A stretch of 64,000 bases of DNA from Deltaproteobacteria bacterium (lineage in GTDB: Bacteria; Myxococcota_A; Polyangia; Polyangiales; Polyangiaceae): the NCBI GenBank assembly GCA_016218915.1, contig JACRCQ010000076.1:36618-100617 (forward strand), in the 5' to 3' direction. Below the pieces are notes generated by a model. The model saw only the letters and a list, made by a program, of their open reading frames with translations. It had not been told where the DNA came from and ran no database searches. Numbering within the stretch: the stretch's first letter is position 1; every line of letters begins with the position of its first letter. The position numbers were made by a program, and so were the translations under genes. Shown here in pieces: positions 1 to 64,000 of the stretch.

Positions 1-1
1 G

Positions 2-232
2 ATGGAACCCGAGCAGATGATCGTGCCGTCGCGGTTCTCTCTCCGCTTCGTGCCGCGCCAGCTCACCTCGCGGATCGCAGGCGACACAGCCATCGTCGAG
101 GCCGTGGGCGCGGACCCCGAAGTGGAGCATGCGTCGATTCGGTGCGTGCGCGAGAACCAGGCCTGGCGAATCGATCTGCAGCTACCGCCGTTGCCTCCTG
201 TGGAGCGGCGTCCGGACGCAGGCGTTCTGTGA
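2..232 (+). CDS. C-terminal part of a hypothetical protein (may begin before the window)
   Basis: Open frame at the left edge ending at 232; no recognised domain. Confidence 0.35.
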   Translation: MEPEQMIVPSRFSLRFVPRQLTSRIAGDTAIVEAVGADPEVEHASIRCVRENQAWRIDLQLPPLPPVERRPDAGVL

Positions 233-305
233 CGCTCGAGGAGGAGAGTGGATGGGGTCAGTCGAGGGACTCGAGGCAGGGGCCGGGCCTCGGCGGGGGG
301 TGGGA

Positions 306-812
306 TCAATTAGCTAAAAAAATCGCTTCGATCTCCGTGCGCACCTGCTCTTCGGTCTGCCCGCGGGAGATGGCGATCTCCTTGACGATCAGAGAGCGCG
401 CCGTGTCGAGCATCCTGCGCTCACCGAAGCTCAGCTGCTTGTCGGTCTTGAGGCGGTACAGATCGCGCAGCACTTCGGCGACGTCGTAGATGCTGCCGGT
501 CTTGATCTTGTCCATGAAGCCGCGATAGCGGCGATTCCAGGTCTGGTTGTCGAATGCGATCGTGCGCTCACGCAGGATGTCGAAGATCTCGCGGATCTCC
601 TGCTCGGAGATGACCTGACGCAGGCCGACTGCGCCGGCGTTGGCGACCGGGACCATGATCTTGCGGTCCGTGTCCATGATCCGGAGCACGTAGAAGCGCT
701 GCCGCGAACCCGCGATGTCTTTTTCCTCGATGCTGATGACCTCTGCCACGCCCTGGGCGGGATAAACGGCCTTGTCGCCAACCTTGAATTTCACTTCCGC
801 GCGTGCCTGCAT
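306..812 (-). CDS. CarD/CdnL family transcriptional regulator
   Basis: MQARAEVKFKVGDKAVYPAQGVAEVISIEEKDI...: typical CarD-family N-terminal domain; internal ATG at 812 preferred over 851. Confidence 0.9.
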   Translation of the reverse strand: MQARAEVKFKVGDKAVYPAQGVAEVISIEEKDIAGSRQRFYVLRIMDTDRKIMVPVANAGAVGLRQVISEQEIREIFDILRERTIAFDNQTWNRRYRGFMDKIKTGSIYDVAEVLRDLYRLKTDKQLSFGERRMLDTARSLIVKEIAISRGQTEEQVRTEIEAIFLAN

Positions 813-1092
813 TAGCGTCTCCTTGTTCACATCCGGCCGCAATCGAACCAAAATCGTGGCCCTGACGCCGAGTTCGAAGGGGTCCTCGACGCAACCGAGT
901 CTTAACGGTTATGGGGTCGACTTATTCCAGCACCCTGTCATGCGGCGCATTCGCGTTCCTGCAGCTGCAACCGGGGGCTAAGATTTCGGGTCACAAGTGC
1001 GGCAGGCGCCGGGATCCTAATAGGCCGAGGCCGATCTTGTCAAGTTAGTTGAGACGATCCTGGAAGATAGTCGATCGACCCGGCATTCTTCG

Positions 1093-2013
1093 TCACGGCG
1101 CCCTCGCCAGCTCCAGCGCCAGGCCCCAACGGACACCTCGGTCGCTGACCATCATGGAGCCTGCGGCGCCGGATGCAAGGACCTCGCGGACCACGAGCGC
1201 TCCTCCCACGATGACGTCCGCTCGCTTGGGCTCCAATCCGCGCAAGGCCCGGCGTTGCTCCAGAGGCATCGAAGCGAGACGCTCGATCAGGCGGTCGATC
1301 TGCTCGATCGACAGGGCCGCGCCATGGATGCGCTTCGGATCATAGGGAGCAACCTCGATCGCAATCGCCGCAAGCGTGGTGATGGTTCCCGCGATTCCCA
1401 CCCATTGCACACCCGCTTGCACCTTCGGAGCCCGCTGCAGCTCTTCGCGCACGTGGGCGCGCACCGCATCCATCTGCTCTTGCGTGGGGGGATCCGAGCG
1501 CAGGAACCGCTCGGTCATCCGCACGCTGCCGACATCGATCGAAACTGCGCTGAAGACCTGTGGATGCCCCTTTTGCAGGGCACCGACCACGATCTCCGTG
1601 CTCCCACCCCCGACATCCTGCACCGCCACCGGTCCGTCGATCGGCAGTCCCGACAATGCACCGGAGAACGTCAACAACGCTTCGCGTTGTCCGGATATGA
1701 CCTGTGGTGCCGCACCCAGGATGCTCTCTGCCTGACGCACGAAATGCTCGGCGCCCTTGGCGTCGCGACTCGCGCTCGTGGCCACGACTGCCAGCCGATC
1801 CACAGGGTGCTGCTGCAGCATCGTGGCATAGTCGCGCAGACAAGCGAGCGTACGATCAACCGCATCGGGATGGAGCGACCGCGTGCGATCGACATCCTGG
1901 CCGAGGCGGGTGATGGTGGATCTCTCGACGACCGGCTCGATCCGGCCGTCCGAGGCTTCCGCGATGAGCAGCAGCACCGAGTTGGTGCCGATATCGATGG
2001 TGGCAACGCGCAT
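1093..2013 (-). CDS. Ppx/GppA family phosphatase
   Basis: MRVATIDIGTNSVLLLIAE...VAVQDVGGGSTEIVVG...GIAGTITTLAAI: ASKHA/Ppx-GppA motifs. Confidence 0.92.
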   Translation of the reverse strand: MRVATIDIGTNSVLLLIAEASDGRIEPVVERSTITRLGQDVDRTRSLHPDAVDRTLACLRDYATMLQQHPVDRLAVVATSASRDAKGAEHFVRQAESILGAAPQVISGQREALLTFSGALSGLPIDGPVAVQDVGGGSTEIVVGALQKGHPQVFSAVSIDVGSVRMTERFLRSDPPTQEQMDAVRAHVREELQRAPKVQAGVQWVGIAGTITTLAAIAIEVAPYDPKRIHGAALSIEQIDRLIERLASMPLEQRRALRGLEPKRADVIVGGALVVREVLASGAAGSMMVSDRGVRWGLALELARAP

Positions 2014-2089
2014 GGCAAGGCTCCGGCGAGGTAGGCCGAGGGAGGGTGCGAACGAGTCGGGATAGACGAGGAAAGCTGGTGGGCAGGGG

Positions 2090-2917
2090 TCAGGGCGAAG
2101 AGGTCAAGCTCTTGAGGTCGAGCATTTCTTCGACATTGGGCATGATGACGAGCTCGACGCGCCGGTTCTTCTGCATATTCTCGGGGGAATCGTTACCGAC
2201 GATCGGGTCGGTGTCGCCGTAGCCGACAGCGCTCCACTTGCTGGGGTTGAGGGCACCGCCGCCCTTCTCGGCCGGGGAGATGAGGTACATGAGCACTTCG
2301 CGAGCGCGCATGACCGACAGTCCCCAATTGTCCTTATAGGGACCACCCTGAAGGGGCTTGTTGTCGGTGTGGCCAGCGACCTGGAAGGTGCGCGAGTTCA
2401 GCTGGGCATCGCCGCGGATGACGTCCGCGACTTGTCCGATGATCTTCTTTCCTTCGGTCTTCAGGTCGACCTTGCCGGAATCGAACAGGACGTCGCCGGG
2501 CATGGAGATGACCATGCGGTTGTTGCGTACGGATACGGTCAGTCCGAGCTTGGTGAGGGCATCGAGCTTCTGCTTGAGCAATTCGAAGCGCTTGCGGATG
2601 GCATCGAGCTGCTCGGCGCGGCGTTTGAACTCCTCGAGGGCCTTGCGCTGCTCGGCGAGCGAAGCGTTGAGCGTCTGCACGTCGACGCCGGCCTTCTTGA
2701 GCTGCTCGCTGAGCTCCTCGATCTTGCCCTTGGCGTCGTTGTAGTCGCCCTGGGTTTTCTGGTGAGCTCTACGCTCAGCCTGCAGCTGAGCCTTGAGATC
2801 ATCGACTTCCTTGAGCTTGGCCTGCCACTCGTCCTCTCCATGACCGCAGCCGAGGGCCACGAGGCCGAACAGCATGCAGGCCGACAGCCACAGCCAAGTG
2901 AAACGACGCCAGATCAT
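2090..2917 (-). CDS. OmpA-family lipoprotein with coiled coil
   Basis: Lipobox-like LVALGCGH, long heptad-rich region, OmpA-like C-terminus (FQVAGHTDNKPL...LSVMRAREVLMYL...GYGDTDPIVGND...NRRVELVI). Confidence 0.9.
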   Translation of the reverse strand: MIWRRFTWLWLSACMLFGLVALGCGHGEDEWQAKLKEVDDLKAQLQAERRAHQKTQGDYNDAKGKIEELSEQLKKAGVDVQTLNASLAEQRKALEEFKRRAEQLDAIRKRFELLKQKLDALTKLGLTVSVRNNRMVISMPGDVLFDSGKVDLKTEGKKIIGQVADVIRGDAQLNSRTFQVAGHTDNKPLQGGPYKDNWGLSVMRAREVLMYLISPAEKGGGALNPSKWSAVGYGDTDPIVGNDSPENMQKNRRVELVIMPNVEEMLDLKSLTSSP

Positions 2918-3199
2918 ATCGGTACCTCCAGGGTGTGAAGAGCGGTCCATATACGCGTGGTTGGGGCGAAATGGTGCGAGAAATTACAGCGAAAAATCGC
3001 TGAGCGTCAACGCAGGGAAACAACAGTGAGAAGGGGGAGAAAAATGGGCGGAGGGTGCAGGGGATGGATACGGATGAACAGGGACGGGGGATCAGTCGAA
3101 AGGCGGCCAAACAGCTGCGCGAACGATGCGTGCGCAGCGGTTGCGGAGGGTAGGTTGGAGGAAGTCAAGGGGGCTGGATCGGCCCATGAACTTTTTTCA

Positions 3200-3228
3200 T
3201 TGACATGCACAATGCATAGCCATATATG
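3200..3228 (+). promoter_or_regulatory. Putative sigma70-type promoter upstream of the H1-like gene
   Basis: TTGACA (3200-3205), 17-nt spacer, TATATG (3223-3228), about 55 nt before the start at 3284. Confidence 0.6.
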
Positions 3229-3283
3229 TCGTGCAACATGCGTTGCCTCGTATGGCGAGGCGGCTCACCAGGAGGGTCTCTAA

Positions 3284-3682
3284 ATGGCTGCTGCGAAGAA
3301 GACTGCGAAACCGAAGACGAAGACGGCGAAGAAGGTTGCGGCTCCCAAGGCTGGCAAGGTCGCGAAGCGCGCGACGGCTCGTAAGCCTGCTGCCAAGAAG
3401 GCGGCGAAGAAGCCGGCTGCCAAGAAGGCGAAGAAGCCGGCCCGCAAGCCTGCCAAGCGCGCCGCGGCGAAGCGCGCGACCGCGCGTAAGCCCAAGGCTG
3501 CAAAGGCCAAGGCACGCAAGGCCCGTCCAGCCAAGCGAGCTGCCGCTAAGAAGCCGGCAACTCGTAAACCGGCTCGCCGGGCCGCCGCGAAGAAAGCTGA
3601 GAAGAAGCCGACCGCCAAGAAAGTCGCTCCGGTTGCTCCCAAGGAGCCCGTGATGCCGGCTGCGCACGACGACGAAGAATAG
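3284..3682 (+). CDS. Lys/Ala/Pro-rich histone H1-like DNA-binding protein
   Basis: MAAAKKTAKPKTKTAKKVAAPKAGKVAKRATARKPAAKK...: nearly all K/A/R/P, with a short acidic tail HDDEE. Confidence 0.8.
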   Translation: MAAAKKTAKPKTKTAKKVAAPKAGKVAKRATARKPAAKKAAKKPAAKKAKKPARKPAKRAAAKRATARKPKAAKAKARKARPAKRAAAKKPATRKPARRAAAKKAEKKPTAKKVAPVAPKEPVMPAAHDDEE

Positions 3683-3748
3683 TTCAGTGATTTCAGGCCT
3701 CCTCGTGCGGCCGTATTCGTTGTTGCGCCTCTCTTAGCTCTTGCTTGC

Positions 3749-3775
3749 CGGCCTCGGACCCTGGCGCCGAGGCCG
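3749..3775 (+). terminator. Hairpin downstream of the H1-like gene (candidate terminator)
   Basis: Perfect 9-bp inverted repeat CGGCCTCGG / CCGAGGCCG with a 9-nt loop; only a weak T-rich stretch follows. Confidence 0.4.
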
Positions 3776-4331
3776 ATCGTTTCCGCTCCTACCTGCCAGG
3801 TCGTTTCACTCATCCTCAGCTTGCAGCTGCGTTCGCTCCCTGAGCGGCGCGCTGCGCCCTTCATCCCCCCATTCCAGCCCCACGCGATGTTCCGACTCGC
3901 CGCATTATCCCGCCCCGCCCCATCCCGCACGAGCATCCGTCCACGGTGTCGTGAATCGCTCGCTCCACTACCCACAAAAGGATAGACGACCCGACCCATC
4001 GCACCTCCACGTCCCGTCAACTTCGCCGTCCATACGCCTTTGCTTCGCGCTACCGCTTCCCATCCCGAATCCAAGACAATCCGTAAAGCGCGTTCCAGTG
4101 CCATCACCATCCAGGACGCACGCAATCCTCCCCTCGCTCGTGCCGTGATCCCCTCCTGTCGCTGTTTTTTTCCTCACTTCGAGCTGAGCACGCCTCGACA
4201 CCGCGCTTGCCCCCCACTCCGCATGCTCGCGTCGACCAGCGACCGGCTTGCCCCGAACATGCATCCGTATCCGGATAGTTCACGAGCGTGCGACGCTACC
4301 GCATCGCGCCCGACGCCCTCGCCCGGGAGCG

Positions 4332-5999
4332 TCACTCGCCCAGGTAGAGCCGCAGCGCCGCCGCAGCCGCGCGCTTGTCGAAGACCGTTCCTGCCAGCTC
4401 CTCGCGCCGTCCAACCTGATCGAGCAGCTGCACGAGGAACTCGTGGAACGCCTCGCACTCCGCGATCGCGCGCTCGAGCTTGCCCGGGTCCAGCAGGTCC
4501 GTCTCCTGCAAGCCCGTCATCGCATCCACGAATGCCTCGAAGCGCGGATAGTCCGCCGCACGCAGCAGCGGGTAGCCCATCGCCCTGAAGTAGGCGAGGA
4601 ACTCGCGCACGAACTGGAAGCCGGACACCGACGCCCACCGCTCGTCGCTGGCTTGGGCATGGCGCGCCTTGACCGCGAACGCGCGCACGATCTGCGAGAA
4701 CATCCAGACGTTCTGGCGCAGCCGCTCGGACAGCTGGCGCCGCGCCGTCTTGTCGTCGAACACCTGCCCTTCCTCGAGCCGCGCCCCCAGCGTCTTGCCG
4801 AAGAACAGCACCACGTTCTGCAACGCCGGGCGAAGGATCGCCACAGCGCCCATCGCCGCCCTGCGCAGCTCGGCCTCGGTCGCACCCGCCTCCGGCGCCG
4901 GCAGCACGTGGTCGTACACGCGCCGAAGCTCCAGCCGAAGGTTCGCGTTGATGCACTCGAACGCGCCACGAATCTCGATCAGACGATGCGCGACCGCCCG
5001 GAGCGTCTCGTAGCGTGCATGGATGTCGTTGGCAGGGGTGTGCAGCAGATCGTGCTCGAACGAATCCGCAAGCAGCTCTCCGGAGTTCCTGCGCAGGTAG
5101 TTGGACAGCGCGCGCGCATCCGAACGCAGCACCGACAGCACCAGATAGATGCGTCCGGCCACGAAGTTCATCGGCTCCGGCATCCCCGCCGCGATCTCCT
5201 CGATCAGCTTGAGATAGCGGAGCATCCGGAACAACGACAGGAACGTCAGGGCCACCAGCCGCTGCGCTTGATCGCCAGGCACGCGCTGGATGATGTCGAG
5301 CACCTGCGACGACGAGATGCGGTCGAACTCGGGACGGAACTCGAGGGCCGAGAGCGGGTTGAAGAACGTGTTCTGCGCGATCTCGCGCTGGGCCACGCTC
5401 GCGGTGGCGTAGAACAGGCGGAACGGTACGCGCGTGAGCCTGTGCAGCCCCTCGGCCACCTCGGTCAGGTTCGTGAAGGAGCGTCGCAGCCCGAGCAGCG
5501 CGCCCTCCGGGGAATCCGGGGCGGTCTCCTGGCGCACCAGCCGCGTGCGCGCTGCATCCTCCGGCAGCACCGTCTCCAGGTAGCGATGGAACACGAACGT
5601 CCGATCGCGCTCCCCCAGGCAGCTTCGCGCCAGGTAGCTGATGCGCTTGATGCCGCCGGTCATCACGGCGAGCGGCTCGTGGAAGTCCACCGCGACGATG
5701 GGCACGCGTCCGCGCTGGCCGGGGTGGTTGCGGGGGTTGGCGAAGCACGCCATGCCTTTGAGAAGGATCTCGAGCTCGAAGAGCGCTTCACGCTTGTCGG
5801 CCGGCAGACGTGCGAAGAATGCTTCGCGGGCGCGATGCTCGTCGCCGCGCAGCCCTCTCGTTTCGCGCAGCAAGTCCGCATAGGCGTCCCTCTCAGGCGT
5901 CGGGGCGCCCAACCGGGCCGGTGGTGGAGCACTGAGCCGCTGCACGCTGCCATGGGACCTAACACGACCGGGCGGGTCGGTCACGATCCGAGCAGCCAC
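4332..5999 (-). CDS. Large hypothetical protein (about 555 aa)
   Basis: Long ORF with coding-like composition; no recognised domain; antisense ORFs look Arg/Ala-rich and spurious. Confidence 0.7.
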   Translation of the reverse strand: MAARIVTDPPGRVRSHGSVQRLSAPPPARLGAPTPERDAYADLLRETRGLRGDEHRAREAFFARLPADKREALFELEILLKGMACFANPRNHPGQRGRVPIVAVDFHEPLAVMTGGIKRISYLARSCLGERDRTFVFHRYLETVLPEDAARTRLVRQETAPDSPEGALLGLRRSFTNLTEVAEGLHRLTRVPFRLFYATASVAQREIAQNTFFNPLSALEFRPEFDRISSSQVLDIIQRVPGDQAQRLVALTFLSLFRMLRYLKLIEEIAAGMPEPMNFVAGRIYLVLSVLRSDARALSNYLRRNSGELLADSFEHDLLHTPANDIHARYETLRAVAHRLIEIRGAFECINANLRLELRRVYDHVLPAPEAGATEAELRRAAMGAVAILRPALQNVVLFFGKTLGARLEEGQVFDDKTARRQLSERLRQNVWMFSQIVRAFAVKARHAQASDERWASVSGFQFVREFLAYFRAMGYPLLRAADYPRFEAFVDAMTGLQETDLLDPGKLERAIAECEAFHEFLVQLLDQVGRREELAGTVFDKRAAAAALRLYLGE

Positions 6000-6032
6000 C
6001 GGGCAAAATGGCTTGTGCTAGGCTCGCGCCAG

Positions 6033-6731
6033 ATGAACCCGGTAGTCGCGACCCTGTTCACGCTCTCCTACACCTTCGCGATGAGCGAGCGCGCAGTGCT
6101 TGCTTCGGCCTTGCGAGGCTCGGACAGCGTGGTGCGCGACGTGGCGCTGCAATGGTCGCGCAACCTGTGCAAACGCTGCGGCGTGGTCATCGAGACCCGC
6201 GGCGCGGATCGCGTCGACTGGGAGCGCCCGCTCGTGATCGTGTCCAACCACTCCAGCCACTTCGACATCCCCGTGATGATGTCAGGCCTGGGCCGTCCTC
6301 TGGGCTTTCTGACCAAGAGCGAGCTGTTCAAGATCCCCGCCTTCGGTACGGCCATGCGCAAGCTCGGCTGCGTTGCGATCGACCGCGCGCAGACGTCCAG
6401 GGCGCGCGCAGCGCTGCAGCTCGCGGCGAGCCGCGTGCGCGAAGGGGCCCAGCTGGTGGTGTTCGCCGAGGGTACGCGCACGGACGACGGCTCGCTGAAG
6501 CCGTTCAAGAAGGGGCCGTTCTACCTGATCCAGCAGGCCGGGGTTCAGGCAGTTCCGGTAGCCCTGGTGGGGACGCGCAAGATCGCGCCCAAGCACACGC
6601 TTCGCGTCAACGCAGCGGAAGTGTCGCTGCGCGTAGGCGAGCCGATCCTGTGCGAGGACGATTCCTCGGAGGCTCGGGAGCGACTTCGCGACCGCATGCA
6701 CGCGGCCGTGGCAGCGTTGATGCAGGGCTGA
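6033..6731 (+). CDS. 1-acyl-sn-glycerol-3-phosphate acyltransferase family (PlsC-like)
   Basis: VSNHSSHFDIPVM (NHx4D), FAEGTRTDDGSLKPFKKGPFYLIQQAGVQAVPVAL; ATG at 6033 chosen over the 4248 ORF start. Confidence 0.9.
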   Translation: MNPVVATLFTLSYTFAMSERAVLASALRGSDSVVRDVALQWSRNLCKRCGVVIETRGADRVDWERPLVIVSNHSSHFDIPVMMSGLGRPLGFLTKSELFKIPAFGTAMRKLGCVAIDRAQTSRARAALQLAASRVREGAQLVVFAEGTRTDDGSLKPFKKGPFYLIQQAGVQAVPVALVGTRKIAPKHTLRVNAAEVSLRVGEPILCEDDSSEARERLRDRMHAAVAALMQG

Positions 6732-6734
6732 GGC

Positions 6735-7265
6735 TCAGTCGACCGGCTTGGGCGGGGGGCCCATCTGGATCCGCTCGCCGATGTAGGAGCCGATCAGGGT
6801 GAAGAGCACGCCGACCGCGGCCATGATGATGAACATGAACACGGGCGTGAAGTCGCGGGTGCGGGTGATCACCGTGTAGAACACGGTCGGGATCGCCACG
6901 AAGAACGACGCGACCACCGGCTCGATGAAGGTCTTTCCAGGGGAGATCATGCCCACCAGCAGCCCGCCCAGGAACCACACCGGCACAGCGACGTACATGC
7001 CGGCGATGCCTTCGAAGTCGAGCGCGCTGACGACCATGGGCAGGCCGATGACGAGCGCAGCCGTGAGCACGCTCTGCACGAGCAGCGAGATCACGAACCA
7101 GATGAAGCTGAAGCCTTCCTGCTGGTAGCGTCGCTCCAGCTCTTCTTCCCGGGTGCGTGGCACGCCGGTTCCGAGCGCCTCCATCTTGGCGCCACACGAA
7201 ACGCACCGGCCGGGGGCCGTGTTCTTGAAACCACAAGAGGGGCACGTAATGGGCTTGCTGGCCAT
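6735..7265 (-). CDS. Membrane protein with N-terminal zinc ribbon
   Basis: MASKPITCPSCGFKNTAPGRCVSCGAKM (CxxC..CxxC) followed by several hydrophobic segments. Confidence 0.75.
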   Translation of the reverse strand: MASKPITCPSCGFKNTAPGRCVSCGAKMEALGTGVPRTREEELERRYQQEGFSFIWFVISLLVQSVLTAALVIGLPMVVSALDFEGIAGMYVAVPVWFLGGLLVGMISPGKTFIEPVVASFFVAIPTVFYTVITRTRDFTPVFMFIIMAAVGVLFTLIGSYIGERIQMGPPPKPVD

Positions 7266-7418
7266 GGGGACCTCGTCCAGGGGCCCCAGACTAGCGCAAC
7301 CAGCGCACGGGACGCCAGCAGAGCCGTGCATCCCGCCCTTCCCTCCGGGAACCCGCACAGATAAGGGTTGTCGGAACGTTGTGGCCAAGCCAATCTCTGG
7401 CCATCGGACGGAGCGAGC

Positions 7419-8075
7419 GTGAACCCAGGAGCAGAGCAGGCGGCAGTCAAGCCCGTGGTCCGGACCGAAGTGGATCCGGAGCTGCTGGCTTTGCCTGCTC
7501 CGCCGCGCAGGGATCGAACCCTGGCAGTGGTGCTGATGCTGGTGACCGCCGTGGCTTCGATCTCGATGTGCTGGGCCCTGCGTGGCGAGGTTTCCTACGC
7601 TTTTTCCCGGGCCGTCCCTGCGGAGCTCGGCGACTTGACCACCCTGCAGCTCGGCTCCGTGGCGCCAGGCAGCTATGTCGAGGCGCGCGGCCTGCTCGGG
7701 ACCAACGGCGCGATCCGATATTCGCGTCCGCTCGAGGGTGACTCGTTCCGCCTGCAGCCTGTAGCCGGCAACGACAAGCTTTGGGTCGAAATCCGCGTTC
7801 CCGAAGGCATGGAAGGGCCCCGGTTCATCCCGCCGATCTCCTTTGCAGGACGCCTGTCTCCCATGAAGTCCGCTGGATTGCGTCATGCCGGGCTCGCACG
7901 CTCCGTGCACGCGCAGACCTCGGTGGTCATCCCGCAAGACGCGTGGATCCTCGTGGACGGAGCTTCGCCGCGCGCATCGCGCTGGGCTGTGGCGCTCTTC
8001 GCGCTGTTCGCGTTCTTCGCCGCCTGGAACGTGGTCAACACGATCCGCATCGTGCGCAGGGTCAGCGATCGCTGA
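7419..8075 (+). CDS. Hypothetical membrane protein with two TM segments
   Basis: Hydrophobic segments near both ends flanking a soluble domain; GTG start at 7419 inferred. Confidence 0.65.
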   Translation: MNPGAEQAAVKPVVRTEVDPELLALPAPPRRDRTLAVVLMLVTAVASISMCWALRGEVSYAFSRAVPAELGDLTTLQLGSVAPGSYVEARGLLGTNGAIRYSRPLEGDSFRLQPVAGNDKLWVEIRVPEGMEGPRFIPPISFAGRLSPMKSAGLRHAGLARSVHAQTSVVIPQDAWILVDGASPRASRWAVALFALFAFFAAWNVVNTIRIVRRVSDR

Positions 8076-8119
8076 GCGCGGGTGCGGCCGCAGGATCGCG
8101 GCTCGATGCGGGGGGGCAG

Positions 8120-9391
8120 CTAGATGGGGATGCCAGGGGCGGGGAAGTCTTTGCACATGTCGGCGACTTCGCGCGCGGTGCGCGTGATCAACGCCTCGTC
8201 GTCGTGCTTCTGGATGACCTGATCCATCCACCCCGCGATGCGCTTCATCTCGGCTGTGCCCATGCCGCGGGAGGTGACCGAAGGCGTGCCCAGGCGCAGG
8301 CCCGACGGATCGAAGGGCTTGCGCGGATCGAAAGGCACCGTGTTGTAGTTGGCCACGATCCCGGCGCGATCGAGCGCTTTGGCGGCGATCTTGCCCGGGA
8401 TGTTCTTGTTGGTGAGGTCGATCAGGATCAGGTGGTTGTCGGTTCCACCGGTCACCAGGCTATATCCCAATTCGGACAGACCTGCGGCGAGCGCCTTGGC
8501 GTTCTCCACGATCTTGTGGGCGTAGGTCTTGAACGCCGGCTGCGCTGCTTCGTGCGCAGCCACTGCAATCGCCGCCGTGGTGTGGTTGTGCGGCCCGCCC
8601 TGCAGCCCCGGGAACACCGCCTTGTCGATCGCCTTGGCGTGCTCCTTCTTGCACAGGATCATGCCGCCGCGCGGTCCGCGCAGCGTCTTGTGCGTGGTCG
8701 TGGTGATCACGTCCGCGATCCCCACCGGCGACGGGTGAGCACCGCCTGCGACCAGCCCTGCGATGTGCGCGATGTCAGCTGCCAGGATCGCTCCGACCTC
8801 GTCGGCGATCGAGCGGAACGCCTGGAAGTCGATGATGCGCGAGTAGGCGGTGGCGCCGCAGAAGATCAGCTTGGGACGATGCTCCTTGGCGAGCTCGCGG
8901 GCTTGATCGTAGTCGATCAGGTGGTTGTCCTTCCGGACGTTGTAGGCGACGCTCTTGAAGAACATGCCGGTGATGGAAACGTTCCATCCGTGGGTGAGAT
9001 GGCCGCCGGAGGGCAGCGCCAGACCCATGATGGTTTCGCCCGGCTTCGCGAACGCCAGGTAGACCGCCAGGTTGGCCGGGCTGCCCGAGTAGGGCTGCAC
9101 GTTGGCGTGCTCGGCGCCGAAGAGCTTCGCCATGCGCGCTGCCGCGATCTCCTCGACCTGGTCGACCTGCTGCTGGCCTTCGTAGTAGCGCTTGCGCGGG
9201 TAGCCTTCGGAGTACTTGTTGGTGAACACGGAGCCGGCCGCCTCGAGCACAGCGCGCGATGCGTAGTTCTCGCTGGGGATGAGCCGGACGGTGTCGTGCT
9301 CGTAGCGCGCTTCCTTTGCCACGAGCTCGGCGATTTCGGGGTCGGTTTCTGCGAGCGAAGGCTCGCGCCATTGAATGATCGGCTGAGTCAT
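8120..9391 (-). CDS. glyA: Serine hydroxymethyltransferase
   Basis: LIPSENYASRAVLEAAGSVFTNKYSEGYPRKRYYEGQQQVDQVE...; TTTTHKTLRGPRGGMILC. Confidence 0.97.
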   Translation of the reverse strand: MTQPIIQWREPSLAETDPEIAELVAKEARYEHDTVRLIPSENYASRAVLEAAGSVFTNKYSEGYPRKRYYEGQQQVDQVEEIAAARMAKLFGAEHANVQPYSGSPANLAVYLAFAKPGETIMGLALPSGGHLTHGWNVSITGMFFKSVAYNVRKDNHLIDYDQARELAKEHRPKLIFCGATAYSRIIDFQAFRSIADEVGAILAADIAHIAGLVAGGAHPSPVGIADVITTTTHKTLRGPRGGMILCKKEHAKAIDKAVFPGLQGGPHNHTTAAIAVAAHEAAQPAFKTYAHKIVENAKALAAGLSELGYSLVTGGTDNHLILIDLTNKNIPGKIAAKALDRAGIVANYNTVPFDPRKPFDPSGLRLGTPSVTSRGMGTAEMKRIAGWMDQVIQKHDDEALITRTAREVADMCKDFPAPGIPI

Positions 9392-9544
9392 GGCGTGACG
9401 GTACTCCATAACCCGGGGTGAGATTCAAGACTCCTCGAGGGGATCGCTCGATCCGCATCCCGGACGGCCCGGGCCGGTGTCCGGTTGCCACGGCACGGCG
9501 TCCGCTTGACGCGCCATGCGTGCGGGCGGTACTGCTCGGCACAC

Positions 9545-10519
9545 ATGCCCAAGGTCAAGTTCGTCGTAGAGCACCAGGTGGTCGAGGCTGAAGCCGGCCG
9601 CAAGTTGCGTGAAATCGCGCAGGATGCCGGGATCAAACTCGAACGGGAATTCTTCCGAGGGGTCAACTGCCACGGATTGGGCCTATGCGGCTGCTGCAAG
9701 GTCTGGGTCCACCCGTCCAGCAGCAACGCGCTCAATGCGCCCAACCTCCGCGAGCGGATCTTCGGCATGAGCGCCGGACGCAGGCTCGCTTGCCAGGCCC
9801 GCGTCCAGGGCGACGTGGACGTCACAAGCATGCCCGGCGGCGACGATCGGTTGGAGACCCACCGGTCGATCGCGGCGACTCCGGGGCCTCTTGCGGATGC
9901 GAGCGCACATCGCAAGCCCATCGACGAAGCAGCATCGATCGCCTACCCCTTGGGCCACCCTTCTGCTGTGGGAAAAGGTGAAGTCCCTGCTCCGGCGGCC
10001 AAACAAGAGGCTGCGCCTGACGCAAAGCCCGCTGCAGGCAAAAAGGAGCCTGCCAAGCCTGAGGCTGCGAAGAGCGAGGCTGCCAAGCCTGAGGCTGCGA
10101 AGACCGAGGCTGCCAAACCTGAGGCTGCGAAGAGCGAGGCTGCCAAGCCTGAGGCTGCGAAGAGCGAGGCTGCCAAGCCTGAGGCTGCGAAAACCGAGGC
10201 TGCCAAACCTGAGGCTGAGAAGACCGAGGCTGCCAAACCTGAGGCTGAGAAGACCGAGGCTGCGAAGAGCGAGGCTGCCAAGCCCGAACCTGCCAAGGAG
10301 GACTTGAAGTCGACCAGGGCTGACGCACCGAAGGCCAAAGCGGTTGCGGAAAAACAGAAATCTACGGACGGCGTGCCCGAGCCCCCTGCGGACCCACCTG
10401 CTGAACCCAAAGCTGAGTCCAAGGCGGCAAGCGAAGAAGGCTCCGCAAAGGTCGACGGTGCGGCGAAGGAGCCTGCGGCAGCCGAGCCCGACAAGAAGGT
10501 CGAGCCTGAGGCAAAGTAG
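9545..10519 (+). CDS. 2Fe-2S ferredoxin-domain protein with a long Lys/Ala/Glu/Pro repeat tail
   Basis: N-terminus NCHGLGLCGCCKVWV...RLACQARV fits a 2Fe-2S ferredoxin fold; C-terminal AAKPEAAKSE decapeptide repeats. Confidence 0.85.
   Translation: MPKVKFVVEHQVVEAEAGRKLREIAQDAGIKLEREFFRGVNCHGLGLCGCCKVWVHPSSSNALNAPNLRERIFGMSAGRRLACQARVQGDVDVTSMPGGDDRLETHRSIAATPGPLADASAHRKPIDEAASIAYPLGHPSAVGKGEVPAPAAKQEAAPDAKPAAGKKEPAKPEAAKSEAAKPEAAKTEAAKPEAAKSEAAKPEAAKSEAAKPEAAKTEAAKPEAEKTEAAKPEAEKTEAAKSEAAKPEPAKEDLKSTRADAPKAKAVAEKQKSTDGVPEPPADPPAEPKAESKAASEEGSAKVDGAAKEPAAAEPDKKVEPEAK
10048..10290 (+). repeat. Tandem repeat, 30-bp unit, coding
   Basis: Roughly eight near-identical copies of gctgccaagcctgaggctgcgaagagcgag. 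Confidence 0.85.
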
Positions 10520-10675
10520 AATCTCCCAGCCCGATGCTCGCGTCGCGCGACGCGATGAGCTGCGCAACCGCACCACAACGGAACGGAATAGGCTGGCGTC
10601 GCGTCGTCGGGCTGGGTCAGAGTAGGGGTTGCGCTTGGGGCCCGGAGCCACCCAAGCCCGGGGACAAGGTTGAGC

Positions 10676-12154
10676 ATGGCTGAGGAGCCCAGCACGAGGG
10701 AGAGCTCGAACACGATCCTCGTCGTGGACGACGATCGTGCGACGCGTCGGACCCTCGAGAGGATCCTCGTGGATGCCGGCTATGCGGTGGAGACGGCGGC
10801 GGACGGTCCTTCCGCCCTGGACCGTCTTCTCGCTGGCGGCGTCGAGGTGTGCCTGCTGGATCTGGGCCTGCCCGGCATGAGCGGCATGGAGATTCTTCGC
10901 AAGCTGCGCGACGAGGAGTCGCGTCTGGAGTCATCGCCGGCAGTGATCGTGATCAGCGCTCGCGACGACATGAAGACCACGGTGCAGGCGGTGCAGCTGG
11001 GCGCATACGACTATCTGGTGAAGCCGCCGGACGCGAACCGTCTGCGAATCACGGTTACCCGCGCGCTGGAGCAACGGCAGACCTCGCTCGCCCTGGCCCA
11101 TCTCGTGGCTGAGGAGCGCGAGGATCACGGTGTAGGCAACATCATCGGCAAGTCCGAGTCGATCCGTGACGTCTACAAGAAGATCGGCGCTGTCTCCACG
11201 AGCCGCGCGACCGTGCTGATCACGGGCGAGAGCGGCACGGGCAAGGAGCTCGTGGCGCGTGCGATCCACTTCTCTTCCGAGACAGCGCAGTATCCCTTCG
11301 TGGCCGTGAACTGCACGGCGTTTCCCCATCACCTGCTCGAGAGCGAGCTGTTCGGGCACATTCGGGGCGCCTTCACGGGAGCGGTCGCAGACAAGATCGG
11401 ACGATTCCAGCTGGCTGCCCAGGGCACGCTGTTTCTCGACGAGATCGGCGAGCTGCCCATTGATCTGCAGGCCAAGCTGCTGCGCGTGCTCCAGGAGCGC
11501 GTGTTCGAGCGCGTCGGCGATACTCGCCCCACCAAGCTGCTCGCGCGCATGATCGCTGCCACGCACCGCGACCTGGGCCAGATGGTCAAGGAAGGAACGT
11601 TCCGCGAAGATCTCTACTACCGCTTGAAGATCGTGGAAGTCCATCTGCCGCCGTTGCGCGAACGACGGGAGGACATCCCGTTGCTGGTCGACCACCTGTT
11701 CCGCCGCATCACGCGCGAGACGCACCGTCGAGTGCGCTACGTCTCGGCTGAAGCCATGCAGCTTCTGTCGACCTACCAATGGCCTGGCAACGTTCGCGAG
11801 CTGGAGAACGCGCTCACGCGCGGCGTGGTGCTCACCCAGGGCGAGGTGCTCACGGTCGACACGCTCCCCATCTCGATGGACGACGAGGATTCTGCGGATG
11901 CCGGGGCGAACGGTCATTCCGATCCAGCTTCGGGCGCCAAGGGCGCTCCTCAGTCGTCGGCGCACGGCGAGCAGCAGCTTGCCACGCTTCGCGAAGTCGA
12001 GCGCCTGCACATCTTTCGCGTGCTCAACCACACGCATTGGAACAAGCGACGAACCTGCGCGATCCTGCAGATCACCCGCCCCACGCTCGACAGGAAGATC
12101 CGCGAGTTCGGATTCGAGCGCCCGTCCCCAGGCTCCGCTGCGGGCAGCAGCTAG
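10676..12154 (+). CDS. Sigma54-dependent response regulator (NtrC family)
   Basis: REC domain ([17 protein letters not shown]...[11 protein letters not shown]), AAA+ ([30 protein letters not shown]), C-terminal Fis-like HTH. Confidence 0.95.
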
Positions 12155-12218
12155 GGCCGCGTTCCCGGCGTGCGCTGTGGGGGCGTGCGACGGCCCGCCG
12201 CGCCTGCGCCGAGAGCCG

Positions 12219-12653
12219 CTATGGCGAAGCGGGCACAGCTTCGCCTTCGAGCAGGCGTCGCACGGTCGCCAGGATGCTCGCATCTGCAGGGGGAAAATCC
12301 TGGTCCACGAGCTCTGCACCGGTGCGCCACTGAAGTGCAGCCACGTCGATCACCGCGGGCGCAGGGGAGCCCGGTCTCCGGTGCGCTTCGTAGAAGAGGA
12401 TGAGCACGCTCTTGCCAGGATAGCGATGGAACGCGACGTCGAGGATGGCTCCGACCTCGACCTCCACGCCGAGCTCTTCTCGCAGCTCGCGCACCAGAGC
12501 ATCCCGAGGATCTTCGTCTTGCTCGACCTTGCCGCCGGGGAACTCCCAGGCGCCGGCGAGGTGCGAGCCGGGCATGCGCTGCGTGACCAGCACGCGCCCG
12601 TGCTCCACGATGACAGCGGCGACGACGAGGACGGTGGGACGAGCCTGGCTCAC
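12219..12653 (-). CDS. NUDIX hydrolase (MutT-like)
   Basis: GAWEFPGGKVEQDEDPRDALVRELREELGVE Nudix box. Confidence 0.93.
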   Translation of the reverse strand: MSQARPTVLVVAAVIVEHGRVLVTQRMPGSHLAGAWEFPGGKVEQDEDPRDALVRELREELGVEVEVGAILDVAFHRYPGKSVLILFYEAHRRPGSPAPAVIDVAALQWRTGAELVDQDFPPADASILATVRRLLEGEAVPASP

Positions 12654-12724
12654 GGCTGGGTGTCTACAAGCAACCGCGGGCAGAGGCCAGCTCGGATTCG
12701 TCCGGGCGCCCTACGGTCCGCGCG

Positions 12725-14749
12725 TCAGCGCGGGAGGCTGCGCTCGAGGAACCTGGCAGCGCGTGCCATCAGCTCGATCATGTTCTCCACCCGGTCGACC
12801 GAGTGTCCTTCGTTGGCAGCGACCATGTACTCGACCGGAACTCCGCGCGCGCGCAGTGAACGCACGATCTGATCAGACTCGGAGCGCGGGACCCGCGGGT
12901 CGTTTTGTCCCTGGTAGACGAACAACGGGTCGACGATCTTGTGCGCATCGGCAAGAGGCGAGGTCGAATCGAGGAATGGTCCGTCCTTGTCCACGCTTCC
13001 AAACTCCTTGGACAGGAAGCTGGCGATGTAGCCTGCCGTGGATGCCATGAACGATCTCCAGTGCGACGGGCCCACGAGGTCGATGCCAGCGCTCCACAGG
13101 TCTGATTGCCGCGTGAGCGCCATGAGCACCATGTAGCCGCCGTAGCTTCCGCCAAACACCACCATGCGTCGTGCGTCGGCCCACGGTTGGCTCGCAGCCC
13201 ATCGGCCCACAGCTTCCATGTCCTTGACCGCATCGAGACGTCGGGGGCCGTTGTCTGCCATCTCCCACGCGCGTCCGAAGCCGGTCGAGCCACGGATGTT
13301 TGGCTCGACGACCGCATAGCCGAGGGCAGAGAACCAACGGGTGAATGCGTTCCACTGGATCGACGAGGACGCCGCAGGGCCGCCGTGGAGCGTGACGACC
13401 ACCGGCAGCTTTGGGGGTCTCGCGGCGGAGGACGGAAGATACAGATTCACGGGGACCAGCTGGCCGTCGAACGAAGCGACCTGCACGATCGAGGTCTCGA
13501 TGGCGGGCAGCGAGGCAAGGGTCGGTCGCGCCTCCCTGCGAAGCGGCTGGACAGCGCCGCTGGCTACGTCGATGCGAAAAACTTCAGGCGGCCGATCCGC
13601 GGTGGACCACGTTGCGGTCAGATGCTTGCCGTCTTCGGAGAACCTGCCCGCGCTGCCCGAGCCCAGCGCAAGAGTCACCGGGCGGCGGACCTGGAGCGTG
13701 GCCGCGTCGAGGATCCTGAGCTCCTTGTGGTTGCCAGCATCCACGGTCAGACCTAGCGCTCCGCCTTTGCGGCTCACGGACACCGACGTGATGCGGGCCG
13801 TTGCCGGGTTGGATTCGACGTAGCGCGCCTTGTGCTTCAAGGTTGCCAGGTCGAGCGCGATCAGCGTGCCGGTCTCTCCCCCGTCGTCCGTCGCGATGAA
13901 CACGCTCCGGGCGTCAGCCGACAAGCTCGCGTCGTGCACCACCGCCGGCTTGCCGTCCGGGAAGATCACGCGGCCCGTGCCCCGCTTGAGATCCACCAGC
14001 AGGAGCTTGGATTCCGAGGGGGACTCGAACCGGATGAACAGCGCGCGGGAGCCGGTGGCATCGACATCTGCGAGCGCGCCTGGGGAGGGATCCGTGTAGA
14101 CCACCGTCGACTTGAATGCAGGCGAGGTGGGCTGGACCAGGATCCGGGTGGAGCGATCCGCGGCGCTGCGCGCGGAGTAGACCATGGTGGCCGGCGCGCG
14201 CTCGGGCAGGAAGGGAAGATCGCGGTGCAGCCTGTCTCCTGGCGTCAGCTCGACCAGGTGGCTGCCATCGAGATCCACGCGAAAGATCGAGTAGTTCTCG
14301 TCTGCGCCGCGGTCGGACAGGAACACCGCGGACTTGCCGTCGCGCTCCAGGCGCGCCCCTGCGACGGCTTCCGAGGTGTTGACGATGCGCAAGGGGGGAG
14401 CCTCGGGGTGTGCGAGCTCGCCCACGTACAGCTGCTGGATGCCGGGCATGTTGGAGCGAAAGAGGAAGCGCTTGCCATCTGGGGCAAGCTCCGCGTCGCG
14501 ATCGTGGAAGGCTGCCACGATGCCTTCCGCCTTGCGTGCGAGCTCCGCAACGCGTGCTGCCGGCTCCCCTCGGACCACGTCCGGATCAGAGTCGGCCGGC
14601 AGCCTGGCGGAAGCTGCGGGCACGGTCGTGGAGGCAGCTGCGACGGGTGCAACTCCAGGGCCGCGAGCCGCCGGAGGGCGAGGTGAAGGGGCCGCTGGCG
14701 CGCAAGCGAACAGCGCTGCGGGCACAAGCGCAAGGGCAATCCTTCTCAT
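12725..14749 (-). CDS. S9 family peptidase (dipeptidyl/prolyl oligopeptidase-like), predicted lipoprotein
   Basis: GGSYGGYMVL (GxSxGG), C-terminal ...NEGHSVDR; N-terminus MRRIALALVPAALFACAP. Confidence 0.92.
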   Translation of the reverse strand: MRRIALALVPAALFACAPAAPSPRPPAARGPGVAPVAAASTTVPAASARLPADSDPDVVRGEPAARVAELARKAEGIVAAFHDRDAELAPDGKRFLFRSNMPGIQQLYVGELAHPEAPPLRIVNTSEAVAGARLERDGKSAVFLSDRGADENYSIFRVDLDGSHLVELTPGDRLHRDLPFLPERAPATMVYSARSAADRSTRILVQPTSPAFKSTVVYTDPSPGALADVDATGSRALFIRFESPSESKLLLVDLKRGTGRVIFPDGKPAVVHDASLSADARSVFIATDDGGETGTLIALDLATLKHKARYVESNPATARITSVSVSRKGGALGLTVDAGNHKELRILDAATLQVRRPVTLALGSGSAGRFSEDGKHLTATWSTADRPPEVFRIDVASGAVQPLRREARPTLASLPAIETSIVQVASFDGQLVPVNLYLPSSAARPPKLPVVVTLHGGPAASSSIQWNAFTRWFSALGYAVVEPNIRGSTGFGRAWEMADNGPRRLDAVKDMEAVGRWAASQPWADARRMVVFGGSYGGYMVLMALTRQSDLWSAGIDLVGPSHWRSFMASTAGYIASFLSKEFGSVDKDGPFLDSTSPLADAHKIVDPLFVYQGQNDPRVPRSESDQIVRSLRARGVPVEYMVAANEGHSVDRVENMIELMARAARFLERSLPR

Positions 14750-14754
14750 CGCGC

Positions 14755-15636
14755 TCACTGCCAGATGGCGACCGCCTCGAGGAGCGTCGTGTCGCTCTCC
14801 CGAGCAGCGTCGAGCAGCACACGCGTCGTGGCGCCTTCGGGGAGACACACGATCATGCGCGGAGGGTCGCCGCGCACTTCGACGCCGGCGGCCACGGCGC
14901 GCTCGACGAAGGCAGGCTCGTTGCCGCGCACGACGATGGCGTAGAGGCGGACGCCCTTGAGCAGAGCGTCGGGCTGTCCGATCCAGCTCGTTCCGCTGTC
15001 GGACAGCAGGGCCACGCAATCCGCACCGAGCAACAGCTCACGCTCCGGGCTGGAGGGATCAGAGCGGAGGGCTGTGGCGATCACGGAGCGGGACTTGCAG
15101 GCCTGGCCGAGCACGTTCAGAACGTATCGCGCGGCCTGGGTCTCGAGCCCTGCCAGGGGTGCCTCGGCGAACAGCACGCTGGCACCTGGGAGCATCGCCT
15201 GGGCGATGACCGCGGCTCTTCGCTCGGCCAACGAGAGCGTTGGGGCCTTGCGCGTCTCGAGCGCGCGCAGCCCGAGGTCGTCCATGGCTGCGTGGGCGGC
15301 TGCTGCGGCTTCGGTGCGAGACAGACCTGCGAGGCGGAAGCTCACGGTCACGTAGGCGAGGATGCTGTCACGGTGCGGCAAGGGCAGATCCAGCGCAGCG
15401 ATACCGACATGCCCGAAGTGGGCGCCCTGGGCGACGTCCTTGCCGTTGATCAGAAGCGAACCGGACACGACCGTTCCACGCGACGAGATCGCTGCAGCGA
15501 TCGCTGCGCTCGGCGCGCCCGCGAGCACGAGACGTCTGCCAGCAGCCCGCAAGGCAAGCTGATCGCAGGCGGCCGCGCCTTCCACGTCGATGCGCGCGTC
15601 ACGTACCTCGATCGAGACATCGACGGGCTGTGTCAC
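14755..15636 (-). CDS. Degenerate ABC-type ATPase domain protein
   Basis: ABC-like layout: LSLAERRAAVIAQAM (signature region), ASVLFAEAPLAGLE (Walker B region), but AGAPSAAIAAAI in place of Walker A. Confidence 0.65.
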   Translation of the reverse strand: MTQPVDVSIEVRDARIDVEGAAACDQLALRAAGRRLVLAGAPSAAIAAAISSRGTVVSGSLLINGKDVAQGAHFGHVGIAALDLPLPHRDSILAYVTVSFRLAGLSRTEAAAAAHAAMDDLGLRALETRKAPTLSLAERRAAVIAQAMLPGASVLFAEAPLAGLETQAARYVLNVLGQACKSRSVIATALRSDPSSPERELLLGADCVALLSDSGTSWIGQPDALLKGVRLYAIVVRGNEPAFVERAVAAGVEVRGDPPRMIVCLPEGATTRVLLDAARESDTTLLEAVAIWQ

Positions 15637-18155
15637 GGCGTGTCCGCAACCTCCATCCTGGCTAGGGGGCTATCGGGATCGTAGATGAGGAAGGGGGCAA
15701 GCGGGCGAAGCAGATTGAGCATCTGCGCGGGGACCGAGGCGCGCAGCTCTTCGCTGCTGGCGTGCAGCCCAGCGGCGTTGGCCACGATGTCGAGCAGGGA
15801 GCTTTCCGGGACCGGAAGCTCGATCACCGGACTGTCGTCTTCGACCCCGGCGAGGGAGCGTGCCTCGGCGAGCGCCTGGCGGAATCCGCCGAGGCGATCG
15901 ATGAGCTTGTGGTTGAGGGCCTGCCTGCCCATCCACACGCGACCCCGGGCCACCGCATCGACCTTGTCCGCGCTCATGTGCCGTCCACGGGAGACCCGGT
16001 CGATGAACACGTCATAGAACTGCTTGACCTTTGCGCCGAGCAGCTTCTTCTCCTCGTCAGTGAATGGACGGAACACCGACTCGGCGTCGGCGTGCGGAGC
16101 GGTTCGCATCGTCTCGACCGTGATGCCAACCTTGGTCAGCAGCTGGGCGATGTCAGCCTTGCCGTAGAAGATGCCGATCGAGCCGGTGGTGGTGTACGGG
16201 GTGGCGAAGATCAGCTTGCCGGGCGTTGCGGCGTAGTAACCGCCGCTTGCGGCCACCGTACCCATGGACACGATGAGCGGCTTCGCGCGCGCGATCAGCT
16301 CGGCCTCGCGCCAGATCACGTCAGCGGCCATCGACGAGCCGCCGGGGCTTTCGATGCGGAACACCACGGCGCGCACGGACGGGTCTTCGCGAGCGGTCTT
16401 GAGCGCCTTGGCGATGGTGTAGGAGCCGGCCAGGCGCATGCCGAGCAGCGGCACCTTCCGGCTCTCGCCGTCGATCATGTCGCCGTCCAGATACACGACT
16501 GCCACGCCTGGGCGCTCGCCGAAGGACCGGTCCTCGACCGGCTCGTAGTCGTCGGTGAGCGACGACGAGCGTCCGCCGAGCACCTCGTAGACCACACGCC
16601 GAAGCTCGTCGTCGTAGGCGTAGCCGTCCACCAGCCGGGCGCGAAGCGCCTCGGAAGCCGTGAACGGGCCGTTGTTGATGCTCGCGCGCAGCGCCGCGGG
16701 ATCGAGGTGCCGGCCACGGGCCACGTCGGCGACGAACTCGGACTCGGTCTCGCGCATGTTGGCCGCGTTGGCCTCTCGCGCAGCCTGGCTCGCCCCTTCG
16801 TGCGTGAACTCCTCTGGGGCGCCCTTGTACGCGCCGATGCGCACGAACTCTGCGCGCACACCCAGATTGGTCAGGAGCCCGGCCAGGTAGATGCGCTCGG
16901 ACTTGAGCCCCGAGAATCGGATGCCACCCGCAGGATTGAGCACGATGCGATCCGCGTGCGAGCACAGGTACAGCGCGCGCGAACCCTCGGATTCCATGTG
17001 GCAGATGACCTTCTTGCCGTGCGCGCGAAGCAGCTGCACCGCGTCGGCCATCTCGTTGGCGTGGGCCATCGAGGACGCAGGCTCGGTCTTGAGATGGAAG
17101 ACGACCGCGTCGATCTCCGGGTCGCGCGCCATCGTCCAGAGCTTCTGGAGCATGTGGATGTGGCGACGATTGGACGGCGTGCTCGTGATGCGAAAGCGCA
17201 CCGCGTGGGCGGGGGCTGGAACACCCGGGTCGCGCCATCCCCGGACCGAAACGCCGGTGACGAATCCCGCTCCGTCGCGCCCTCCAATCGCACCACCGAA
17301 CACGCCGCCGCCGGTCAGAACCATATGCGGGAACGTCAGGTCGATCAGCGCCGAGGCCGCGATCTCGCCCTTGGTGCTCTCGGGAGTCCGGGGCAGCATG
17401 GCCAGGTCCCCGCGGATCCGCCCGACGTACGGCACGTCGAAGGCGAGCACCCCGCGCGGCACCCAGCTCTTCTTGCTCTCGTCGCCGAAGTAGCGCGCCT
17501 CCAGCCCGACCTCGAGCGAGCTGTCGCCCAGGGGGCGCACGGAAGCTCCGAGATTGTAGCTCCGATCAATGCGATTGCCCGCGCTGCCCGAAGGGGCGTT
17601 CAGATCCTGGGCCACGGCTGCGACCGACAGGAATCGCGCAGGGCGCCCGGTCCAACCGAGCGAGATCGACGTCGGCCCGTTCACGGTCGCGTCGTTCGAG
17701 TAGACGTGCGCGATCGACATGCCGAGCGACGAGCTCTTGCCTCCGAAAGAAAGGCCCCACGTGAGCCAGGAGTACGGCGAGTCGTAGGGTGCAGGGGCGT
17801 GGTTGGGCGGACGCAGGAAGTCGAGACGGACGCCGGTTCCGAAGCCGAACGGAAGGGCGCCCGCAAGTGCGAACGAGTGCCCTCGCGCTGAGGACGTTCC
17901 TTCCATTCCCGTGCGCACCCAGTTCCATCGGAACTCGGCGCCTGGCATGAACGTCAGGTTGGCCGGGTTGACCACCAGCGCCGAAGCGTCGTCGCTGCTC
18001 GCGACGGCGCGTCCGGGCTCGGGTACGCGTTGGGCGCGGGCGGCGGGTGCCGCAAGCTCCTGTGCCTGGGTGCTGCGAGCCGAAAGCAGCAAGGCCGGCA
18101 CGATGCCGGCAAGGGCGAGGGCCGAGAGTCGACGAAGCCAGAGTCCGCGGTTCAT
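15633..18155 (-). CDS. sppA: SppA-type signal peptide peptidase with N-terminal barrel-like region
   Basis: C-terminal half RIESPGGSSMAADVIWREAELIARAKPLIVSMGTVAASGGYYAA (SppA); N-terminal approx. 300 aa resemble an outer-membrane beta-barrel, with signal peptide. Confidence 0.85.
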   Translation of the reverse strand: MNRGLWLRRLSALALAGIVPALLLSARSTQAQELAAPAARAQRVPEPGRAVASSDDASALVVNPANLTFMPGAEFRWNWVRTGMEGTSSARGHSFALAGALPFGFGTGVRLDFLRPPNHAPAPYDSPYSWLTWGLSFGGKSSSLGMSIAHVYSNDATVNGPTSISLGWTGRPARFLSVAAVAQDLNAPSGSAGNRIDRSYNLGASVRPLGDSSLEVGLEARYFGDESKKSWVPRGVLAFDVPYVGRIRGDLAMLPRTPESTKGEIAASALIDLTFPHMVLTGGGVFGGAIGGRDGAGFVTGVSVRGWRDPGVPAPAHAVRFRITSTPSNRRHIHMLQKLWTMARDPEIDAVVFHLKTEPASSMAHANEMADAVQLLRAHGKKVICHMESEGSRALYLCSHADRIVLNPAGGIRFSGLKSERIYLAGLLTNLGVRAEFVRIGAYKGAPEEFTHEGASQAAREANAANMRETESEFVADVARGRHLDPAALRASINNGPFTASEALRARLVDGYAYDDELRRVVYEVLGGRSSSLTDDYEPVEDRSFGERPGVAVVYLDGDMIDGESRKVPLLGMRLAGSYTIAKALKTAREDPSVRAVVFRIESPGGSSMAADVIWREAELIARAKPLIVSMGTVAASGGYYAATPGKLIFATPYTTTGSIGIFYGKADIAQLLTKVGITVETMRTAPHADAESVFRPFTDEEKKLLGAKVKQFYDVFIDRVSRGRHMSADKVDAVARGRVWMGRQALNHKLIDRLGGFRQALAEARSLAGVEDDSPVIELPVPESSLLDIVANAAGLHASSEELRASVPAQMLNLLRPLAPFLIYDPDSPLARMEVADTP

Positions 18156-19300
18156 TCAGGTCCTGCCTGCGCGATTTGCATGCCTCGCGCCTGAGCCACT
18201 TCAGCGATCTCGGGTCGGCGCCGCTCCAGCTCCTCCATGTCCTTGACCGGCAGGAAGCGCGAGACAGCGCCGAGACGGGGAAGGTGAAGGAATCGTGTCG
18301 CAAGCGTGGAAGTGATCTCGCCGATCAGCCGCTCGAACTGCACGGCCTTCCGGTCCCCGACCTTCTTGGACACCTGCACCCAGGTGAACTCCATGTCCAG
18401 ATCGAGCAGCGCCCGCGCCGTAACCAGGAACGTGTTCGTGTTGAACACACGCACGGTCGTGGGATCGAACTCGCGCGGCAATCGGAACTCCTCCAGGATC
18501 AACCGGCGTCCATTCCAGCGGACCGGGATGCCCCCCTTGTCGCTGCCGAGCTTGTCCACGACCTCCACTGTGACCGGGTCGCGGTGCTGGATGTGCGCCC
18601 CGAGGATCGCGGGGTCGATCGTTGCGCCCAGATTGTCGATGTTGGCGATGGCGACGTACTTGCCGCCCCGAGCGAGGAATCGCTCCAGCAGGCCGCTCCG
18701 GCGCAGCGCTGCTGGCAGGTCGCCGTGTCCCGGGGCGTACAAGCTCGGCTTGTCCCCCTCCTCCCGGAACAGATGTCCGTCCTCGGTGAGGCGAACCGAC
18801 AGGTTCTGCTGGAACGTCGCGATGTCGTCCTGCCGAAGGTGCGAGCCGAGCGCTTCGCGCAGCCGCGCATCGGTCGCATGGCTCGTCATCAGCCACAGCG
18901 GCACCTGCTTGGCGGCCAGCTTGCTCCAGTGCCTGTTTTCCGCGAGACGCAGATCGAGGAACGTCTTGTCCCCGAGCGCGGGCACCAGCGCCTTGACCAC
19001 GCCCCCCATGCGCGTGGCCATGCCGCCTGCGAGAACGACGACCGCGAGCTCGCCCCGGGCCAGAGACTGCATGCCCAGGTCACTGAGCGCCGCGTGCTCC
19101 GCCGTGCCCTGATCGGGCAGCTTCGCCAGATCGTCGGCAAGGGGCGCTGTCACTCCGCCCGGAAGTCGGTTTCGGGCATCGACGTCCTCGGCCATCCGTG
19201 ACGCGAGGCGCAACAACAGCTCAATCTCGAAGCCGTTTCGGGCCAGCTCGTCAAGCAGGTCTGCTGGAAGCGTCTTGATCTCGTGGGCCAGAGTTTCCAT
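18152..19300 (-). CDS. UTP--glucose-1-phosphate uridylyltransferase family (UDPGP)
   Basis: VVVLAGGMATRMGGVVKALVP...; GDLPAAL...; VFNTNTFLV. Confidence 0.85.
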   Translation of the reverse strand: METLAHEIKTLPADLLDELARNGFEIELLLRLASRMAEDVDARNRLPGGVTAPLADDLAKLPDQGTAEHAALSDLGMQSLARGELAVVVLAGGMATRMGGVVKALVPALGDKTFLDLRLAENRHWSKLAAKQVPLWLMTSHATDARLREALGSHLRQDDIATFQQNLSVRLTEDGHLFREEGDKPSLYAPGHGDLPAALRRSGLLERFLARGGKYVAIANIDNLGATIDPAILGAHIQHRDPVTVEVVDKLGSDKGGIPVRWNGRRLILEEFRLPREFDPTTVRVFNTNTFLVTARALLDLDMEFTWVQVSKKVGDRKAVQFERLIGEITSTLATRFLHLPRLGAVSRFLPVKDMEELERRRPEIAEVAQARGMQIAQAGPE

Positions 19301-19515
19301 CCCGTCCTCCGCACGAGCGGGAGCGCCGCGATCGTGGTGCGCAAGCATGGCCGCCGACAGCCTCGAGCGTCAATCGGAACGCGCCATCAGGTGCAGACCC
19401 CGACGATTCTCCCCGTCTGCGAAGAGGTGCGCGAGGGTGGACAGGGGTGCGGGGGAATACAATGACGGGCGTCCGGAGTTCGACTCTGGTAGTCTTTGGA
19501 TTTCGGCGGGGAGCC

Positions 19516-19890
19516 ATGATGCGAAACCGACTGTCGATTGGGTGGGCTTGCCTGTTGGCGACAGCGATCGCACCGCTTTCGATCGGGTGCACGGCGACAT
19601 TCGAAGCGCATCCGCCCCGGTCTGTCTATGTGGCGCGTCCGCCCCCTGAGCCCTTGCCGGAGATGAAGAGCGGCCCCCCTGCGGCGGGCATGGCATGGAT
19701 CGGCGGCTACTGGCATTTCAACGGCACCGACTACGTGTGGATCCCAGGGCACTGGGAGTCCCCAAGGCCAGGGTGGGCCTGGAAGCCACCAGCGGTCGTC
19801 TACTCGCAGCAACGCCGCGCCTGGGTCTACGAGCACGGCCAGTGGCAGCCTGCTGATCCGGGCGTCGCTGAAGCCAAAGCCGCGCACTGA
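19516..19890 (+). CDS. YXWGXW-type lipoprotein
   Basis: Lipobox-like LSIGCTA; GGYWHFNGTDYVWIPGHWESPRPGWAW repeat pattern. Confidence 0.75.
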   Translation: MMRNRLSIGWACLLATAIAPLSIGCTATFEAHPPRSVYVARPPPEPLPEMKSGPPAAGMAWIGGYWHFNGTDYVWIPGHWESPRPGWAWKPPAVVYSQQRRAWVYEHGQWQPADPGVAEAKAAH

Positions 19891-19983
19891 CCCTTCCGCA
19901 AAGAAAACACGCAACCGATCACCCGGACCGTCCGATAGGGCAGCGTGCGCACCCTTCGTGCGCCCAGCACCGAGGTGTTCGGC

Positions 19984-21159
19984 ATGAGCAAGCCATCTCA
20001 GTTCAGCTTGAAAGAAGGCGCGTGGATCGGCGGCACGCCGTATCGGGTGGTCCGGCCGCTCGGTCTTGGTGGCATGGGAGAGGTCTACGAGGTCGACCAC
20101 ACGCGCACTGGCACGCGCCGGGCGATCAAGGTGCTTCGCGATGCCAAGGACGTGTCCGGCAATGCAGCGGTTCGGCTGACACGCGAAGGCCGCGCGCTCG
20201 CTGTCATCGATCACCCGCACGTGGTGCGCGTCTTCGAGATCGGCGCCATCGCCGATGGCCGTCCCTACTTCGCCATGCAGCTGCTCGAAGGCACGACGCT
20301 TCGCGGCTTGCTCGCACGCGAGCGCAAGCTCGCCCCGGCTCGCGCATTGCGCTTGATGCTCCAGGCCCTGGCCGGGCTCCAGGCCGTGCATGAGCACGGG
20401 ATCGTGCATCGTGACGTCAAGCCGACCAACCTGTTCGTGTGCCGAGGCGAGATGGTCAAGGTGCTCGATTTCGGGGTCGCCAAGCTGCTGTACGGCGCGA
20501 CGATGAGCCCGAGCACCGCCGAGGGGCTGGTGCTCGGAACGATGCGGTACATGGCGCCCGAGCAGCTGAGCGGTGCGCCTGTCTCGTGTGCAACCGATGT
20601 CTACGCTTCGGCGCTCGTGCTCTTCGAGCTGATCGCAGGGAGGCACGCATTCCAGGGGCCCAAGGGCAGCGAGGCATCCGTGGTGGCGCGACTTCGCGAG
20701 GTTGCGCCTCGTCTGTCGAGCGTAGCGGACGTGCCCCTGCCGGCAGCGTTCGATGACGTGATGGCCCGCGCGCTCGACCGCAATCCTGCCAAACGCTACC
20801 AGACGGCCGCTGCGTTTGCAGAGGCGCTGCGCGACTCCTGGGGGACGCGTGTGGTGATCGAACGCGTGCCCCGCCCTTCCCACCTGCCTCGAAAGGTGGA
20901 CCTCGACTGGACTTCGCCGTCCGAGGGAGAGGATACGGCGGAAGCGACCCGCGTATGGTGCCCGGAACGTCGCGTCGAGCCCGAGATGCGGCCGGACGCG
21001 ATGCTTCGGTTGGGCATGGTGGCATCGATTTGCTCGCTCGTTCTCGGGAGCATCGCTGTGACGGTGGCGATTGCGGGGGCCCTTTCGCATGCCGGGCCCA
21101 GGTCCAGGATCGAGCTGCCGCAGGCGCCGGCGGGTCATCTGACGGGCGCTCCGCGGTAG
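19984..21159 (+). CDS. Serine/threonine protein kinase with C-terminal TM segment
   Basis: GLGGMGEVYEVDH...AIKVL...HGIVHRDVKPTNLFV...DFGVAKL...APEQLSG...DVYASALVLFEL. Confidence 0.95.
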   Translation: MSKPSQFSLKEGAWIGGTPYRVVRPLGLGGMGEVYEVDHTRTGTRRAIKVLRDAKDVSGNAAVRLTREGRALAVIDHPHVVRVFEIGAIADGRPYFAMQLLEGTTLRGLLARERKLAPARALRLMLQALAGLQAVHEHGIVHRDVKPTNLFVCRGEMVKVLDFGVAKLLYGATMSPSTAEGLVLGTMRYMAPEQLSGAPVSCATDVYASALVLFELIAGRHAFQGPKGSEASVVARLREVAPRLSSVADVPLPAAFDDVMARALDRNPAKRYQTAAAFAEALRDSWGTRVVIERVPRPSHLPRKVDLDWTSPSEGEDTAEATRVWCPERRVEPEMRPDAMLRLGMVASICSLVLGSIAVTVAIAGALSHAGPRSRIELPQAPAGHLTGAPR

Positions 21160-21201
21160 CCGTCATCCGCGGACCGGCTCGGCAGTGCTAGACTCGGCTC
21201 G

Positions 21202-22785
21202 ATGCGACTTGAGATGAAACGAGTGATGAGCGCGGTGACGCTGGTGTGCGCCGTGCTCGCGATCTCGTTCGGGGTGCGGGCTGACATCCCGCAGACCGTG
21301 CTGCACGAGTTCATCCCGGCGGATTCGCGCGAGGACATCGAGCTGTCGGCGACCACGCCAGATGGGAGCATGCCGGCTGCGATCGAGACGCCGAGCGGTG
21401 TGGTGGCGGCGCCGGACACCACGCGGCTTCCGACGCCGACCGAGAAGTCCTACGGTGGAGCGTCGGCGAACCCGGGCGCGGAGAAGATCTTCACGCCGGA
21501 CCTGGATACGCGTCGTCCTAATGTTTCCCGCTACGACGATCCGTTCTCTCCGTCGACCGCGCCCTACAAGCGTCTGCGCGCGTTCGACGCGGTGCTCGAG
21601 GACTTCTCGATGACGGTGGCCGATTCCGGCGCGCGGAGCGTGCCGGTCGGAGGGGCAGCGCTCAGCACCGAGGACAGCTTCTTCGGGGATCTCACGGTGG
21701 ATCTGGTGCCTGGCGACGGGGTCCCGATTCCGACGGTCGGCCCCGGGGCGCGCGTGATCAAGATGGTGACCGTGCCCGCGGTGGGATTGACGATCACCGC
21801 GGACAGCGCGGACAACTGGTACGCACGCGCCAACGTGCGAGCACGCGTGCGCTTGGTGGAATGGCTCGCGATCCCCCGCGAGACGTTTGGTGGCGTGCTG
21901 CGAGACACGCCGATCTCGCGTCTTCGCGGCGCGCGTCCCGTGCCCGACAACGTCCGAAGGTCCGCGCTCGAAGTCGCGCGCACGATCGGCGTGTCCTCCA
22001 ACGGCACCGTTCGAGATGCCGTCGGGCCCATGGTGGCGTGGTTCCGCTCGTTCGAGCCTTCCGAGGATCCGCCTCGCGGAAGAGAGAACAAGTACCTCGA
22101 CCTCGCACTATCCAAAAAGGGTGTGTGCCGCCATCGCGCCTACGCCTTCGTCGTCACCGCGCTCGCCCTCGGCATCCCGTCGCGGCTCGTGGTGAACGAA
22201 GCGCATGCGTGGGTCGAGGTGTTCGACGGCGCGCTGTGGAGGCGCATCGATCTTGGCGGCGCTGCAGCGCACATCGAGCAGGATCCCGCGGACGCGCGTC
22301 CTGCGCACCGATCGCCTGCCGATCCGTTCCCATGGCCCGCCAAGGCCGATTCCGGCGAGGACAGCGCGCGCCGCAGCCGCGCAGAGCAGGACAGCAACGG
22401 AGGCGGCAACGGGGGAGGCTCGCAGACCGGTCCGTCGCCCATTCGAACGGCCAATGGATCCAACGTCGGGCCCGCGGACCGCGTGCTTTCGACCTCGAGA
22501 ATCGCCATCCTGACCAACGACCCACGCGTGATGCGTGGCTCTCCCCTTCGCGTCGAAGGCACCGTGATCGGCTCGCAAGGACCGTGCAGCCACGTGCGCG
22601 TGGACGTCGTGCTGGTCGACGCGCGCACGTCCAAGGAGATGACGATCGGATCGCTTTCCACCGATGAGCAGGGCAGGTACCAGGGGGCTGTGGTGATGCC
22701 GCTCGAGGTACCGGTCGGGGACTATGACCTGCTGGTATCGACGCCAGGCGACGGCAGCTGCGGGGCGGGCCGAAGCGGCGGATGA
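21202..22785 (+). CDS. Transglutaminase-like domain protein
   Basis: KKGVCRHRAYAFVVTALALGIPSRLV...NEAHAWVEVFDGALWRRIDLGG (Cys/His/Asp layout). Confidence 0.8.
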   Translation: MRLEMKRVMSAVTLVCAVLAISFGVRADIPQTVLHEFIPADSREDIELSATTPDGSMPAAIETPSGVVAAPDTTRLPTPTEKSYGGASANPGAEKIFTPDLDTRRPNVSRYDDPFSPSTAPYKRLRAFDAVLEDFSMTVADSGARSVPVGGAALSTEDSFFGDLTVDLVPGDGVPIPTVGPGARVIKMVTVPAVGLTITADSADNWYARANVRARVRLVEWLAIPRETFGGVLRDTPISRLRGARPVPDNVRRSALEVARTIGVSSNGTVRDAVGPMVAWFRSFEPSEDPPRGRENKYLDLALSKKGVCRHRAYAFVVTALALGIPSRLVVNEAHAWVEVFDGALWRRIDLGGAAAHIEQDPADARPAHRSPADPFPWPAKADSGEDSARRSRAEQDSNGGGNGGGSQTGPSPIRTANGSNVGPADRVLSTSRIAILTNDPRVMRGSPLRVEGTVIGSQGPCSHVRVDVVLVDARTSKEMTIGSLSTDEQGRYQGAVVMPLEVPVGDYDLLVSTPGDGSCGAGRSGG

Positions 22786-22930
22786 TCGCGAAAACAATAG
22801 GTATTCTTCGGATCCAAGACGCGTTGTGCCACGTGCGCTCACCGGCCCGAAGTCCCTGGGCTGACCGTGCGCGGTTCTTTCGTTGACGCCACGCCGCGGC
22901 TCACTACGATTCCATAGCGGAGGTGCAGAG

Positions 22931-23911
22931 ATGCGCTCTACCGCCTGGCTTGTCCTTCCATTGCTTGCAATTGCCCCGTTCTACGCGTGCGCACAGGGCA
23001 CGCCCACGGACAACGTGATCCCCGGAAACCCGCAGGACGGAAGTGTCGGGGGCGCCGGCGGAGAGCAGGGTGGCGGCGCCGGACAAGCCGGTGGCGCAGG
23101 CACCCAGAGCAATGGCGGCAGCCAGAATCAGGGGGGCAGCGCAGGCACAGCGGGCAGTGCAGGCACCGCAGCGGGTGGCGCAGCTGGAAGCGGCGGCGTC
23201 GCAGGCGGCGGCGGTAGCAGCGGTGCCGCAACCGGTGGCACAGCGGGCAGCGGCGCTGGCGGTGGTGGCACAGGTGGCAACAACTGCACGCCTCCGGTGC
23301 CCAACGCGCCTTGCGACACGTTCCCGCAGTGCGGCTGCAAGGCAGGCGAATCTTGCGACGTCAACAACGCGCAAACCGGCATGACCCAGTGCGGACCTAC
23401 GGACGACATCCCCAAGGGAACGGTCTGCCAGTACAACAACTCCTGCGCCCCTGGCCTGTCGTGCGTGGGGTTGACCTGCAAGCCGTTCTGCGAGAAGGCG
23501 ACCGATTGCAGCACTTCCGGAGCTGATTGCATCGGGGTGCAGTACACGCAGACCGACGGTGGATCAGGCGATGTGCCTGCCATGAAGGTGTGCACCGATC
23601 AGTGTGATCCGATCACGTCGCAAGGCTGCGGGGCTGGCGCTGGCTGCTACCCGATCGACGATCTCAACGTCAAGCCTGGCCATTCGCTCTGCGCAAAGGC
23701 TGGAACGAGCACCACGACGTGCAGCCCGACGGTCGACTGCGCACCAAGCTACGTCTGCCTGAGCGACAACCAGTGTCACAAGTGGTGCCGGTCCACGGTC
23801 CCGACCGACTGCACCGGTGGGCAGACCTGCTATCAGTTCCAGGACAACAGCACGCCGCCGGTCGTGGGCTTCTACTATGTCGGCGCGCAGGGCTTCGGCG
23901 TGTGCGGCTGA
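22931..23911 (+). CDS. Gly/Ser/Ala-linker, Cys-rich lipoprotein
   Basis: Signal peptide with LAIAPFYACAQ, long GGxGG linker, then about 200 aa with many Cys. Confidence 0.75.
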   Translation: MRSTAWLVLPLLAIAPFYACAQGTPTDNVIPGNPQDGSVGGAGGEQGGGAGQAGGAGTQSNGGSQNQGGSAGTAGSAGTAAGGAAGSGGVAGGGGSSGAATGGTAGSGAGGGGTGGNNCTPPVPNAPCDTFPQCGCKAGESCDVNNAQTGMTQCGPTDDIPKGTVCQYNNSCAPGLSCVGLTCKPFCEKATDCSTSGADCIGVQYTQTDGGSGDVPAMKVCTDQCDPITSQGCGAGAGCYPIDDLNVKPGHSLCAKAGTSTTTCSPTVDCAPSYVCLSDNQCHKWCRSTVPTDCTGGQTCYQFQDNSTPPVVGFYYVGAQGFGVCG

Positions 23912-23951
23912 TCTCGGGTTCCACCCCCCACAGAGAATCTTCGAGCCAGCG

Positions 23952-24482
23952 ATGAACACTCCGAGCACGCACCCTCCTTTCGAGTCCAGCGTCAACGCGG
24001 AGACCCTCGGGCGGATCGGCCTGTTCGGTGGGCTCAACGAGGAGATGCTGACCTTCATCGCGGGCTGCTTGCGCGTGAGCACGCTGTCGCCTGGCGACGC
24101 TGTCTTCCACGAGGGGGAAAACGCAGCCGAGATGTTCGTGGTTCTCAGCGGCGAATTCGAAGTGCTCAAGCGATCCAAGCGCGGCATCGACGCGCGCGTC
24201 GCCATGCTCGGCATGGGTGACTGGTTCGGTGAGATGTCGATCCTCGACGTGCAGCCGCGCTCGGCCACGGTGCGCGCGCTCGCACCGTCGCGGCTCTTGC
24301 TGATCACGTCCGGCGACCTTGACGCGATCTACCGAAAAGATCAGAAATCCTACGCGCTGCTCGTGCTCAACGTTGCACGCGAGCTCAGCCGTCGCCTTCG
24401 CGTTGCCGACGGCATCCTCGCGGATCTGGTTGTGAGCTTGATTGACGATCTCGTGTCGTCACGACACGGGACCGCGACGTGA
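23952..24482 (+). CDS. Cyclic nucleotide-binding domain protein
   Basis: LFGGLNEEMLTFIAGCLRV...VFHEGENAAEMFVVLSGEFEV...GDWFGEMSILDVQPRSATVRAL. Confidence 0.93.
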   Translation: MNTPSTHPPFESSVNAETLGRIGLFGGLNEEMLTFIAGCLRVSTLSPGDAVFHEGENAAEMFVVLSGEFEVLKRSKRGIDARVAMLGMGDWFGEMSILDVQPRSATVRALAPSRLLLITSGDLDAIYRKDQKSYALLVLNVARELSRRLRVADGILADLVVSLIDDLVSSRHGTAT

Positions 24483-24977
24483 TCAATCCGGGCTGACGCC
24501 GTCGATTGCTACATCTTCCGACGAGTCGATCGGTGCATCGGTCGCGTCGTCGAGCGGCCCATCTTGTTCGCCATCCGTCGGCGCATCGACGCCGCCGTCG
24601 TTGACCTGGCCCGCACCGCCCGAGGCGCCAGCTGCGCCAGCCGTGCCAGCTGTGCCGCCTGTGCCAGCGGCTCCGCCAGCACCGCCCGCGCCTCCGGAGC
24701 CAGCAGATCCACCTTTGCCGCCTCCAGCGGCACCAGCAGATCCGCCCTTCTCGCCACCATCCGAACCCGCGCCTCCACCCTGGGCACCGCCGCCCTGGGA
24801 TCCATCCGCCGCAGCATCTTGCTTGGACCCACCGCCGCTTCCACCGCTGCCCGCGCCGCCACCACTGCCAGTCGCCATGGGTGGTTCAGGCTGCGGGTTG
24901 AGCGCACAAGCACCGAGCACCAGGAGCGCTGCGACCAGGCAGGCACCAGGAAGGAGGGACAGGTTCCGCTGGCACAT
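24483..24977 (-). CDS. LNPQPEPP-motif lipoprotein (copy 1)
   Basis: MCQRNLSLLPGACLVAALLVLGACALNPQPEPPM..., Gly-rich linker, acidic tail. Confidence 0.75.
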   Translation of the reverse strand: MCQRNLSLLPGACLVAALLVLGACALNPQPEPPMATGSGGGAGSGGSGGGSKQDAAADGSQGGGAQGGGAGSDGGEKGGSAGAAGGGKGGSAGSGGAGGAGGAAGTGGTAGTAGAAGASGGAGQVNDGGVDAPTDGEQDGPLDDATDAPIDSSEDVAIDGVSPD

Positions 24978-25099
24978 GCGCGCGATGCTAGCACTTTTCG
25001 CTCCATCGCGGTTTGCTCTGAAAGCAAAGTACCACGCCTGTGCGCCATGGCACAGAATGGCACAAACCGGACCCGCGCGTCAGGGGTGGCAGAGCTGGC

Positions 25100-25558
25100 T
25101 CAATCCGGCGCGGTCACGTCCGGGGGCTCAGCCTCAACCTCGCTCGCGTCTGAGCCCGCACCGTCCGTATCCGATGCCTCGCACCCGCCGTCCTGCTCGC
25201 AAGCACCATCCCACGCGGCGTCACTGCTGTCGCACGCTGCATCGCACGCACCGTCTTCGCCATTGCACTTGCAGTCATCGCCTTCGCACGCGTCGGACGG
25301 GGCAGCGTCTGCATACCAGCCGGTGCCGCCGGCGCCGCCCATGCTCGCTCCGCCTGCGCCTGACGCGCCGCTTGCGCCGCCGCCGTTTGCTCCCGCATGG
25401 CCTGCGTCATGTTGCGTGGTGCCGCCGCTTCCACCGGTTGCGCCTGGCACTGCCATCGGGGGTTCGGGCTGCGGATTGAGAGAGCACGACGTCAGCCACA
25501 CGCAAGCTGCAGCGAATGCTGACGCCAGAACGATGGAAGCCCGTATCCCCAGTGCCAT
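25100..25558 (-). CDS. LNPQPEPP-motif lipoprotein (copy 2), Cys/Asp-rich tail
   Basis: MALGIRASIVLASAFAAACVWLTSCSLNPQPEPPM...; CEGDDCKCNGEDGACDAACD. Confidence 0.75.
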   Translation of the reverse strand: MALGIRASIVLASAFAAACVWLTSCSLNPQPEPPMAVPGATGGSGGTTQHDAGHAGANGGGASGASGAGGASMGGAGGTGWYADAAPSDACEGDDCKCNGEDGACDAACDSSDAAWDGACEQDGGCEASDTDGAGSDASEVEAEPPDVTAPD

Positions 25559-25696
25559 GCGTTCGACGGTAGCACTTTTCGCACCAGAGCGATGCGTGCG
25601 CACCTGTGCAGCGGAGCGCTGCAGTGCATGGACCCTGAGCGCATGGACCCTGACCGAGCGATAGCGGTCCAGACGCGCATCAGACGGGAATTGCGA

Positions 25697-26119
25697 TCAA
25701 TCCACGGCGTTCGCGTCGACTTCGCTGTCCTCATCCCCCGCGCCATCAGCGTGCGCATCGGTACCGCCCTCGCAGGGGCACATCGCATCCGGGTCTGCGT
25801 CCCACGAGCCGCCTTCACAGCCGCCGTCGTCAGCGGTCGCGCAGGGGCAATTGCAGTCGAAGCAGCCTGCATCGTCGGTCAGCGGCGCATCACCGACGCT
25901 CGCGTCATGCATCACGGAGCCACCCGAGCCTCCTGCATAGGCGCCGGCAGCGCCAGAGGCTCCGCCCATACCCGTGCTACCTCCGCCGCCTCCACCCGCG
26001 TCCTGGGTGCCGACCCCATCGATCATCGGGGGCTCCGGCTGTGGATTGAGCGAGCAGGCGGCGACCATGGCGACGCACGCCGCAAGGGCAAGCCAGAGGT
26101 AGTGGGAGCGAGCGAGCAT
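25697..26119 (-). CDS. LNPQPEPP-motif lipoprotein (copy 3), Cys/Asp-rich tail
   Basis: MLARSHYLWLALAACVAMVAACSLNPQPEPPM...; CFDCNCPCATADDGGCEGG. Confidence 0.75.
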   Translation of the reverse strand: MLARSHYLWLALAACVAMVAACSLNPQPEPPMIDGVGTQDAGGGGGGSTGMGGASGAAGAYAGGSGGSVMHDASVGDAPLTDDAGCFDCNCPCATADDGGCEGGSWDADPDAMCPCEGGTDAHADGAGDEDSEVDANAVD

Positions 26120-26246
26120 GGCAGTAGCTTCCCCTAGCACAACGCGGGCCAGCTTCCAGAGGGCCGCGCTGGTGCATTCATCCTACATGCGGCTGCGGCG
26201 TAGGCCAAGCTTGCGCTTCGACATGGGAAGGCGGGATACAGACAGC

Positions 26247-26936
26247 ATGATCGAGGCAACGATCGGGCAAGCGCTTGGCGCGGTGAAGGAGCGCATCGCA
26301 CGAGCTGCGGAGCGGGCAGGGCGTCGGCCGCAAGACGTACTTCTGGTGGCCGTGTCGAAGACGAAGTCAGCGGCAGCCGTTCGCGAAGCGTACGAAGCGG
26401 GGCAGAGAGACTTCGGGGAGAACTACGTGCAGGAGCTTGCGGGCAAGGCGTCGTCGCTCAGCGATCTGCCGGATCTGCGCTGGCACATGATCGGGCATCT
26501 GCAGACGAACAAGGCGAAGCAGGTGCTCAAGATCGCGCACATGGTGCAGACCGTCGACAGCGTGCGGCTTGCAGCGGAGCTGGGTGCGCGTGCACAGCAA
26601 GCGGGCAAGCGACTGCCGGTGCTGCTCGAGGTGAACGTAGGAGCCGAGGAGCAGAAGAGCGGGGTGAGTCTGCATCAGGCGCGCGATCTGATGGAGGCGG
26701 TTGGTCAGCAGGAGGCATTGGAGCTGCGCGGGCTGATGACGGTGCCGCCGTTCGAGCTCGATGCCGAGCAGACGGCGCCGTACTTCAGGAGGATGGCAGA
26801 GCTGCGAGAGGAGCTTGGGGGCGCGCTGCTGCTGCCGGAGCTGTCGATGGGGATGTCGCACGACTTCGAGGTGGCGATCGAGCATGGGGCGACGATGGTG
26901 CGCGTGGGGACGTTGGTGTTCGGCTCGAGGACGTGA
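26247..26936 (+). CDS. YggS/PROSC family PLP-binding protein
   Basis: LLVAVSKTKSAAAVREAYEAGQRDFGENYVQEL...WHMIGHLQTNKAK...MGMSHDFEVAIEHGATMVRVGTLVFG. Confidence 0.95.
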   Translation: MIEATIGQALGAVKERIARAAERAGRRPQDVLLVAVSKTKSAAAVREAYEAGQRDFGENYVQELAGKASSLSDLPDLRWHMIGHLQTNKAKQVLKIAHMVQTVDSVRLAAELGARAQQAGKRLPVLLEVNVGAEEQKSGVSLHQARDLMEAVGQQEALELRGLMTVPPFELDAEQTAPYFRRMAELREELGGALLLPELSMGMSHDFEVAIEHGATMVRVGTLVFGSRT

Positions 26937-27226
26937 GGGGGTGGGCGGGCAGGGCCCACAAAAACGGCGTGGTTCCATGATGGAAGCGGATCTCGAGCGA
27001 TTTTCGAACAAAATCGGTTGCTAGGTGGTTGGCGAGTTGCTAGAACGCGCGCTCCCTGATTTGGCCCTTCCTTTTGGGAGGGGCAGCGAAGGCGAGCCGT
27101 AACGGCGCACGCAGGATTCACGTTCCCTGGAAAGGCTGCGCACAGCCAACCAAAGCGCAGCGATGGAAAGGGGCTTCCAACGCGAATCCCACCCCGTGCG
27201 AACGACGGACGCCGAGAGGATGTCCG

Positions 27227-27568
27227 ATGATAAGCAAGGCGAGTGCGATGTTTGCGCGGATCGCGCCGCGCAAGGCCAGGGTTGTCGCCGATCTGGTTCG
27301 GGGCAAGGACGCCGGAGCTGCGCTCCAGATGCTCGAGTTCCTTCGCAAGTCGGCAGCGCCGGTCGTCAGGAAGCTCATCGAGAGCGCCCTGGCGAATGCG
27401 CGTCAACTGGCACCCAACGCGGACGTGGACAAGCTGTTCGTGAGCCGCATCACCGTGGACAAGGGGCCCAACCGCCAGATGCGTCGCTGGCGTCCTCGGG
27501 CGATGGGCAGGGCTACACGCATCACCAAAGGCGTGAGTCACATCCTGGTTGAACTGGACGCGCGCTAG
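27227..27568 (+). CDS. rplV: Ribosomal protein L22
   Basis: ARIAPRKARVVADLVRGKDAGAALQML...GRATRITKGVSHILVEL. Confidence 0.95.
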   Translation: MISKASAMFARIAPRKARVVADLVRGKDAGAALQMLEFLRKSAAPVVRKLIESALANARQLAPNADVDKLFVSRITVDKGPNRQMRRWRPRAMGRATRITKGVSHILVELDAR

Positions 27569-27583
27569 GCAAGAGGATTTCCG

Positions 27584-28276
27584 ATGGGACAGAAGACTCA
27601 TCCGTATGGCTTCCGCCTTGGCGTCATCAAGACGTGGACCTCGAAGTGGTACGAGGACAAGGCGTATTCGAAGTGGCTGCACGAGGACATTCGCATCAAG
27701 CGGGCGGTCAAGGACTACCTGTACAACGCCAACATCGCGGGCGTTGAGATCGAGCGTGCGGCCAACAAGGCCAAGGTGATCGTGTTCACGGCTCGTCCGG
27801 GCATGGTCATCGGCAAGGGTGGCAAGGGCATCGAGACCCTGAAGGTCGGCAACATCAAGACTGCGCAGAAGGGCGAAGCGAAGTTCCCGGGCGTGCAGGC
27901 GTTCACCGACAACGAGGTGTTCATCGACGTCCAGGAAGTGCGCAAGGCCGAGACGAACGCGCAGCTGGTGGCCGAGAACATCGCCACGCAGCTGGAGCGT
28001 CGTGTGGCGTTCCGTCGCGCGATGAAGAAGGCGGTGTCCACGGCGATGAAGTTCGGCGCCAAGGGCATTCGCGTGCGTTGCGCGGGGCGTCTGGGTGGCA
28101 GCGAGATGAGCCGGGTGGAGATGTACCGCGAAGGGCGGGTGCCGCTGCACACGCTGCGAGCGGACATCGAGTTCGGCCTGGCAGAGGCGAAGACGACCTA
28201 CGGCGTAATCGGCGTCAAGGTCTGGGTATTCAAGGGCGAGGTTCTGCAGCGCAAGGCGCGGCGGATCCCAGCGTAG
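27584..28276 (+). CDS. rpsC: Ribosomal protein S3
   Basis: [23 protein letters not shown]...[16 protein letters not shown]. Confidence 0.97.
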
Positions 28277-28291
28277 TGGTGGAGAGAGGTC

Positions 28292-28708
28292 ATGCTTTCC
28301 CCGAAGAGAACCAAGTACCGGAAGATGCAGAAGGGCAACTCGCGAGGCCTGGCCTATCGCGGGTCCGACGTATCCTTCGGTGATTTCGGCCTGCAGGCGA
28401 TCGAGCCGGGGCGTCTGACGTCGCGTCAGATCGAGGCCGCGCGTATGGCGATCACCCGCCATGTCAAGCGCGAGGGCACGCTCTGGATCCGGGTCTTCCC
28501 CGATCGTCCGATCACCAAGAAGCCGCTCGAAGTCCGCATGGGCGGGGGCAAGGGAGCGCCGGAAGAGTGGGCGGCGGACATTCGCCCCGGGCGCGTGATG
28601 TACGAGATCGCGGGAGTCAACGAGGCGATGGCGCGCGAGGCGTTCCGACTCGCCGCGCACAAGCTCCCGCTTGCGTGCAAGTTCCTCGTGCGCGGAGACA
28701 TCACATGA
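28292..28708 (+). CDS. rplP: Ribosomal protein L16
   Basis: [60 protein letters not shown]. Confidence 0.97.
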
Positions 28709-28914
28709 AGTCCAAGGACCTGCGCGAGCGATCGACGGAGGATCTGGTTCAGCTGGTAGCGCAGCTTGGAACGGATCTGTTCCAGTTCCGCATGAAAAAC
28801 TTCACCAACCGTCTCGATGACACGAGCCTGGTACGCAAGACCAGGCTGGACATCGCTCGGGTGCGAACGATCCTGGCCCAGCGCGAGCAGGCAGCCAAGA
28901 GCGAGGCGAGGTAG
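28705..28914 (+). CDS. rpmC: Ribosomal protein L29
   Basis: [41 protein letters not shown] overlap with rplP. Confidence 0.93.
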
Positions 28915-28916
28915 TC

Positions 28917-29225
28917 ATGGTCAACGAGCAGACGACCCAGGGCGCTGCGCCCGCGAAGCCGGAATCCGAGGCCACCAAGAGGCGGACGATGACGGGGCGC
29001 GTGACCAGCGACAAGATGGACAAGACCGCGGTGGTCGAGGTCGTGAAGTACGCGCCGCACGCGGTGTACAAGAAGTACGTGCGCACTCGGACGCGCTTCA
29101 AGGCGCACGACGAGAAGAACGAGTGCAAGGTCGGCGATCAGGTCGAGATCGTCGAACACCGGCCGCTGTCCCGCGAGAAGCGCTGGAAGGTCGCGCGCAT
29201 CATCAAGCGCGCCGTGGTCGAGTGA
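28917..29225 (+). CDS. rpsQ: Ribosomal protein S17
   Basis: [42 protein letters not shown]. Confidence 0.95.
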
Positions 29226-29238
29226 GCGAGGTGAAGCC

Positions 29239-29607
29239 ATGATCCAGATGCGCACAATCCTCGATGTCGCCGACAACTCCGGTGCCCGCTCCGTGCAGTG
29301 CATCAAGGTGCTCGGCGGCTCGCGACGCAAGTACGCCGGCCTCGGTGACGTCATCGTGGTCTCCATCAAGGAGGCCCTGCCGAACACCAAGGTCAAGAAG
29401 GGCGACAAGGCCAAGGCCGTCATCGTGCGCGTCGCGCACGTCTGCCCTCGCCCGGATGGAAGCTACATCCGTTTCGACACCAACAGCGCCGTGCTGGTCA
29501 ATCCGCAGATGGAGCCGATTGGCACGCGCATCTTCGGGCCGGTGGCGCGCGAGCTCCGCGGCAAGAAGTTCATGAAGATCATCTCGCTTGCGCCGGAGGT
29601 GCTGTGA
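29239..29607 (+). CDS. rplN: Ribosomal protein L14
   Basis: [46 protein letters not shown]. Confidence 0.97.
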
Positions 29608-29933
29608 TGAGGCGCATTCGCAAGGGTGACCTGGTCCAGGTCATCAGCGGCAAGTACAAGGGCGCCAAGGGTCGCATCCTGGTCGTGCTCGCCGACGAGG
29701 ACAAAGTCGTCGTCGAGGGCATCAACATCAAGAAGCGTCACGTCAAGCCCAACGCGAAGATGCCGCAAGGCGGAGTGGTGGAGCGCGAAGCGCCGATCCA
29801 TTCCTGCAAGGTGATGCCGATCGATCCGAGCACCGGAAAGCCGACGCGTGTGCGGATCAAGATCGAGGACGGCAAAAAGGTAAGGGTCGCCGTCAAGAGC
29901 GGCACCCTTCTCACGGCTACGGCTAATCCCTGA
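29607..29933 (+). CDS. rplX: Ribosomal protein L24
   Basis: [48 protein letters not shown]. Confidence 0.96.
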
Positions 29934-29941
29934 GGCTTGTC

Positions 29942-30763
29942 ATGGCGAAGACCGACGACGAGAAGCCCGGCAAGGAAGACAAGGCCCCGAAGGAGCCGAA
30001 GGCGCCCAAGGAGCCGAAGCAAGGCGCCGAGGCCGCCGCGGAGTCCAAGGAACCCAAGGAGCAGAAGCCCAAGAAGGAAAAGGCTGCTGCGTCCGAGGGC
30101 AAGGGCGACAAGGGCGGGCAAGGCAAGGGCAAAGGCGACAAGGGCAAGGGCGACAAGGGCAAGGGCGACAAGGGCGACAAGGCCGAGGCCAAGAAGCCCG
30201 AGCAGCCTGCGCGTCCCGCTGCGCCACCGCGCCTGCGCGACCGCTATCACCAGGAGATCGCCGCCGCCCTGTCCAAGAAGTTCAGCTACAAGAACCCGAT
30301 GCAGGTGCCGCGCTTGACCAAGATCGTGGTCAACATGGGCCTGGGTGCGGCCGTAGCGAACCCCAAGCTGATCGACTCGGCTGTCGAGGAGATGGCGCAG
30401 ATCACCGGGCAGAAGCCCATCGTGACCCGCGCCAAGAAGGCAATCTCCAACTACAAGCTGCGCACCGGCATCCCCATCGGCGTGATGGTGACCCTGCGCC
30501 GCGAGCAGATGTGGGAGTTCCTCGACCGGCTCATCAGCTTCGCACTGCCGCGCGTGCGCGACTTCAAGGGCGTGAGCGCCAAGGGCTTTGACGGCCGCGG
30601 CAACTTCACGCTGGGTCTGCGAGAGCAGATCATCTTTCCAGAGATCAACTACGACAAGATCGACACGATCAAGGGAATGAACGTGTCGATCGTGACGACG
30701 GCAAGAACCGACGAGGAAGGGCGTGCATTGCTCTCCGAACTCGGCATGCCTTTCCGCACCTGA
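29942..30763 (+). CDS. rplE: Ribosomal protein L5 with approx. 95-aa Lys-rich N-terminal extension
   Basis: C-terminal L5 core [38 protein letters not shown]...; N-terminal [14 protein letters not shown] repeats. Confidence 0.95.
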
Positions 30764-30774
30764 GGGAACTCACG

Positions 30775-30960
30775 ATGGCTCGTGCATGCTCCTTTGCCAA
30801 GTTGAATCGGGCGCCGAAGTTTTCGGTACGTCATCGCAACCGCTGCAAGATGTGCGGTCGCTCACGCGCTTACTACCGGGACTTTCAGCTGTGCCGTCTA
30901 TGTATGCGCCTTCTGGCGCTCCGTGGGGAACTCCCCGGTGTGATCAAGGCGAGCTGGTGA
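30775..30960 (+). CDS. rpsN: Ribosomal protein S14 (zinc-type)
   Basis: [61 protein letters not shown] with CxxC...CxxC. Confidence 0.96.
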
Positions 30961-30964
30961 TGCC

Positions 30965-31360
30965 ATGATGACTGATCCCATCGCCGATATGCTCACTCGT
31001 ATCCGCAACGCGGCGCTCGCGCGCCACGACCGGGTGACCCTGCCCTCGAGCAACGTCAAGCGTGCCGTGGCAGAGTTGCTCAAGAACGAGGGCTTCGTCA
31101 CCGAAGTCAGGACCGAGGACGCCAAGCCTCAGCCGCTGCTGACGATCGTCCTGAAGTACGGTCGCGACCGCAAATGCGCCATCGATGGCGTCAAGCGCGT
31201 CTCGCGCCCGGGCCGTCGCGTCTACGTGCGCCACGACAAGATCCCCCCGGTGCTTCACGGCCTGGGCGTAGCCATCCTGTCGACCTCGCACGGCGTGATG
31301 ACCGACAAGGACGCACGTCGCAACAAGCTGGGCGGCGAGTTGCTCTGCGAGGTGTGGTGA
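30965..31360 (+). CDS. rpsH: Ribosomal protein S8
   Basis: MMTDPIADMLTRIRNAALARHDRVTLPSSNVKRAVAELLKNEGFV...STSHGVMTDKDARRNKLGGELLCEVW. Confidence 0.97.
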   Translation: MMTDPIADMLTRIRNAALARHDRVTLPSSNVKRAVAELLKNEGFVTEVRTEDAKPQPLLTIVLKYGRDRKCAIDGVKRVSRPGRRVYVRHDKIPPVLHGLGVAILSTSHGVMTDKDARRNKLGGELLCEVW

Positions 31361-31956
31361 TGAGCGAGCAGCAGCAAGACAGGCTGACATCGCGCACCAG
31401 CCGGATCGGCAAGCTGCCGGTGACCATCCCCAAGGGGGTCACGGTGACGATCCAGGGTGCGAAGATCAACGTACAGGGTGCGAAGGGCAAGCTCGAGCTG
31501 GCCCTTCCGCTGAACACGTCCGCGGAGCTCAAGGATGGCCGCGTGGTGGTGAGCTCAACCCTGCCGGGACGCGACGCGGCCCGCATGCAGGGGCTCGCGA
31601 GAGCGCTCATCGCCAACATGGTCAAGGGCACGACCGAGGGCTTCACGCGCACGCTCGAGCTGGTCGGCACCGGATACCGGGCCGAGATGAAGGGCGGCGC
31701 CATTCACTTTGCCCTGGGATTCTCCCATCCCGTGGTCTTCCCGGTCCCGGCTGGCATCTCTGCAGTCGTGCCCGCGGACTCCAAGGGTACGCAGATCGTG
31801 ATCACGGGCGCTGACCGCGCCCTGGTCGGCCAGACCGCGGCCCGCGTCCGCGCGATTCGTCCCCCCGAGCCCTATGGTGGCAAGGGTGTCCGATATCGTG
31901 GCGAGCAGGTCCGCGAGAAGGCGGGCAAGGCAAGTGCGAAGGGTGGCAAGGCCTAA
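31360..31956 (+). CDS. rplF: Ribosomal protein L6
   Basis: SRIGKLPVTIPKGVTVTIQGAKINVQGAKGKLE...PPEPYGGKGVRYRGEQVREKAGK. Confidence 0.97.
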   Translation: MSEQQQDRLTSRTSRIGKLPVTIPKGVTVTIQGAKINVQGAKGKLELALPLNTSAELKDGRVVVSSTLPGRDAARMQGLARALIANMVKGTTEGFTRTLELVGTGYRAEMKGGAIHFALGFSHPVVFPVPAGISAVVPADSKGTQIVITGADRALVGQTAARVRAIRPPEPYGGKGVRYRGEQVREKAGKASAKGGKA

Positions 31957-32001
31957 ACGCGATGGGCTGGTCCCGGGTGGGACGGTCCACAGCGCGGAGT
32001 C

Positions 32002-32379
32002 ATGACGATGGCTATGAAATTGGTCGGACGCGAGCGACGCAAGCTCCGCATTCGCAAGAAGGTGGTCGGAACCTCGGAGCGTCCGAGGCTGACCGTGTTC
32101 CGCAGTGCGCGCCACATCTACGCGCAGGTGATCGACGACGTCGCAGGGTGCACCTTGGCGCACGCTTCGACCTTGTCCAAGGACCTGGGGGCCAGTGCGG
32201 CCGCCGAGGGCAAGCCGGCCAAGAAGACCGACAAGGCCAAGCAGGTCGGCGCCCTGGTCGCGAAGATGTGCCTTTCGAAGAGCATCAAGCAGGTGGTCTT
32301 CGATCGGAATGGTTACAAGTACCACGGGCGCATCAGCGCTCTTGCTCAGGCGGCCCGCGCTGCCGGGCTGAAGTTCTAG
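32002..32379 (+). CDS. rplR: Ribosomal protein L18
   Basis: [37 protein letters not shown]...[26 protein letters not shown]. Confidence 0.96.
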
Positions 32380-32391
32380 CGGAGACAACTC

Positions 32392-32928
32392 ATGAATTTC
32401 GAGCAGCTTCAGCTGGACGAGGAAAAGCTCAAGGAGCGCATCATCCACATCAACCGCGTTGCCAAGGTTGTGAAGGGTGGACGCCGCTTCAGCTTCTCAG
32501 CCCTGGTGGTGGTCGGCGACGAGTCGGGCCACGTGGGCGTGGGGCTGGGCAAGGCCAACGAGGTTCCTGAGGCGATCCGCAAGGGCAACGACCAGGCGCG
32601 CAAGAACATCTTCACCGTGCCCATGGTCGGCTCTTCGATCCCCCATGAGACCGTCGGACACTTCGGCGCAGGCAGGGTCCTGCTGCGTCCGGCCGGCGAC
32701 GGCACGGGCGTTATCGCGGGCGGCGCGGTCCGCGCGGTGGTCGAGTCGGCCGGGATCCGCAACATCCTGACCAAGTGCCTGGGCACGACCAACCCGCACA
32801 ACGTCGTGCGCGCCACCATCGCTGCCCTGCGCGGACTCAAGAGCATCGAGATGGTCGCCTCCAAGCGCGGCAAGTCCAATGACGAGGTCCGTCCCACGCC
32901 TGTCAAGAAGCAGGAGGTGGCACCGTGA
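32392..32928 (+). CDS. rpsE: Ribosomal protein S5
   Basis: [53 protein letters not shown]. Confidence 0.97.
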
Positions 32929-33113
32929 ACAAGAAGCTCAAGGTCCGTCAGATCCGGAGCTTGGCGAACCGCCCGCATCCTCAGCACGCCGTCATCAAGG
33001 GCCTGGGGCTGCGCGGCATCGGCTCCGAAGTGATCGTCGACAACACCCCTTCGTTCCGGGGCATGGTCAAGAAGGTCCTGCACCTGGTGCGTGTCGAAGA
33101 AGTCGAGGGATAG
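32925..33113 (+). CDS. rpmD: Ribosomal protein L30
   Basis: [60 protein letters not shown]. Confidence 0.94.
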
Positions 33114-33117
33114 CGTC

Positions 33118-33603
33118 ATGGCTGACATCCTCTCCAAACTGCAGGCACCTGCAGGGTCCAACACCCCCAAGACGCGCGTGGGGCGCGGAGTCGGCTCGGG
33201 TCTGGGAAAGACCGCCGGCAAGGGACAGAAGGGCCAGAAGGCTCGCAACACCGGCGGCTTCAGCAAGAGGCACTTCCAGGGCGGCCAGACCCCCATGCAG
33301 CGCCGCCTGCCCAAGCGCGGCTTCTTCAATCCCTTCGCCCTCACGGTGGCTACGGTCAACGTGGGCGATCTGGATCGTTTCGCGGCAGGTACGGTGATCG
33401 ACGAGACGCTGCTTCGCAAGGAGCGGCTGTTGCGCGGCGCCTGTGATCGGGTCAAGGTGCTGGGCGAAGGCACGCTGAGCAAGGCGCTGACGGTCAACGT
33501 TCACGCCTTCTCGGAGTCTGCCAAGCAGAAGATCGAAGCGGCCGGCGGCAAGGCGAACCTGATTGGCCCGCCGGCGGCCAGCTCCGAAGAGGCAAAGAGC
33601 TAG
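33118..33603 (+). CDS. rplO: Ribosomal protein L15
   Basis: KTRVGRGVGSGLGKTAGKGQKGQKARNTGGFSKRHFQGGQTPMQRRLPKRGF. Confidence 0.96.
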   Translation: MADILSKLQAPAGSNTPKTRVGRGVGSGLGKTAGKGQKGQKARNTGGFSKRHFQGGQTPMQRRLPKRGFFNPFALTVATVNVGDLDRFAAGTVIDETLLRKERLLRGACDRVKVLGEGTLSKALTVNVHAFSESAKQKIEAAGGKANLIGPPAASSEEAKS

Positions 33604-33618
33604 CCTGGACGGCAGACC

Positions 33619-34944
33619 ATGGCATTCAGCATCGCGAACATCACGAAGGTCCCCGAGCTGCGCAAGCGGATCCTGTTCACGCTGGGGATGCTTGCGGTCT
33701 ACCGGATCGGTGTCTTCATCACCGCGCCCGGCGTGGATCGCAACGTGATGCGGACGGTCGTGGGGCGTCAGTCGGGCGGCCTTCTCGGGATGTTCAACCT
33801 CTTCTCCGGAGGCGCACTCGAGAACCTGTCCATCTTCGCCCTGGGCATCATGCCCTACGTTTCCTCGTCCATCATCCTTCAGCTTCTCGGCATGGTCTAC
33901 AAGCCCATCGACGAGATGCGCAAGGAAGGTGAGCAGGGGCGTCGGAAGCTGGACCAGTGGACGCGCTACGGCACGATCGTGCTCAGCGCGTTCCAGGCGT
34001 TCGGCATATCCATGTACCTCGAAGGGTTGAACAACAACGACCTGGGCGGGGGACGATTCGGCGACGTGGTAGCGCACCCGGGCTGGGCGTTCCGGCTGAT
34101 GACCATCATCACGCTGACGACCGGCACGGCGTTCATCATGTGGATCGGCGAGCAGATCACCGAGCGAGGCATCTCGAACGGCATCTCGCTGATCATCTTC
34201 GCCGGCATCGTGGCCGACATCCCGTCGGTCGCCTACAGCTACATCCAGCAGAACGCCGGCAACGTCCAGCCGCTGAGCGTGGCCATGCTCCTGGCGGCCT
34301 CGCTCGGCACCGTGGCTATCATCGTCTTCTTCGAGCGCGGCCAGCGCAAGATCCCGATCGTGTACTCGAGGCGCCAGGTAGGGCGCAGGGTGTACGGCGG
34401 GCAGACGGCGCACCTGCCGCTGAAGGTGAACACGGCCGGGACGATTCCGCCGATCTTCGCCTCGTCGCTGCTGATGTTCCCTGCCACGCTGGCCTCGATG
34501 AAGCTGCCGGGCATGGACTTCCTGCAGGGGCTGATCAACCGCGGCGACTGGGTGTTCAACACGTTCTATGCGGCGCTGATCATCTTCTTCTGCTTCTTCT
34601 ACACGGCGGTGACGTTCCAGCCGGTGGACGTGGCGGACAACCTGAAGAAGCAGCAGGCGAACATCCCGGGGATTCGTCCGGGGCGCCAGACCGCGGAGTA
34701 CATCGATCGGGTGCTCACGCGCATCACGTTCGGCGGCTCGCTGTACGTGGCCGCGGTGTGCCTGATCCCGAACTTCATCAGCTCGTACTACAAGGTCCCG
34801 TTCCGCTTCGGCGGCACGTCGATCATGATCGTGGTGGGTGTGGCGCTCGACATGGTCTCCCAGATCGAGTCGCACCTGTTGACGCGCAACTACGAAGGGC
34901 TGACGGGGCCGCGGGTGAGTCGAATCCGCGGGCGTCAGGTGTAG
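33619..34944 (+). CDS. secY: Preprotein translocase subunit SecY
   Basis: TKVPELRKRILFTLGMLAVYRIGVFITAPGVD...GGALENLSIFALGIMPYVSSSIILQLL; multiple TM segments. Confidence 0.98.
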   Translation: MAFSIANITKVPELRKRILFTLGMLAVYRIGVFITAPGVDRNVMRTVVGRQSGGLLGMFNLFSGGALENLSIFALGIMPYVSSSIILQLLGMVYKPIDEMRKEGEQGRRKLDQWTRYGTIVLSAFQAFGISMYLEGLNNNDLGGGRFGDVVAHPGWAFRLMTIITLTTGTAFIMWIGEQITERGISNGISLIIFAGIVADIPSVAYSYIQQNAGNVQPLSVAMLLAASLGTVAIIVFFERGQRKIPIVYSRRQVGRRVYGGQTAHLPLKVNTAGTIPPIFASSLLMFPATLASMKLPGMDFLQGLINRGDWVFNTFYAALIIFFCFFYTAVTFQPVDVADNLKKQQANIPGIRPGRQTAEYIDRVLTRITFGGSLYVAAVCLIPNFISSYYKVPFRFGGTSIMIVVGVALDMVSQIESHLLTRNYEGLTGPRVSRIRGRQV

Positions 34945-34954
34945 GGGGACTTCG

Positions 34955-35584
34955 ATGCGTATCATCCTGATCGGGCCCCCGGCATCCGGCAAAGGCACAC
35001 AGGCGAAGGTGCTGTGCGACCGATTTGCCGTGCCCCAGGTCTCGACCGGGGACATGCTTCGTGCGGCGAAGGCTGCGGGGACGGCGCTGGGGTTGAAGGC
35101 AGCGGCGTTCATGCAGGCGGGTCAGCTGGTACCGGACGAGGTGGTGATCGGGCTGATCGACGAGCGGCTGGGGCAGGGGGACGCGTCGAAGGGATTCGTG
35201 CTGGACGGGTTCCCGCGGACAGTGCCGCAGGCCGAGGCGTTGGGGCGATTGCTCGACGGGCGCGGGCTGAAGCTGGATCACGTGATTCAGATCGACGTGC
35301 CGCGAGCGCTGCTGGTCGAGCGTGCAGTGCTTCGTCGCACGGACAAAAGGACTGGACAGATCTACCACTTGAAATACAATCCCCCGCCCCCCGAAGCAGA
35401 TTTGGAGCATCGGGCTGACGATCGGGAAGAGACGGTCCTTGCGCGTCTCGACACGTACGAGAACATGACCGCAGCGCTGCTTCCGCACTACGAGGCCCTG
35501 GGGCTGTTGCGGAAGGTAGACGGGGTGGGCAAGCCGTCCGAGATCACGGACCGGCTGCTGGCGGTCCTGGGGAACATTGGATGA
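34955..35584 (+). CDS. adk: Adenylate kinase
   Basis: [38 protein letters not shown]...[15 protein letters not shown]. Confidence 0.98.
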
Positions 35585-35832
35585 AAAGAAGAACCGGGGA
35601 GCGACGAGAGAGAGAACCGAAGGGCGACAAGCTCGAGTTTGACGGTGTTGTCACCGAGGCACTTCCGAACGCGATGTTCAGGGTCAAGTGTGACAACGAG
35701 CTTGAAGTGCTCGCCACGATCAGCGGCAGGATGAGGCAGTACTACATCAAGATACTTCCCGGTGATCGAGTGACGGTAGAGGTTTCGCCGTACGATCCCA
35801 ATCGGGGCCGGATCACGTACCGGCACAAGTGA
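35581..35832 (+). CDS. infA: Translation initiation factor IF-1
   Basis: [69 protein letters not shown]; about 13-aa basic N-terminal extension. Confidence 0.95.
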
Positions 35833-35847
35833 ATTCGGAGAGCAGTC

Positions 35848-35967
35848 ATGAAGGTTCGGCCGTCCGTGAAGAAGATTTGCGACAAGTGCATCATCGTGAA
35901 ACGCGCAGGCGTGGTGCGGGTGATCTGCAAGAAGAACCCGCGGCACAAGCAGCGTCAGGGCGCCTGA
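35848..35967 (+). CDS. rpmJ: Ribosomal protein L36 (absent from the ORF track)
   Basis: Read directly: [39 protein letters not shown], 39 aa, CxxC...C...H. Confidence 0.96.
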
Positions 35968-35990
35968 ACCCGAAGCAGGAGTGACGACAG

Positions 35991-36371
35991 ATGGCACGCA
36001 TTGCTGGTGTTGACCTTCCGCGGCGCAAGCACATCGCCTTTGCGCTGCCGTACATCTACGGGATCGGGCAGAAGCTTGCGCGCGACATATGCGCCAAGGC
36101 GAAGATCGATCCGAAGAAGCGCGTGGACGACTTGACCGAAGGTGAGGTCAAGGCGATCCGCGACATCATCGACGGCGACTACAAGGTCGAGGGCGACCTG
36201 CGCCGCGAGATCCAGATGAACATCAAGCGCCTGATGGACCTGGGCTGCTACCGGGGCCTGAGGCACCGTCGCGGGCTGCCCACGCGTGGCCAGAGGACGC
36301 ACACCAACGCGCGCACGCGCAAGGGTCCCCGCAAGGGGATGCTGTCGCGCGCCCGGACCAAGAAAGTCTAG
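35991..36371 (+). CDS. rpsM: Ribosomal protein S13
   Basis: [37 protein letters not shown]...[29 protein letters not shown]. Confidence 0.98.
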
Positions 36372-36386
36372 CGGGAGCGTGATGCC

Positions 36387-36791
36387 ATGAGCACGACCAA
36401 GGCCAAAGCCAAGGGCACCAAGCAGAAGAAGAAGGTTCGCAAGAACATCTCGACGGGCATCGCCCACATCCAGTCGACGTTCAACAACACGACCGTGACG
36501 ATCACGGACGTGAACGGGAACACGATTGCGTGGTCGAGCGCGGGCTCGAGGGGATTCAAGGGATCGCGCAAGTCGACGCCGTTTGCGGCGCAGCTTGCGG
36601 CCGAGGAAGCGGCGCGCCGCGCGATGGAGCATGGAATGCGCTCCGTGGCGGTGTTCGTCAAAGGTCCCGGGGCCGGACGCGAGAGCGCGCTTCGAGCCCT
36701 GCAGGGCGCAGGATTCAAGGTCACGTTGATCCGCGACGTGACTCCCATTCCGCACAACGGTTGTCGGCCGCCCAAGCGCCGACGCGTCTGA
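36387..36791 (+). CDS. rpsK: Ribosomal protein S11
   Basis: [46 protein letters not shown]. Confidence 0.98.
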
Positions 36792-36818
36792 TCATCAACC
36801 TTGTAGAGGACGACGAAC

Positions 36819-37448
36819 ATGGCTCGCTACACAGGCCCCGTTTGTAAACTCTGCCGTCGCGAAGGCGAAAAGCTCTTCCTCAAGGGAGAGCGGTGCATGA
36901 CCGAGAAATGCGCCTTCACGCGTCGGCCCTACGCTCCCGGCCAGCACGGCCAGGCCCGCGTCAAGCACAGCGAGTATGCGCTGCGCCTGCGTGAGAAGCA
37001 GAAGGTACGCCGCATCTACGGCGTGCTGGAGCGTCAGTTCCGCATCTACTTCCACCGCGCCAGCCGCATGAAGGGCGGCACCGGCGAGCAGATGCTGCAG
37101 CTGCTCGAGCGAAGGCTCGACAGCGCCGTGCAGCGCATCGGATTCGGCTCCACCCGGTCCGAGGCGCGCCAGCTGGTCAAGCACAACCACGTGCTGGTCA
37201 ACGGCAAGCGCGTCAACATCCCCTCCTACATCATCCGCGTCGGCGACAAGATCGAGCTCCACGAGAAGAGCCGCAAGCTCAAGATGGTCGAGCTCGGCAT
37301 GTCGCTCGCCACGCGTCGTACGCCCCCGGGCTGGATGGAGATCGACGCCGGCAACTTCTCGGCCGTCATCAAGTCCAACCCCATCCGCGAGGAGCTCAAC
37401 GAGCCGGCCATCCGCGAGCAGTACATCGTAGAGTACTACTCCCGGTAG
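36819..37448 (+). CDS. rpsD: Ribosomal protein S4
   Basis: MARYTGPVCKLCRREGEKLFLKGERC...RRLDSAVQRIGFGSTRSEARQLVKHNHVLVNGKRVNIPSYIIRVGD. Confidence 0.98.
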   Translation: MARYTGPVCKLCRREGEKLFLKGERCMTEKCAFTRRPYAPGQHGQARVKHSEYALRLREKQKVRRIYGVLERQFRIYFHRASRMKGGTGEQMLQLLERRLDSAVQRIGFGSTRSEARQLVKHNHVLVNGKRVNIPSYIIRVGDKIELHEKSRKLKMVELGMSLATRRTPPGWMEIDAGNFSAVIKSNPIREELNEPAIREQYIVEYYSR

Positions 37449-37646
37449 CCAGACGACCTGATGCGGCAGCCCTGGTGCCCTGCGCCTCGACTGCCGCGTT
37501 GCGATCGACCCCGGTAGAGGTCATCTTTCGGGGCTGAGCGCAAAGAGAACGCGGGCAGGGGACGGGCAGCGCTGGCCGAGCGGGTTCGACAGCGCAGCCG
37601 GGATCCCCGCGCGAGACCGCAGCTGGAAACGAAAGGAAACGTGCCC

Positions 37647-38666
37647 ATGAACATGATCAGCAGAAATTGGCGGGACCTGATCCGCCCCAAGGCCATCTCG
37701 GTCGAGCCCGAGACCCTCACGGACTTCTACGGCAAGTTCACCTGCGAGCCGCTCGAGCGTGGCTTCGGGATCACCATCGGCAACTCGCTTCGCCGGATCC
37801 TGCTTTCGTCGCTCCAGGGCGCTGCGGTCACCGCGATTCGCATCGATGGCGCGCTGCACGAGTTCACGACGATCACGGACGTGGTCGAGGACGTGACGGA
37901 CATCGTTCTCAACATCAAGGAGATCGTGTTCAAGGCGCAGTCGCCGCGCACCTTCACCGTGCGCATCGACAAGGAAGGCCCGGCTCCGGTGCTCGCCCGG
38001 GACATCCAGCTGGTCGACGGCCTCGAGGTGCTCAACCCGGATCACCTGATCTGCGTGCTCGACAAGAAGGGCCCGCTGGCCATGGAGCTGTCGGTCAACG
38101 TCGGCCGCGGCTACGTGCCTGCAGAGCGCAACAAGACCGCCACCATGCCTCTGGGCACGGTGCCGATCGATGCGCTGTTCGCGCCGATCCGCAAGGTCAA
38201 CTACACGGTGCAGAACGCGCGCGTCGGGCAGGTCACCGACTACGACAAGCTCGTGCTCGAGGTCTGGACCAACGGCTCGGTGAAGCCTGCGGACGCGGTG
38301 GCGTTTGCCGCCAAGATCCTCAAGGAGCAGGTCTCGATCTTCATCAACTTCGAGGAGACCGAGGAGACGAGCTACGCGCAGCCCGCCACGGACGAGGAGC
38401 CGGTCAACGAGAACCTGTTCCGCAGCGTCGACGAGCTGGAGCTGAGCGTGCGCAGCGCCAACTGCCTGCAGAACGCGAACATCACGCTCATCGGCGAGCT
38501 GGTGCAGCGCACCGAGCAGGACATGCTCAAGACGAAGAACTTCGGCCGCAAGTCGCTCAAGGAGATCAAGGAGATCCTCGCGAGCATGGGGCTGTCGCTG
38601 GGGATGAAGATCGACAACTGGCCGCAGCTCTTGGAGCGGTGGAAGGCTCAGCAGAGCCAGAACTGA
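37647..38666 (+). CDS. rpoA: RNA polymerase alpha subunit
   Basis: [38 protein letters not shown]...C-terminal domain [45 protein letters not shown]. Confidence 0.98.
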
Positions 38667-38688
38667 TTATTAGCGAGGCAAGATCGCC

Positions 38689-39204
38689 ATGCGTCACCTA
38701 GTCGCAGGCCGACAGTTCGGCCGTAACTCCACTCACCGCCGCGCGATGTTTCGCAACCTGACGGCGAACCTGATCGCTCACGAGCGCATCGAGACGACGG
38801 ACACCAAGGCGAAGGAGCTTCGCCGCGTGGCCGAGCGTCTGATCTCGAAGGCGATCCGGCTCGGCGAAATCGCCTACACCAAGCCGGGCGAGGTGCCGAC
38901 CGATGCAGCCAAGAAGCGCGAGTTCGAGAGCAACCGCGCGCGCCGGCTGCACGTCGAGCGCCTGATCCGCCAGTACATCCCGCGCTTCGGCACCAAGGTC
39001 GAAGGCGACGAGATCAAGCGCATCGACCTGGTCGAGAAGGTGCTCGTGGACCTCACCAAGAGGTTCGCCGGGCGTCCGGGCGGCTACACCCGCATCATCA
39101 AGATCGGGCGTCGCCGCGGCGACAACGCTCCGATGTCCCTGATCGAGTTCGTCGGGCCCTACGAGGGACCGCGCAAGAAGAAGACCGAAGAAGCGGCAGG
39201 CTGA
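38689..39204 (+). CDS. rplQ: Ribosomal protein L17
   Basis: MRHLVAGRQFGRNSTHRRAMFRNLTANLIAHERIETTDTKAKELRRVAERLISKA. Confidence 0.97.
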   Translation: MRHLVAGRQFGRNSTHRRAMFRNLTANLIAHERIETTDTKAKELRRVAERLISKAIRLGEIAYTKPGEVPTDAAKKREFESNRARRLHVERLIRQYIPRFGTKVEGDEIKRIDLVEKVLVDLTKRFAGRPGGYTRIIKIGRRRGDNAPMSLIEFVGPYEGPRKKKTEEAAG

Positions 39205-39285
39205 CAGGTTCGGCCGCGCTTCGATCCCCCGCCTGAGCGCCGGTGGTCACCCGCCGGCGCGATCTCATTCGCCCACCGAAGTACT

Positions 39286-39732
39286 TCATGGAAGCACGCT
39301 GAAACCTATCAGCGCGGCCGCTGCAGCGAGCCTGCGGTCGAAGCACACGAAGTGACGACCCTTTGGGCGCTCGCGACACAACACGAGCGCCGAGGCCAGC
39401 TGCAGGGCGTCGCCCGCGCGCAGGTCGCCGCGCGCGATCACGTCCACCGCGATCTTGCGCAGTCCCTCGGATGGAGTGACTTCCAGTGCGGCGTCGCAAA
39501 TCGCGGCAGCGCGCCGCAAGCTCGCAGCGAGCTCCGCCGATCCCAGCCCACCTTCTCCGTGCACCCGAAAAAGTGCGCTGTGAACCTCCACTGCGGTGCC
39601 CCACCAGATGGCCATGAGACTGGATCTGGCTCGAATCCTTCGTGCTGCTGCGGAGCTCGGCTGATGGGCACAGAGCAGGAGCACGCCGCTCGCATCCCAA
39701 AAGAATCGCTCAGCGGCTGTCGCGGTCTTCAC
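39286..39732 (-). CDS. PIN-domain (VapC-like) putative toxin
   Basis: GTG start: VKTATAAERFFWDASGVLLLC...WGTAVEVHSALFR...GDALQLASALVLCRERPKGRHFVCFDRRLAAAAALIGFSVL: conserved acidic positions and FVCFDxRL of PIN toxins. Confidence 0.75.
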   Translation of the reverse strand: MKTATAAERFFWDASGVLLLCAHQPSSAAARRIRARSSLMAIWWGTAVEVHSALFRVHGEGGLGSAELAASLRRAAAICDAALEVTPSEGLRKIAVDVIARGDLRAGDALQLASALVLCRERPKGRHFVCFDRRLAAAAALIGFSVLP

Positions 39733-40027
39733 GCAGGATCTCCAAGAGGCGATCGTTGGCGACGCGTGGCCCCCAAGCCTTCCAGAACGCGGCAGTGAGC
39801 CGCTTGATCGGAAGACGCACTTTGCCCTCACTGGCGAGGGCGGCTTCCTCCGCGGGAAGGTCGTCAATTCCGCTGAGTGGAACGATGCGCGCGATGGGAG
39901 TCCGTCGATCCCGCACATCCGCCCAGAACGTTCGCTCGTTCGGGAGGCTGCCCACGGTCTCCCCATCCGGATCATGCTCGCGAAATGCCGGACGCTCCCG
40001 GCCGAGTCCATCGGCAGCTTGTCCCAT
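39710..40027 (-). CDS. Phd/VapB-like antitoxin ORF whose N-terminal half derives from a dinB fragment
   Basis: C-terminal DRRTPIARIVPLSGIDDLPAEEAALASEGK... is Phd/VapB-like; N-terminal MGQAADGLGRERPAFREHDPDGETVGSLPNERTFWADVRDR matches the DinB at 44905-46155; overlaps the toxin start by 23 bp. Confidence 0.55.
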   Translation of the reverse strand: MGQAADGLGRERPAFREHDPDGETVGSLPNERTFWADVRDRRTPIARIVPLSGIDDLPAEEAALASEGKVRLPIKRLTAAFWKAWGPRVANDRLLEILREDRDSR

Positions 40028-40030
40028 TAC
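39910..40030 (-). pseudogene. Inverted dinB fragment
   Basis: Reverse complement of about 45632-45752 with scattered mismatches (e.g. cccacggtctcccc..tccgg.tc.tgctcgcgaaa.gc.ggacgctc). Confidence 0.8.
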
Positions 40031-40039
40031 GCCCTGGAC

Positions 40040-40140
40040 GAGCGGTATCCGGTGGTGGCGGAGCTGTTCGACAGGAACCGCACCCGGAAATTAGCGATAC
40101 GTCTGCTCGGCGTGGCGCTGACGAACCTGGGGGCCGACCG
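40040..40140 (+). pseudogene. Direct dinB C-terminal fragment
   Basis: YPVVAELFDRNRTRKLAIRLLGVALTNLGA vs YPVVAELFDRSRTRRLAIRLLGVALSNLGA in full-length dinB (about 45910-46010). Confidence 0.85.
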
Positions 40141-40317
40141 GGCCCGACGGGGACGGATTGACAGCCTTCGTCCATAACGCGTATCATCCGGGAAACTCAG
40201 GAAGGAAGGGGAGCGCGATGAAGGTTCAGAAGCTGGTCCTGCTGTTCGCCGCATTGCTTCTCCTATTGCTCGGGGGGGGGGGGGCTGCCAGGATGCGGCA
40301 GCACTTCTGCGCCTGAG

Positions 40318-42678
40318 GTGTCGAGAGCGGAGCCGACTGCCGCGGTCTCGCAATCGGTGGTGAACTCGCTCGGGGAGGTGACGCAGTTCAACGGGGATCT
40401 GTCCGGAATCGTCAGGCTGAGCGTTGGCGGTGTCGGCGGATGCACGGGAACCCTGATCGCTTCGAATCTGGTCCTCACCGCGGCCCATTGCTTCGATGTC
40501 AACGTCTCGGACCAGCCCCATACCTTCCAGATGGCACCCGGTCCCATCGTAGTGAGGTTAGACAGCGCACCAGGATCGGTTCCCCGGACGTTTTCGGTTC
40601 CCGTTGTGGCTGGCGACACGGTCTTCGTCAACCCGGACTTTCACTCTGGATTTCAATCTGGAACCTACGCGCCGGCAACCGCGTTCTTTGATATCGCAGT
40701 GATCAGGTTCCCGCGGAGCTTCTCTCCGACGCTGACAGCTCGATTGGTGGACAGGAAGACGGCAATTCCGCTCCGCGTCGCGCAAACGAACCCTCAGCAT
40801 TCGGTGTTTGAGGGCGACCCGGAGGGACTGGCGGGCTGCCAGCAGGCGTCCAGCGACCCCACCACGTGCATGCTTCTGGGTCATACCTCGTTGTTCGCCG
40901 GCTACGGACAAACGACAGAAGGGGGCAGCGAGCTCCCCTTGGGCGATCCTGCGCTGTTTGGGTACGGAAACATCAATGGTCTTCAAGAGGGATTCGCGTG
41001 GATGCCGGACTCAGGCCGATACGACAACGCCTTCATCATATACGTCATCGAGCCCGGCGGTCCTTACCCGTCCATTGGGCATGGGGACTCGGGCGGACCC
41101 GACCTGTTTCTCCCGTCTCTTCGCGACACCTTCTCTGAGACTGACCCTCTGTGGGACCGTCCAACAATCATCGGCGTCAACTCGCAGGGCGGCCCGTCAC
41201 GTTTCAAACAGGCTCGGGTAACCGGCGACTCGAACCGCGCACTCCTGGCGTCGTTCCGCGATCAGGATGGAGACGGCGTTGACGACTGGGACGATCCGTG
41301 CCCCCTGGATCCGAACAATCAAGACGACGACGGAGACGGGCTCGGAGGACCCTGCGATCCCTGTCCGCGCGATGGGAACGCATACCAAAGCTTGGTGGCG
41401 CTTGCGACAAACACCACCGATTCAGACGGCGACGGAACTGCCGACGCGTGCGACGATTGCCCAGATGATGTGAACGAAGTCTTTCCCTGGCAAGACGGGG
41501 ACGGTGATGGCGTCTGCGGGATCGTGCTGCCTGGGCATGGGGAGTCGGACAATTGCCCCGCGATATTCAATGACCAGCAGGAGAACTCGAATCGCGATTC
41601 GGAAGAGGCACACGGGGCGAAGCTGGTGGGCGATGCGTGTGAGCCGGTCCCCACGCCGGTACATGCGTTCGAGAAGGAGCAAATCGATCTTGGGTGCACC
41701 TCAGGCCCTGGAGTGAACTACTGTTTCTCTGCGTTTGTCGTCAACGGTGTGGACCTCAAGCCCCGGGGCTCGTTCGGGACCGGGGAGTCTCCCGGCGATC
41801 CTGCCATGGCCGGAGTCGAGGTTCCAGTCGATGTCGCGCAGACGAATCACCGGTACTGCATTCATGATCTTTCCGTGCTCGCCGACTGCTACAGCTCAAC
41901 AGCAATCGACGATTCCTATCTGACTCTGTCTCTCGGGCAGGAAAGCACCCTGAACCTCTGGCACCGCATACACATAGACAACATCGATCCGGCGCCGTCG
42001 CTCACCGGGCCGCTGACGTACGCAACAGCGACTCCGGCACAAGGACATGCGTGGCTGTGGAACCTCGATTTCACTGCATGGCAGTCGTCCACTTGGGGAA
42101 GCGGCTGGGTACCGAACGTCACAATCCCTTCCGGGCCGAGCGACCCTATCACGAGCGCGTTTGGACGGTACTGGACGAATGCTGACAACGTCAAGGTAGG
42201 CATGAAGGGCGGGCCCGCGAATATGGCCAACCTGACGGGCGTGCACACCAAGACCGACGGCACAGAAGCGGAGCAGCTGGCGAATCACTACTCCGACGTA
42301 TTCCCGGTCATGCACGCGATGAAGGCGACCAAGTTCACTCTGACCTACGTACCTGAGCCATTCGGCTGGGCTCGCCCGTGCGCGAACTGCGGTCCACGCG
42401 AGTTGCTCGAGGATTTGCGCCAACGTGTCACCCACCCGGACCTGTGGTCGCAAACGCTCGCGAACGCGTTCGCGCCCGGAGAATCCAGGCCGCTCGTCAA
42501 GACCCCGTCCGGTGTTGGTATCTTGACCACACAAGGGACAGTTCTCGAGATGCCGGCCAGCTCTCTCGGAGCATCAATCCTGCCCGTGCTCCAATCCGAC
42601 CACGTCTTGGTCCAGCAGGCTGAAGCGAATTCCATGCTGGGGCGAGGCATTGGTGCACCGCACTCGCTTGTGCTTTAG
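40318..42678 (+). CDS. Trypsin-like serine protease with thrombospondin type-3-like repeats (as the ORF stands)
   Basis: LVLTAAHCFD and HGDSGGPDLF (S1 protease); DQDGDGVDDWDDPCPLDPNNQDDDGDG... TSP3-like Ca-binding repeats. Confidence 0.8.
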   Translation: MSRAEPTAAVSQSVVNSLGEVTQFNGDLSGIVRLSVGGVGGCTGTLIASNLVLTAAHCFDVNVSDQPHTFQMAPGPIVVRLDSAPGSVPRTFSVPVVAGDTVFVNPDFHSGFQSGTYAPATAFFDIAVIRFPRSFSPTLTARLVDRKTAIPLRVAQTNPQHSVFEGDPEGLAGCQQASSDPTTCMLLGHTSLFAGYGQTTEGGSELPLGDPALFGYGNINGLQEGFAWMPDSGRYDNAFIIYVIEPGGPYPSIGHGDSGGPDLFLPSLRDTFSETDPLWDRPTIIGVNSQGGPSRFKQARVTGDSNRALLASFRDQDGDGVDDWDDPCPLDPNNQDDDGDGLGGPCDPCPRDGNAYQSLVALATNTTDSDGDGTADACDDCPDDVNEVFPWQDGDGDGVCGIVLPGHGESDNCPAIFNDQQENSNRDSEEAHGAKLVGDACEPVPTPVHAFEKEQIDLGCTSGPGVNYCFSAFVVNGVDLKPRGSFGTGESPGDPAMAGVEVPVDVAQTNHRYCIHDLSVLADCYSSTAIDDSYLTLSLGQESTLNLWHRIHIDNIDPAPSLTGPLTYATATPAQGHAWLWNLDFTAWQSSTWGSGWVPNVTIPSGPSDPITSAFGRYWTNADNVKVGMKGGPANMANLTGVHTKTDGTEAEQLANHYSDVFPVMHAMKATKFTLTYVPEPFGWARPCANCGPRELLEDLRQRVTHPDLWSQTLANAFAPGESRPLVKTPSGVGILTTQGTVLEMPASSLGASILPVLQSDHVLVQQAEANSMLGRGIGAPHSLVL

Positions 42679-42705
42679 CCAGATGGTGCCACGATTCTCG
42701 AGAGC

Positions 42706-43428
42706 ATGTATGGTCCGGCGGAGTTGCTCGTTTCCGGCTCCGATCTAAGCCCTACACACGGGGAGCCGCCAGCCGTCAAGACCGTACAGCCAGGCAATGC
42801 GGTTCAATCCGCCGCTTCGCCCACCGCACGTTCTGGCTTCCAGGCGGTATACAGCCGCGCAACTGGCAAGCTCTTCCTGATAGGCGGAACCGATTCTACG
42901 ACTCATCAGCCGACCGGCGACCTGTGGGTACGGGATTCTGGGCCATCCGGCACCTGGACACCGCTCGAGATCCCTGGGTATCAGCCGCACAGCACGCTGG
43001 CTGCTACGTACTCCTATCTCAATGGACGGCTGTGGATCCTGGACGAGAGGCCTGTAGGGCCCCATTGGAGCCTCGCCCGGCTGGTCGCAATTGGCGCGGA
43101 TCAACGGGCGGTGACAATCGGGGCGTGGCCTCGGTTGAAGCTTTTCGATCGCCACTGGCTGCTTCTAGACCGCGACGGTTCCGTGCTGCTCGTGGCTTCA
43201 AGCACCAAGCTGCGAAAGCATGCGATTTTCCGCTTCACCGCGGTCGGGTCTGGTGTGCGGCTGGTGCGCATTGCAGCGGGCTATCTGCCATCCGCTCCGG
43301 TCGTGGACTTGGCCGGATATGGCTTCATCGTCCGGAAGAACGACAACTCCCCCCCAACCCTGATTCGGATGCGTGAGTTGGGGCATGGCGCAGCCGTCTC
43401 GTCGGCCGCAATGGGGGCCTATCTGTGA
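42706..43428 (+). CDS. Kelch-like fragment; same frame as the upstream protease ORF
   Basis: SGFQAVYSRATGKLFLIGGTD...GDLWVRDSG resembles kelch repeats; 42706-40318 is a multiple of 3. Confidence 0.5.
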   Translation: MYGPAELLVSGSDLSPTHGEPPAVKTVQPGNAVQSAASPTARSGFQAVYSRATGKLFLIGGTDSTTHQPTGDLWVRDSGPSGTWTPLEIPGYQPHSTLAATYSYLNGRLWILDERPVGPHWSLARLVAIGADQRAVTIGAWPRLKLFDRHWLLLDRDGSVLLVASSTKLRKHAIFRFTAVGSGVRLVRIAAGYLPSAPVVDLAGYGFIVRKNDNSPPTLIRMRELGHGAAVSSAAMGAYL

Positions 43429-44861
43429 ATCGCCCGTGGCTCGCGGTTTCGCTGGGCGCAATCGGCACCATCAGTGTCGTGGCGTTCGCGCGACCCTGCT
43501 GTGACCAGGCCTCTTCAGCCCCGGGATCAGGAGGCTGGGACCAGCAGGATGGCGGACTAGATGCGGCAGCTGGAAGCGCGGGAACTGGCGGTTCGCAACA
43601 CGCCGGAGGCTCTGCGGGGGGACTGGCCGGCTCGGGCGGGACCGCAGATGGGGGTAGCGATGCACCCACGTGCCCGGCCCTGGTTCCACCTGCGAACGTC
43701 CCGCCTGGGTGGCAAGAATTCATCGGGCACGCGTGTGATTGTCGATTGTTCATCCCGAGTTCGCAAGGCGAGATGCCTCCGCCAATCGAATGGGAACCGT
43801 GTCCGCCCGTAAGCCCTCAAGGCGTTGTCTGCCGGATCATGAAGACGACGGCAGGGAGCGCGGAGTTCTTCTACCCGGCCGGGGTGAAGTTCTCGGCGAA
43901 TTCCGGTGGGGCGCCGCTGATCCTGTTTGGAAGAAATAAGGTGGGCGGAGATCCAGACTTCTTGCTCCGGATGATTGCGGAGGTTGACGGGCCAGTTCGC
44001 AACGCCTTCCTCCAGGCTGGAACGTATGCTCACAGCTGCGGGCTTAGCGGGCCGAGTCTTGGAGAGGGGAAGTACGCGTACAACTTCATTCGCAACGGCG
44101 CGAACGGACGTGGAATGCTCGCTGGCGACGTCGGAACGCCTTCGCCTTCAGTAGTGCGAGTAGTGCCCGACGGCCATCCGGCAGACTTCGACGTCTCCTC
44201 GCAGTGGCTGCTTCAGAAGACGCTTGGACCGTATTCGGTGTTCACCTGGGACATGCAGACGACAGCCACGGTCTACGACCCGAGCCAGGACCCCGATGGG
44301 CTGCCGGCCCACACCAGTGTGCTGGTGAAAGGCGACGTGTTCTTTCGGGTGTCCTCGGGTGGCATGTCAGGCGTCATGTCGTGGAACCAGTCAGCCGGGC
44401 TCAGACCGCTGCTCCGATGGTACGGCGATTGGGATCGAGCGAGCGGCAACTTCGCCACCGATGGCAAGGACATGGTTTGGACGTATGGGGAAGGGAAACT
44501 CTCGGGGCTGTACGAGTTCAGCAAGCTGTCGATCATGACCGCCCCGTATACGACTGACCCTGCGGAGGCGCAGGCGAAGGCCAAGAGGCTCCGATCCGAT
44601 CCGAACACCTTTTTGCCATACGGATATCAGGTTGGGTGCGGTCACGCGGCCCGGGCCGCAACGAACCAGCAAGGAGGAAACGTCCTGCTCATCGTTCGGC
44701 TCTCTGACGGCGTTGCCTGGATGCTGACAGGAACGAATCCCATGACGTACACGATGGAGCCAGTGGGGCTAACCTGCGAGGAAGTGTTCTTCGCCGACCC
44801 GGCGAACCGTGTTGTCCGGATCAGGATCGATTCGCTCGGACCCGGCGTCCCTCCGGATTGA
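43425..44861 (+). CDS. Hypothetical secreted protein with Gly/Ser/Ala linker
   Basis: GTG start overlapping the previous stop; hydrophobic N-terminus, GGSAGGLAGSGG linker, unknown C-terminal domain. Confidence 0.65.
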   Translation: MNRPWLAVSLGAIGTISVVAFARPCCDQASSAPGSGGWDQQDGGLDAAAGSAGTGGSQHAGGSAGGLAGSGGTADGGSDAPTCPALVPPANVPPGWQEFIGHACDCRLFIPSSQGEMPPPIEWEPCPPVSPQGVVCRIMKTTAGSAEFFYPAGVKFSANSGGAPLILFGRNKVGGDPDFLLRMIAEVDGPVRNAFLQAGTYAHSCGLSGPSLGEGKYAYNFIRNGANGRGMLAGDVGTPSPSVVRVVPDGHPADFDVSSQWLLQKTLGPYSVFTWDMQTTATVYDPSQDPDGLPAHTSVLVKGDVFFRVSSGGMSGVMSWNQSAGLRPLLRWYGDWDRASGNFATDGKDMVWTYGEGKLSGLYEFSKLSIMTAPYTTDPAEAQAKAKRLRSDPNTFLPYGYQVGCGHAARAATNQQGGNVLLIVRLSDGVAWMLTGTNPMTYTMEPVGLTCEEVFFADPANRVVRIRIDSLGPGVPPD

Positions 44862-44904
44862 TCAATCCGGTTGACCCCCGGCCGCATCGGCCTAGACTGA
44901 ACAT

Positions 44905-46155
44905 ATGGACAGTATCCAGCGGCCCCCTCCCCGCATCTGCTGTCTCGACCTCGATACCTTCTTCGTGTCCGTCGAACGCCTGTTCGACCCCTCCCTGATC
45001 GGCAAGCCTGTCGTCGTTGGGGGACGCCCTGGCGAGCGGGGCGTCGTCACCGCTTCCAGCTACGAGGTGAGGGCCTTCGGAGTCCGCTCGGGCATGTCGC
45101 TCACCGAAGCCGCGCGCCTGGCCCCCCACGCCATCTTCGTTCCCACTCGACACGGCGTCTACGGCGACTACTCCGAGCGCGTGAGAGCCATCGTTGAGCG
45201 TGTCTGCCCTGTGGTGCGCATGGCATCGATCGATGAGATGTACCTGGACTTTGCCGGGTGCGAGCAGTTGTATCGGCGCGCCAGCGACGCATCCGACGAT
45301 GCGGCGATCGAGCGGATCGTGCGGGAGACCACGGCTGCCATCGACAAGGAGCTAGGGCTGCCGGCGAGTGCGGGGATCGCCACGAGCAAGCGCGTGGCCA
45401 AGGTTGCTTGCGGGCTCGCCAAGCCCAAGGGCGTACGGCTGGTTCCCGCAGGCACGGAGCGTGAGTTCCTCGCTCCGCTCCCTGTGCGCAAGTTCCCTGG
45501 GATCGGGCCGGTCGCAGAGAGCCGGCTTGCCGCGATGGGGATCAAGACGCTCGGTGAGCTTGCAACATCTCCCCGCGCTGCGCTCAGCCGCGTATTCGGC
45601 TCCCTTGCAGAGTCGCTCCATCAAGGCGTGGTTGGACAGGCTGCCGATGGACTTGGTCGTGAGCGTCCCGCGTTTCGCGAGCACGACCCGGACGGGGAGA
45701 CCGTGGGGAGCATCTCGAACGAACGAACGTTCCGCGAGGACGTGCGGGACCGGGCGAGCATCGACTCCGTGTTGGGCTCCTTGTGCGAGCGGGTCTGCTG
45801 GCGCGCGCGAAACCGGGGGGTGAAAGCCAGGACGGTGACGCTCAAGCTTCGCTACTCGGACTTCCAGACGATCTCCCGCTCCCGGTCCATCACGCCCACC
45901 CATGCGGATCTCGAGCTGTATCCCGTGGTGGCGGAGCTGTTCGACAGGAGCCGCACCCGGCGACTTGCGATACGTCTGCTCGGCGTGGCGCTGTCGAACC
46001 TTGGGGCCTATGACGAGCAACCAGGGTTGTTCCGAGATTCCGAGCCTCTGTACGAAGCGGTCGACGCGCTTCGCGAGCGATTCGGATACGAGGCAGTCCG
46101 TCTCGCGACGTCGGTGGAGCGGCGCGGCAACACGGTCGGCGGCGCAGGCAGGTAG
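44905..46155 (+). CDS. dinB: DNA polymerase IV (Y-family)
   Basis: CCLDLDTFFVSVERLFDPSLIGKPVVVGG...ASSYEVRAFGVRSGM...SIDEMYLDF...KFPGIGPVAESRLAAMGI. Confidence 0.95.
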   Translation: MDSIQRPPPRICCLDLDTFFVSVERLFDPSLIGKPVVVGGRPGERGVVTASSYEVRAFGVRSGMSLTEAARLAPHAIFVPTRHGVYGDYSERVRAIVERVCPVVRMASIDEMYLDFAGCEQLYRRASDASDDAAIERIVRETTAAIDKELGLPASAGIATSKRVAKVACGLAKPKGVRLVPAGTEREFLAPLPVRKFPGIGPVAESRLAAMGIKTLGELATSPRAALSRVFGSLAESLHQGVVGQAADGLGRERPAFREHDPDGETVGSISNERTFREDVRDRASIDSVLGSLCERVCWRARNRGVKARTVTLKLRYSDFQTISRSRSITPTHADLELYPVVAELFDRSRTRRLAIRLLGVALSNLGAYDEQPGLFRDSEPLYEAVDALRERFGYEAVRLATSVERRGNTVGGAGR

Positions 46156-46198
46156 TGCTCTCGCGATACCGAGCCGGCGACGCTTGGTCCGAAGCGCG

Positions 46199-46969
46199 TC
46201 AATGCAACGACGGCTGCACGCGCACGAAGAACTCCTGCTGCAAGCTTCCCATGCCTGACGCGTAGGGCTGCGCTTCAGCGGTCATGTAGCCTGCTTCCGC
46301 GAGGCGGCGTCCGGCGAGAAAGCCATTGCCCTGATCGAAGTAGGCAAGCGCGTCCGTGTACTGATCCTTGATCAGCTTCCAGTACGCCACCGCGCCATCG
46401 AGCGGCGTGCGATAGGCGCGAAACTTCATGTTCACCTGCTCCCACTTCTCGAGCCGCGCTTTGGCGTTCTTGCGCGTGCGCTCCGTGGCCTTGAGCACGT
46501 AGAAGTCCCCGGCACCGTTGTCCGGCATGATGATGTTGCCGAAGTTGTTGCACTCGATGTCGCGGCCTCGTCCATGCTCGAGCGCTATCTGCGCCCAGGC
46601 CACGGACAGGCGTTGATCATTGGGGGGAGAGCCGAACACGACCTCATGGGCCTGGATCAGCAGCCGAGCCACGTCCACTTCGCTCTGCGGCGTGGGCACT
46701 CGAGGGATCTCTCGCGGGACAGGCGCCTCCTCGTCGTGCACAACCTGCACCGGGCCTTGGGCTGCCCAGCGGGTGGGAGCAGGTTTGGATGCGATCAGGT
46801 CAGGCGGATCGATCTGCTCGACCTTGGGAGGTGGCGGGTCCGCAGGCGCGCTTCGCGGTTTCCACACGACCCAAGCGACCAGGATCACCACAGCCGAAAG
46901 GAACACGCCTCCAAACACGAACGAGAAGGGCACGTCTTTCGAGCGGGGATCCGGCGGTGGGTCGGTCAT
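46199..46969 (-). CDS. Membrane-anchored glucosaminidase/lysozyme-like protein
   Basis: N-terminal TM; AWAQIALEHGRGRDIECNNFGNI...FRAYRTPLDGAVAYWKLI resembles GH73/lysozyme-like domains. Confidence 0.6.
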   Translation of the reverse strand: MTDPPPDPRSKDVPFSFVFGGVFLSAVVILVAWVVWKPRSAPADPPPPKVEQIDPPDLIASKPAPTRWAAQGPVQVVHDEEAPVPREIPRVPTPQSEVDVARLLIQAHEVVFGSPPNDQRLSVAWAQIALEHGRGRDIECNNFGNIIMPDNGAGDFYVLKATERTRKNAKARLEKWEQVNMKFRAYRTPLDGAVAYWKLIKDQYTDALAYFDQGNGFLAGRRLAEAGYMTAEAQPYASGMGSLQQEFFVRVQPSLH

Positions 46970-47021
46970 GACGTCTTGCGCGGCGAACGTCAGACTCTAG
47001 CACATTCCTCCTGCGATGCGC

Positions 47022-48236
47022 TCACGGCCGCCCGGGTTCCTGCCGCAGAAACGGCTGGAATCCGGCAGGGAGCTCCTGCTCGTTCGCACGGGGAAGATCG
47101 GTTCCCAGGCGGTTCTGCGTGCTCCAGAAGAGCACGACCTGATCGCGCAATGCGCCTGCATCGTCGGTGACCGCAGCAAAGGCCTTGGCGGTGTACGTGG
47201 TCTCCAGCTCAATGCCCGTGGCCTCGCGAAACACGCGCATCGCGTCGAGCCCCTTTCGCGTGGGGCGCGCATACCCCTGTCCCACGTAGCCGTGGCGTAT
47301 CCCTGTGTCCTCGCGCTTGAGCGTCAGCGCAGGGAAGGATGGATCCATGGAGCGCAGCAAGCCGATCGTGGCGTCGAACAGCTCCACCATCTTGCCTTCG
47401 GATGCGGCATCGGTGCTCGACGCACGCACGGGCACAAGCCTGGTCTTCATCCCTGCAGCGCGCAATCCGATGGCCAGACCCACAGCGCTTCCCATGGTGC
47501 CCATTGCCAGGTACAGCACGTCAGGCTCTGGCATCAGGCCCTGATCGATCTGCTCCTTGAGCTCGAACGCAGCATTGACGTAGCCGAGGTTGCCGAGAGG
47601 AGAGCTGCCTCCGGGCGGGATGACGTAGGGGCGATCCGTGGGCGCGCTGGCTCGTACCCTTCGATCGGCACGCGCTCTCGCCTCGGTCACGCTCGGCATG
47701 AACACGAGCTCTGCGCCGAGCCCTCGCTCGATCAGCAGGTGGTCGCGGACATGGTCCGACGGGAGCTCAGGAGCGAGCATGAGCATCACATCGAGCCCGG
47801 CACGCTTGCCGAACAACGCTGTTGCCAGTGCATGGTTCGAGCCCACGCCGCCAAAGGTGATGACCTTCTTGCTGCCCTTGCGAACAGCATCACCGAGCAG
47901 GAACGCGAGCTTGCGCGTCTTGCTTCCGCCGCAGGTCGGATCGCTGAGGTCGTCTCGCTTGAGGTAGAGCCTTGGAATCCCTACGCGATCGCCAAGGCGT
48001 TCCGCTCGCTCGACCGGAGTAGGAAAGACGCCGATCGGGAGTACGGCAAGCTTGTCCGCAAGTGCGGGAAACCGACGGAACAAGGGCAGGGTGGATGCTG
48101 GAAACGGCGCGGCCACGGGCGCAGCGGAAGCGGAAGCCGCAGGCACCGGGGCAGCGTCTGGCGCGGGCCGTGCAGCGGTTGGATTGCATCCCACCAGGGC
48201 CAGGGCCAGGGCGAGCGCGAGCCAAGGCCGCGCCAC
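47022..48236 (-). CDS. PLP-dependent ACC deaminase/D-cysteine desulfhydrase family protein, predicted lipoprotein
   Basis: LYLKRDDLSDPTCGGSKTRKLAFLLGDA...GGVGSNHALATALFG; GTG start gives VARPWLALALALALVGCNPT. Confidence 0.85.
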   Translation of the reverse strand: MARPWLALALALALVGCNPTAARPAPDAAPVPAASASAAPVAAPFPASTLPLFRRFPALADKLAVLPIGVFPTPVERAERLGDRVGIPRLYLKRDDLSDPTCGGSKTRKLAFLLGDAVRKGSKKVITFGGVGSNHALATALFGKRAGLDVMLMLAPELPSDHVRDHLLIERGLGAELVFMPSVTEARARADRRVRASAPTDRPYVIPPGGSSPLGNLGYVNAAFELKEQIDQGLMPEPDVLYLAMGTMGSAVGLAIGLRAAGMKTRLVPVRASSTDAASEGKMVELFDATIGLLRSMDPSFPALTLKREDTGIRHGYVGQGYARPTRKGLDAMRVFREATGIELETTYTAKAFAAVTDDAGALRDQVVLFWSTQNRLGTDLPRANEQELPAGFQPFLRQEPGRP

Positions 48237-48238
48237 GC

Positions 48239-49957
48239 TCAGAGTCGCTCCGAGCGCGACGGCGGATCCGGGAAGGCAGGAGGGGGCTCGTCCGCGGTCT
48301 GCCTGGGTGGAGCAGGCGCATCGCCGGAAGGGGGGCGCGGGCCTGGGTCCGCATCGCCCTTCTTTTTTCGCGGAGCCAGCGCGATGAAGAGCATGGCGGC
48401 CAAGGCGAGAACACCGATGGCAACCGCTGCAGCATAGCGGCGCCACGAAGCCTGACGGGTCTCGGTGTCGTGCTCGGCGCGCTCGAGGGCAGCGCGCGCT
48501 CGGGCATTGCCTGGATCGAGGTCCACCGCTCTCTTGAGCAACGAGACGTCGACGAGGCCGCGCACTGCGAGCTCCTCGGCGTCGAGCAGGGCCTGCTCGC
48601 TCTGCACGCTCTTGACGTTCGGTCCATTCGGGTCGAGAAGCTCCGCGCGCCTGAGGGCAGCGCGAGCGGCGACGCGATCCTTGTCGCGCAACGCCCGCGC
48701 CTGATCGAGGTAGGCTGGGGCCATCTCGGCCTTGCGCGCGAATCCAGGGGCGCGTGCGAGCACGCGATCAAAGCTCTTGATCGCCTCGTCGAGCTTGCCC
48801 TCTTTGTAGCGGGCAAAGCCCTCGTCGGCCATGCTGTAGACCTCGGAGAGACGTGCGCGATCGTAGGCGGAGAACAGCTCGATGGCGATGCGCTTCCAGT
48901 CCCAACCCGATTCGGCCTTGCGACCGGTCAGGTTCTCGAACGCTTCACGCAGCTGCCAGCGTGCGGGCTCGCCGATCTGGCCGATCGCTTCGCGCGCAGC
49001 TTCACGGACCTGGAGCCGATCGCTGTTGGCGTAGGTGACGATCACGCGGACCGCCTCGACCTCGCGTGCGCGCCCGTAGGCGCGAAGGATGTCTGCGAGC
49101 ACCTGATTGTCCGCGGTGCGGACCGCCTCGCCGGGGATCACCTTGCCGAGCACGTCGAGGCGTCGCTCAGCCCAGGTTCGGACCATGCGCGAATCGTGGT
49201 ACTTGGCCTCGATCAAGGCAGGGACCGCGTGGTCGCCCATGCGCTCGAGCTGGCGCTGCACATCGATGCGGAACAGGTCACCGAAGTAGGTGTAGCCGTT
49301 GATGATCTCGCGCGCGGCAGCGGTCGTGCCGATGCACACGCAGGCTCTCTGCAGCGCGAGCACGGTCACAAGGTCCTTGTAGCCGGGCTTGTCGCGTTCG
49401 CTCAGGGCGAGCACTGCACCGAGCGCGTCGTTGCCGGACGGGTCGATCAGCTTGTGATCGCAGGCCGATGTGGTGGAAGCGTTTGGAGCCTTGTCCGTCG
49501 GCTCGGATGCGGGCTTCTCCTTGTGATGACGCTTGCCTGCGTCCGGATTCTTGTCTGCAGGGGGCTCATCGTCAGGCTCGCTCGCTTTCCCTTTCTTGCG
49601 GGACTTTTCGAGCAGCTTGGCCATGCCGTCGCGGTCCGCGGTCTTGCGCAAGGCCACCAGCTTCGCGGCGATCGCCGGCAGGATGGTCGCGTCCGAGTCG
49701 GCGAGATCCGCCATGGCATTGCGACGAGCGGCCTCGTCCGGGCCCGAGAGCTTTGCGAGGTGCTCATCGAGCTCGGAGACTGCGGTCGGCTCCGGGGCCG
49801 GCAGGGTGGTCGGCTGGGGCGCCGGGATCGTGGGCGCAGGAATCGCGGCCGAGGTTTCCGCCGGCGGAGATGCCGAGGGGGACTGTCCTGATGCCGGCTG
49901 TGAAGCCGATGCGAGGAAAGCGACGATCAGGACGAGCTCGGGACGGATTGCACGCAT
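48239..49957 (-). CDS. HEAT/TPR-like repeat protein with signal peptide and C-terminal TM
   Basis: Signal peptide; HEAT-like helices (MVRTWAERRLDVLGK, LQVREAAREAIGQIGE); TPR-like C-terminus then TM and basic tail. Confidence 0.65.
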   Translation of the reverse strand: MRAIRPELVLIVAFLASASQPASGQSPSASPPAETSAAIPAPTIPAPQPTTLPAPEPTAVSELDEHLAKLSGPDEAARRNAMADLADSDATILPAIAAKLVALRKTADRDGMAKLLEKSRKKGKASEPDDEPPADKNPDAGKRHHKEKPASEPTDKAPNASTTSACDHKLIDPSGNDALGAVLALSERDKPGYKDLVTVLALQRACVCIGTTAAAREIINGYTYFGDLFRIDVQRQLERMGDHAVPALIEAKYHDSRMVRTWAERRLDVLGKVIPGEAVRTADNQVLADILRAYGRAREVEAVRVIVTYANSDRLQVREAAREAIGQIGEPARWQLREAFENLTGRKAESGWDWKRIAIELFSAYDRARLSEVYSMADEGFARYKEGKLDEAIKSFDRVLARAPGFARKAEMAPAYLDQARALRDKDRVAARAALRRAELLDPNGPNVKSVQSEQALLDAEELAVRGLVDVSLLKRAVDLDPGNARARAALERAEHDTETRQASWRRYAAAVAIGVLALAAMLFIALAPRKKKGDADPGPRPPSGDAPAPPRQTADEPPPAFPDPPSRSERL

Positions 49958-49989
49958 GGTTCAAAGAGGAAACGCCGCAGCAGGGAGAG

Positions 49990-50268
49990 CTAGTCCACGG
50001 TGCGGAAGTCGTGGAACTCGCCTGTGAAGGCACGCCATCGGACGTCGACGTTGTCTACCCGAGCTGCGCTCGGTCCATGGTTGGTCCAGCCGATGAAGTC
50101 GCGCAAGACCTCCTCGTCGCCTTCTGCGACCAGCTCCACGGTGCCGTCCGGGCGATTCTTGGCAAAGCCGGTCACGCCGAGCGTCCTTGCTTCACGCTGC
50201 GCGCTGGCCCTGAAGAAAACTCCCTGGACCCTCCCACGAACCACCAGATGAACCTGCTTGAGTGCCAT
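49990..50268 (-). CDS. Acylphosphatase
   Basis: VHLVVRGRVQGVFFRASAQREARTLGVTGFAKNRPDGTVELVAEGDEEVL. Confidence 0.95.
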   Translation of the reverse strand: MALKQVHLVVRGRVQGVFFRASAQREARTLGVTGFAKNRPDGTVELVAEGDEEVLRDFIGWTNHGPSAARVDNVDVRWRAFTGEFHDFRTVD

Positions 50269-50332
50269 GACGGTATGAAAAGGTCGTAGCGTCAGGGAGC
50301 GGCTTGTGCAACGGACATCGCCCCATCGAGGC

Positions 50333-51283
50333 TCACGCGCCGAATGCGAGCAGCAATTCCGCGGCCGAACGCACGGCTCGGACCGGGTCTGTGCCGATCG
50401 CGGTCTCGTCCGAGAGCACGATCCCGGCGTATCCGCGCTGAATTACGTCGAACAGGTGACACACCTCGGAGCGCGTCGGTGCAGCATGCGCGGTGAGGTG
50501 TTCGAGGACCTGCCCTGCCAGAAGCGTTGGGGGGCAAGCTGCAGGACGGAATTGCGCCAGCCAGCGTGCGAGCGCTGCAGGGCCGAGCTGCGCGCCGAGA
50601 TCGCCCCTGCAGATCCAGACCGTGTCCACGATGCGCTGGATCGACCCGAGCTGAGCGATGGCCTCCTGGCGTTCGATCTTGCCGATGACCGGGCAAAGCG
50701 GTGCGCGATCGCGAACCCAGCTCGCTTCGTGTCCGTCGGCCATGAACGAGATCGCGAACGCGATCGGTGGGGAGCTGATGGCCACGCGAACATGCTCTTG
50801 ATCCGCGTGCGTCAGATCATCGAGAGCGACAGGGTGCTCGACCACGTTGACGCCTTTGCGAGGCCGCAGCACGCCGCCCAGAGTGACCTCTGCGCGCAGC
50901 GTGGTCCTGGCTGCATCGACGACCCTGACGCGCACGCGGTCATCGTCGATGCTCAAGGTGTCGCCCTGTCCGACGCAGCGGAACAGCTCCGGGTGCGGTA
51001 TGGGGATCGAGCCAGCGGGGGGTTGGTCGCAGGTGAAGTCCAGCACGTCGCCTGGGACGACGGTCCAGTCCTGGAACGTGCCGAGACGCATCTTGGCGCC
51101 TTGAAGGTCGACGATCACGGTGGTGTCCGGGGCCTGGGCACGAACGGTCGCGATAGCAGCGCCGAGCGCCGCAGGGGACATGTGGGAGGCATTGAGTCGC
51201 AGGGCAGAGGCGCCAGCGGCAACGATGGCAGGGGCGAGGTGAAGGGAAGCCGGGCCTAGGGTGGCGACGAGCTGCAGGGGCAT
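50333..51283 (-). CDS. Short pyruvate kinase-like protein
   Basis: VATLGPAS...ALRLNASHM...VIVDLQGAKMRLG...IGKIERQEAI...WICRGDLGAQLG...VLSDETAIGTDPVRAV; about 316 aa, lacks the C-terminal domain. Confidence 0.8.
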   Translation of the reverse strand: MPLQLVATLGPASLHLAPAIVAAGASALRLNASHMSPAALGAAIATVRAQAPDTTVIVDLQGAKMRLGTFQDWTVVPGDVLDFTCDQPPAGSIPIPHPELFRCVGQGDTLSIDDDRVRVRVVDAARTTLRAEVTLGGVLRPRKGVNVVEHPVALDDLTHADQEHVRVAISSPPIAFAISFMADGHEASWVRDRAPLCPVIGKIERQEAIAQLGSIQRIVDTVWICRGDLGAQLGPAALARWLAQFRPAACPPTLLAGQVLEHLTAHAAPTRSEVCHLFDVIQRGYAGIVLSDETAIGTDPVRAVRSAAELLLAFGA

Positions 51284-51382
51284 GGGGGGATACAAGCACA
51301 AGGCGCGGAGGATTGAACGCGCCGCGCGTTTTTCGCAGCGTTGTCGTTGCGCGAGCGGGCGGAATGCCCTAAGAACCCCATC

Positions 51383-52526
51383 ATGCTCGCTGAAACACGT
51401 GACAAAATCTTGGACCTCCAAAGGCGTTTTGAGGCGCTAAGGGGGCATCTTTGACGTCCCGAAACTGACCGCAGAGCTGGAGAAGCTGAACCAGCAGGCT
51501 GGATCGCCTGACATCTGGAACGACCAGGCGCGAGCGCAGGCCCTGCTTCGGCAGCGTTCCGGCGTGGAGCAGAAGCTCGAAGGGATCACGAAGCTGGGCC
51601 GTGAGCTGGGCGACGTGGCCGAGTACTTCGAGCTTGCCGCGATGGAGAACGACGAGTCGGCGCTCAAGGACGCGGAGAGCCAGGTCGAGGTGCTCGACAA
51701 GCACATCCGCGAAGCCGAGCTTCGCAGGATGCTCTCCGGGCCCGTGGATCACGCTGCAGCGATCGTGTCGATCCATCCTGGCACCGGCGGAACCGATGCC
51801 AAGGACTGGGCGCAGATGCTCCTGCGGATGTACATGCGCTGGTGCGAGACGCGCGGGTTCAAGACCGACGTCATCGACATGCAGGAGGGCGACGAAGCTG
51901 GCATCGACAGCGTGTCGTTCACGGTCAACGGGGACAACGCGTACGGGTATCTGCGCTCGGAGATCGGGGTGCATCGGCTGGTACGCATCAGCCCGTTCGA
52001 CGGCAACGCGCGCCGGCAGACGTCGTTTGCCGCGGTGGAGGTCACGCCTGACATCGAGGACGAGATCAACATCGAGGTCAAGGACGAGGACCTGGACATC
52101 ACGACGATGCGCGCTGGCGGCAAGGGCGGGCAGAACGTGAACAAGGTCGAGACAGCGGTGCGTCTGCGGCACCTGCCGACGAACATCATGATCGTGTGTC
52201 GGGCCGAGCGGAGCCAGCTCCAGAATCGCCGGATGGCGCTCAAGATGCTCAAGGCGAAGCTCTACGACATCGAGATGACGAAGCGCGAGGAGCAGGCAGC
52301 GGCGGCGGCAGCGGCCAAGACTGCGATCGCGTGGGGCAACCAGATCCGGTCGTACGTGCTTCAGCCCTACCGATTGGTCAAGGACCTGCGCACGGGCTAC
52401 GAGATCGGCAATGTGGACGCGGTGCTCGACGGCGATCTCGATGCCTTCATCGAGGCGTATCTGCTGGCAGCTGCGGGTGGGAAGGTGAAGAAGGGCGGCG
52501 TGGTGGAGGCGGTGGAGCCGGACTGA
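51383..52526 (+). CDS. prfB: Peptide chain release factor 2, programmed +1 frameshift at 51452
   Basis: [30 protein letters not shown] then [24 protein letters not shown]...; AGGGGGcatCTTTGAC frameshift site; [12 protein letters not shown] (GGT anticipated for GGQ-type region), [22 protein letters not shown]. Confidence 0.95.
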
Positions 52527-52669
52527 GCCTGGTCTGGATTGGCCCCTGTCCCGCGGCCTGCCTCTGGCGCAATCGTGTGCGTTCTTGCGCGGTATCCATC
52601 ACCGCGCGCGATGGATCAGGCGAAATTCTCGCCTTGCTTCCCGCTCACATGCCGATCTAAGGCTCGAGC

Positions 52670-53257
52670 ATGTCGACGTGTCCGAGCTGCAACAGCCGAA
52701 AGGGCAAGCGTCCGTGTCAGGCCCGTTCCGCACCGGTGTGCTCGCAGTGCTGCGGCACCTCACGCGAGCCGACGGCTTGCGCAGGCTGCGCGTTCTACAA
52801 GGCGCCCAGCCGCAAGTACGATTCCTTGCCCCGCTTCAGCCCGGGTGAGATGGAGGATTCGACGAAGCTCCAGGAGATCGCCTTCCCTGTCGAGGCTGCC
52901 GTCTGCTCGCTCGATAGGCAGCGCGGCTTCAAGCTCACCGACGCTCAGGCGATTGAGGTCTTGGAGGTACTGCTGGACCTCTACGAATTCGGTGATTCCA
53001 TGGAAGTTGCGGCTGCGCGTATCCGCGCCCTGGACTGCCAGAGCGTCGTCGACCTGGTGCAACGCGAGCTGCAGCCGTTCGACCGCCCCACGATCGCCAA
53101 GGTGCTCGCCACCACGCGGTTCGTTGCACGCCGTCGTGCAGTGGGCGGACGGCATCACGTCGCGGTGCTCCAGTCGTACGTTGGGTCCTTCGTGAGCCCC
53201 GGCGTTGGATTGCGAGTCTTGGCAGACGGAACCGAGGTCGCCGTTCAGGGGCTGTGA
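52670..53257 (+). CDS. Hypothetical protein with N-terminal Cys-rich (zinc-binding?) region
   Basis: MSTCPSCNSRKGKRPCQARSAPVCSQCCGTSREPTACAGCAFYK. Confidence 0.6.
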   Translation: MSTCPSCNSRKGKRPCQARSAPVCSQCCGTSREPTACAGCAFYKAPSRKYDSLPRFSPGEMEDSTKLQEIAFPVEAAVCSLDRQRGFKLTDAQAIEVLEVLLDLYEFGDSMEVAAARIRALDCQSVVDLVQRELQPFDRPTIAKVLATTRFVARRRAVGGRHHVAVLQSYVGSFVSPGVGLRVLADGTEVAVQGL

Positions 53258-53317
53258 GGCCCACGCCTCCGCGTTCCCTTTGCCTCGCAGCGCGCTTCAT
53301 GGCACATCGGCCATGAC

Positions 53318-54466
53318 GTGCGGTCTGCTGTCCTTCGCGTGGTGTTGGTTGCGGTCGGCCTGATGGGCGTGGCCGGGTTCATCTGCGCCGCGATCGAGCC
53401 GTCCGAGGCCCTTGCAACGGGCAACACCAAGAAGAAGGGCAAGCAGGGCAAGGGGCACAAGCATGGGCGTCCTGGGGCTGCCGCGTCGGCTACGGCGCGC
53501 CCGATCGAGCGCACGCAGCCCTATGATTCCTGTCCGCCGGAGATGGTGTCCGTGCGCGGGCGGTTCTGCATCGATCGATACGAAGCGGCCACTGTGGACA
53601 AGACGACGGACCGGGAGCTGTCGCCGTACTACCCGCCGAATCCGAAGCTGCTCACCTGGGTGATGAACACGTGGGCCACGCAGCTTGCGCGGGATCGGGC
53701 GCAGGCGTTCGGGTGGATCGACGCTGGGGCTCCGGATGGGGGGAAAGAGCAGGATGCGGCGGCAGCGCAGCTGGTGGCAGTGTCGTGGGAGCCGGAAGCA
53801 GGGGTGACGATCTGGGAGGGGGGCGTACCGGAAGGGGGAACGATCGCGCGCGCGCAGGTGGATGGTGGGCCTGCGGTGCTTCCTCTGGGCGTGGTGATGG
53901 ACTTGCCGGAAGTGCCAGCGTGGCAGCGCGGGGTGGCGTTTTCGGCCAAGGCGGTGTCACGGGCCGGGGTGATACCGCAGGGGAGCACACCGGGATTCGT
54001 GGCGCCGGAGGCGTGTCGGGCCGCGGGCAAGCGTCTGTGTCGCGAGGAGGAGTGGGTGACTGCGTGCAAGGGGGAGAAGGGCACGAAGTACCCCTACGGC
54101 GAGCAGTATCGGCAAGGGGCGTGCAACGTGTTCCGGGCCGATCATCCGGCGCGGATTCTTCACGGCAATGCTTCCGAGGGGTTGAGCGACCCGAGGCTGA
54201 ACCAGGTGGTGTACGAGAACGCGGCGATGCTTCGGGAGACGGGCGGCAGCCCGTTGTGCAAGAGCGTGTGGGGCAACGACGCGATCTACGACATGGTGGG
54301 CAACGTCGACGAATGGGTGGACGATCCGGAGGGGATGTTTCTGGGGGGATTCTATTCGCGCGCGACGCGAAACGGCTGCGAGTCGAAGATCACGGCGCAT
54401 CCGCTGGCGTACTTCGACTACTCGCTCGGGCTGCGGTGCTGCGCGGATCTGGCGGGAGCCTTCTGA
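53318..54466 (+). CDS. SUMF1/FGE-sulfatase domain secreted protein
   Basis: PEMVSVRGRFCIDRYEAT...EACRAAGKRLCREEEWVTACKGEKGTKYPYG...YDMVGNVDEWVDD...GGFYSRA. Confidence 0.88.
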   Translation: MRSAVLRVVLVAVGLMGVAGFICAAIEPSEALATGNTKKKGKQGKGHKHGRPGAAASATARPIERTQPYDSCPPEMVSVRGRFCIDRYEAATVDKTTDRELSPYYPPNPKLLTWVMNTWATQLARDRAQAFGWIDAGAPDGGKEQDAAAAQLVAVSWEPEAGVTIWEGGVPEGGTIARAQVDGGPAVLPLGVVMDLPEVPAWQRGVAFSAKAVSRAGVIPQGSTPGFVAPEACRAAGKRLCREEEWVTACKGEKGTKYPYGEQYRQGACNVFRADHPARILHGNASEGLSDPRLNQVVYENAAMLRETGGSPLCKSVWGNDAIYDMVGNVDEWVDDPEGMFLGGFYSRATRNGCESKITAHPLAYFDYSLGLRCCADLAGAF

Positions 54467-54554
54467 AAGCGTTTGACGTTGGCGCGGCGGTGAGTACCCT
54501 TTGGCCTCCGATCTTTGAAAAGAGGTGCGTCGAGGCCTGGCTGGCTCCTGCCTG

Positions 54555-54639
54555 GGAGGAGTGGCCGAGTGGTCGAAGGCAGCGGTTTTGAAAACCGCCG
54601 TATCGCAAGGTACCGGGGGTTCGAATCCCTCCTCCTCCG
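54555..54639 (+). tRNA. tRNA-Ser (anticodon TGA)
   Basis: GGAGGAG acceptor paired with CTCCTCC; anticodon loop TTTGAAA in GCGGTTTTGAAAACCGC; T-loop GGTTCGAATCC; long variable arm. Confidence 0.93.
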
Positions 54640-54687
54640 CTACGAAACGGTACGGAATCAGGGGGAGGGAGCAGGGTCTCGACGACA

Positions 54688-56034
54688 TCAGGAGAGGTGA
54701 CCGAGTGGCCGAAGGTACCCGCTTGCTAAGCGGGCGTAGGTCAAAAGCCTACCGAGGGTTCGAATCCCTCCCTCTCCGCAATCATTCCGACCACTTAGAG
54801 CTGCTGAGGACCAATCCAGGACCAATCCGGAGGGGTTCTTGGGGGTCAACAAGCTCTCCGGTAGGGGAGGGAACACCTGCCCGAAACCATCCCGAAGCAC
54901 CTCTGCTTCGCGAATGTAGATCTCCGTGGTCGAGTACTCCTCGTGCCCAGCGCGGAACTTGATCTTCCGCATCTCGTCCCCTCGGATTGCCATCCAGGTG
55001 ATGCCGGTGGCGCGAAGGTCGTAGAAGCGCATCGGGAGGCTCGCGTCGTCGCCCTTGAACAACTCGGCCCGGGTGATCCCTGCCTTCCTCAACCAGTGCC
55101 GCAGGCCACGAGAGAGATCTCGATCGCTGGGAAGCTGGATCACAATCCCCGTCCCTCCGCTCTCCGCGTGCAGAGCGCAAAGCAACGGCATCAACTCGGG
55201 CTCGACCGTGAAGCGCCGCGTCTGCTCAGTCTTGGTGCTCTTCTCCACCTTCGCCTTGGCATCCCAGGCATGCTTGATGTTGACCGTGGCCTGGTCGATG
55301 TTGATGTCCCGGTCCATGCGGAGCACGCGAAGCTCGCCCGGTCGCGCGTAGAGGTAGACGTTGAGCGCCACGATGCGCCGCCACACCAACGGGACCTCCT
55401 CGCTCGCCACGAACTGCAAGAACTCGGCGGGGTAGAGGTACTGCTTCCCCCGCTTCCCGCCTCGGTCAGGTGGCGCAACGCCAGCACAGGGGTTGTCGGT
55501 GCGGACGCGCAAGGCACGGGTCTTCGATCCGCACGAATCTCGCATCATCTTCGACAGAACGCCCCAGTTGTTCTGGGCGGTCTTCCAGTGCAGCTCGCCA
55601 TCCTGCACCTTGGCGTCGGTCTCCTCGACCCAGGCTTCGATGTCCGCGCGTTCCACGTCCACGACCAGCTTGCCGCCCAGCGAAGGCTCGATCCACTTGC
55701 GGTACCGCCCATGATCGCCGCCCGCGCAGCCCAACCCTCGCGCCTTGCGATCCTTCACCCAACGATCGACCCAGGTGTTCAAGGTCTCGCCCGTGCTGGT
55801 GGTTGCTTCCTCCGGGCGGGTTGGCGTTTCCTTTTCACGGGCACGGCGTTTGGGGGCGCGCATGCCTTCCGCGTCCCAGAGTCTGACAGCCAGATCCGCC
55901 GCGAGCTGCGTCGCTTCATCCTTCGAGAGCCCCGGCTTGAAGTGGTACCAGGGGCGCGTGCCATCAGGCTTTCGGATCCGCGCCTTGTAGTGATCACCGT
56001 CCCACACAACGGTCCCTGTGCGCGGACGTGCCAT
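54688..56034 (-). CDS. Tyrosine recombinase (integrase); ORF end runs antisense through tRNA-Ser(GCT)
   Basis: LNVYLYARPGELRVLRMDRD (R of the catalytic set), FYDLRATGITWMAI (xLRHxxxT-like, here LRAT), HEEYSTTEIYI (Tyr box); located directly 3' of a tRNA-Ser. Confidence 0.88.
   Translation of the reverse strand: MARPRTGTVVWDGDHYKARIRKPDGTRPWYHFKPGLSKDEATQLAADLAVRLWDAEGMRAPKRRAREKETPTRPEEATTSTGETLNTWVDRWVKDRKARGLGCAGGDHGRYRKWIEPSLGGKLVVDVERADIEAWVEETDAKVQDGELHWKTAQNNWGVLSKMMRDSCGSKTRALRVRTDNPCAGVAPPDRGGKRGKQYLYPAEFLQFVASEEVPLVWRRIVALNVYLYARPGELRVLRMDRDINIDQATVNIKHAWDAKAKVEKSTKTEQTRRFTVEPELMPLLCALHAESGGTGIVIQLPSDRDLSRGLRHWLRKAGITRAELFKGDDASLPMRFYDLRATGITWMAIRGDEMRKIKFRAGHEEYSTTEIYIREAEVLRDGFGQVFPPLPESLLTPKNPSGLVLDWSSAALSGRNDCGEGGIRTLGRLLTYARLASGYLRPLGHLS
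54691..54778 (+). tRNA. tRNA-Ser (anticodon GCT)
   Basis: GGAGAGG/CCTCTCC acceptor; CCCGCTTGCTAAGCGGG anticodon arm; variable arm GTAGGTCAAAAGCCTAC; T-loop GGTTCGAATCC. Confidence 0.94.
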
Positions 56035-56036
56035 GA

Positions 56037-56234
56037 CTACTTCCTCCCCTTCGTTGAGCGAGGTCGTCGAACCAGCGTTCGCTGCCCGTGCCGCTCAGCG
56101 TACATGTGGCGAACCAGCTGGCGCACGAGGTCGGCCACGGAGATCCCTTCCTCGTCAGCGAGCTGTCGCATCATCTCGATCTCGTCGGGCGACATGCGTG
56201 CGGTGAACATCTTCGTGCGGATCAGGACCATCGG
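56037..56234 (-). CDS. Small ribbon-helix-helix-like protein
   Basis: MVLIRTKMFTARMSPDEIEMMRQLADEEGISVADLVRQLVRHMYAERHG: Arc/CopG-like; internal start assumed. Confidence 0.55.
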   Translation of the reverse strand, partial: PMVLIRTKMFTARMSPDEIEMMRQLADEEGISVADLVRQLVRHMYAERHGQRTLVRRPRSTKGRK

Positions 56235-56269
56235 CTTGGAGTGTAGCACACGTATATACGTTGACCTGC

Positions 56270-56695
56270 TCATTTCGCCCCTGCTTCGCGGATGCCGCGT
56301 TCCTTCATCCATTCTGCGACCGATCCCGGCTCGGACCGGTCAGCGGGCGCGGTGCGTGCGTGCCCCTCGATGAACGCGTGCACGTCGGACCTGCGCGCAA
56401 GCAACCGGTTGGTCCCCGGCGGACTGAAGGTCGGAAACGCACCTGCCTTGGCGTCGTCGTAGAAGCGACGACGACCGAGGGGATATGAATTGGCCTCGTA
56501 GTAGCGAGCATCTTCTTCATCGCCGGAGACGTCGGTGCCAACGGCGGTCAACAGTTCGCGAGCAGCGGCCAGCGCCGCGTGCGCGGCGTCAATAGCGGTG
56601 AGTGCGGCGACCATGGCTCTGCGCACGGTCGGGCGGACGGGCTGATCCAGCCCCGTCCCGTGGTGTCCCGCCATTTTGGACTTGCCGCGTTCCAT
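56270..56695 (-). CDS. Excisionase-like helix-turn-helix protein
   Basis: YPLGRRRFYDDAKAGAFPTFSPPGTNRLLARRSDVHAFIEGH resembles HTH_17/excisionase layout. Confidence 0.5.
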   Translation of the reverse strand: MERGKSKMAGHHGTGLDQPVRPTVRRAMVAALTAIDAAHAALAAARELLTAVGTDVSGDEEDARYYEANSYPLGRRRFYDDAKAGAFPTFSPPGTNRLLARRSDVHAFIEGHARTAPADRSEPGSVAEWMKERGIREAGAK

Positions 56696-56751
56696 CTCGA
56701 TCTCAAGGAGACTCCGCGGAGGTCGCCCTGCCCTTCGGTTTGGATCGGACC

Positions 56752-57177
56752 CTAATCATCGCCGCCCTCGCGTCCGGTGATTCGGTCCGGGGCCGGCGCG
56801 GCAGGTGACGCCGCATCGAGGTGGGCCGCCAGCGTCACTGCGCGCTGCCTCAGTGCCCGTCGATTGACTTCGCTGAACCACGAACTCGGTCCAGTTGCGG
56901 CGATCACTCCCCCCTCGAGCCGATCAACGTGAACGCCGCCTGAAAGCAGAACGGAGACCAGGCGGATAGGGTCGCACGCAACCTGGCTGGAGTCGGGGTA
57001 GACCAACCATGTCTGCTCGCCGAGTTCGCGCAGCAGGAGCGGTTTGCAGCGTTCCACTTCTGCAAGCACCTCGGCGGTGACACGCGCCTTCGGACCGCGG
57101 ACTCGGATGCGCCCCCCGGGTAGGAGGAACAGGCGAATTCCCGCCAATCCGAGCTGCCGCACCAACTCAGATGTCAC
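56752..57177 (-). CDS. TubC N-terminal docking-domain-like protein
   Basis: VTSELVRQLGLAGIRLFLLPGGRIRVRGPKARVTAEVLAEVERCKPLLLREL resembles TubC_N; GTG start overlaps the upstream gene's stop. Confidence 0.5.
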   Translation of the reverse strand: MTSELVRQLGLAGIRLFLLPGGRIRVRGPKARVTAEVLAEVERCKPLLLRELGEQTWLVYPDSSQVACDPIRLVSVLLSGGVHVDRLEGGVIAATGPSSWFSEVNRRALRQRAVTLAAHLDAASPAAPAPDRITGREGGDD

Positions 57178-59023
57178 GAGACACCTCTTCCTCTTCCGCA
57201 GATGGTGGAGATGGTGGACATGCTGCTGGTTCATCCCAACCGTCACGCGTGGAAGCGATTGTCTCCGACAGTGTCTGCAACGAACCGAATCCATCTCCAC
57301 CATCTCCACCGTCTCCACCACTCTCTTCGTCGCTGTCGTCTGATCGCCCGGAAACGGGTTCGAGGTACCAGAGGTGACCGCCTTCGTTCGGCGGTGTTCT
57401 GCAGAGTCGGAATCCGTTGCGCACCTTTCCGCGAAATCGGCGGAGCAAGTATCCAAGGTCCTTGCTGGCGAGCGGCTTATCAGAGCGTACGCGCGTTAGA
57501 TCGATGACCGCGGTCCGAAGGGAGTGGTACTCGCCGGAACGATCATTCAACACCCTCGCGATCTCCGCTGCCTTGAGGGTGAAACGACTTCCCGACCCAT
57601 GCGACCGAAGTACTTCGCGCAGGCCCGTGAAGAACAACCCGATCGACGATTCCGCGGAATCGCCTTCGGCGAGCTTGGCGCGGGACAAGTACGGATCGGG
57701 CTGCCCTGCCCAAATCAGGGACGCACGGATGAGGTCGCTCCAGGCTTCGAAGCTGCCCCACGCCGGCATGTCGATCTTGGGCCTTCCAGCGACCACGAAC
57801 GCGCGCAACACCGTCAACGCGGCACGTACCAGTCGCGGACGATTTTCCCGTACCCATGGGACGAGAGGGCTGTGCTTGAAACCAGTACGTGCGTCCGGTT
57901 GATCGCAATCAGGTTCGAGCCGAACCAGATTGATGCGACGCACGGCATCGCCGATGAATTCCACGTTGTTGCCAGTCGCTATCCAAGTGACGAGCAGCGG
58001 CATTCGTTTCTCAGCGGAAACGCCGAGGATCCGATCGCTCCACATCGTCGAAGTCAGTGCAGCGTCCATGACCGGTCCTCCAAGCTTCGTTAGATTGTCG
58101 AGCAGGACGACTCGCACTCCGCCCAAGGCAATCGCCATGATGCGCTTGCGCATCTCCTCGCCGTCCGAGGTCTGGGGCGTCACCGGCAGTGGGCGCCCGG
58201 TAGCGATCTCACCCTGAATGGTGGCCGCGAGGCTCTTGCCGGTCCCGCGCTCCGGCGCCTCGATTAGCTGGAGCGGGGCACAACCGGCGAACGCAAATCT
58301 CGCGAACATCGTCAGCAGTCCGGCCATCCACGCTGATCGGTGTTCGGGACCGGCGAACGGAAAATTGACCACCACTTCGGCAAGCACCTCGCAAGCCGCC
58401 TCCGCATCAGCTTGCGTCGGCATTTTGGGTACCGGATCGAATCGCCCATTGGGAAGGTAGAGAAGACCTGTCGCACCGTCGTAACCAGGCACGTCAAGCA
58501 CGGACCCATCGGGTCGCATGACCGGCGATTCGACCACCCCTTCGAGCACACGGATGTCCTTCCACTCACCGTAGTCCGCCACCTGTCGCACCAGGCGGTA
58601 GGGAGGATGTGCTGCCACCCATTTGCCTGGGCCCCGCCTGTTGTTGCGCCAAGCTCTCCAGTCCGCCGCACTCGAGAGATGCATCGAGATCATGGAGTGG
58701 GGCAGGATGTCGATCGTGGGCGTTCCACGCGGCAAGACCACGCCTCCCAGCTTGGTCTGCTCGTCAAGCACTCGAACCAGGAAGCCGCCTCGCTGGAAGA
58801 TCGGCCGACCAGTCGCGACCATGGCAGCGACCGCCTCCTTCAGCACGCGCTCTTCATCGGCGTCGAGTCTGATCTCGGGCTTCGCGCCCACCGATGTCGT
58901 TGGTTGCCCGTCGGCCAAGAGTCCGTTCGCGTACGGCGTGCCGGTCATCGGGTCGTCCGGAAGCAGACCCTGACGAGCGAGTTCGTTAACGTCGGGGCGG
59001 GACGGCGGCGGCTGTGTGCTCAT
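57167..59023 (-). CDS. P-loop ATPase, probable element replicative helicase
   Basis: Walker A IEAPERGTGKSLAATI, Walker B VRVVLLDNLTKLG; adjacent to a primase. Confidence 0.7.
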   Translation of the reverse strand: MSTQPPPSRPDVNELARQGLLPDDPMTGTPYANGLLADGQPTTSVGAKPEIRLDADEERVLKEAVAAMVATGRPIFQRGGFLVRVLDEQTKLGGVVLPRGTPTIDILPHSMISMHLSSAADWRAWRNNRRGPGKWVAAHPPYRLVRQVADYGEWKDIRVLEGVVESPVMRPDGSVLDVPGYDGATGLLYLPNGRFDPVPKMPTQADAEAACEVLAEVVVNFPFAGPEHRSAWMAGLLTMFARFAFAGCAPLQLIEAPERGTGKSLAATIQGEIATGRPLPVTPQTSDGEEMRKRIMAIALGGVRVVLLDNLTKLGGPVMDAALTSTMWSDRILGVSAEKRMPLLVTWIATGNNVEFIGDAVRRINLVRLEPDCDQPDARTGFKHSPLVPWVRENRPRLVRAALTVLRAFVVAGRPKIDMPAWGSFEAWSDLIRASLIWAGQPDPYLSRAKLAEGDSAESSIGLFFTGLREVLRSHGSGSRFTLKAAEIARVLNDRSGEYHSLRTAVIDLTRVRSDKPLASKDLGYLLRRFRGKVRNGFRLCRTPPNEGGHLWYLEPVSGRSDDSDEESGGDGGDGGDGFGSLQTLSETIASTRDGWDEPAACPPSPPSAEEEEVSRDI

Positions 59024-60111
59024 CCGAAGATCCCTCCCCGAATGAGCAGGCACCGCGAACCGAGGGTCAGCGCGATGTGCGCCGCGTAGCGTTCACCGGC
59101 GGGATCTGCGTCAGTCCAGATCGCAACTCGGGTGCCGCTCGGAATGCGCGCCGCAACTTCTGGACACCAGGCGCCAGAGTAGATCCCGAGGACGGCGTGG
59201 GAGGGAGGACAGCGGAGCGGCGTGCGCACGGCCCAGGTCAAGAAGTCGAACTCGCCCTCGGCTATGACGACGCGAGGTTCGCTCCTCGCCCACTCAGGCC
59301 AACGCCCGGCGCGAAGTACTTCAACACCCATGGCGTCGGCCATCACGAGACCGCCGGTCTTGTGGCCCGCTGGCGGCAAGCGCTTTGGGCTGTCTCCATC
59401 AACAACGCGGCAGGCTCGGACGCCGACGACGTTGCCGCACGCGTTGTAGACAGGCAGGACTAGAAGGTGGCCGGTCTCGACCCAACTCTGTCCGCGAAAG
59501 CGCGCCCACCTCGGAAGCTGGAGGCACGATCGTGGGATCCCGAAGGCCAAACCGCGTACGTCTACTTCGCGGGGTTCGAGGCCGCGGCATCGGACGTGTC
59601 GAGCGACCGTCTCGACCTGATCGGTGCACACGCACGAACCGATGAACTTCAAGAGTCCGTCACGGTCCAGATACTCCCTCTCGGACTCTGGTCGCGGCGG
59701 CGCCGATGCTGGGATCGGGCATGAGGCCGCATCGGTCGCAGGGAAGGGGCCCTTCGCGTCAAGGGCTTCGACCAAGTCCCAGCGTCCCAGCGTCTCGGCT
59801 TCATGCACCAGGACGTTTCTGAACCCTGACCCTGTCACCTCGAACCCGCGCACCTGGGCGAACAGCGCGTGGACGTCCCGGGTCTCGCCGCATCCGAAGC
59901 AATGCACTCGGATCGAGCCTTGCGGCCCGATTCCGATCCAGCAGGATGGTGTACGCTCCTCCACCCAAGGACACCGGACGACGGCTTGTCGGGATTCCTT
60001 GCGGAAGCGGAGCCCGAGCAGCTCGCAGACAGCGAACGGACCGATGCGAGTCCACTCGCGGGTGAGGTCGTCCCGGATGCCACGAACGTCGATCACTGCA
60101 CGACCCCACAT
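59020..60111 (-). CDS. CHC2 zinc-finger / Toprim primase
   Basis: VRCPWVEERTPSC...RVHCFGCGE (CHC2-like); VVIAEGEFDFLTW...VAIWTDADPAGERYA (Toprim). Confidence 0.85.
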   Translation of the reverse strand: MWGRAVIDVRGIRDDLTREWTRIGPFAVCELLGLRFRKESRQAVVRCPWVEERTPSCWIGIGPQGSIRVHCFGCGETRDVHALFAQVRGFEVTGSGFRNVLVHEAETLGRWDLVEALDAKGPFPATDAASCPIPASAPPRPESEREYLDRDGLLKFIGSCVCTDQVETVARHVRCRGLEPREVDVRGLAFGIPRSCLQLPRWARFRGQSWVETGHLLVLPVYNACGNVVGVRACRVVDGDSPKRLPPAGHKTGGLVMADAMGVEVLRAGRWPEWARSEPRVVIAEGEFDFLTWAVRTPLRCPPSHAVLGIYSGAWCPEVAARIPSGTRVAIWTDADPAGERYAAHIALTLGSRCLLIRGGIFG

Positions 60112-60407
60112 GGTGATGGCGCTGCAACTCCAATCTGGACGATGATGCAGTCCTCGATAACGATGCTGTCGTCGGGCAAGATCACCACGACCTCATTTCG
60201 AGGGTGCGGCGTCCGAGTTGCGAGTGCGACCAGGTCGGGTCGATGAATAGCCTCCAACGCCCAGGCCACCTCATTCCGCGTCATCAACAGCATCGTGCAC
60301 TCGGTGGTGAGAAACACGCCCACCGACTCGGGGATGTTGAAACCTGCGTCTCGCGTGTACCTGATGTCCGCGCAGTAAAGGACTCGACGCTGGGCAGACA
60401 GCGTCAT
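60093..60407 (-). CDS. Hypothetical small protein in the element
   Basis: ORF tightly packed between HTH and primase genes; internal ATG at 60407. Confidence 0.45.
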   Translation of the reverse strand: MTLSAQRRVLYCADIRYTRDAGFNIPESVGVFLTTECTMLLMTRNEVAWALEAIHRPDLVALATRTPHPRNEVVVILPDDSIVIEDCIIVQIGVAAPSPCGVVQ

Positions 60408-60637
60408 CGCGACGCTCCTTCCGGCCGCCTCGTCGATCTCGCGCGCCGGATCGGTCTCGCCACGCAAAGCCGGGCGTAGGCCCGAACAAGCCTTGTGAAG
60501 ATCTGGGGGCGCACAGGCGCGCCGAACTCGAATGCTCGCACAGTTGCCGGTGCGCAATCGGCTGCCACCGCAATATCGATAAGGCGAACGTGTGCGCGCA
60601 ATCGAAGTTGCCGAGCGCGATGTGAATTGAATCGCAT
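60404..60637 (-). CDS. Cro/C1-type HTH-like regulator
   Basis: MRFNSHRARQLRLRAHVRLIDIAVAADCAPATVRAFEFGAPVRPQIFTRLVRAYARL. Confidence 0.55.
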   Translation of the reverse strand: MRFNSHRARQLRLRAHVRLIDIAVAADCAPATVRAFEFGAPVRPQIFTRLVRAYARLCVARPIRRARSTRRPEGASR

Positions 60638-60677
60638 TGCCTGATCATGCGAGAACGCCAGACCATCAGGGGACAAT

Positions 60678-61589
60678 GTGGGACAAAGAGCAGCTCGTTT
60701 TCGGCGACCTCCAAGTGCGCGAACTTCCGAGTCCATTTGCCACACGATCGCCGGACGGGCGGTGCGTCCTCGGTCGGGCTGGGCTCCCCTTGCGCTCAGG
60801 GATGCAAGCGAGCAAATGGTCGGAATGGTTGCTGCGTTCGCGTGGGTCACAGACCAAGAGCAGACAAGGAGGCCGGTGTCCGAAGCGGACTACAAGAGCT
60901 TCCTAAAGTCAGCTGGGAAGTACCGCTGGATCATCGATGGAGCGGCGCGGGAACCGTACGTGCGGACTGGGCGGAAGAAGTACCGTCTTCGCAAGCGCGA
61001 CGGAATCGAGGCGGTTGCAGAGATAGTTCGAGCCGACGGAAAGCTCGTCGAAGTCTGCGACCTCCGCGTCAAGGACGATGTGATTGAACGAATTCGATTC
61101 ATGATAGAGCCCCCGAGGTTCAAGACGAAGGAGGGCAAGAAGGTGCTGGACAAGGCGGCCACGAGGAAGTCCCGTTCGTTCCATGTCGAGGGTCTGGGGC
61201 GGGACAAGGCGTGGCGGTTCTCCCCTCGCGATGGTGCGAGGTACTGCGTCATCGAGCGCGCTTCGGCGTCGGATAGGACGGAAGCGGAATCGTTGTCGGC
61301 TCCATCCGCCGGGATCGCGGGTTCGACCGGTAGGGGTTCGGAGACTTCAGTCAGCGATCTGATTCGGAAGGGTTGGATGAGAGGTTTCGGCAAGGCGCCG
61401 ACCGCGGATCCCGTGGGGAACGAACTCGATCAACTCATCAGTGGTGCCTCGAGTGGGAATCCATTTGGTCCACCGATGACCGCATCCGGCGCGATGGAAG
61501 GCGAAGTCCGTCGCGAAGACTCAGGCGGATCACCCCGAGAACGTAGTCAAGGTCGCGCGCATCCGCCGCAGGTGACGCGAAAACGCTAG
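60678..61589 (+). CDS. Hypothetical accessory protein (true start uncertain)
   Basis: VSEADYKSFLKSAGKYRWIIDGAAREPYVRTGRKKYRLRKRDGIEAVAEIV...; no recognised domain. Confidence 0.5.
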   Translation: MGQRAARFRRPPSARTSESICHTIAGRAVRPRSGWAPLALRDASEQMVGMVAAFAWVTDQEQTRRPVSEADYKSFLKSAGKYRWIIDGAAREPYVRTGRKKYRLRKRDGIEAVAEIVRADGKLVEVCDLRVKDDVIERIRFMIEPPRFKTKEGKKVLDKAATRKSRSFHVEGLGRDKAWRFSPRDGARYCVIERASASDRTEAESLSAPSAGIAGSTGRGSETSVSDLIRKGWMRGFGKAPTADPVGNELDQLISGASSGNPFGPPMTASGAMEGEVRREDSGGSPRERSQGRAHPPQVTRKR

Positions 61590-61689
61590 ATCTTCCGGGC
61601 CACAACACCGTCTGAGTTTGGCTGCCGATCGGCTTCCGATTGTCCCCGCAATCGGTAGATCTTGCCAGAGGGACAACCGGAGGTTGACG

Positions 61690-61938
61690 ATGCGTTCATC
61701 GGAGATTGAGCAGTGGATGGAAGACCGTGGTGGAGTGGCAACCACCCAAGAGGTCGCCGAGTACCTCGAGATCGATCGTCGCTACGCCACGTCAAAGGCG
61801 GAAGAGATAGGGGTCCGACGAGTTGGGTCGTCGTACGCCTGGCTTCTGCCGGACGTGCTCGCTCTGGATGAAGTGAGCAACGAGGACGACGAAGACGAGG
61901 ACGACGAAGACGAGGACGACGAGGAAAGAGAAGAGTGA
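61690..61938 (+). CDS. Small HTH-like protein with acidic (E/D) repeat tail
   Basis: MRSSEIEQWMEDRGGVATTQEVAEYLEIDRRYATSKAEEIGVRRVGSSYAWLLPDVLALDE...NEDDEDEDDEDEDDEEREE. Confidence 0.55.
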   Translation: MRSSEIEQWMEDRGGVATTQEVAEYLEIDRRYATSKAEEIGVRRVGSSYAWLLPDVLALDEVSNEDDEDEDDEDEDDEEREE

Positions 61939-62769
61939 TTGCGAATCCCTTCCCGGAAGCTCGATGCAACAAGCACTTCGTTGCGTCGAGCCCATCGCTC
62001 AATTCGATCGCTCTGGCCGTATCGCCGCCGGACGCTTCCCTGCCCGAGGAAGCTGTACGGCTCATGCTTGCCTTCGCGCCGACCCAGCATCCTCTGGCGC
62101 CGTTACGTAGGTGGCGCTCGCGCGTCGGAACTGTGCAGCGTGCGCGTTCGGGGTCTTGTTGCGCATGATGAAGCGGGGCAGGTGACTTAATTTCGGGAAG
62201 GACGGTAAGACGCCGGTCGTGTTGCACACGCGAGCGACCTGGCGCGATCTCCAGGCCTTGGCTGACACTGCTGACCCAGACGCGTGAGCACGAGCTGGGT
62301 GCGCCATGCGCGCGCGAGCGAGCCATGCGATCGACCGTGGCGCACCGGTCAGCTTGGTGCGGTCAGCCCCAAGGCACGCATCGGTGAGCACGGCATCGCC
62401 GTACTCGCAAGCGCGGCCCAGAGCAAGCTCCGGCCAGTACCTGGCAGTACCTGGGGGCGTGAGGGGAGTGGAACCGCCAAGAAGAAGAGGGTCGCGCGAA
62501 AATCGACCCCAGGCGAAGAGAACTGGGATGAGCTACGCGCTCTCTATAGGTTTTTTTGGGGTCAGGCCGGCGCGAACCGCCTGGAGGTTGTGCTCCAGCC
62601 CCGCGTTAGATCAGGACAGGGCAGGGCATGATGGGCGATTCGCGTGCATTGGGTGGGTAGGATTTTTCCATTTCCTGGGCGCACCCTGGGTGCCTATGAT
62701 CCGGCATCGACAGCACCTTGTCGAATGAGGTCGGGTAGGTGTGCCAGCACATGACGGGAATCATACGCG

Positions 62770-63801
62770 ATGCAACACTATGAGCCAATTCTAGCCGCTA
62801 TGCTTAGACCGATTCAGATCCCTCCCCCAGCGAATTGGCAGGACTTTGAGACCCTTTGCCATGACCTTTGGCGCGATGTCTGGCAGGACGATGAAGCGCA
62901 GAAAAATGGGCGCAGCGGGCAGCCTCAATGCGGCGTCGATATCTTCGGTCGTCCGGGTCTCGGTGCCGAGTACGCAGGCGTCCAGTGCAAGGGCAAGGAC
63001 CGGCTCACCGCTAAGCGGCTTACCTCAGCGGAGATGAATGCTGAGGTCAAGAAGGCAAAGCGCTTCCAGCCCCGCCTAAATGCGCTCGCGTTCGCAACCA
63101 CTGCACCCCGAGACGAAGGAGTTCAGGAGGCGGCTCGAAAGATCACAGCGCAGCTATCGAAGCGCACTCGATTCACTCTGAGCGTCTGGTCGTGGGACGA
63201 CATATCCGATGAGCTGTGCAAGCGACCGCATGTCCTTCAGCGACACTATCCGCAGTTCTTCCAACGGGTCGGCCTGTTGCGTATTCTAGCCCTGAACGTT
63301 GTTGAATTCGACTACATGACCCATAGCTGCTCAGAAGAAGATCTCTTCGATTTCTTCGGATCTCCCGCCGTTCGTGCTCTCTTCTCTGAGGAACTTCGCC
63401 TCGACATGCAGGCCATCGTCGCGGAACTGGTGTTGAACGCCTCATCGCATGGGGGCGCTCGCTGGTGCTCGCTGAGAATTGAGAATGACCGAGTCACCTA
63501 CAGAGATGACGGCGGAGCCTTTAACCCCTTGAACAAGGCACGGCGGAAGAAGGGCGCGAAGATGGGAACGGGGGCAGGGATCCCCTTCATCCGGTACGTG
63601 CTCCAAGCCTATGCGGGCAAGATTCGCGCGGGCTACCAACGGGACGGCGATAGAAACGTGATCGAGTTTGCATTTCAGGAGCGACTGGCTGCTCTCACGC
63701 TCGCCAAGAATTGCAAGATCTGGCTGCGAGGAAGTACGTGTTTAGCGGGTAGGTCCATGTCATCCATGTCCCACGTTGTCCTTCGAAAGTTGAGCGCGTG
63801 A
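62770..63801 (+). CDS. PD-(D/E)xK-like nuclease domain fused to GHKL (HATPase) domain; putative defence protein
   Basis: N-terminus GVDIFGRPGLGAEYAGVQCKGKDRL (D...QxK, Mrr-like); C-terminus MQAIVAELVLNASSHGG (N-box), YRDDGGAFNP (G1), GTGAGIPFIRYVLQAYAGKI (G2). Confidence 0.7.
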   Translation: MQHYEPILAAMLRPIQIPPPANWQDFETLCHDLWRDVWQDDEAQKNGRSGQPQCGVDIFGRPGLGAEYAGVQCKGKDRLTAKRLTSAEMNAEVKKAKRFQPRLNALAFATTAPRDEGVQEAARKITAQLSKRTRFTLSVWSWDDISDELCKRPHVLQRHYPQFFQRVGLLRILALNVVEFDYMTHSCSEEDLFDFFGSPAVRALFSEELRLDMQAIVAELVLNASSHGGARWCSLRIENDRVTYRDDGGAFNPLNKARRKKGAKMGTGAGIPFIRYVLQAYAGKIRAGYQRDGDRNVIEFAFQERLAALTLAKNCKIWLRGSTCLAGRSMSSMSHVVLRKLSA

Positions 63802-63848
63802 TCTGATTCTGCTGTCCATGGGAGCAGTGTTGTGAGATCCGGGAATGA

Positions 63849-64000
63849 ATGACGCCCGGCGAGTTGGAGCAGGAAAACGAGCGACTCCGCAAGGATGTCG
63901 AGGAACTGCGTCGCGAGAATGCCGGGCTTCGGGAACAACTTCACAAGGTGCTCAAAGAAGTCGAGGAGTGGAAACGAGGGCATCGCGAGCGTGGCAAGCG
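63849..64000 (+). mobile_element. N-terminus of an IS66-like transposase (truncated by the window edge)
   Basis: MTPGELEQENERLRKDVEELRRENAGLREQLHKVLKEVEEWKRGHRERGKR: coiled-coil start typical of IS66-type transposases. Confidence 0.55.

Follow-up and report, generated by a model that had tools for sequence, protein, structure and literature searches.

A truncated Mrr-like nuclease and GHKL ATPase gene in a tRNA-Ser island, probably a broken copy from a rare family of candidate anti-phage proteins

The gene at 62770-63801 of the window, by which we mean the whole stretch of 64,000 nucleotides analysed here, joins an Mrr-like nuclease to a GHKL ATPase in a single chain. With moderate confidence, we regard it as a broken copy from a small, horizontally moving family in which nuclease and ATPase are followed by a third domain, and whose intact proteins act as accessory effectors against phages or other foreign DNA. 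The window copy is probably inactive and no working system, whereas the intact fusion is probably a rare candidate anti-phage system of bacteria. The gene and the sequence downstream of it comprise the following features.

62770-63801, plus strand: open reading frame of the Mrr-GHKL fusion, 343 codons and 343 aa as read in the window
62812-63264, plus strand: Mrr-like PD-(D/E)xK nuclease domain, residues ~15-165 (Pfam, 32-sequence alignment, Foldseek, PADLOC)
62938-62991, plus strand: predicted active-site stretch, from D57 (62938-62940) to Q72-C73-K74 (62983-62991), invariant in 32 of 32 sequences
63322-63678, plus strand: GHKL (Bergerat-fold) ATPase of the SpoIIAB/RsbW type, residues ~185-303 (Pfam, leave-one-out profile, Foldseek)
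63424-63438, plus strand: N-box E219-L-V-L-N223, its E and N invariant in five of five fusion proteins
63505-63516, plus strand: G1 box DDGG, residues 246-249, like the N-box conserved in the fusion family
63565-63582, plus strand: G2-like GTGAGI, well formed in the window protein only
63679-63744, plus strand: remnant of the linker or beginning of the lost third domain, aligning with the L056 region before and at its third domain; low-confidence in the model
63745-63827, plus strand: end of a repeated element that interrupts the gene, recurring on contig C46 and in related genomes
63849-64000, plus strand: start of a coiled-coil open reading frame, a 50-aa stretch cut by the contig end

Alignment to the intact relatives at loci L056, L060, L036 and L037 makes the ATG at 62800 (M11) the probable functional start, which suggests that translation begins there and not at the first codon of the reading frame.

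In Pfam, residues 28-121 match Mrr_cat_2 (E=4.7e-4), the N-terminus also matches Mrr_cat (0.051), and residues 200-293 match HATPase_c (E=2.1e-3) and HATPase_c_2 (2.7e-3). Because all of these matches lie below the curated cut-offs, stronger tests of both domains were needed. For the nuclease, the L036 relative reaches 1.3e-5 with Mrr_cat_2, above the curated cut-off, and the N-terminal ~150 residues of the window protein have matches in 60 plasmid records, the best of them 30-43% identical. An alignment of this domain across 32 sequences shows G47, G50, Q51, Q53, G55, D57, Q72, C73, K74 and W142 in every one, with E27 and R48 almost invariant; the D...QxK motif of Mrr-like nucleases (D57, Q72, K74) is thus kept throughout. 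The glutamine to which the earlier note had drawn attention, as a replacement of the usual glutamate, is indeed present, but being invariant in all 32 sequences it is the norm of the family and no oddity. Among PDB sequences, neither the protein nor profiles found more than chance or weak matches. In the AlphaFold2 model (mean pLDDT 80), the N-terminal domain matches EcoO109I and the Avs4 nuclease region at Foldseek probabilities of 0.97-0.99. As modelled, residues ~15-165 have a nuclease fold, and their catalytic activity is predicted.

For the ATPase, a GHKL profile that was trained on the four relatives and left the window out gave the window protein 34.1 bits, the top score among 2000 shuffles being 6.3 bits. 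The model matches SpoIIAB/RsbW structures in Foldseek at a probability of 1.00, so that on structural modelling the GHKL part has a Bergerat fold. Fold searches against the PDB could have contradicted the earlier note, which had read one ORF with an Mrr-like nuclease and a GHKL ATPase from the letters; they recovered both folds, in agreement with profiles and model. The N-box, the DDGG of G1 and the GTGAGI of G2 that it listed are all there as well. The G2 motif is degenerate in all four distinct relatives, the window copy being the best kept of the fusion family, and ATP turnover by these proteins is therefore uncertain.

How widespread is this architecture? Searched with the N-domain alignment, IMG/VR gave 11 loci, two of which (L036 and L037) hold the fusion, and a scan of genome contigs gave 28, including L056 from Verrucomicrobiales (37% identical to the window protein over residues 11-309), L060 from Bacteroides ndongoniae and L075 from Variovorax, whose protein is identical to that of L036. 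Five fusion proteins were found in all, the window protein and four distinct intact ones (L056, L060, L036/L075 and L037). In the window's phylum (379 genomes), the fusion profile retrieved the window copy alone, plus four N-domain proteins, and a search of the same 379 genomes with the GHKL part returned mainly proteins of histidine-kinase size and no further fusion among the loci retrieved. The window protein as a single query had no match in genome or viral contigs, and neither had the L060 protein in viral contigs. In a tree of the N-domain, the window, L056 and L060 proteins form one clade (95/85) that spans three phyla amid other architectures; L036 and L037 lie outside it, and a single origin of the five fusions is not rejected (AU p 0.475). 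The fusion family is small, rare and horizontally spread.

The intact relatives are about 375-397 aa long and carry ~95 residues more after the GHKL domain, the order in all four distinct proteins being Mrr-like nuclease, GHKL domain and third alpha/beta domain. In the model of the L056 protein the third domain runs beta-alpha-beta-alpha-beta-alpha-beta, with pLDDT mostly at 72-95. Held-out profiles score the third domains of L036, L037 and L060 at 52, 55 and 17 bits, that of L056 being borderline at 8.7. The third domain has no Pfam match, STAS included, and no fold match of its own. Three features suggest that it is perhaps STAS-like: its topology, its position behind a domain of the RsbW type, and an NxS(A/G) motif that three of the four distinct relatives have at a comparable position.

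All five fusion members lie in mobile or restriction-linked loci and none of the relatives at a housekeeping locus, an outcome of the neighbourhood survey that agrees with the earlier note: the settings are an RM operon, a methyltransferase element and prophages. In L056 the fusion gene, at 8007-9161, sits inside a type I RM operon, on one strand, between an hsdM-hsdM-GHKL gene group and hsdS-hsdR, with an ATGA overlap joining its stop to the start of hsdS and an integrase upstream. The GHKL gene between the hsdM pair and the fusion gene (L056 6014-7990, plus strand) encodes a 658-aa protein with HATPase_c_3 that resembles the restriction enzymes BbrUII/HgiDII, and this restriction locus thus contains two GHKL genes. 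The L060 element carries an integrase, a primase-like gene, probable mobilisation genes and a DrmMII-like cytosine methyltransferase, and one neighbouring gene has a match to the C-terminus of TmtA. In a contractile-tail prophage (Variovorax), the L036/L075 gene has the tail-completion genes on one side and the baseplate genes on the other, and the L037 gene (7962-9155) lies in a provirus with an integrase and a cytosine methyltransferase.

Such surroundings are open to readings other than host defence by a self-contained effector. The fusion might be an accessory restriction component that helps or polices a resident RM system, as a second, methylation-guided nuclease of the type IV/Mrr-like kind whose GHKL part would couple it to modified or damaged DNA. 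E. coli Mrr is itself methylation-dependent, which counts for this reading, as do the L056 operon with its adjoining BbrUII/HgiDII-like GHKL gene and the L060 element, which holds a candidate nuclease besides its cytosine methyltransferase; paraMORC GHKL proteins have also been tied to RM operons and nucleases (PMC2292703). However, no complete RM system adjoins the gene in L036, L037 or the window within the stretch read, and a known methyl-DNA reader domain was not detected. On balance, we consider this reading unlikely.

Two of the four contexts other than the window are a prophage or provirus, and there a gene might work for the phage and not for the host. Alternatively, the fusion might be a selfish gene of the toxin-antitoxin kind, with a nuclease toxin that the GHKL domain and the third domain curb in cis, and promote maintenance of the element or exclusion between phages. 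The mobile or restriction-linked loci of all five members accord with this, a separate antitoxin gene is not obvious, and in VapKSC, too, a GHKL kinase and a STAS protein control a nuclease: by the proposed mechanism, phosphorylation of the STAS protein by the STAS-GHKL kinase frees the VapC nuclease (PMC13373217). The RM operon that surrounds the gene in L056 accords better with defence, and we judge a selfish role to be distinctly improbable.

An effector of defence would have precedents among known systems, the closest with experimental backing being VcSduA. This protein, of Shedu type I-D (paraMORC3), unites a GHKL ATPase and a DUF4263 nuclease in one protein, lies in a mobile island, and requires both ATPase and nuclease residues for its anti-phage activity (PMC12137116). 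The fusion family shares with VcSduA the combination of GHKL ATPase and PD-(D/E)xK nuclease in one chain and the location in a mobile island. Unlike in VcSduA, the nuclease precedes the GHKL domain and is Mrr-like with a D...QxK motif, and the GHKL domain is of the small SpoIIAB/RsbW type, without a clamp-like middle domain, the third alpha/beta domain being terminal. At a threshold of E<=10, neither the window protein nor any of the four relatives matches DUF4263, and HATPase_c_3, which represents the GHKL+S5 module of paraMORC and MORC proteins, has no match in the fusion proteins, whereas the L056 neighbour has one. The window domain is of the RsbW type and differs from the GHKL+S5 domain of paraMORC proteins, which is of the MutL/MORC type. 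Membership of the window protein in Shedu or paraMORC was rejected, as the required domains are missing.

A second point of comparison is offered by CapK/CapS, a STAS-GHKL kinase and a STAS protein that control immune genes (PMC13373217), and by VapKSC. Like both, the fusion family has a SpoIIAB/RsbW-type GHKL domain that may act in phage defence, perhaps together with a STAS-like partner, and would control a nuclease; it differs from VapKSC, which consists of three proteins with a PIN nuclease (VapC), by its single chain and its Mrr-like nuclease. Lamassu LmuA, Avs2/Avs4 and ZorD have an Mrr-like effector nuclease domain in common with the fusion; unlike those systems, the fusion protein has no SMC (LmuB), STAND or helicase module, its sensor being the GHKL ATPase, and among the open reading frames inspected at L056 and in the window, no LmuB SMC partner was apparent. 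The earlier note had proposed an undescribed effector. Experiments on VcSduA have already revealed an anti-phage protein that combines a GHKL ATPase with a nuclease, so the idea as such has a precedent, and to that extent the proposal falls; yet no description of the Mrr-GHKL architecture was found in the literature searched, namely open-licence papers on GHKL proteins, Mrr and phage defence.

Taken together, the domains, the conservation of the D/QxK and N-box residues, the restriction-linked and mobile contexts, the defence neighbours and the precedent of VcSduA make a defence role for the fusion family plausible. How might such a protein work? We envision a scenario whereby the GHKL part, through binding or hydrolysis of ATP, and the third domain would jointly hold the nuclease off until a cue of infection frees it, upon which the Mrr-like nuclease would cut nucleic acid. 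Partner switching by SpoIIAB/RsbW-type kinases is familiar from sigma-factor control and, spread over three proteins, from VapKSC. Conceivably, the intact L056, L060, L036 and L037 proteins are single-chain switches, in which the RsbW-type kinase phosphorylates or grips its own STAS-like domain and so frees the nuclease upon infection or DNA damage, an elaboration that we hold to be possible, if doubtful. If the intact proteins do defend, they would represent a further class of sensor, an RsbW-type GHKL domain with an alpha/beta partner domain, that controls Mrr-like effector nucleases in parallel with the STAND and TPR sensors to which this nuclease is joined elsewhere, and they would provide a compact test case for the immune reuse of ATP-driven partner switching.

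Outside the fusion, the nuclease module (PHROG 8991) is widespread on plasmids and prophages, mostly under the annotation 'hypothetical protein'. It is combined with STAND-like NTPases (L004, L006, L029), with TPR-type arrays (L005, L008, L057, L062) and with other C-termini (L064-L066, L068, L086), and it heads helical proteins of ~310 aa (L030-L033, L035, L003, L007); this distribution is what an effector nuclease with exchangeable sensors would show. Genes with the N-domain are often found near Shedu (L003, L085), Gabija-like, short Argonaute or RM-type genes (L006 and L089 for the latter), and that of L093 has an ATP-dependent endonuclease and a UvrD helicase as neighbours. In PADLOC-DB, several members match LmuA (best 3e-8), PDC-S73, Avs2 and ZorD; the window protein matches PDC-S73 alone (0.0058) and the L056 protein nothing, so that neither of the two has a strong match to a protein of a described anti-phage system there. 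Proviruses and plasmids also hold nuclease-module proteins of ~300-350 aa, in two sets with differing helical C-termini (L030, L032, L033, L035 and L092 in one; L003, L007, L031, L038 and L090 in the other). On a Hymenobacter plasmid, a 383-aa nuclease-module protein (L086 5019-6170) directly adjoins a pair of SIR2 and short Argonaute genes. Proteins of ~1310-1335 aa with the module are kept on rhizobial conjugative plasmids (L084, L085, L088, L091, L093); their genes, annotated as hypothetical, often lie behind a small helix-turn-helix gene.

What, then, became of the window copy? From 63745 onward its sequence is repeated elsewhere: the 83 bp of 63745-63827 are 89% identical to the end of contig C46 of the same genome, and the first 36-40 bp have matches of 98-100% in three genomes of the same family (G014, G149, G318). 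Residues ~326-343 of the ORF, its last ~18 codons, are therefore foreign, and pLDDT is under 50 from residue ~326 on. The window contig stops 256 bp past 63745, and contig breaks are usual at repeats. A search for the lost third domain across the rest of the window genome did not find it (best E 0.10). We conclude that an inserted element cost the window copy its third domain and left what is probably a dead or deregulated remnant. That the gene is instead a natural, functional two-domain protein with a C-terminal tail of its own is very improbable: the frame is open through 63801, both domains are complete and its G2 is the best preserved in the family, but the tail coincides with a repeat that recurs in the genome and in relatives, is of low confidence in the model, and replaces a domain present in four of four distinct relatives. 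On our preferred reading of a broken copy, the single-protein defence system that the earlier note had proposed stands in part, on the folds, the mobile island and the defence-type setting of the relatives; for the window gene itself such a function is unlikely, because it lacks the third domain of all four distinct intact relatives.

The nature of the inserted element is less clear-cut. The IS66-like transposase that had been placed next to the gene is not borne out: what precedes the contig end, at 63849-64000, is a coiled-coil stretch of 50 aa for which database searches gave no match supporting an IS66 identity. In two relatives the shared 36-40 bp are solitary, and the stretch read there holds nothing that could be recognised as a transposase. 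The sequence of 63745-63784 stands alone at an equivalent site in L118 and L119, close to a dihydroneopterin-aldolase-like gene, and it is also present at the contig ends of C46 and C57; possibly, it is the end of an element or a small mobile unit.

The gene itself resides in an island at a tRNA-Ser gene, as had been noticed earlier; the 26-bp att repeat of tRNA-Ser(GCT) confirms the association. The island's features in the window are these.

54691-54779, plus strand: tRNA-Ser(GCT), the insertion site of the island
54756-54781, plus strand: attL, 26 bp at the 3' end of the tRNA gene, repeated exactly at C50:5501-5526
54688-56034, minus strand: tyrosine integrase of the island (Pfam Phage_integrase 3.4e-7), its 3' end overlapping the tRNA gene
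59020-60111, minus strand: DnaG-type zinc-finger primase-like gene of the island (Pfam Zn_ribbon_DnaG 1.5e-4)

Since the repeat at C50:5501-5526 comes without a tRNA gene, we take it as attR, which makes C50:1-5500 probably the right part of the island. This part encodes an XRE-type regulator and an ImmA-like M78 peptidase, both of which are frequent on mobile elements. Within the putative island, contig C50 opens (C50:1-140, L108) in an 18-bp tandem repeat, cagatgcaggtgcctcaa, perhaps the reason why the assembly breaks there. A small HTH-like ORF at 61863-61935 of the window ends in a long C-terminal run of Asp and Glu, EDDEDEDDEDEDDEEREE.
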